From Gammaproteobacteria bacterium TMED1 (lineage in GTDB: Bacteria; Pseudomonadota; Gammaproteobacteria; Pseudomonadales; Azotimanducaceae): a DNA stretch of 33,349 nucleotides. This document shows, one piece after another, positions 1 to 33,349 of this stretch; the first letter of the stretch is position 1, and each line of letters starts with the position of its first letter. The notes beneath the pieces were generated by a model, which was not told the origin of the DNA, did no database searches, and saw only the letters and a program-made list of their open reading frames with translations. Where the stretch lies: contig NHBG02000020.1 of NCBI GenBank assembly GCA_002167855.2, positions 393,692 to 427,040 of the forward strand. The letters run 5' to 3'. A program made the position numbers and the translations under genes.

Positions 1-2
1 TA

Positions 3-104
3 ATGGGACGCGTTACCACACAGGAGGCTGAGATCTTGGTAAGTGAGACAAAGCAGGTTGGTGGTATACAAAAGATAGTAAAAGTATTCACGTACGTGAA
101 TTAA
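3..104 (+). CDS. dolP: DolP/YraP-type BON-domain outer-membrane lipoprotein, C-terminal fragment (cut by window edge)
   Basis: An open frame enters from the left edge and stops at TAA 102-104. It encodes 33 residues beginning MGRVTTQEAE and ending KVFTYVN. The pattern G-x-V-T-x-x-E-A then G-G-I-Q-K-I-V-K-V-F-x-Y is what I know from the end of the second BON domain of DolP (YraP), a lipoprotein that supports outer-membrane integrity. The ATG at base 3 is an internal methionine, not the gene start. The gene converges on sspB with 10 bases between the two stop codons. In Pseudomonas-type genomes yraP also lies next to sspB, which supports the call. The fragment is short, so the identification rests on the tail motif plus synteny. 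Confidence 0.75.
   Translation: MGRVTTQEAEILVSETKQVGGIQKIVKVFTYVN
86..101. repeat. Perfect 16-bp palindrome at the dolP/sspB convergent junction
   Basis: ATTCACGTACGTGAAT equals its own reverse complement and covers the last codons of dolP, just before both stop codons. It could act as a loop-less hairpin or as a protein-binding site. No T-run follows on either strand, so a classical intrinsic terminator is not supported. Function unknown. Confidence 0.5.
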
Positions 105-114
105 ACTAGCTCCG

Positions 115-486
115 TCACTTCACAACCTTCAACTTAGGCCGATTTGGGTGGGGTGGTTGAGGGTTATCTTCAAATTCTCTAGGGAACCACATTCCTTCGC
201 CGTTTTCTCTCGCGATAATACCCAAGACTGAGGGTATCGGCGCGTAAATTTGCTTAGCTATACCATGGAACCTTCCACTGAAAGAGAGAAACTCCGGTTG
301 GATTTGCAGATCGCGAATGGCGGAGGGGCTAATATTTAGCACTATCTGTCCATCCTTAATGTGCTCTTCAGGAACAATAGTTCCATCAACAGCTGCATCA
401 ATCACGAGATAGGGAGTGCAGCTATTATCTAAAATCCACTCATGCAAACCACGTAGCAGATAAGGCACGCTCGATGTCATAGCCAT
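115..486 (-). CDS. sspB: SspB, ClpXP specificity adaptor (stringent starvation protein B)
   Basis: SspB tethers ssrA-tagged proteins, made by tmRNA on stalled ribosomes, to the ClpXP protease. The 123-residue product keeps the substrate-binding fold: PYLLRGLHEWILDN near residue 8, DGQIVLNISPSA near 45, and a GRFHGI...IARENGEGMWF stretch in the second half. The last residues, LKVVK, match the conserved ClpX-binding tail (LRVVK in E. coli). The acidic linker between fold and tail is very short (about 20 residues), so the protein is about 40 residues shorter than the 165-residue E. coli form; both functional ends are present. It is the last gene of the sspA-sspB pair, 23 bases after sspA. The start is ATG at 484-486; a second ATG two codons on is possible. 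Confidence 0.95.
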   Translation of the reverse strand: MAMTSSVPYLLRGLHEWILDNSCTPYLVIDAAVDGTIVPEEHIKDGQIVLNISPSAIRDLQIQPEFLSFSGRFHGIAKQIYAPIPSVLGIIARENGEGMWFPREFEDNPQPPHPNRPKLKVVK

Positions 487-509
487 AACTAGGTTAATCC
501 AAACTACTT

Positions 510-1142
510 TTAATCACGCATATCTAGTTCAACTTCAGACAGACTCGATTGAAAGGACTCTCGATTGAATAGATTATCCATATAATCAAGAATTGGCTTT
601 CCATGCTTCGGGGGCAATTCGATACCAAGTTCAGGAAGTCGCCATAAAATAGGACCGACACAACAATCGACCAAAGTAAATTCCTCATTCATAAAAAATG
701 GTGTTTCGGAAAAAATCGGCGCAATAGCTATTAAGCTCTCTCGAAGCTCTTTACGAGCCTTGTCTATTACAGATTCTTTCGAGCGGCCGGCCAAAATTGT
801 ATCAACATAGCCACACCAGTCACGTTGTATTCGATATATGAAAAGCCTGCTTTGAGCACGAGTAACTGGATATACAGGTAGCAGAGGAGGGTGAGGAAAC
901 CTTTCATCGAGATATTCCATTATTACTCTTGACTCGTACAGCACGAGATCACGATCTACCAGCGTGGGCAAGCTATTGTATGGATTTAAGGACGCTAGGT
1001 CTTCTGGTAAGTTAGCCTGATCCACATCTATGATCTCGACAGCGACGCCTTTTTCAGCCAGGACTAATCTGACACGCTGACAATAATGATCATTGCCATC
1101 GGAATAAAAAATCATCGACGAGTGTTTAGAAACTACGCCCAT
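510..1142 (-). CDS. sspA: SspA, RNA polymerase-associated stringent starvation protein A
   Basis: SspA is a GST-fold protein without transferase activity that binds RNA polymerase and changes transcription under starvation and acid stress. The 210 residues show an N-terminal thioredoxin-like half (about 10-85) ending in [20 protein letters not shown], then a helical GST C-terminal half. The surface motif P83-H84-P85, needed for SspA function in E. coli, is intact. The start MGVVSKHSS lines up with the E. coli start, supporting ATG at 1140-1142. The gene lies 35 bases after petC and upstream of sspB. Its position behind the bc1 genes suggests it can be co-transcribed with respiratory-chain genes, as in Pseudomonas. 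Confidence 0.96.
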
Positions 1143-1177
1143 TCATTTACCTCTCTGGTGATTAAAACACTAATGTG

Positions 1178-1954
1178 TTAGTGGAACTCCTTAGTGTACT
1201 CCTTCCCTAAGAGATATGCGGGTACAAAGAAGAATGCCAGAAATAATAACACAAAAAAGCCTAACCGTTCGCGCTCGTTCCGTGTAGGTTCCGCCACATA
1301 GTAGAGAAAGTTCGTGAGATCGTACACTAATTGATCATACTCAGTAGGACTAAGCTTTCCTCTTCCGTCTACTTCAAGCATGTATCGACCATCAACTATC
1401 ACCTCAGTGTTACATGGTTCTTGGGTACTACCATCTGCTTCCAATTTAGTCTTACAGACCTTTCTTGGCAAACCTTGCAAGTCCAATAAGGCGTGAGGCA
1501 TACCCACGTTTTCATAAAGCAAATTGTTAACGCCTAGAGGCCTGGAGGGATCATGGTAAAAACTTTTTAAATAAGTATACAGGTAGTCAGGTGTTCCTTT
1601 GAGTGAGGTATATAATGTTAGATCTGGTGGGGAGGCGCCGAACCATTCCTTTGCATTTGATTCCGACATAGAGTTTTCGATTAATGAGCCTATTCTAGTC
1701 TCTTGATCAAATATGAGATGTTCCAGCATCAATTCCTTTGGAATATCAAGATCCTCCGCTGTTCGTTGGTATCTCTGATATTGCAGAGAGTGGCAGCCGA
1801 GGCAGTAATTCATATATGTCCTAGCCCCTCTTTGCAATGAAGCCTTGTCATCAAAATCGGGCTCGACATGCTTCAGCGGAATCGTCGCCTCTGACCCCGC
1901 TCCAAACACTGTTAAAGAACTGAGCAACAGAAGCGCCGTGCTAACTAGTTTCAT
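1178..1954 (-). CDS. petC: Cytochrome c1, bc1 complex subunit
   Basis: This is the membrane-anchored c-type cytochrome that takes electrons from the Rieske protein and passes them to soluble cytochrome c. The 258 residues begin with a signal peptide (about 1-23, hydrophobic LLLLSSLTVFG core). The haem c attachment motif C51-L-G-C54-H55 follows, then the NVGMPHAL segment that should supply the axial methionine. A C-terminal anchor of about 20 hydrophobic residues (FFVLLFLAFFFVPAYLLG) precedes the cytoplasmic tail KEYTKEFH. Its ATG overlaps the petB stop by four bases (1951-1954), so translation is probably coupled. The length is usual for proteobacteria. Confidence 0.97.
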   Translation of the reverse strand: MKLVSTALLLLSSLTVFGAGSEATIPLKHVEPDFDDKASLQRGARTYMNYCLGCHSLQYQRYQRTAEDLDIPKELMLEHLIFDQETRIGSLIENSMSESNAKEWFGASPPDLTLYTSLKGTPDYLYTYLKSFYHDPSRPLGVNNLLYENVGMPHALLDLQGLPRKVCKTKLEADGSTQEPCNTEVIVDGRYMLEVDGRGKLSPTEYDQLVYDLTNFLYYVAEPTRNERERLGFFVLLFLAFFFVPAYLLGKEYTKEFH

Positions 1955-3201
1955 CCTGTCGTGACTCTATCTGGCACAGGCTTGGTCATCTCTACACTAG
2001 TGTACCAAGGCATAAGAAGGAAGTAGGCAAAGTAAATGCCAGTACATACCTGGGCGATAAGAGTCTTCAGTGGAGTAGGATGCACTGTTCCCAAATACCC
2101 AAGAATAAAGAAAGCAATGACAAATAAGACCAGGAAAACTTTGCTAGGTCTTCCCTTGTACCTCATGGAACGAACGGGCGATCTATCCAACCAAGGTAAA
2201 ACAAAAGGTAGCGCTATAGCGCCAGCCATTACCACAAGCCCCCAAAATTTCGCGTCAAGACCAAACAAAGGAAACGTTGCTGCTCGCAACATGGAGTAAA
2301 ATGGCGTGTAGTACCAGACAGGTGCTATCAATTCTGGCGTTTTCAGCGGATCTGCTGGCTCGTAATTAGGGTGCTCTATCAAGTAGCCCCCGCCATCCGG
2401 GTAGAAGAAAAGCACTGCGCAAAAAATGAAAAGGAAAACCACAATGGCAGATAAATCATGTCCTATTGTATGGTAGGGGTGGAAGGGAACGGAGTCTAAG
2501 GGCCTGCCTTCAGCATCTAGATGCTTCTTGACATCGACTCCATCAGGATTATTTGAACCCACTTCGTGGAGTGCTAAAATATGGAGGACGACAAGCACCA
2601 ATAATACCAGCGGCACCAGCACTACGTGCAAAGCAAAAAATCTATTAAGCGTCACTCCTGACATATTGAAGTCGCCGCGAACCCATATCGCAAGATCTTC
2701 CCCTACAATTGGTATGGCTCCTGCTAGCGATACAATTACCTGTGCTCCCCAAAATGACATATTGCCCCAAGGCAAAAGGTAACCAAAAAACCCCTCGGCC
2801 ATTAGAGCGACGTAAATCAACATACCGAGTATCCAAATCAACTCCCTCGGCTTCTGATAAGATCCGTACATTAGACCCCTGAACATATGTAAATAAACGA
2901 CTACGAAAAATGCCGATGCTCCAGTGGAATGCATGTATCTTAGTAACCAGCCATAATCGACATCACGCATTATATACTCTACCGATGCAAAGGCTGCTTC
3001 GCCCGTGGGAACGTAACTCATAGTAAGCCATATTCCTGTCAGAAGTTGGTTTATAAGAACAACAAAACCAAGCACCCCGAACAAGTACCAAATGTTGAGG
3101 TTTTTCGGGGCATAATACTTAGACATATGCTTTTCATAAGTTTCGGTAACCGGTAACCGGTCATCGATCCATCCCATGAAGTTTCTTAAAGCAGTTATCA
3201 T
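1951..3201 (-). CDS. petB: Cytochrome b, bc1 complex subunit
   Basis: This is the core quinol-oxidising subunit, with two b haems in a polytopic membrane bundle. The 416 residues show about eight hydrophobic helices. Haem ligands can be placed at H91 and H105 in one helix and H192 and H207 in another. The quinol-site motif near residue 294 reads PVWY rather than PEWY, a variant I know from beta- and gammaproteobacterial cytochromes b. The segment around EVGSNNPDGVD is also typical. The C-terminal third (about 330-416) carries the last helices. Both ends overlap neighbours by four bases (ATGA), petA upstream and petC downstream, giving a tight petA-petB-petC operon. Confidence 0.97.
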   Translation of the reverse strand: MITALRNFMGWIDDRLPVTETYEKHMSKYYAPKNLNIWYLFGVLGFVVLINQLLTGIWLTMSYVPTGEAAFASVEYIMRDVDYGWLLRYMHSTGASAFFVVVYLHMFRGLMYGSYQKPRELIWILGMLIYVALMAEGFFGYLLPWGNMSFWGAQVIVSLAGAIPIVGEDLAIWVRGDFNMSGVTLNRFFALHVVLVPLVLLVLVVLHILALHEVGSNNPDGVDVKKHLDAEGRPLDSVPFHPYHTIGHDLSAIVVFLFIFCAVLFFYPDGGGYLIEHPNYEPADPLKTPELIAPVWYYTPFYSMLRAATFPLFGLDAKFWGLVVMAGAIALPFVLPWLDRSPVRSMRYKGRPSKVFLVLFVIAFFILGYLGTVHPTPLKTLIAQVCTGIYFAYFLLMPWYTSVEMTKPVPDRVTTG

Positions 3202-3815
3202 GCTGTATCCTCATCTTCGCCAATAACAACAACGGAATCAGACTCGAAATAATGTGGAGGCACCTCCATATTCGACGGGGCTGGAACCCCTGCATAAACT
3301 CGTCCCGCTAAGTCAAACTTTGAACCGTGGCATGGGCAGTAGAAGCCCCCAACCCAGTCCGGATCGAATGATTCAGGTTGAACGGCAGGGCGAAACTTCG
3401 GAGAGCAACTCAGATGAGTACACAGACCGACGAGCACAATGACATCTCGCCTTATCGACCTCGTTTCATTCTTCGCATAATCTGGCTGCTGCAATCTTTC
3501 AGAACTAGGATCTGCAAGCCTATCGTTTTGGGCGTTAAGCTTTTCCAGCATTTCTTCTGAGCGCTTGATGACAAAAATGGGCTTATCTCGCCACGCGGGA
3601 ATAGGCCCCAAAATCTCTCCGGGCCCTAACTTAGACACATCCACTTTAATCGGAGCCCCCGCCGCCAAAGCCCTTGCGCTAGGGTTCCATGAGCCAACAA
3701 ACGGGACTGACAGACCAGCCACACCAACCGAACCTACGACCAAATTTGCTCCGATCAGGAATTTTCGACGCGCGATACCAACGCCTTCCTTGCTCACCGC
3801 CTTCTCCCTCTGCAT
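3198..3815 (-). CDS. petA: Rieske iron-sulfur protein, bc1 complex subunit
   Basis: This subunit carries the 2Fe-2S centre that takes one electron from quinol at cytochrome b and passes it to cytochrome c1. The 205-residue protein starts with a twin-arginine motif at R16-R17 (ARRKFLIGA) followed by a hydrophobic anchor, so export and membrane anchoring go through Tat. The two cluster boxes are C132-T-H134-L-S-C137 and C160-P-C162-H163-G-S. C132, H134, C160 and H163 should bind the cluster, and C137-C162 form the disulfide. It is the first gene of the bc1 operon; a possible promoter lies just upstream. Start ATG at 3813-3815 has no clear Shine-Dalgarno sequence. Confidence 0.97.
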   Translation of the reverse strand: MQREKAVSKEGVGIARRKFLIGANLVVGSVGVAGLSVPFVGSWNPSARALAAGAPIKVDVSKLGPGEILGPIPAWRDKPIFVIKRSEEMLEKLNAQNDRLADPSSERLQQPDYAKNETRSIRRDVIVLVGLCTHLSCSPKFRPAVQPESFDPDWVGGFYCPCHGSKFDLAGRVYAGVPAPSNMEVPPHYFESDSVVVIGEDEDTA

Positions 3816-3859
3816 CTGTTAACTACTTGGTATTTTCGTCGCCTTACGACCCTAAGTGT

Positions 3860-3887
3860 ATCATAATACGAGAAAAAAAGTGTTTCA
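3860..3887 (-). promoter_or_regulatory. Putative sigma-70 promoter for petA-petB-petC-sspA-sspB
   Basis: In the 123-base gap between rpsI and petA, the minus strand has TGAAAC (3882-3887) and TATGAT (3860-3865) with a 16-base spacer. The -10 matches the consensus at five of six positions; the -35 is weak. No clear terminator follows rpsI, so read-through from rplM-rpsI into petA is also possible. Confidence 0.4.
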
Positions 3888-3938
3888 GTTCAGGTTAGAA
3901 TTGAAAATGCTACGCCAAGATGAAGCCATATTAGAAAA

Positions 3939-4328
3939 TTATCGTTTCGAAAACTGTGGGCGCTTTCTTGCCTTGCGAAGACCCACTTTCTTGCGCTCTA
4001 CAACCCGTGAATCTCTGCTCACAAAACCTGCTTGTCGGAGCGGTGACCGCAAACTTTCATCGTAATTCATCAACGCTCGAGTAATACCGTGTCGTATCGC
4101 ACCAGCTTGACCGAAGCTACCACCTCCACGAACTGAGACCTTTAAATCAAACTTTCCATTTACATCCACTAGATCAAGCGGCTGACGCACAATCATTCTG
4201 GCAGTCTCTCGTCCGAAGTACTCATCCAATGGCCGATTGTTTACGAGGATCTGCCCACTCCCGACGGAGTTTAAAAAAACCCTTGCCTTGGAGGATTTTC
4301 TACGCCCTGTACCGTAATATTGCGCCAT
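3939..4328 (-). CDS. rpsI: 30S ribosomal protein S9
   Basis: S9 sits in the head of the small ribosomal subunit, and its C-terminal tail reaches the P-site tRNA. The 129-residue product starts [17 protein letters not shown] and has the family signature [19 protein letters not shown] in the middle. It ends in the basic tail RKRPQFSKR, where a terminal K-R is expected. The length is normal (about 130). It follows rplM by two bases in the universal rplM-rpsI operon, so the two proteins should be made together. Confidence 0.98.
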
Positions 4329-4330
4329 AC

Positions 4331-4759
4331 CTAAATCTCGAGTAGCTTTGGTTGCTGTGCGGCGTGAGGGTGATCACTTCCGGCATATACTTTTAACTTA
4401 CTAATCATTAGCCTACTTAATTTATTTTTTGGCATCATACCCTTCACGGCCATCTCGACGACCTTTTCTGGCTTTTTCTGCAATAACTTAGCTAGCGAAA
4501 TTGACTTAATACCCCCTGGGTAGCCGGTATGATGATGGTAGATTTTATCGTTCATTTTATTTCCGGTGACTCGTACTTTGTCGGCATTAACCACCACGAC
4601 ATAATCACCCGTGTCCACATGAGGCGTATATTCCGGTTTATGTTTACCCCTAATGCGAATTGCAATTTGAGTGCTCAACCTGCCTAATGTCTTATCGGCA
4701 GCGTCAATGACGTACCAACTGCGTCTCACATCCTCTTGCTTTATACTTAGTGTCTTCAT
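4331..4759 (-). CDS. rplM: 50S ribosomal protein L13
   Basis: L13 is an early-assembling large-subunit protein and, in E. coli, represses translation of its own operon. An open frame extends further upstream (to 4861), but the conserved start is [20 protein letters not shown], giving 142 residues, the same as the E. coli protein. This start also has a good AGGA ribosome site (CCTACTAGGAATTATG). Recognisable parts are the nucleotide-contacting [19 protein letters not shown] stretch near residue 32 and the MLPKNKL-type motif (here [11 protein letters not shown]) past residue 100. It is the first gene of the rplM-rpsI operon. Confidence 0.97.
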
Positions 4760-4832
4760 AATTCCTAGTAGGATAATTCCTGACATCCCATTAAAATTAA
4801 AGATGTCACTCTGCAACCGCTTGGGAGCGCGA

Positions 4833-4861
4833 ATGTTACCGAAGCAAGTGACCAATCGCAA
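4833..4861 (-). promoter_or_regulatory. Putative sigma-70 promoter and leader of rplM-rpsI
   Basis: The minus strand carries TTGCGA (4856-4861) and TAACAT (4833-4838) with a 17-base spacer, four of six matches in each box. Transcription would begin about seven bases further on, leaving a leader of roughly 65 bases before the L13 start. That is space for an autoregulatory L13 site as in E. coli, although no specific structure could be confirmed by eye. Confidence 0.5.
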
Positions 4862-4913
4862 GTGCTATTTGTAACTGACTTCTTACTTAGAAAACGCCCG
4901 CAGGTAGAGCCTA

Positions 4914-5999
4914 TCACGGCAGGTGGGCAAGCTGCAGATACTCTCGCGATTGCATTTCCTTCAAACGACTAAGAGTTCGCTGAAATATGGTCCAGAGAAG
5001 ATAACCGCCGTATAACTCCTCTAAAGGAACGGCTGCAGAAAGTATAAGTTTTACATTACGATCATAGAATTCATCCACGAGACTGATAAACCGACGGGCC
5101 TTATTATCTTCCACCAGACGTGGGACCCCAGAGACTATTACGGTATGGAATAACTTAGCCAACTCGATATAGTCATTCTGACTTCTTGGTCCATCACAAA
5201 GTTCGAGGAAATCGAACCACACAACACCACCTGAGCAACATAGTGTTCTTAGTTGCCGATTTTCGATATCTAAGACTGCCCCAACATCTCCTGCGTTATG
5301 CGCGATTTTTGAGAACAAAGCTTTAAGATGAGCTTCGTTATCCCCTCCACTGATCAAATAACACGTTTCCACCGACTCCAGTGTCCTAAGCCGATGATCA
5401 CATTCACCAGTGATATTGAAGACAACGGTATTCGCATAAATGAGATCGATTGCAGGGAGAAATCTTTGTCTCTGCAATCCATCCTCATACAAGTTCCTAG
5501 GTTCGACATTCGACGTCGCTATAAGAACCATATTACGTAAAAATAATTCCTTCAGTAAACTAGCTAAAAGCATGGCGTCCGTAATGTCGCTTACGAAAAA
5601 CTCATCGAAACAAATGACCCTAGCCTCCTTATGTAAAAAGTTGGCTACTTGTTTCAAGGGATCTGCTTGACCTTGATATTCCCTTAAAAGCTTATGAACA
5701 AGTCGCATAAAACGATGAAAGTGTAATCTTCTTTTCGTTTTTAGTGGCAGACTCTCGTAAAAGACATCCATGAGGAAGGTCTTACCTCTACCAACGCCAC
5801 CCCATAAATAGAGCCCTTGAACTTTTTTTTCAGCAGTTCTGGGGAACATTTGAGGAAAATACCTTTTCGGCTGCCTATTCCTGACAAGGTCGTCGAAAAC
5901 TCGCTGCAATTCACGCACAGCTTGTTGCTGGGCGGCGTCCTGCTCGATTTCACCAGTTTCTAAGGCCTGACTATATCGTTTAGCGGGACCTTCTAGCAT
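4914..5999 (-). CDS. zapE: ZapE, AFG1-family cell-division ATPase
   Basis: ZapE is a P-loop ATPase that associates with the Z ring late in division. From the ATG at 5997-5999 the product has 361 residues. The Walker A motif GGVGRGKT lies at about 67-74, and a Walker B CFDEF with the family stretch FFVSDITDAMLL lies near 130-145. ATSNVEPRNLYEDGLQR follows near 165, and SQNDYIELAKLFHTV and RFISLVDEFYDR in the last third match E. coli ZapE closely. A TTG at 6009-6011, directly after the hisD stop, would add four residues; ATG is preferred but neither has a clear ribosome site. It follows hisD within 12 bases, so the two are probably one transcript. No strong terminator follows. Confidence 0.94.
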   Translation of the reverse strand: MLEGPAKRYSQALETGEIEQDAAQQQAVRELQRVFDDLVRNRQPKRYFPQMFPRTAEKKVQGLYLWGGVGRGKTFLMDVFYESLPLKTKRRLHFHRFMRLVHKLLREYQGQADPLKQVANFLHKEARVICFDEFFVSDITDAMLLASLLKELFLRNMVLIATSNVEPRNLYEDGLQRQRFLPAIDLIYANTVVFNITGECDHRLRTLESVETCYLISGGDNEAHLKALFSKIAHNAGDVGAVLDIENRQLRTLCCSGGVVWFDFLELCDGPRSQNDYIELAKLFHTVIVSGVPRLVEDNKARRFISLVDEFYDRNVKLILSAAVPLEELYGGYLLWTIFQRTLSRLKEMQSREYLQLAHLP

Positions 6000-6011
6000 A
6001 TTGGACAACAA

Positions 6012-8837
<2,826 letters not shown>

Positions 8838-9049
8838 TCTAACCTCTTGCTAATTTACGAAAAAACTATTTACGGTCTCTATCAAAAAAACTAATCACTT
8901 TAGCCAGGATAAATCGCTCTAATTCATAGCTGCGTCATATTATAAAAATCAGAAACGATTTCAGGCCGCTTGATAGCTTATTATTCCTCACGCATCTGAT
9001 GACGATTCATTATACAATATGCTTTTACATGTTTGACTTCGGATAATCG
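8838..9049. promoter_or_regulatory. Divergent ibaG/lptC intergenic region with two -10-like boxes
   Basis: These 212 bases contain no gene. On the minus strand TATAAT (8939-8944) could be the -10 of ibaG-murA. On the plus strand TATACAAT (9011-9018) could be the -10 of lptC. Neither has a convincing -35 at 16-18 bases, so the exact start sites are uncertain. The region is very AT-rich and has A-tracts near 8880-8890. Confidence 0.4.
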
Positions 9050-9640
9050 ATGACTGGCCGAAAAATCGTTACAAGCAGCAGCATCGTTTTATTTGCAATA
9101 GCCTTGAGTTGGTTTCTTGAGGATCCTATTGGCTATTCTCTCTCCGGGAACGTTTCCAGAAATGATCCAGACCTTTATATGCTGAACGCACAAATAAAAA
9201 GATTCTCTAACAATGGTTTATTAGACTACCAATTAAGTGCAGATCGGTTTACGCATTTTCCACTTACTAACCTCACCACGCTGGTGATGCCGAATTTAGT
9301 GCTTCTTTCGAAAGGACCCATCCCATGGGAGATTAAAGCTGAACAAGGGCGTCTTATGTCTAAATCGCCCTTTCGTGAAGAAATTGTTGAACTTTGGAGT
9401 AATGTTTCAGCATATAAAGAGAAATCTAATGGGCAGTTCATAAAGATTGAAAGTGACAGCCTGTCGGTTTTCCCAGACAAAAACTATGCTGAGACAAATG
9501 AGATGGTTTACATAATAGACAATAACGCCGCCACGACAGCTGCGGGATTAAGGGCTGATTTTGAACTCAACACCTTTGTCTTTCTTTCAAGCGAATCTCA
9601 CCGCGTCAATACCATCTATATTTCAAGCGGGCACAGATAG
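9050..9640 (+). CDS. lptC: LptC, inner-membrane component of the LPS transport bridge
   Basis: LptC receives lipopolysaccharide from the LptB2FG transporter and hands it to periplasmic LptA. The 196-residue protein has one N-terminal anchor (about residues 8-24, IVTSSSIVLFAIALSW). A periplasmic beta-jellyroll follows, with the family-like pattern NAQIKRFSNNGLLDYQLSADR near 46 and a WEIKAEQGRL segment near 93. Sequence identity to model LptC proteins is modest, as is usual for this family; the call rests on size, topology and position directly upstream of lptA and lptB. The kdsC and kdsD genes that commonly precede lptC are absent here. The start has no strong ribosome site. Confidence 0.92.
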   Translation: MTGRKIVTSSSIVLFAIALSWFLEDPIGYSLSGNVSRNDPDLYMLNAQIKRFSNNGLLDYQLSADRFTHFPLTNLTTLVMPNLVLLSKGPIPWEIKAEQGRLMSKSPFREEIVELWSNVSAYKEKSNGQFIKIESDSLSVFPDKNYAETNEMVYIIDNNAATTAAGLRADFELNTFVFLSSESHRVNTIYISSGHR

Positions 9641-9694
9641 CCACAAGAGACTTTAATTTCTATACTAACAAGACTAAATGCGACAGACCAAAAT

Positions 9695-10198
9695 ATGACT
9701 TACAGATCTTTAACTCTCTGCTTGCTATTTTTTCTACCAACTTGCAGTTTAGCAATAGATCTTGATAAACAAGAAGCACTCCTTATAGAAGCGAATTATG
9801 GCGAGGTTAATGAAAGAGCAGGCGCTACAACTTACAGTGGTGAGGTATCTGTCATCCAGGGTTCTCTAAAAATTCTTGCCGATGAAGTTCAGGTAAAGAC
9901 AAATAAAAATGGAGATGTCATAGAAGTTATTGCAACTTCAAATCAGGGGTTCACTAAGCCAGCACGGATTGAAAAAATATCTGGTGGCACAGGGAAAGTT
10001 GAAGCGACAGCACAACAGATAAAGTATCTAGTAGAAAAACAACAGGTAAAACTATCTGGGAATGCTCTCGTTCAAAAAAACAAAGACGAATTTATGGGCG
10101 AACTCGTTTATTATGATATCGAGCAGGGTATCGTCAAGATTGATGGAGGAGAGGAAAATGCAGGGAGAGTCAGGATTAAGTACGGTACAACGAAATAA
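9695..10198 (+). CDS. lptA: LptA, periplasmic LPS-transport protein
   Basis: LptA forms the periplasmic bridge that carries lipopolysaccharide from LptC to LptD. The 167 residues start with a signal peptide ([15 protein letters not shown], cleavage expected near residue 20) and continue as an OstA-type beta-jellyroll. Repeated strands are visible in [20 protein letters not shown], the [19 protein letters not shown] stretch and the later FMGELVYYD. The length is slightly below the E. coli protein. It lies 54 bases after lptC and two bases before lptB, so LptA and LptB translation is probably coupled. Confidence 0.95.
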
Positions 10199-10200
10199 TA

Positions 10201-10926
10201 ATGCACACATTACGAGCAAAAAATCTTCAAAAGAACTATCGCGCTAAGAGAGTAGTCCACGATCTGAGCATTAGCGTAAGTAGCGGTCAAGTCGCTGGAC
10301 TCCTCGGCCCAAATGGAGCTGGTAAAACGACCTGTTTTTATATGATCTCTGGTTCGTTGCGTCAAGATAGAGGAACTATCATGCTTGACGCTCAAGATAT
10401 AAGTAATGAGCCAATGCATGAACGTGCCCGAGCGGGGATAGGATACCTCCCTCAGGAGGCCTCCATCTTCCGCAAACTGAGTGTCTCTGAAAACATCCTA
10501 GCCATATTGGAAACTCGTCAAGATTTATCAGCGAAAGAGCGAAACATTAAATTAGAGTTATTATTGAACGACTTCAATATTTCTTCTATCCGAGATAATA
10601 ATGGCATGTCCTTATCTGGTGGTGAACGCCGAAGGGTAGAGATCGCTAGAGCACTCGCGACAGAACCCCATTTCATATTGCTTGATGAACCATTCGCAGG
10701 TGTTGATCCAATATCTGTAAATGATATTAAGCGGATAATTAGACAGTTAACAGAACGGAATATTGGCATCCTAATCACAGACCATAATGTACGCGAGACG
10801 CTCGATATTTGTGATTCAGCCTATATCGTAAACGAAGGCCGTATCATTTTTGAGGGATCCCCAAAAGAAGTACTAAATAATGATCTTGTTAAACAAATCT
10901 ATCTCGGTGAAGATTTTCGAATGTAA
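10201..10926 (+). CDS. lptB: LptB, LPS-transport ATPase
   Basis: LptB is the cytoplasmic ATPase that drives LPS extraction from the inner membrane with LptF and LptG. All ABC motifs are intact in the 241 residues: Walker [10 protein letters not shown] at about 36-44, the Q-loop region near [15 protein letters not shown], signature [15 protein letters not shown] near 137, and Walker [13 protein letters not shown] near 158. The switch histidine is in [11 protein letters not shown]. The C-terminal [20 protein letters not shown] matches the family tail. It follows lptA by two bases; rpoN starts 53 bases later, the usual lptB-rpoN linkage. Confidence 0.98.
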
Positions 10927-10979
10927 TGAGAATCCACTAATGACGATAACTTAATTTAAATGTTTGAACATATAAATTT

Positions 10980-12542
10980 ATGGCGCTAAAACCAGCACTC
11001 ACCTTAAAAATGGGTCAGCAGCTTAGGATGACCCCTCAACTGCAGCAAGCAATTCGCTTACTGCAGCTTTCGACTGCTGAATTGGAACTGGAGATACAAC
11101 AAGCGCTAGAAACCAATCCAATGTTAGAGGAGCTAGGATTAGAAGATGCCAACAATAGTGATGAACAAATAACGCTAGATAGTCCTCAAACAGAGCAAGA
11201 GAAAGCAGATGAAGAGTCTAGAACACCAGTTGAATATGGAGTTGATAGGGAACCTCCTACGAGTGTGCCAGATCCTGAGATTGATGGCGAGGCTATACTG
11301 GACTCCTCCGAGCGAATCAAAGAAAGCACTATATCTGAGGATCTGCCAGTTGATAGTGTGTGGGAAGACGTCTTCGATGACGGAATCCAATCTACAAACT
11401 TTAGGAACGACAATGAAAGTGGTGGTTCATTCTTAGAAAATAGTGACAGCGTTGGGAACTCTATTCAATCGCACCTATTGGATCAAATCAATTTACTCCG
11501 CCTCTCTGATACCGATGAGTTTATCGCAGTGACTATCATCGATGCATTGGATAGAAATGGAACACTAACAATTACCACTGAAGATGTCCTAGATAGCGCT
11601 CCAACTGAATGGAAGCTCGAACTAGATGAGGTAGAGGCCGTCCTAACCTTAATCCAACACTTAGATCCTATCGGGATTGCATCCCGAAATATCCAGGAGT
11701 GTCTAACCATTCAGCTACGTAGCCTTCCTCCTGATACTCCATGGAAAGAACAAGCTATTAATTTAGTGCGACATTATATTTCCCATCTAGCCAATCGAGA
11801 TTATGGAATGATCGGCAGAAAAGCGAGACTTAAAGAGAGCGATCTTAGAGAGGTAATTGCTTTAATTGTTTCACTGAATCCGAGACCAGGGAGTGATATT
11901 GACGATAGTAAAATTGAATATATCGAACCTGATATTTTCGTATCAAAAAAAAATGATCGCTGGTCAGTCGAGCTAAATCCCAAATCAGCTCCCCGGATAA
12001 GAGTTAATCCGGAGTATGCCTCGCTGATAAGCCCCAAAATGAAGAGTAGCGATAATACTTACCTAAAAAATAACCTACAGGATGCCAGATGGTTTATAAA
12101 TTCTTTACAACAGCGAAATGATACGCTTCTTCGAGTAGCTTCTAAAATCGTGGAATTTCAGCGAGGCTTTTTAGAACATGGTGAGCAAGCTATGAAGCCC
12201 TTAGTTCTTCATGATATTGCAAATGCAGTAGATCTGCATGAATCAACAATCTCACGCGTTACTACACAAAAATATATGCATACTCCCGCTGGGGTTTTCG
12301 AATTAAAATATTTTTTTTCCAGCCACGTAAGTACACATACAGGAGGAGAAGTGTCCTCCACTGCTATCAGAGCCATCATTAAAAAATTAATTTCCGAAGA
12401 AAACCCAAAGAAACCTCTCAGTGATAATAAAATATCAGGCCTGCTTGCTAACCAAGATATCAAAGTTGCCAGACGAACAATTGCAAAGTACAGGGAATCT
12501 TTATTAATCCCCCCCTCGAATGAACGCAAACAACTAATGTGA
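10980..12542 (+). CDS. rpoN: RNA polymerase sigma-54 factor
   Basis: RpoN directs RNA polymerase to -24/-12 promoters that need an enhancer-binding activator. The 520-residue protein has the glutamine-rich activator region I at the start (LKMGQQLRMTPQLQQAIRLL), an acidic region II at about 50-130, then the core-binding and DNA-binding parts. The RpoN box ARRTIAKYRESL lies close to the C-terminus. SRVTTQKYMHTPAGVFELKYFFS (helix-turn-helix region) is clear in the last quarter. It sits between lptB and ptsN as in most proteobacteria, but hpf, normally next, is missing. No strong ribosome site precedes ATG 10980. I saw no convincing -24/-12 promoter in the window. Confidence 0.98.
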   Translation: MALKPALTLKMGQQLRMTPQLQQAIRLLQLSTAELELEIQQALETNPMLEELGLEDANNSDEQITLDSPQTEQEKADEESRTPVEYGVDREPPTSVPDPEIDGEAILDSSERIKESTISEDLPVDSVWEDVFDDGIQSTNFRNDNESGGSFLENSDSVGNSIQSHLLDQINLLRLSDTDEFIAVTIIDALDRNGTLTITTEDVLDSAPTEWKLELDEVEAVLTLIQHLDPIGIASRNIQECLTIQLRSLPPDTPWKEQAINLVRHYISHLANRDYGMIGRKARLKESDLREVIALIVSLNPRPGSDIDDSKIEYIEPDIFVSKKNDRWSVELNPKSAPRIRVNPEYASLISPKMKSSDNTYLKNNLQDARWFINSLQQRNDTLLRVASKIVEFQRGFLEHGEQAMKPLVLHDIANAVDLHESTISRVTTQKYMHTPAGVFELKYFFSSHVSTHTGGEVSSTAIRAIIKKLISEENPKKPLSDNKISGLLANQDIKVARRTIAKYRESLLIPPSNERKQLM

Positions 12543-12678
12543 CCTTGTTAGACTTAGAGGGACATTTTGTTATTTAGCATAGCCTATCCTCGATAAGCTT
12601 GTGGAAAAGCTATCGTGCCGACATATATAATTAGGCGTCGGTCAACACAAACTTTGCAGCAATGAATACTGATCCAAA
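12543..12678 (+). other. rpoN-ptsN intergenic region where hpf is expected
   Basis: These 136 bases are too short for hpf (about 300 bases) and no remnant of it could be read. An imperfect hairpin, CGATAAGCTT / AAGCTATCG with a six-base loop, lies at about 12591-12615 without a T-run. TATAAT lies near 12622, but no -35 partner was found at the right distance. A six-codon frame (12662-12682) ends in ATGA overlapping the ptsN start; it may be chance. Confidence 0.4.
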
Positions 12679-13158
12679 ATGAATATCGAATCTATCCTAA
12701 CGCCAGAGAGAACTTTCGCCAATTTAGAAAGTACAAGTAAAAAACGGGTAATGGAGCAAGCCTCTGGAATTTTGACAGGTGCTGAACCTGGTATTAGCCA
12801 GCAACACCTGTATAGCAAATTAATAGCACGCGAGAAAATTGGCCCTATCGTTATAGGTAAAAGAATCTCGAAACCACATTGCTGGGTAGAATGCTCAAAC
12901 ACTTTTGCCGCTCTCTTTAAGTTAAGTAGAGGTATCGACTGTAGTGCAATCGATGAAATTCCTGTAAGGATCGTTTTAGTTGTAATTGCGCCTCAGAATG
13001 AAGCCAATACTCATCTAGAAATATTAGCTATGCTTGCTAGTAAATTTGGGTCGCCCGTATTTTTTGAAGCAGTCTTTGGGGCAGAGAACGATATAGAGCC
13101 CTATAAAACTGCAATACTCAATCTTGATGAGTATCAAAGGCCTAATTTTCTAAGCTAG
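12679..13158 (+). CDS. ptsN: PtsN, nitrogen-PTS EIIA protein (divergent)
   Basis: PtsN is the terminal phosphoacceptor of the nitrogen PTS (PtsP to PtsO to PtsN) and controls potassium and other regulatory targets according to its phosphorylation state. The 159 residues fit the EIIA family in size and pattern: an early SKKRVMEQAS segment, LYSKLIAREKIG near 44-55, and THLEILAMLASKF near 110. The histidine expected to carry phosphate is H67. Its setting reads RISKPHCWVE, whereas the family normally has GIAIPHxxL, so the loop is unusual. The gene lies between rpoN and rapZ in its normal place. With ptsO damaged downstream, phosphorylation may be lost or supplied by another HPr. The start lacks a clear ribosome site. 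Confidence 0.9.
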   Translation: MNIESILTPERTFANLESTSKKRVMEQASGILTGAEPGISQQHLYSKLIAREKIGPIVIGKRISKPHCWVECSNTFAALFKLSRGIDCSAIDEIPVRIVLVVIAPQNEANTHLEILAMLASKFGSPVFFEAVFGAENDIEPYKTAILNLDEYQRPNFLS

Positions 13159-13225
13159 TTCGGGAAAGAGTGTGGATATAAAAATATTTGAAAGAAACTT
13201 TAGTTAATTAGACGAGGATGCCATA

Positions 13226-14077
13226 TTGATTACTCTTGTCGTCATAAGTGGTAGGTCAGGGTCAGGGAAAAGCACTGCGCTCCACGTTCTAGAGGATATG
13301 GGATTTTATTGTATCGATAACTTACCCATCACTTTGCTAAAGCCATTAGTAGACCATCTACCTTTGCAACCACGGGTAGCTGTAAGTGTTGATGCACGGA
13401 ATATCGGTGATGACTTGTTGAAATTCCCCGAAATATTGGAGACCTTCAATCCGTCAGATATTCAAGTAAAAGTTGTTTTTCTGGATTCCAGTAGCAACGC
13501 TTTAGTGAAAAGATTTAGTGAGACTAGACGCAAGCACCCCCTAAGTGATGAGGATCGAGATCTTCAAGAAGCATTAGATTTTGAGTCCACTCTACTAGAA
13601 CCAATTTCTGATCTTGCCGATTTAGCAATTGATACGACACTTCTCTCGATGCATGAACTGAGGGATCTTGTTAAATCCAGAGTCGCAATTGTTAACCATG
13701 AATTTGCTTTACTTTTTCAATCGTTCGCTTATAAAACTGGAGTCCCCATTGACGCAGATCTTTTGTTTGACGCTAGGTGTCTCACAAACCCTCACTGGAA
13801 GCCGAATCTAAGGAATCTCACTGGACGAGATACAGCCGTTCAGGCATTTTTGCAAAAGCAACCTGAAGTGGTCTCAATGTATAATGATATATTATCCTAT
13901 CTTGAGTCTTGGTTACCCAAGTTCGAGGCCAACAACCGAAGCTACATGACAGTTGCAATTGGATGTACCGGGGGGCAGCATCGATCAGTCTATATTGTAG
14001 ATAAACTTTACGACCACTTTAAAAATACGTGGAAGAACGTTCAGGTCCGGCACCGAGAACTAAGTAAAACCGAATGA
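13226..14077 (+). CDS. rapZ: RapZ, RNase adaptor / nucleotide-binding protein
   Basis: RapZ in E. coli binds glucosamine-6-phosphate and guides RNase E to the GlmZ small RNA, so setting GlmS and amino-sugar supply; orthologues elsewhere are P-loop proteins of the same locus. The 283-residue product has Walker A GRSGSGKST at 9-17, LEDMGFYCIDNLP right after, and DTRR-like SETRRKHPLSDEDR near 97. The conserved C-terminal domain includes GIPIDADLLFDARCLTNPHW-type residues and GCTGGQHRSVYI near 250. The start is TTG at 13226, supported by GAGGA about eight bases upstream; the nearby ATG (13218) is out of frame. The stop overlaps the ptsO ATG by four bases. Confidence 0.97.
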   Translation: MITLVVISGRSGSGKSTALHVLEDMGFYCIDNLPITLLKPLVDHLPLQPRVAVSVDARNIGDDLLKFPEILETFNPSDIQVKVVFLDSSSNALVKRFSETRRKHPLSDEDRDLQEALDFESTLLEPISDLADLAIDTTLLSMHELRDLVKSRVAIVNHEFALLFQSFAYKTGVPIDADLLFDARCLTNPHWKPNLRNLTGRDTAVQAFLQKQPEVVSMYNDILSYLESWLPKFEANNRSYMTVAIGCTGGQHRSVYIVDKLYDHFKNTWKNVQVRHRELSKTE

Positions 14078-14337
14078 TTTGCTGTAAAACAGTTATCTGC
14101 AATAAGCTTGGACTTCATGCTCGTGCGGCATCTGCTTTCGTTTAAAGAGTAATGAATTTTTCTTCAACAATGAGTGTTATCTATCTTTATAATTCAAGTA
14201 ACGCAAAGAGTATCATGATAATGCTTGAGGCAGGTTATGGGGCCGAGATTGAAAGATGTTTGGAAGATTCTGATGAAGAGATAGTGGTGCGTAAGTTAAT
14301 TGAATTCGTCGAACAAACATTTGGCGAAGCAGAATGA
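14074..14337 (+). pseudogene. ptsO: ptsO (NPr, HPr-like phosphocarrier) interrupted by an in-frame stop
   Basis: From ATG 14074 (ATGA overlap with the rapZ stop) one frame reads MICCKTVICNKLGLHARAAS then AFV, then TAA at 14143-14145. It then continues without a shift through NFSSTMSVIY, SSNAKSIM, EAGYGAEIE and DEEIVVRKLIEFVEQ to TGA 14335-14337. The pieces align residue for residue with HPr: the active-site histidine is in GLHARA, and the stop replaces the residue equivalent to K24 of E. coli HPr (FVK). After the NAKSIM helix two residues are missing relative to HPr. The final stop overlaps the darP ATG, so the original operon spacing is preserved. The product would end at 23 residues. Stop read-through, or a sequencing error at this codon, would be alternatives to a true pseudogene. 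An ATG at 14152 could start only the half lacking the histidine. Confidence 0.85.
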
Positions 14338-14843
14338 CTGAGCATAACTCCATAGACGACCAAGAAGGAATTAGTCCCCATATCAGCAAGTCCCAACAGA
14401 AGAGGGATTTATCAAAACTCAGAGATATGGTCCAAGAACTAATCAATTATACGAATGAAAAAGTCCGCTCATTGGGAGTGGAGGAAATCACTGCCGCAGT
14501 ACTTCTGGCTAGAAGAACGACTAGGGCCACTGTCAAAAAGCGCCAAATCCAATACATCACAAAACTCATCTATAAAAGTGAACCGGGAGTGATCGCGAGA
14601 CTCACGGACCTTTTCGATCAGAAAAATGTCAAAAAAAGATACCAAAAAATAGCACTTTGGAGAGAAGGCTTACTCAAGGATGATGGCGAAACCTTTTCAT
14701 TGATTGTTGCCGACTACCCAAATATAAACCGCCAATATCTTCAACAACTTATTCGTAAAGCGACCATCGAGAAAGAAACAGGAAAAAATGGAAGCGCGTC
14801 TAAAAAACTTTTCCATTTCCTCAAAGAATTAGATGCCTATTGA
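14334..14843 (+). CDS. darP: DarP/YjgA, ribosome-associated 50S assembly factor
   Basis: DarP (formerly YjgA) associates with late 50S precursors and helps maturation near the peptidyl-transferase centre. The 169-residue protein is helical and basic. Family features are the early SKSQQKRDLSKLRDMVQEL, the VKKRQIQYITKLIY stretch near 62-76, and DYPNINRQYLQQLIRKATIEKE near 125, followed by a C-terminal FHFLKELD that matches the FQYLREL ending. Its ATG overlaps the end of the ptsO reading frame, suggesting it was translated by coupling; with ptsO broken it may depend on re-initiation. The 3' end overlaps yhdP tail-to-tail by seven bases. Confidence 0.93.
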   Translation: MTEHNSIDDQEGISPHISKSQQKRDLSKLRDMVQELINYTNEKVRSLGVEEITAAVLLARRTTRATVKKRQIQYITKLIYKSEPGVIARLTDLFDQKNVKKRYQKIALWREGLLKDDGETFSLIVADYPNINRQYLQQLIRKATIEKETGKNGSASKKLFHFLKELDAY

Positions 14844-17800
14844 GCAGAACCAGACCTCTTTTCAATATTGTCATTGAAGAGCGAATCCAACTCAATCTTT
14901 GGCGACTCTATGGTTCCACTAACAGTATATTTTGCACTACTTACCTGGTTTATTTGAGATTTGAGAACTCGTTGAGCTAACAAAACCCCCAGTCCTGCAA
15001 GAGGACCGGTAGCAATTGCGCTATAAGCCGCATACCAGGGTAAATTTTTACTCACACGCAAAGTAACGATCATATCATTATCGAGCTCTCGCGTATTTAG
15101 ATCCGCATTACCGGCAATTTTAAAATTACTAGTCGAGCCCTCAACAACTATAGGCTCTAATATGCTTATCTTTCCTTTACTATAATTTGTCGATCCTGTT
15201 ACCTTGTTGAAACTCCAGCCTTTCTGGACTACATCAGAGAAGTCAAAATTTAATCTTCTTCCAAGTTGAGCGAAATCAAAAATTCCTAATAGCTTTAATG
15301 CCGCACCTGGATCAGCCTGCACAAAGCGACCTTCACCATTCAGTAGCTTGATATGCCCTTCTAAAATATCCATATCAATAGCAGCAGGACTACCCTCCCA
15401 TACAAAAGATGCTGAAAGATTAAAATTACTCCCTTCAACACTAGACGCATAACCCCATTTTTCTAAAGCTGTCCCCAAATCCTCTATACCGATAATACCT
15501 TCGAAAGAAGAAACATATTTATCTTCATAACTCCAATCAAATTTAGAGCCTTTCATTACAGAGATACCTTTAACCCGACCCTCTAAGTTTACCAAGCTTA
15601 CTCCCCTTGCATCCGGTCTCAACTCAAATGACCAATGACCATAGCCTTCATCGCCGAAAAAAAGTTCATCAATCGTAAAGTTGGCATCAATTAATTCCTT
15701 TGAGGAAAGAAGACTCATAGGATCGTTACTTTCTTCAGTTTTTGGAAACCTTAAGTGGTTTAGATTAACTAAAAGAGGGGACTCCTCTTCATCAGGAATA
15801 ATAAACTCTCCCTTAACATTCTCGTTGCTAATAAAGGCTCTCCATGCATCTGGTAGCCTTTCAAGGTGAACCCTAACACCCGAAAGTGGTAATGAGTAAA
15901 AGTTTAAACTGCCAATATCTATTGAAAGCAACTCATTATTCTCACTAATACTAGGGTGAAAAAGCTGATCTGAGACATTCTCTGTATCTAAAAAAACATT
16001 ATACCAGTCTTCATAATTTGCGTACTCAAGGGCACCTGTCACTAGCAAGGAATCATATGATATTTCACTCCCTTGGATTGATCCGAAATGGACTCGACCT
16101 CCCGTCACTAAACGCTCCTGAGTAGAAAGGTATGCGATCAGCTGCCCCAGCCTAAAATTTATTTTAGATCCTGATTCTGAAAAATCTTGACGGTAGTAAA
16201 GAGACCGCTCCTCTTTCTTATTTTTACCTACGGGGACGGGGAAATTAAGCTCCATCCCGGTAAGATTTGACCACACCTGAAAATAACTGTTTTCAGAGTC
16301 TGGCCCAAAAGGGATATGCAAAGAAGCACGATAGGAAGATTTCCCGTAAAATCGACTAAGGATATCTTGTCGAGACCATTCATAAAGTTTACTCGCCTCA
16401 ACCTTACCTATTAAATCAATTACTACTTCGCCAGAATTATTTCCTAAATCCGTAGCAATACTACCAGAGACGTTTTCGCCGAAGAGCACACCAATAAATT
16501 GGGAAGAGTTAAGTCCAGAGTGTGTTTCATATTTAAGATTACCGTTTACTCTTTCTATATCTAGATTTTGATCTGCGAAATTAAGGTTATTATTAGCCAG
16601 GAAAACCGATATATTACTATAGATCTCATCATCTCCACCTAGTGCGAAAGGAATCTCAAATTCTGCAGTGCCAATAAAATTCCCTGTTCCTGACCAATGC
16701 CTAGATATATTCATTATTTTATCTTTAACTGGCGTTTCGTTTAATATGCGAAAACCATCAATTAACATCCCTTCTATATCTGCTGAAACCGAGACACTTT
16801 TCGCCTGTCCTCCATAAGGGTTTCTTACGAATACATTGATTTTTGTTAGATCTAGTGAGAATATTTTTGCATTCCCATTACTAGAAACCAAGCCCCCGTT
16901 ATTTATATGGAATAGCGCATTTAAGTCAGTAAGCATTGGCCATTCTTGATGATACTTAAGATTAGTATTACGTACCCGGAAATAGCTTTCGAAAGTTTTG
17001 GCTATCTTTGGAGAACTTTTAGCAAAAACTCCATGGAATAATAATCCACTATCTTCTACTTTTCCCGCAATTACAGACGATTCCAACCAATCTAATAATC
17101 GTGAGGGCAAAGTATCAGGAATGTAACGATAAGATTCCTTTAGTGGACTTTCATTAACACCCAAAAGTAATTCCCAGTTATAATCTGCTGCTCTCGGAAA
17201 ATTTAGCTTTATTTTCCCCACAGCACTAACATCATTATAAGAAAACTTTACCAATCTACTGCTGACTCTGAAAATATCTTCGTCATTAATGTAAAGCATG
17301 CGTCCTCTGATGGAGTCAAAGGGCCAAACCTCAGAAAAATGAGATTTAAAATATAAATCAACATTCTTACTATCAATATCGAGATACCCTCGCTTCGGAC
17401 TTAAAGAAATTATTCCACTTAGATTTCGCATCTCTGGGGAACCAAGATAAGTATCAAAATTTACATTATCTAGTACACTTACCACTTGATAGTCTCTTTC
17501 CCATTTTTCCAAATCTAAATATAGGAAGGTTTCCTTTAGTGAACCGGTTGGCCTTATAACCTCAATCGCACTCTGGAGTTTTTTAGAGGCTATTTGCGGT
17601 TCAAAATTAAGCATGAACGATGATAATTGCTGAAGCTCTAGCTTCGGCATTGTAAATACCACTTGGTTCAACTTACGGGATAGCGAACCATAAAGACCAC
17701 TAAGGTCAATCACGTCATTATCTAGTTGGATAGCAATTTCCTGTCCGGTAAATTTGAGTTCGTCCCCCGATATTTTCATGCCTAAGGAGAGCTCTCCCCC

Positions 17801-18658
17801 AAGCATAATTTTTTCTTTAGCATTACCCAAGAGTATGGCGTTAATGTCAATGTTGCTTAGGATACTTGTATGGTCTGGGTCAATAGATACCCAAACTTCA
17901 TTATCGATCGAAACATCTGAAAATCGATGTGACAAATGAGTAAGGTCAATTAGATGCTCTAAATCACTACCAAAAATTTCCGCATAAAAATCTCCCTTAA
18001 AACCGGACTTTTTTAAGTTTCCCCTGTATTTACCCAAAAAATTTATGGAGCCATAAGTTTTTTTATTCTTTCCAAGGATTTTAAGAGGTACTGAAATCCT
18101 CCTATCACCTCTGGCTTCCGATTGAAGGACGAGATTACTAATCGATAGAATATAATCTCCTCTAGCACTCATCAGATTAATATCGATCTCATCTACTCTG
18201 GCGGCACTTAAGTAGTGCAAAAACTCCATACCTAAATCAAGATCGAAAAATTCCAGAGACTTTGGAAAACCAAAAGCATTCCATTCACCAGGCATTGACT
18301 GTTCAATATCAAGTTCGACGCTCTTTAGTTCAATAGCGGTTACAACAACACTTCTGTTAAGAAAGCTTTTTAATGTGTCTATACGCAAGGTCAGATGATC
18401 AAAATATATTGATTCACCCAACGCTACGTGATCAAGAGTTATTTCTGGATCAAAGTAAATCCAATTCCCTTCAATAGCACCGATATTTACGTCCATATTG
18501 AGTTTTTGTTCCATCCATCGGATAACATGATCCCTGTACAAATCACTAACACTTAAAATAAGTCGACCTATACTTACATAAATAGCTGCAACAATTAGTA
18601 TAACGAGGATTACGAACTGTATAATGGATATTGTATTTTTCAATGAAATCCGACGCAT
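14837..18658 (-). CDS. yhdP: YhdP-family AsmA-like lipid-transport protein
   Basis: YhdP is a very long AsmA-like protein that spans from the inner membrane toward the outer membrane and, in E. coli, helps carry phospholipids. The 1273 residues start with one membrane segment (about 10-32, ISIIQFVILVILIVAAIYVS). A periplasmic region rich in beta strands runs the whole length, with an AsmA-type start (MDVNIGAIEGNWIYFDPEI near 54). The C-terminal end has the family-like GEGRFVQADPGAALKLLGIF and DFSDVVQKGWSFNKVTG, then NADLNTRELDNDMIVTLRVS and a final hydrophobic ATGPLAGLGVLLAQ. Length is typical (E. coli about 1266). The gene lies 11 bases after rng, a common pairing, and converges on darP. Confidence 0.94.
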   Translation of the reverse strand: MRRISLKNTISIIQFVILVILIVAAIYVSIGRLILSVSDLYRDHVIRWMEQKLNMDVNIGAIEGNWIYFDPEITLDHVALGESIYFDHLTLRIDTLKSFLNRSVVVTAIELKSVELDIEQSMPGEWNAFGFPKSLEFFDLDLGMEFLHYLSAARVDEIDINLMSARGDYILSISNLVLQSEARGDRRISVPLKILGKNKKTYGSINFLGKYRGNLKKSGFKGDFYAEIFGSDLEHLIDLTHLSHRFSDVSIDNEVWVSIDPDHTSILSNIDINAILLGNAKEKIMLGGELSLGMKISGDELKFTGQEIAIQLDNDVIDLSGLYGSLSRKLNQVVFTMPKLELQQLSSFMLNFEPQIASKKLQSAIEVIRPTGSLKETFLYLDLEKWERDYQVVSVLDNVNFDTYLGSPEMRNLSGIISLSPKRGYLDIDSKNVDLYFKSHFSEVWPFDSIRGRMLYINDEDIFRVSSRLVKFSYNDVSAVGKIKLNFPRAADYNWELLLGVNESPLKESYRYIPDTLPSRLLDWLESSVIAGKVEDSGLLFHGVFAKSSPKIAKTFESYFRVRNTNLKYHQEWPMLTDLNALFHINNGGLVSSNGNAKIFSLDLTKINVFVRNPYGGQAKSVSVSADIEGMLIDGFRILNETPVKDKIMNISRHWSGTGNFIGTAEFEIPFALGGDDEIYSNISVFLANNNLNFADQNLDIERVNGNLKYETHSGLNSSQFIGVLFGENVSGSIATDLGNNSGEVVIDLIGKVEASKLYEWSRQDILSRFYGKSSYRASLHIPFGPDSENSYFQVWSNLTGMELNFPVPVGKNKKEERSLYYRQDFSESGSKINFRLGQLIAYLSTQERLVTGGRVHFGSIQGSEISYDSLLVTGALEYANYEDWYNVFLDTENVSDQLFHPSISENNELLSIDIGSLNFYSLPLSGVRVHLERLPDAWRAFISNENVKGEFIIPDEEESPLLVNLNHLRFPKTEESNDPMSLLSSKELIDANFTIDELFFGDEGYGHWSFELRPDARGVSLVNLEGRVKGISVMKGSKFDWSYEDKYVSSFEGIIGIEDLGTALEKWGYASSVEGSNFNLSASFVWEGSPAAIDMDILEGHIKLLNGEGRFVQADPGAALKLLGIFDFAQLGRRLNFDFSDVVQKGWSFNKVTGSTNYSKGKISILEPIVVEGSTSNFKIAGNADLNTRELDNDMIVTLRVSKNLPWYAAYSAIATGPLAGLGVLLAQRVLKSQINQVSSAKYTVSGTIESPKIELDSLFNDNIEKRSGSAQ

Positions 18659-18669
18659 AGATTTTCTCG

Positions 18670-20142
18670 CTAATTTGAAACCTCGATAACATCGAATTCT
18701 TCCTGCTGATAACCTAACTCCGCCTGTAAACGTATCTCTAGTCCTAAAGCTTCGGATAGACGAACAATAGAATTAGACTTATCCTCCGACAGCCTATTAA
18801 CTACCAATTTTGATGCCTTAACTAAACAAATCTTCTTATAGCGTCCAGCCCTTCGATAAATTTCATTTACTATTTCTAAACAGACAATTTCGGCTGTCTT
18901 AACGAACCCACGACCTCTGCAGCACTTGCACGGCTCACAAACCGTTCTTACTAAACTTTCACTGTCACGTTTCCTTACTAACTGTACAAGACCGAAGTCC
19001 GAGAAATTCGAAAAATTACTTTTTACTCTGTATGATTGCGAAGTATTCTCCAAAGTTCGAAGCACCTGTCTTTTATGCTCTTCATCCTCCATATCGATGA
19101 AATCAATAACAACGATTCCACCAATATTTCGAAGTCGAAGTTGCCAGGGTATCGAAACAGCAGCCTCTGAGTTAGTTGCCAAGATCGTCTCTTTAGCTGC
19201 TTTTTTTCCACCAGATCTTCCGGTATTAACGTCTATCGTGGTCATGGCTTCTGTCTGTTCAATAACCAAATAACCCCCAGATCTGAGGATAACCCGTTCC
19301 TCCATAGCTAAATTAATTTGATCTTCTAAATCATGATTATCGAAGACTAAGTCTTCACTACTGGATAGCTCTAGTATAGGTAATTTAGCAGGAATAAACT
19401 CAGCGAGAAATTTTGAAAATGCATCCTTGGTCTCCTGTGTATCGACAAGAATTCGTGAGGTTCTAACACTAACGATATCGCGAATGACCTGCAGAGGGAG
19501 CGAGGGCTCCGTATAAATTATGGAGGAAGACATTTCTAGTTTACTTCTATCAAGAATTTTCAGCCATCTATCACTAAGTAATTGTATATCTTTAGACAAA
19601 ATACTCGAATCAATATTCTCTGCTGCAGTTCGAACAATGAATCCCCCTTTATTCTTGGAAATTAAAAAAATTACCTCTTTCAATCTTAAACGTTCTTTTG
19701 GATCCTCAATTCGTTCCGAAATCGTGATTCCTCTAGAATAAGGTCTGTAGACCAGATGCCTCGATACCAACGAAAGATTAGCTGTAACTCGGTGCGTCTT
19801 ATTGTTGCTTGGATCCTTAGTAACCTGAACCAATAATTTCTGTCCTTCATATAATAGCTTTCTCATAGAGACTGACTGAGGATCTAGATCCATCCTCTCA
19901 AATAACACGGAGGAAATGGGCACTGCATCCTTACGTTGAATAAACGCATCCCTCTCATTACCAATATCAACGAAAGCACCATCGATTGCAGGCAAAATTC
20001 TTGTTACCTTACCTTTATAAATATTTCCAAGTGTACTTCGATGATTAGTGCGTTCAGTATAAATCTCCCGCAGTAAACCTTGCTCTGTAACGGCAACTCG
20101 ACTCACACTCTCTGTTACATTTACGAAAATTTCTTCTTCCAT
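18670..20142 (-). CDS. rng: Ribonuclease G
   Basis: RNase G is an RNase E paralogue that trims the 5' end of 16S rRNA and cuts some mRNAs. The 490 residues show an S1-type RNA-binding domain near 35-125 (LGNIYKGKVTRILPAIDGAF), 5'-sensor and RNase H-like parts, and a catalytic core. D304 (TTIDVNTGR) and D347 (VVIDFIDME) match the two metal-binding aspartates of RNase E. The zinc-link is C405-K-C-C408 in CKCCRGRGFVKT, where E. coli RNase G has CPTCHGRG. It ends EEFDVIEV as in the family and lacks the long RNase E scaffold. The start MEEEIFVNVTES matches family N-termini. It lies 18 bases after maf. Confidence 0.97.
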   Translation of the reverse strand: MEEEIFVNVTESVSRVAVTEQGLLREIYTERTNHRSTLGNIYKGKVTRILPAIDGAFVDIGNERDAFIQRKDAVPISSVLFERMDLDPQSVSMRKLLYEGQKLLVQVTKDPSNNKTHRVTANLSLVSRHLVYRPYSRGITISERIEDPKERLRLKEVIFLISKNKGGFIVRTAAENIDSSILSKDIQLLSDRWLKILDRSKLEMSSSIIYTEPSLPLQVIRDIVSVRTSRILVDTQETKDAFSKFLAEFIPAKLPILELSSSEDLVFDNHDLEDQINLAMEERVILRSGGYLVIEQTEAMTTIDVNTGRSGGKKAAKETILATNSEAAVSIPWQLRLRNIGGIVVIDFIDMEDEEHKRQVLRTLENTSQSYRVKSNFSNFSDFGLVQLVRKRDSESLVRTVCEPCKCCRGRGFVKTAEIVCLEIVNEIYRRAGRYKKICLVKASKLVVNRLSEDKSNSIVRLSEALGLEIRLQAELGYQQEEFDVIEVSN

Positions 20143-20160
20143 CTCGACTACACCTTTTGT

Positions 20161-20736
20161 CTACACAAGACAGTCAACTCCAAGCTGCTTTAGAATCTCC
20201 CCTGTCTCCATAAGCGGAAGTCCAACAACATTGCTATAACTTCCCTCTATCCGGCTTACGAAGAGAGCCCCCAGGCCCTGGATACCATAGGCCCCAGCTT
20301 TATCTTTTGGCTCTCCAGTCATCCAGTAACTATGAATCTCATGATCACTTAGTCTTCGGAATTTAACTTTGGTTTCTACAAAAAAGAATTTTTCCAGAGT
20401 TTTTGTTGTTAAGGCTACTCCAGTTACAACTGTATGCATTTGCTCCGATAAAAGTTTTAACATACTTAAACCTTCTGCTTTGCTTTTCGGTTTGCCCAAA
20501 ATCCTATTCTGATAAACCACCACCGTATCGGCTGATAAAACTAATTTATTAGAATCTAATCTATTCTGAATCTCGGTGTTTTTTTCTTTCGCCAAACGCT
20601 CAACAAAATCATGCGAGCTTTCACTATGTTTAAGCGTTTCATCCACAGAGGGAACAATAACAGAGAAAGATAGCCCTAGTTGGCGAAGCAGATCTGCCCT
20701 ACGCGGAGAACCGGATGCAAGAATAAGTTCAGTCAC
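20161..20736 (-). CDS. maf: Maf-family nucleotide pyrophosphatase (YhdE type, dTTP/UTPase)
   Basis: Maf proteins hydrolyse nucleoside triphosphates to monophosphates; the YhdE subgroup prefers dTTP, UTP and modified bases. The 191-residue product has the phosphate-binding start LASGSPRRADLLRQLG, DET at about 32-34, and LSADTVVVYQNRILGKPK near 67 holding the catalytic aspartate. GAYGIQGLGALFVSRIEGSYSNVVGLPL near 150 and the ending METGEILKQL complete the pattern. The VVGLPL ending fits YhdE rather than YceF. The start codon is GTG (20734-20736). It lies between mreD and rng as in E. coli and Pseudomonas. Confidence 0.95.
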   Translation of the reverse strand: MTELILASGSPRRADLLRQLGLSFSVIVPSVDETLKHSESSHDFVERLAKEKNTEIQNRLDSNKLVLSADTVVVYQNRILGKPKSKAEGLSMLKLLSEQMHTVVTGVALTTKTLEKFFFVETKVKFRRLSDHEIHSYWMTGEPKDKAGAYGIQGLGALFVSRIEGSYSNVVGLPLMETGEILKQLGVDCLV

Positions 20737-20815
20737 GGGGTCAAAATTTCCTCAAGATAAAACATTTTAAACTTCTTGAAGCCACTCCGTAGAATATATT
20801 TGGAACCTATACCCG

Positions 20816-21301
20816 TCAGGAAATATTAAATTTTCTTCGAACTGACCGGAGTATTATAAATATCCAAGGCCACAGTAAAGCACTGATAATAGAGGGTAAA
20901 AAATATAAATTTGTCCACTGAACTGTCCCTGTAATTTGACCCGTCCAGAAAAATACTGATTGACTTAAGAAAATAACAGCAAAAACAAAGAGGCTTTGTT
21001 GCCAACTAGCCATCATGCGCAAACGCTGATACAAACTGCTTGAAATATACACAACCAACATAAAGACAAACGCATGCAGCCCCAACAAACTACCCAGCAA
21101 AGCATCAGTTAGCAAGCCTATTATCCAAGCGCTCTTCATCCCCACTGTCTTTGGCAAAGCAATGGCCCAATAAATCAGAACTAGCGTGATCCATTCCGGT
21201 CTCAAATAAGCAAGCATCAAGGGTAACGAATCGGGCAACCTAAAGACTGATAGAATCATAGCAAACAAAAAGGTCACCACAATAATTAGCTGACTGAACA
21301 T
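20816..21301 (-). CDS. mreD: MreD, rod-shape-determining membrane protein
   Basis: MreD is the small polytopic partner of MreC and links the elongation machinery (RodA, PBP2) to MreB filaments. The 161 residues contain about five to six hydrophobic segments. The family-type stretch LPLMLAYLRPEWITLVLIYWAIALP lies near residue 26, and GLLTDALLGSLLGLHAF near 65 is the best-conserved MreD motif. The last segment ends in a basic tail RSVRRKFNIS. It starts five bases after the end of mreC, in the mreB-mreC-mreD order. A 79-base gap, with no terminator seen, separates it from maf. Confidence 0.94.
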   Translation of the reverse strand: MFSQLIIVVTFLFAMILSVFRLPDSLPLMLAYLRPEWITLVLIYWAIALPKTVGMKSAWIIGLLTDALLGSLLGLHAFVFMLVVYISSSLYQRLRMMASWQQSLFVFAVIFLSQSVFFWTGQITGTVQWTNLYFLPSIISALLWPWIFIILRSVRRKFNIS

Positions 21302-21305
21302 TTAG

Positions 21306-22124
21306 TTACCAATCGCCGTTTGCATCATAAGGGTTGTCCTTCGAGCTATCCTTCTTATCTTCCGTGAAAACCAGGAGAACATAACGACTACGATCAAGCA
21401 AAGCACTTGGAACGGCGGTTACTAAGGCAAAGGGTTTCCCAGCTTGTCCCTCTACTCGGTTTACAACTGCAACAGGATATCCCGCAGGAAATCTTCCGCC
21501 TAGACCTGAGGTTATTAACAAATCACCGTCACGAATATCTGCAGTATCTTGCACAAACATCAAATTCAAGTGCGACGTCGCTCCAGCACCTTGTGCAACT
21601 AATCTCAAGTTACTACGAACCACCTGAACGGGAACGGAGTGCGAAGGATCGCTTACCAATAAAACTCGTGATGTATATCTACTTACGCTAATCACCTGCC
21701 CCATCAAACCTTTCGAATCAAGTAGTGGCTGCCCAACAAAAACGTCATTAACAGCCCCTTTATCAATTATAATCTCGTGATTTTCAGGATCGGGGTCTAC
21801 GCCGACTAATTCGGCAACAACCACATTATCCCGTAACTTTTCTGCAGAACCTAGAAGCTCCCTGAGTCTATTATTTTCTACAGCTAGAGCACTTAGCTTC
21901 TGATTTTTTGCTTGAAGTAAAAGCTGATCTTGGTTTAGTTGAGCTATATCCTGAATAAGGTTGTACCTCGTTTCAGCAATTAGCGAAAGATTTTCAACGC
22001 TTTTCACAGGAAAGTCTGCAATCAGTATAATTGGCGTTGTCACAGTTGCTAGACTCGCCCTAGCTGGCTCTAGCCAATCAGTCAAATGGTCCAAAAACAT
22101 AAGGATTAATGACAGAGCGCCCAA
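21306..22124 (-). CDS. mreC: MreC, rod-shape-determining protein (start uncertain)
   Basis: MreC is a bitopic inner-membrane protein whose periplasmic part organises the elongasome. From TTG 22122-22124 the product has 272 residues: the end of a membrane helix, a coiled coil at about 45-90 (NLSLIAETRYNLIQDIAQL onward), and two beta-barrel domains with VVAELVGVDPDPENHEIIID and LLITSGLGGRFPAGYPVAVV. The frame is open upstream to 22199 and encodes IKSLFVEESKINFSILA, which aligns with the usual MreC start (IKPLF..., then the membrane helix). No ATG, GTG or TTG lies in frame there. The true start could be ATT at 22173-22175 (289 residues), or a one-base shift hides the ATG at 22187-22189. Starting at TTG 22124 removes half the anchor. 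Confidence 0.9.
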   Translation of the reverse strand: MGALSLILMFLDHLTDWLEPARASLATVTTPIILIADFPVKSVENLSLIAETRYNLIQDIAQLNQDQLLLQAKNQKLSALAVENNRLRELLGSAEKLRDNVVVAELVGVDPDPENHEIIIDKGAVNDVFVGQPLLDSKGLMGQVISVSRYTSRVLLVSDPSHSVPVQVVRSNLRLVAQGAGATSHLNLMFVQDTADIRDGDLLITSGLGGRFPAGYPVAVVNRVEGQAGKPFALVTAVPSALLDRSRYVLLVFTEDKKDSSKDNPYDANGDW

Positions 22125-22204
22125 AGCAAGAATACTAAAGTTTATCTTCGACTCTTCTACAAATAATGATTTAATCGCTAGATACCCATGCGCAACAAAT
22201 TAAA

Positions 22205-23341
<1,137 letters not shown>

Positions 23342-23349
23342 TCAAAGCA

Positions 23350-23379
23350 AGTGTATCATTCCACGAATTTTTCATACAA
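23350..23379 (-). promoter_or_regulatory. Putative promoter for the mreBCD operon
   Basis: The minus strand shows TTGTAT (23374-23379) and TACACT (23350-23355) with an 18-base spacer. Transcription would begin near 23343 and leave a leader of about 95 bases. The segment ATGATACACTT containing the -10 also occurs upstream of petA. Confidence 0.35.
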
Positions 23380-23429
23380 CCTATGTTTTTAAGGATAACT
23401 ATTCAATTAAAATAGTAGGTAGTTGCTAT

Positions 23430-23458
23430 TTGCAGATTACTAGAAACCTTATTACGAT
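23430..23458 (+). promoter_or_regulatory. Putative promoter for gatC-gatA-gatB
   Basis: TTGCAG (23430-23435) and TACGAT (23453-23458) are separated by 17 bases. Start of transcription would be near 23465, leaving a short leader that contains the AAAGGAG ribosome site of gatC. The -35 is weak. Confidence 0.4.
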
Positions 23459-23489
23459 TCTGATTAGTAAATGGGAAAGGAGATAACGA

Positions 23490-23777
23490 TTGAAAATAGA
23501 TAATGAGATCGTCGAGAATATAGCAGAACTAACTCAACTGGAAATTGCTCAGGAAGAGCTATCTGTGATTGGGGATAAAATGTCAGAAGTCCTTGCCCTG
23601 GTTGAAGAAATGCAGGCCGTTGACACCTCGGGGATAGAACCAGTTTCTAACCCGTTGGATGTAACCCAAACTTTGCGTCCTGATATCGTTACATCAGAAG
23701 ATAACAGGGAGATTTATCAAAGCTTTGCCCCAGAAACCCGTAATGGTTTATATCTAGTGCCAAAAGTAATTGATTAA
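23490..23777 (+). CDS. gatC: Aspartyl/glutamyl-tRNA amidotransferase subunit C
   Basis: GatC is the small subunit that wraps around GatA and stabilises the GatCAB complex, which converts misacylated Asp-tRNA(Asn) or Glu-tRNA(Gln) to the correct amide form. The 95-residue protein has the family pattern: an early [19 protein letters not shown] helix, the middle [22 protein letters not shown], and a closing [18 protein letters not shown]. The start is TTG at 23490; AAAGGAG about seven bases upstream supports it, and no ATG is available in frame nearby. The stop overlaps the gatA ATG by one base (TAATG). Confidence 0.96.
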
Positions 23778-25246
23778 TGATGCACAATGAAAGTATTACA
23801 GAACAGCTCCATTCGCTGACTATTGGTAAGTATAGCTCCAAAGAGCTGACCGAAAACTATATCCACCGTATTAAGCAGTTAAAACATCTAAACTGTTTCA
23901 TAAGCGTGCTCGAGGAATCTGCGCTTCAAACAGCAGCTGATGCAGATCAAGCAAGATACAAAGGTAAGGTGGGCCCTCTAACAGGAATACCGATCGCTCA
24001 TAAAGATATATTTTGTACAAAAAATATTGCTACCACGGCTGGTAGCCAAATGCTTCATAACTATATCGCACCTTTTGATGCTACCGTGGTCATTAAAATC
24101 GCTGCTGCCGGAGCGATAACCATAGGCAAAACAAATATGGATGAATTTGCCATGGGTTCCAGTAATGAAACTTCATACTATGGAGCAGTACAAAATCCTT
24201 GGGATACTGATAGAGTTCCTGGAGGATCTTCTGGGGGTTCTGCAGCAGCAGTGGCAGCTGGACTTTGCTCTGCTGCAACAGGAACAGACACTGGAGGGTC
24301 AATTCGTCAACCATCTGCTCACTGCGGTATAACTGGGCTTAAGCCTACTTATGGAAGAATCTCACGCTGGGGTATGATTGCTTTTGCCTCAAGTCTGGAC
24401 CAAGCTGGACCAATGACCAGAACTGCAGAAGATGCAGCACTATTGTTAGCGTTAATGGCCGGCGGCGATCCCAAGGATTCAACATGTATAAGAGATGATG
24501 TTCCAAATTATTTAGAATATTTAAACACTACTTTAGAAGGAGCGCGTATTGGCGTTTGCGATGACTTTTTTGCTGACGGACTTGAAGCGAAGTCTGAGGA
24601 GGTAATACAAGATGCTCTTAAAATCTTTGAGCAACTTGGCGCAACAACTAAATCAGTAAAGTTACCTCACATTAAGTATTCTGTGCCAGCCTATTATGTG
24701 ATTGCGCCAGCAGAAGCCTCTACAAATCTCTCACGTTATGATGGAGTACGTTTCGGCTACCGATGCAAAGATCCCGAAAATCTGAATGATATGTTTAAGC
24801 GATCACGCAGTGAAGGTTTTGGTGATGAGGTAAAGAGAAGGATAATGACAGGAGCCTTCACCTTGTCCACCGGCTACTATGATGCCTATTATCGAAAAGC
24901 CCAGCAAATTCGACGCTTGATCAAAAATGACTTCCATCAAGCATTCAACGAAGTCGACTTCTTGATTGGTCCTACCGCCCCGCAGCCTGCTTTCATGTTA
25001 GGCGAGAAAACAGAAAGTCACATAGACATGTATTTGCAAGATATATATACCATAGCAGCAAATTTAGCTGGCCTACCGGCCATGTCAATACCTATTGGGT
25101 TTTCCTCGAAGCTTCCAGTCGGCCTACAGCTTATTGGTAACTACTTAGCCGAAGGCACTATCCTGTCGGCAGCTCATCAGTATCAAAAGAGAACTGACTG
25201 GCATAAATGCTTTCCGATGATGACAACTAGTGAGAGTCAAAGATGA
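23777..25246 (+). CDS. gatA: Aspartyl/glutamyl-tRNA amidotransferase subunit A
   Basis: GatA is the amidase subunit that frees ammonia from glutamine for the GatB kinase site. The 489-residue protein shows the amidase signature [20 protein letters not shown] followed by [12 protein letters not shown]. The catalytic Lys-cisSer-Ser triad can be placed at K76 (AHKDIF), S151 and S175; the spacing of 75 and 24 residues equals that of the Staphylococcus enzyme. [19 protein letters not shown] and [14 protein letters not shown] are further family segments. ATG 23777 overlaps gatC by one base. The stop overlaps gatB by four bases (25243-25246). Confidence 0.98.
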
Positions 25247-26676
25247 AGTGGGAGCCAATAATCGGATTAGAGATCCACGTACAGTTGCAAACAAAGTCTA
25301 AAATTTTCTCTGGAGCCAGCACAGTATTTGGAGCCGAACCCAATACGCAGGCGAGCTCAATCGATCTAGGTCTACCGGGTGTTTTGCCCGTCGTAAATGC
25401 AGAAGTTTACCCCAGGGCAGTGGCATTTGGATTAAGTATTGGAGCAGAAATCTCTCGAGTTTCTGTATTCGATAGGAAGAATTACTTCTATCCGGACTTA
25501 CCAAAAGGCTACCAGATAACGCAGATGGATAAACCAATAGTTGTCGGTGGATCTGTACAAATCTCATTGGAAAATGGAATTTCAAAGGAAATTCAAATAA
25601 CTCGGGCTCACCTAGAGGAAGATGCTGGCAAATCTGTACACGATGAATTTGCTAGCAGCACTGGTATAGACCTCAACCGTGCTGGTGTACCTCTCTTGGA
25701 AATAGTTTCTGAGCCTGATATGCGATCCGCGAAAGAAGCGGTGGCCTACGCACGCTATATCCATCAGTTAGTTACGTATCTCGGGGTCTCCGACGGCAAT
25801 ATGTCTGAGGGATCATTGCGGTGTGACGCCAATGTGTCCATAAGGCCAATCGGCGCTACTAAAATGGGAACTCGAACTGAGATCAAGAACGTGAATTCTT
25901 TTCGATTCCTAGAAAATGCAATAAATTTTGAAATTTCTAGACAAAAGGCTGTTTTGGAATCTGGAGGACATATTACTCAGGAAACGCGACTTTACGACCC
26001 TACTAGGGACGAAACGCGATCAATGCGTAGCAAGGAAACTGCAATGGACTACCGTTACTTTCCTGAGCCAGATTTACTACCAATCTCTATTGATGATGAA
26101 TACATTGCAGACATTAGAAAAAAGATGCCGGAGCTTCCGAGAGAAAAAGCAGAACGCTTTGTAAATAACTATCAACTTACCAAAGCAGATGCCGATACTT
26201 TGGCATTTGATCCCATAATCGCAGACTATTTCGAGGCGACAGTAAACATATGTCAGGATGGAAAGTTGGCTGCAAATTGGGTCCGTGTCGAAATACTTGG
26301 TAGACTCAATAAGGACACTTTAGAAGAAAAAATAATCCCAGTGCCGTCAACGGAACTGGGTAAATTACTAAATAGAATTAAAGACCAGACAATAAATGGA
26401 AAAATAGCTAAAGAGATACTTGACACCTTATGGTCATCACCAACGTTTAATTTGGATGAATACATTAAAGACCACGAGCTAGAACAATTATCAAATAGTA
26501 ACGCACTCGAACCTCTAATAGAGGAGGTACTTAAACAAAATCCCAAACAAGCAGAACAGTTTCGTCAAGGAAAGACAAAACTTATCGGATTTTTTGTAGG
26601 TCAGGTTATGAAAGAAACATCTGGTAAAGCTAATCCCCAACAAGTAAACGAGTTAGTCTTGAAAAAGCTTTCTTAA
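25243..26676 (+). CDS. gatB: Aspartyl/glutamyl-tRNA amidotransferase subunit B
   Basis: GatB binds the misacylated tRNA and activates the side-chain carboxylate with ATP before amidation. The 477 residues begin with [20 protein letters not shown] and include the [19 protein letters not shown] segment and [37 protein letters not shown] near 185 and [12 protein letters not shown] near 268 complete the catalytic core. The C-terminal quarter is the helical YqeY-like tail domain, ending [15 protein letters not shown]. The presence of all three subunits implies that Asn-tRNA or Gln-tRNA is made indirectly in this organism. The 3' end overlaps the convergent DUF1499 gene by four bases. Confidence 0.98.
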
Positions 26677-27407
26677 AAATCGTCCAGAAAGCGTCGTATT
26701 CTTGCCGCGTTCTTACCGAAATCCCTCAAGCCTATTCTGGAAGCAGAGCGAATATCTACTTTGGTTCCACTGCCGTGCCTTTTCAATCTGACAACGACAT
26801 TATCCTTAAACCCAAACCAAAATGTCGTATCGATCGCCTCAATAATTCCTTTATCTTTATCGATGGTAACAATCTCCAAGCCTTGTTGACGGAGCAACGC
26901 AGCTGATCGGGTCAAAGCCGAATCAAAGTCAAGGGATGAACTTAAAGTCTTTAGTTCAGGATAAGAATGATTTTGGATTTTTATTCGCTCTTCTTTACTC
27001 AAAGCATACTCACTCAGAGAAAGCTCATTATTATCTATTTGCCTGATCAAGAGCTTACCGAATAAAGGAGGTGAATTCATATCTGTTGAGATATCATTTA
27101 TTTCGGGTGCACTAAGACCGTTGAAAGCCTGAGGGACAATGAAAATCATCGGAAAAAGACTGACCAGCGAACCAACTAATAAAAGGTTTCTGTCGACGGT
27201 AAGCTTATACTTGATAGCTACAAACAACATGATCAGAGATGAAAGAGCAACGAGTATACCTCCAAGAACACCGACCAATAGACTAATTATCGATGGTATC
27301 AATAACAAGAAACCGAATTTATAACCTAGGGGACCAGAGGCGAGCACTAATACAAAAATGACTGAAGCGACCAACAGAGCCCGACTTGATATTTTACTTT
27401 CTTTCAT
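26673..27407 (-). CDS. DUF1499 membrane protein
   Basis: The 244-residue product has three hydrophobic stretches at about 9-28, 31-65 (long enough for two segments) and 74-92. A soluble domain follows that I recognise as DUF1499: [16 protein letters not shown] near 101-116, then [20 protein letters not shown] and [39 protein letters not shown] at the end. The biochemical function of DUF1499 is not known to me. A good GAGG site precedes ATG 27405-27407. It is transcribed away from the HhH membrane protein, with only 42 bases between the two starts, and runs tail-to-tail into gatB with a four-base overlap. Confidence 0.85.
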
Positions 27408-27449
27408 TTCTCACCTCTGCGTTAATAGTTCTTTTGTTGAGTAGCGGCT

Positions 27450-28421
27450 TTGACTGACTTACCCATTTTGATAAACCTCGCAACACGCGAAGAACTTCAG
27501 AAGATCAAAGGGATCGGGCCAAAACGTGCAGAACAAATTATAAAGTATAGGGAAGAGATTTCAGATATTTCAACATCAACAGAGCTTATAAAAGCATCTG
27601 GACTGACATCCGCCCAGGTAGAGGGGATTTCAAAAACAGTAGATTGGTCATCTACAAAAAAAATGGCGGGTTATGATGCTGGCACAGTTATCGTTACGTT
27701 ACTCTCGAGTATAGTCACCATCATCACAGGAATAAGTCAGGGAAAGCTTAGCGAAGCTAACAGTACTCAAATTCTGTATAACTTTGGAATACTACTCGTT
27801 ATATTTTCTTCGGTCAGCAACTTAATTGAGCTACTAAGTAAGCGGGTAATACCCTTGTGGGGAATCTTAGCAATGCTACTCTTAGCGAGTGGACTTTTTA
27901 TTTTTAGCATCCTCCTTATAGTGCCATCAACTTATCTAGTACCTGCAGATAATGCAGCTAGCATTCCGGGATTACTTACGTTACTGATATTTTTAAATTT
28001 GATCTTTTATCTAAATAATGGGCCATCCATATACTTAAGATATCAAGTCTGGCGAGGAGTTAATAATCAAAAACTAATGATTGCAGAAAGAATATACCAA
28101 TATGCTTATATTTTTCTTCCATTGATATTAGTATATATCCTCGTTTTCCTTGATTCTTTATTTTGGTTTGAGGAATTATTTGCTTTGTGGCTAGGTTCTA
28201 CCCTTATACTGAGCAGCCCCGCGATGTTGAGTGGTGTCAGCCATTTCCGATTTAACCTGTCTGAAAGCGAGAAAAAGCTATATTTATTTTTCTTGAGTCG
28301 GGACTCCTCTTCTGAGATACGTTCAGAGGGGCGTCTTAGAATTACGGCATTAGGCAAAGTTTATATAATTATGGGGAGTCTAGTTCTTACCATCACTGCA
28401 GTGCAAATAATAATTCTTTAA
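27450..28421 (+). CDS. Helix-hairpin-helix (ComEA-like) polytopic membrane protein of unknown function
   Basis: I do not recognise this protein as a named family. Residues 6-65 form a helix-hairpin-helix DNA-binding-type domain: NLATREELQKIKGIGPKRAE, with the GIGPKRA hairpin at 21-27, resembling ComEA or the HhH repeats of DNA-repair proteins. The remaining 250 residues are strongly hydrophobic, with likely membrane segments at about 78-96, 109-129, 137-158, 173-188, 218-239, 244-262 and 304-322. ComEA is normally periplasmic with one anchor, so HhH before seven segments is unusual. The start is TTG 27450 with only a weak ribosome site. It shares 42 bases of upstream DNA with the divergent DUF1499 gene and overlaps the next gene tail-to-tail by four bases. 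Confidence 0.75.
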   Translation: MTDLPILINLATREELQKIKGIGPKRAEQIIKYREEISDISTSTELIKASGLTSAQVEGISKTVDWSSTKKMAGYDAGTVIVTLLSSIVTIITGISQGKLSEANSTQILYNFGILLVIFSSVSNLIELLSKRVIPLWGILAMLLLASGLFIFSILLIVPSTYLVPADNAASIPGLLTLLIFLNLIFYLNNGPSIYLRYQVWRGVNNQKLMIAERIYQYAYIFLPLILVYILVFLDSLFWFEELFALWLGSTLILSSPAMLSGVSHFRFNLSESEKKLYLFFLSRDSSSEIRSEGRLRITALGKVYIIMGSLVLTITAVQIIIL

Positions 28422-29419
28422 GCAACTACCTTAATATGCCATGGCTCATAACGCACACCAAGCAGGTTATGCTTGGGATAACGCATATCCACGTATCCTA
28501 GATCGACAAGGCGCTTAAATTCATCCGTTGACGCAAAATCTTCCGTAAAATTCTTAGCTCCAAATCCTACCTTTCCGACATCAAAATCACCAATACCATG
28601 ATAAGAATGACCCGGCGGTGCCAAACTTCTAGACGCTCTAGATAAGTTACCCTTGGACTGTATAGTTTTCGCTAGAAACAGGTGCGTTTGCTTCACTACA
28701 CTACGAATACCTGAAGTGAGGAAAATCTTATCTCCTAGATCTCTTCTAACCTGTTTGTAAAGCGCCTCTGGTTCGCCTCGATAGAGAAAGTGTCCTGTTC
28801 GAGGTATCTTCCTCATTTCTCTTTCTGCAACCTTAAATGTCAGATTACTGATTACTTTCTCACCATAGAAACCATAGCCACGAGGATTTTTTGAAAATAA
28901 ATCCTCCACGAACTCTTTTTCAGATTTAGGAAACTCTCCAACACTGGAATAGCGTTTACCCATCTTCAATGCATCATCAAAACTAAGCACATTAAAATTA
29001 CCATGCCCCACAACATTCTGGACTCTGTCCAGACGTCGAAAAACACTGCCGAGTAGCGAATTTTGATTAGGAGTTAAAAAGACATCTTCATGATGGGAAT
29101 TTTCGAAATTTTCCATCTTCTGAAGATAGCTCTTTAGATTATTTGAATCTGCCAAGATAGGCTTGGTTTGCTTCTGGAAGGCTCGGACAAAAGCCTCTCT
29201 GTCCGGCGCGGGCGTACTCATCTGCTGGATAGCTTGGGCTAGTTCCAAAGCATTAGTATTAACATCTTCGTAATCATCAGAAAGCACCACAGGCAAGGCC
29301 TCTGAAAGCCTCGCTTGCATAGTCATGTGACCACCCATTGCTGCCACGCCTGCTGCTGAAAAAATCTTTAAAAGATTTCGTCTGTCCACAACTGAGATTC
29401 CCGATCCATCAAGTGGCAT
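28418..29419 (-). CDS. Tat-exported M15/VanY-like D-Ala-D-Ala carboxypeptidase family protein
   Basis: The 333-residue product begins with a twin-arginine signal, D12-R13-R14-N-L-L-K followed by FSAAGVAAMGG, so it should be exported folded. The middle (about 40-225) is not recognised. The last 105 residues look like a VanY/M15 zinc peptidase: FLTSGIRSVVKQTHLFL, then GHSYHGIGDFDVG and EPWHIKVV. Likely zinc ligands are H274, D280 and H328. The gap between the first His and the Asp is one residue shorter than in the usual SxHxxGxAxD motif, so ligand assignment is tentative. A role in trimming peptidoglycan peptides is inferred from the family. The ATG is at 29417-29419, 77 bases after the glycosyltransferase gene. 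Confidence 0.82.
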   Translation of the reverse strand: MPLDGSGISVVDRRNLLKIFSAAGVAAMGGHMTMQARLSEALPVVLSDDYEDVNTNALELAQAIQQMSTPAPDREAFVRAFQKQTKPILADSNNLKSYLQKMENFENSHHEDVFLTPNQNSLLGSVFRRLDRVQNVVGHGNFNVLSFDDALKMGKRYSSVGEFPKSEKEFVEDLFSKNPRGYGFYGEKVISNLTFKVAEREMRKIPRTGHFLYRGEPEALYKQVRRDLGDKIFLTSGIRSVVKQTHLFLAKTIQSKGNLSRASRSLAPPGHSYHGIGDFDVGKVGFGAKNFTEDFASTDEFKRLVDLGYVDMRYPKHNLLGVRYEPWHIKVVA

Positions 29420-29496
29420 ATTACCGTCTAATTGGATTAAATACTACTATAAGTAAATGGCCAAGTCCGCATCATCTCAGCAAAGTGACTACTCAC

Positions 29497-30597
29497 TTAA
29501 AGTAGCTTATTTTGACCTCTTACATTGCTGTAGATTAGGAAGGTTGCAGACATAAAGTTAAATATACTCGCAAAAAAAATACCCAAAATTAGTGCAGCAA
29601 GCCGATTATCAGAAAAGAAATCAATATTCGAAGTAGACCAAGAGTAGACGCCCCAATTAATGCTAAAACCAATAGCACTGGTTACAACAAACTCCAACCA
29701 TTGCTTAGCTTTAGGCCTTCGCCTGCGTCCACTAAAAGTAACCAATCGATTAAGACCCCAGTTCCAGCTTACCGCAGGCCAAAACGAAATAGCACGAGCT
29801 AAAAGATGATCAATACTGAAAGCCTGCATGACTAAATAGAAACTTATATCTACCAAGAATCCGCTGGCACCCACTAACCCATATTGGACAATTTCAGCCT
29901 GAAGCCTAAATTTAAATAAATATAGTCTTCTAAGATGTCGAAGGTATTTGACCTGCTGTTTGAGATTCAGTTTGCTCTTACCCCTAGTCCGATCCTTGAA
30001 ATGGATGGGAATTTCAATCACAGCATCAAAATTACCCTTCACCATAAGCTCCAAAGCAATCTTGTACCCAATCGGGTGTAAACTTTCGGCTGAAGGCAGG
30101 TCGGTTTTACAAAGACCGAAAAAGCCGCTCATTGGATCCTTGCACTGAATTAGAGGCCATGCCAGGACAGTAGCTATCGATGAATTGAGGAAACGCCAAA
30201 GACCCCAACCCTTCTCAAAACTGGCACCATCAGCGTAACGACTGCCCAGGACAAAAACACCCTCACGTAGAGTTGATACGAGCGCCGGAATTTTTTCTGT
30301 TGGGTGAGAAAGATCCGCATCCATAACAACCACAAACTCTGATTTTGCTTCGCGAATTCCATCCAATACTGCCAAAGACAGATCTCTCTGCCTATTTAGC
30401 GGCTGGATGAGGCGGACTGGATATCTCGCAGTGAGAGACGCCACGACTCCTATGGTGTTATCGGGGGAGTGATCGTCAGCAATTATTATTTCATATGAAA
30501 TCTTCCGCTTCCTGAGATTTACCTCGACAGAATCGCACAGGGCTTCTAAATTTTCCGCCTCTCGATAGGTTGGTACCACTAAACTAACTTGTGGCAT
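29497..30597 (-). CDS. GT2 polyprenyl-phosphate glycosyltransferase fused to a GtrA-like membrane domain
   Basis: The N-terminal part (about 1-230) is a GT-A family 2 enzyme of the dolichol-phosphate mannose synthase type. It has VVPTYREAENLEALCDS, the nucleotide-binding ADDHSPDNT (D41-D42), the metal-binding MDADLSHP (D93-A-D95), GSRYADGA and DPMSGFFGL. The C-terminal part (about 236-366) is a GtrA-like bundle of four membrane helices starting VQYGLVGASGFLVD. Such fusions usually charge undecaprenyl phosphate with a sugar and move it across the inner membrane for decorating surface glycans or lipid A; the sugar here cannot be told. It lies 133 bases after coaX, with AAAGG before ATG 30595-30597. 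No acceptor-side transferase (ArnT or GtrB-like partner) is in the window. Confidence 0.9.
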   Translation of the reverse strand: MPQVSLVVPTYREAENLEALCDSVEVNLRKRKISYEIIIADDHSPDNTIGVVASLTARYPVRLIQPLNRQRDLSLAVLDGIREAKSEFVVVMDADLSHPTEKIPALVSTLREGVFVLGSRYADGASFEKGWGLWRFLNSSIATVLAWPLIQCKDPMSGFFGLCKTDLPSAESLHPIGYKIALELMVKGNFDAVIEIPIHFKDRTRGKSKLNLKQQVKYLRHLRRLYLFKFRLQAEIVQYGLVGASGFLVDISFYLVMQAFSIDHLLARAISFWPAVSWNWGLNRLVTFSGRRRRPKAKQWLEFVVTSAIGFSINWGVYSWSTSNIDFFSDNRLAALILGIFFASIFNFMSATFLIYSNVRGQNKLL

Positions 30598-30730
30598 ACG
30601 AACCTTTCCCCCCTGTAGTGCTTGGAAAATGATAGACTTCTGACTATTTCGAAAGGAGAGCAGTAAAAAACCTTTTCAGTAACAGTAACCAAGGATATTT
30701 GGCGGCCTGAGGGAATCATTTTTGTAATTG

Positions 30731-31507
30731 TTACTCTTTTATATTAAGCCGAATTAACTCTCTCAACCCTTTGAGAATTAGATCTGGGATAACCTCATCA
30801 AAAAGATTCTCTCGGTTGAATAACTGCGCAAAACCTCCGGTACCTATCACTACAGGATCCCCCGCAGAAAACTCCTCTTCGGAAATCCTTTTCACCAATT
30901 CTCGCACCATTCCGACATTCGACCAATATAGACCAGCCTGGATGCTTTCTACAGTCGATCTGCCAATAGCACTTTTTGCTGAAATAATCTCCACGGAGGG
31001 TAATTGAGCTGTCTTTTCCTCCAAAGCTCTCATAGAAAGATTCAGGCCTGGAATGATATTGCCCCCAAGAAACTCTTTGTTCTGGCTGATAGCGCATATT
31101 GTGGTTGCAGTACCAAAGTCCGCGACTATGATATTTCGTTTCGGATAAAGTTTTACAGCACCAATAGCATCTGCTATCCGATCCGCACCAACTTCTCGAG
31201 GGTCACGGTAAAGAATTTTCAATCCTGTTTTTATCCCAGGTCTCAATATCAGTGGTTCAATCCGGAAGTACTTTTGACACGTCGCTCGCAACGAATAAAG
31301 CAAATCAGGGACGACACAGCAAATGGCTACTTTAGTGATACTTCTTGGATCGATATCATTCTCTCGAAGAACGGTACGGAAAAACACTCCCAACTCATCA
31401 GACGAGCTTCGCAACTGCGAGGTACGCCGGAATGTCAGCTCCAAGCTTTCATTGCCAAATACGCCCCCAAATATTTGAGAATTCCCTATGTCTAGGCAAA
31501 GTATCAT
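30731..31507 (-). CDS. coaX: Type III pantothenate kinase
   Basis: CoaX phosphorylates pantothenate, the first step from vitamin B5 to coenzyme A; type III enzymes are not feedback-inhibited by CoA and need a monovalent cation. The 258-residue ASKHA-fold protein shows phosphate 1 CLDIGNSQIFGG (D6, N9), the type III signature DPREVGADRIAD (about 102-113) and phosphate 2 VADFGTATTI near 128-137. GGNIIPGLNLSM and VIGTGGFA lie in the second half. It is the third gene of panB-panC-coaX: the ATG overlaps the panC stop by four bases. No CoaA gene is seen here. Confidence 0.96.
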   Translation of the reverse strand: MILCLDIGNSQIFGGVFGNESLELTFRRTSQLRSSSDELGVFFRTVLRENDIDPRSITKVAICCVVPDLLYSLRATCQKYFRIEPLILRPGIKTGLKILYRDPREVGADRIADAIGAVKLYPKRNIIVADFGTATTICAISQNKEFLGGNIIPGLNLSMRALEEKTAQLPSVEIISAKSAIGRSTVESIQAGLYWSNVGMVRELVKRISEEEFSAGDPVVIGTGGFAQLFNRENLFDEVIPDLILKGLRELIRLNIKE

Positions 31508-32271
31508 TCAATCAACGCAACATTATCTATAAGTCGAACGGTAGGATTAGTCCCAATTCTGACGGCGACAAAGCGACGATCAAATTTTGTTTGAACATAT
31601 TCAACTTCAAACCCTTCTTTTGTTAACTCTAGTTTTAATTCGTTATCGCTACCTTTACTCCTTATAAGCTTATGGAGTAGAGGTGCTTTTTCTCGAGCAC
31701 TATCACTAAGATTCATATTGCGAGAACTCAACGCTAATCCATCGGGGTCTCGTACAATAGGGCAAGGAATAATTTCCACTTCGAGGAAAAAGGCCTCTAC
31801 CATATCTCTAATAAGTAGGTACTGTTGGTAGTCTTTTTCCCCGAAGTAAGCTCTGCTAGGCCGTATAATATTTAACAATTTCATCACTACCGTCAATACC
31901 CCAGTGAAGTGTCCACTTCGGTATGCTCCGCACATCTCACTGGAGAACTCTTTTTCCCTAACTTCGTAGCGAAAAGTATCTGGGTACATCTGTTCGTAAG
32001 TTGGAATAAGTAACAGATCAACTCCCAGAGATTTGAGCTGCTCTTTATCTTCCAAAATAGTTTCTGGATATACTTGTAAATCTTCGGACCTGTCAAACTG
32101 AGTTGGATTAATATAGATGCTTACTGCTGTGATTTGATTTTCTTTTAGACTTCTACGGATCAGTGACCTGTGTCCTTCATGCAAAGCTCCCATGGTGGGT
32201 ACAAACCCTAAGCTACCTTCTAAAGGGACTCTCGTACTCATAAAATCTCTGATTGAATCAAAGACAATCAT
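31504..32271 (-). CDS. panC: Pantothenate synthetase (pantoate-beta-alanine ligase)
   Basis: PanC joins pantoate and beta-alanine with ATP to give pantothenate. The frame extends upstream to 32301, but the ATG at 32269-32271 overlaps the panB stop (ATGA) and gives 255 residues that start MIVFDSIRDF like other PanC proteins. The adenylate-forming motifs are present: FVPTMGALHEGHRSL with H31 and H34, YFGEKDYQQYLLIRDM in the middle, and LALSSRNMNLS. The protein is about 28 residues shorter than E. coli PanC (283). The missing part lies in the C-terminal dimerisation domain between SSRNMNL and the final RLIDN, while the catalytic core is complete. Confidence 0.96.
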   Translation of the reverse strand: MIVFDSIRDFMSTRVPLEGSLGFVPTMGALHEGHRSLIRRSLKENQITAVSIYINPTQFDRSEDLQVYPETILEDKEQLKSLGVDLLLIPTYEQMYPDTFRYEVREKEFSSEMCGAYRSGHFTGVLTVVMKLLNIIRPSRAYFGEKDYQQYLLIRDMVEAFFLEVEIIPCPIVRDPDGLALSSRNMNLSDSAREKAPLLHKLIRSKGSDNELKLELTKEGFEVEYVQTKFDRRFVAVRIGTNPTVRLIDNVALIE

Positions 32272-33059
32272 TCGTAGCTTTCTAAAGGTGCAGGGAAACA
32301 TTCACTCGTTACATCATCGTGAAATTTATCAAGCGCCTGAGTTATCAATTCATTGGTATTCGCGTATTTCCGTAGAAATTTTGGAGAAAAAGCTGGATCA
32401 ACACCAATCATGTCATGCAATACTAAAACCTGTCCGTCAGTGTGAAGCCCGGCCCCTATGCCTATCGTAGGAACTTTAACGCGTTTCGATATACTGGCGC
32501 CAAGTTTGTTTGGAATGCATTCTAAGACAACACCGAAACATCCCGCCTGTTCCAGTAATATAGCATCATCAATTAGTTTTTTAGCCTCACTTACTTCTTT
32601 ACCTTGCACAAGATGCCCCCCAAGATTATGAATAGACTGAGGCGTTAATCCAATATGACCCATTACTGGGACCCCGGCTTCGACAATACGCTTAATTACA
32701 TCGATCTGATGGGACGACCCCTCGATCTTCACAGCAGATGCCCCGGCCTGAATTAAAGCTTGTACCGCATCTAGAGCTCGATCAATGCCTTTACTACAGG
32801 AGAGAAACGGCAAGTCCGCGATCACAAATTTATCCGGTGCCCCTCTAACGACAGAGGCGACATGCATCTCCATCATTGAGAGCGTTGCATGCACTGTTGA
32901 ATCGTAACCATGCATTACCACCGCTAGAGAATCACCCACTAAAATACAGTCCAAGTCAGACTTATTGATTATCTTAGCGCTCCAAAAATCGTAACACGTG
33001 ACCATTGATATCTTACGATTCTCCTGCTTTCGCTTAGCGAACGTATGCACATTAACCAT
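32268..33059 (-). CDS. panB: 3-methyl-2-oxobutanoate hydroxymethyltransferase
   Basis: PanB adds a hydroxymethyl group from methylene-tetrahydrofolate to alpha-ketoisovalerate, giving ketopantoate, the branch point of pantothenate synthesis. The 263-residue TIM-barrel protein has MVTCYDFWSAKIIN near 19, the metal-binding VGDSLAVVMHGYDST (D43), and ASAVKIEGSS near 108. VMGHIGLTPQSIHNLGG near 132, VLECIPNKLG holding the catalytic-site glutamate, and TIGIGAGLHTDGQVLVLHDMIG follow. GGGAG lies about seven bases before ATG 33057-33059. It heads the panB-panC-coaX operon. The panD and panE genes are not in the window. Confidence 0.97.
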   Translation of the reverse strand: MVNVHTFAKRKQENRKISMVTCYDFWSAKIINKSDLDCILVGDSLAVVMHGYDSTVHATLSMMEMHVASVVRGAPDKFVIADLPFLSCSKGIDRALDAVQALIQAGASAVKIEGSSHQIDVIKRIVEAGVPVMGHIGLTPQSIHNLGGHLVQGKEVSEAKKLIDDAILLEQAGCFGVVLECIPNKLGASISKRVKVPTIGIGAGLHTDGQVLVLHDMIGVDPAFSPKFLRKYANTNELITQALDKFHDDVTSECFPAPLESYE

Positions 33060-33349
33060 AAGTTACTCCCTTCAATTCATAGGAGCAGGATTTTAGATAC
33101 AGGGGTAATTTGCAAGCTGGGATGGCTCAGCACCGGTACCTGTCTAAAGATCAAGTCCTGCCATATTTAAGCTAAAAATTCGTAAATCTCGTCGCCTTCA
33201 GATAGATGAGCGCGAGGACCGAGAGAATAGGGTGTTTAGATAGCTTCGTCAATCAGTTTGAGGACCCACTCCACTAACTTAGTCCAACCCCCAGCTATTA
33301 AATACAAAACTAGATTCTCTCCTTGGATTTAGTCATGAAAGACTTTATT
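33060..33349. other. Upstream region of panB with no supported gene
   Basis: These 290 bases hold no clear gene. The minus strand contains a 23-codon frame from TTG 33305-33307 to TAA 33236-33238, encoding a short hydrophobic peptide preceded by AAGGAG, and a frame entering from the right edge that stops at TAG 33310-33312. Neither is convincing. The panB promoter should lie between about 33080 and 33200, but no box pair with normal spacing was found. Confidence 0.3.

Follow-up and report, generated by a model that had tools for sequence, protein, structure and literature searches.

Probable decay of an orphaned ptsN gene with an eroded phosphorylation loop in a small-genome branch of a genus of Azotimanducaceae

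The window analysed here, a stretch of 33,349 nucleotides from Gammaproteobacteria bacterium TMED1, carries a ptsN gene whose product keeps the phosphorylatable histidine in a loop unlike that of its relatives. This raises the question of whether such a PtsN still takes part in a phosphorelay, has been retained for another role, or is being lost. The genome (G000) is a 2.16 Mb assembly in 25 contigs, 96.5% complete. Its ptsN (12679..13158, + strand) starts with ATG and is open over 159 codons, and the + strand carries, in this order, lptC, lptA, lptB, rpoN, ptsN, rapZ, a ptsO remnant and darP, so that ptsN holds its place in the operon rpoN-(hpf)-ptsN-rapZ-ptsO, minus hpf. The upstream neighbour rpoN (sigma-54; 10980..12542, + strand), rapZ (13226..14077, + strand; NF003828 343.9 bits, cut-off 244) and the next gene downstream, darP/yjgA (14334..14843, + strand), are all intact.

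The product is a genuine PtsN-type IIA protein, with 76.5 bits to the PTS_EIIA_2 domain PF00359 against a curated cut-off of 27. Its AlphaFold2 model reached a pLDDT of 88.5 with an alignment of 15 sequences, which itself favours the IIA-Ntr fold, and the nearest solved structure to this model was E. coli IIA-Ntr 1a6j (TM 0.88/0.93, rmsd 1.0). With the PtsN equivalog model TIGR01419 the window protein scored 66.5 bits at a cut-off of 138.7, by far the lowest value, as seven relatives with P-H-x-R loops scored 106-128.9 bits. These relatives also fall under the cut-off, and it was therefore dropped as a marker of decay. A low PtsN score was likewise dropped as a marker of relay loss, since the strongly diverged PtsN of G007 and G040 (L077 and L078; one genus) scores equally low (~71 bits) in genomes where each of the three relay families is matched, and its loop reads AIPHCR.

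The phosphorylation loop was compared across 59 distinct PtsN sequences, namely the window protein, that of the sister genome G014 (excluded from the counts) and 57 others, taken from family members and further named Proteobacteria. Among these 57, T57, P66, H67 and R69 are invariant (57/57 each), A64 is found in 56/57 and G62 in 53/57, and the loop of the relatives follows the pattern G-[IV]-A-x-P-H-C-R. The window residues 60-71 read G-K-R-I-S-K-P-H-C-W-V-E (codons 60-69 at 12856..12885, + strand), which keeps P66 and H67, the latter at 12877-12879, but fails the conserved G-x-A-x-P-H-x-R loop through R62, S64 and W69. Residue 65 is changed as well, being K in the window and I, L, V or F in the relatives' loops displayed, and codon 57 (12847..12849, + strand) encodes I in place of the T of all 57 relatives. 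The original prediction that H67 is kept in an altered loop (RISKPHCWVE) was thus correct, as the window's changes were found in 0/57 of the other proteins; the cysteine after P-H is not a change but the norm of the lineage (C68 in 46/57). Besides P66 and H67, the window protein keeps R51 and H112, which we take to be active-site residues in E. coli PtsN.

Judged from the alignment, the difference of the window loop exceeds chance. The window protein deviates at 6/21 positions that are at least 90% conserved, the second highest fraction among 67 sequences (median 0.045, G014 excluded), and it is exceeded only by L077 of G007 (7/23). At this level, deviations amount to 4/8 conserved positions in residues 54-70 against 2/13 elsewhere (Fisher p=0.15); the corresponding values are 5/10 against 5/21 at the 80% level (p=0.22) and 3/7 against 0/9 at the 95% level (p=0.06). 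The erosion of the loop is therefore borne out by the changes at residues 57, 62, 64 and 69, but with Fisher p from 0.06 to 0.22 at the three thresholds, a remodelling specific to residues 54-70 is not established.

Both partners that would pass phosphate to PtsN are affected in the window genome. The ptsO remnant (14074..14337, + strand) matches PF00381 with 54.5 bits and, as had been predicted, is broken: an in-frame TAA (14143-14145) follows residue 23, and alignments place a six-base deletion, that is, two missing codons, after KSIM. The phospho-His15 precedes the TAA, and the downstream frame of 61 codons is thus unable to serve as a carrier. This broken gene is the only PF00381 match in G000. 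The enzyme I N-domain PF05524 had no match in G000 or G014 among the 7 genomes of the genus searched; it is present in the other 5/7 and in 107/116 genomes of the order sample. In three congeners examined, ptsP adjoins the 3' side of rppH, an arrangement given as typical in the available text of a review (PMC13104625). At this site in G000, the frames of an intact rppH and of the right-hand neighbour are separated by 241 bp on a single contig (L163:6143-6383, G000:C13; two ambiguous bases). What is left there is a 38-residue match to the N-terminus of PtsP (47% identity; E 3e-4 when searched in the 12-kb stretch alone, 6e-4 in a second search) and a weak, non-significant, correctly placed one to the final 32 residues of PtsP (E 0.2). 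Since a single contig carries both flanks, PtsP is absent through deletion and not through a gap in the assembly. A working PTS-Ntr relay would require PtsP and an intact PtsO, and the window genome has neither.

The gap between rpoN and ptsN (12543..12678, + strand) is without hpf, and the predicted absence of this gene holds genome-wide, with no PF02482 match in G000. Neither G014 nor G061 gave a PF02482 match, and therefore the loss of hpf is not simply a consequence of the loss of ptsO or ptsN. The association of hpf loss with relay loss, also part of the original prediction, is weakened, because G061 has open ptsN and ptsO genes and a canonical loop; the loss of hpf looks separate from that of the relay. 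The rpoN-ptsN gap of L083 also lacks hpf.

The same relay is lost in the MAG MED690 (G014), the second small genome in the genus. Its ptsP is deleted, with ~80 bp left at the site between flanks that share a contig and no PtsP match at E 1, its ptsO is gutted and its ptsN is broken. In this ptsN the start codon is changed, R51-E52 are altered with the loss of one codon, P66-H67 have become L-Y, and two single-base deletions shift the frame; no in-frame stop was found near the start of the gene on inspection of the sequence. T57, G62, A64 and R69 are still present in G014, and the four changes of the window protein at these positions therefore post-date the G000/G014 split. At position 65 both genomes carry a change, K in G000 and T in G014. 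The decay ran in parallel in the two genomes.

The remaining congeners are at other stages. G046, G062 and G063 have stop-free matches to ptsP, ptsO and ptsN as well as canonical loops. In the MAG SAT18 (G061), ptsN and ptsO are open and the loop reads GNGIAIPHCR, and a partial ptsP, matching over 488 residues (74% identity), is cut off by the contig end and contains a single in-frame stop. This stop lies ~57 bases from the contig end in an N-rich stretch (39 N in 7844 bases; L156 3' end, G061:C14), and may be real or an assembly error. Because ptsP is partial and has this stop near the contig end, the relay status of G061 is uncertain, which weakens SAT18 as a sister that keeps the relay. G064 was considered as a further loss, as it has no PF00359 or PF00381 match, but its hpf fragment stops at the contig edge, and the gap is therefore read as probably one of assembly; its ptsP is open over 761 codons.

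The strength of selection on ptsN was estimated with a joint codon model of four genomes, for which 14 other genes supplied the fixed branch times. A first model with six genomes was saturated and unconverged, gave negative likelihood ratios and was discarded in favour of this one. In the four-genome model the internal branch reached its bound (12.18) and no omega estimate for it was used, and for rpoN, lptA, lptB and lptC, which were without G046, the values of the G046 branch are meaningless. For ptsN, omega was 0.195 on the G000 branch, 0.541 on G014, 0.126 on G061 and 0.034 on G046, as compared to 0.065, 0.117, 0.061 and 0.057 for rapZ; on the G000 branch rpoN reached 0.056. The comparison proposed with the original prediction, of ptsN against rapZ and rpoN, thus agrees with relaxed selection, with ptsN changing more quickly in G000 than in the sisters that kept the relay. 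The excess is modest, since the whole G000 branch is faster (multiplier 1.65) and darP (0.22), the asmA-like gene (0.21) and lptA (0.18) are also at about 0.2 on it; by hand arithmetic, ~0.10 would be expected for ptsN after branch scaling. Tests of the ptsN omega on the G000 branch gave 2dlnL of 5.7 at 0.10, 4.4 at 0.30 and 100 at 1. The gene is thus relaxed, and not neutral on average, on this branch, and the open frame together with an omega far below 1 implies that selection acted over most of it. Protein branch lengths were 0.36 for ptsN, 0.12 for rapZ, 0.09 for rpoN and 0.39 for darP. PtsN identity is 48% between G000 and G014 (broken G014 gene included) versus 83% between G061 and G046, whereas RapZ identity is 81% versus 87%; the four-fold-site identity of ptsN is similar in both pairs (0.45 of 20 sites and 0.43 of 58, respectively). 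Assuming an omega of 0.08 before the loss and of 1 after it, hand arithmetic gives ~0.3 neutral substitutions per codon as the relaxed time needed, over which a ptsN frame would stay stop-free with a probability of 0.18, or 0.011 with an assumed frameshift rate. A branch-average omega cannot separate a short full relaxation from a longer partial one.

PtsN without detected partners is also found elsewhere in the order. No PF05524 match was obtained in 9/116 genomes of the order sample, that is, the window's and eight others. Two of these eight (G125, G172) gave no match to PtsN or PtsO and two (G079, G086) matched both, while the remaining four, from two genera (G067 and G134; G075 and G162), have a PtsN match and no PtsO match. 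Based on the PF05524 and PF00381 searches, these four are candidates for a naturally orphan PtsN (L173, L172, L166 and L168, respectively), and G112, a congener of G075 and G162, has matches to all three relay families. As in the window, the gene lies beside rpoN and rapZ. Unlike the window protein, all four keep the canonical loop GVAIPHCR with few deviations (0, 0, 1 and 2 of 21 conserved positions), and an hpf-like frame, recognised by eye, precedes ptsN. In the PtsN of G162, N replaces H at position 112. Within the family, G002, G015, G026 and G045 are also without a PF05524 match and have PtsN and PtsO matches, and here the missing match possibly reflects incompleteness and not relay loss.

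Taken together, we propose, with a probability of roughly three in four, that the window ptsN is an orphaned gene in decay, the last open one of a PTS-Ntr relay now disappearing from a small-genome branch of its genus. The relay would run from PtsP over PtsO to PtsN, and without enzyme I and NPr a cell's own relay could not phosphorylate H67. Selection on the surface that meets NPr, and probably on the target surface too, would then have been relaxed, and the loop substitutions would have built up in the lineage of the window alone. H67, R51, P66 and H112 would still be there because the decay is recent or incomplete, rather than through continuing phosphotransfer. The product can probably still fold, but most likely retains little function, if any. 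Against decay stand the open frame, an omega far below 1, the retention of R51, P66, H67 and H112, and a darP that is as long-branched. The relaxed selection on the phosphorelay that had been predicted is supported in this way and extends to the deleted ptsP and to the sister genome.

The same open frame, the omega of 0.195 and the intact predicted fold would also suit a PtsN that was freed from the relay and retained as a constitutively unphosphorylated regulator, binding a target such as a K+ transporter or a sensor kinase with a reshaped face, and the four apparent orphans in two genera offer a precedent. We consider this unlikely, as those four keep GVAIPHCR with at most 2 of 21 deviations against 6/21 in the window, the ptsN of the sister genome is broken, and the altered residues fall, according to a review, in the PtsO-contact region, with the use of the same face by targets being our supposition. 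That the protein is a selected, phosphorylation-independent regulator with a contact face remodelled after the loss of PtsP and PtsO seems to us less probable again; if true, this regulator and the canonical-loop orphans would between them mean that PtsN can fulfil its main role in the unphosphorylated state alone. The four apparent orphans imply that a role in the unphosphorylated form needs no loss of the loop. Should these genuinely be orphans, the loop can persist in a PtsN that has no relay, and there is then less reason to read the altered loop of the window protein as the mark of an unphosphorylated-only mode; such a mode, put forward in the original prediction, is thus disfavoured as the cause of the loop, also in view of the broken ptsN of G014. 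Phosphorylation of PtsN by another donor, either an unrelated enzyme or the HPr of a sugar PTS, would account for the retention of H67, R51 and H112. It is nevertheless very improbable given that, in searches for these two families, the sole PF00381 match of G000 is the broken ptsO and PF05524 has none. Errors of assembly or consensus in the MAG, to which the ambiguous bases at the ptsP remnant might point, could have produced a single stop, but they leave unexplained the ptsP deletion with both flanks on one contig, the several separate codon changes inside an open frame and the parallel loss in the separately assembled G014, and we give them scarcely any weight. Least credible of all is a normal variant of the lineage, in which the genus would have its own loop style and a functional relay. 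Such a style does exist in the cysteine after P-H, but the changes at 57 and 69 occur in 0/57 other PtsN proteins, PtsP is absent, and the congeners G061, G046, G062 and G063 are canonical, which refutes this variant for the sampled relatives and answers the question raised with the original prediction of whether relatives with open relay genes have the same loop.

Compared to known PtsN/IIA-Ntr proteins of E. coli (1a6j), Burkholderia (3urr, 4gqx) and Neisseria (2a0j), the window protein has the fold in common and is alike in its gene position between rpoN and rapZ in the operon and in H67 with R51, P66 and H112. It differs in the changed residues 57, 62, 64, 65 and 69, in the lower TIGR01419 score, and in the lack of PtsP and of an open PtsO. 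The loss of a signalling relay in a small-genome bacterium is an ordinary, well-documented case, and the accessible part of one report (PMC2405797) describes how specialised bacteria have lost PTS phosphoryl-transfer genes in individual lineages. The event seen here is of the same kind, with relay genes gone where relatives have them; beyond the losses covered in that part, a single genus displays different stages, from relay genes that are all open, to an orphan, eroded ptsN, to a broken ptsN. For Liberibacter crescens, PtsP and PtsO are reported with PtsN absent (PMC3885570, available text), and the 2026 review, in its accessible part, names lineages without PtsN (PMC13104625). An E. coli laboratory strain from which ptsN was removed is reported to grow poorly at high K+ (PMC11808508). 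A full-text literature search, judged by titles and the openings of abstracts, found no description of a PtsN kept without PtsP and PtsO. The stages within the genus suggest that the loop decays after its donor is lost, and the contrast with the canonical-loop orphans makes it testable which part of PtsN conservation serves phosphotransfer and which serves target binding.

In G062, the distance between the ptsN and ptsO matches (L159 / G062:C38:15447-16461) is ~360 bp, which leaves no room for a complete rapZ, and similarly close ptsN and ptsO matches were seen, by match coordinates, in G006, G024, G037, G039, G060, G013 and G045.
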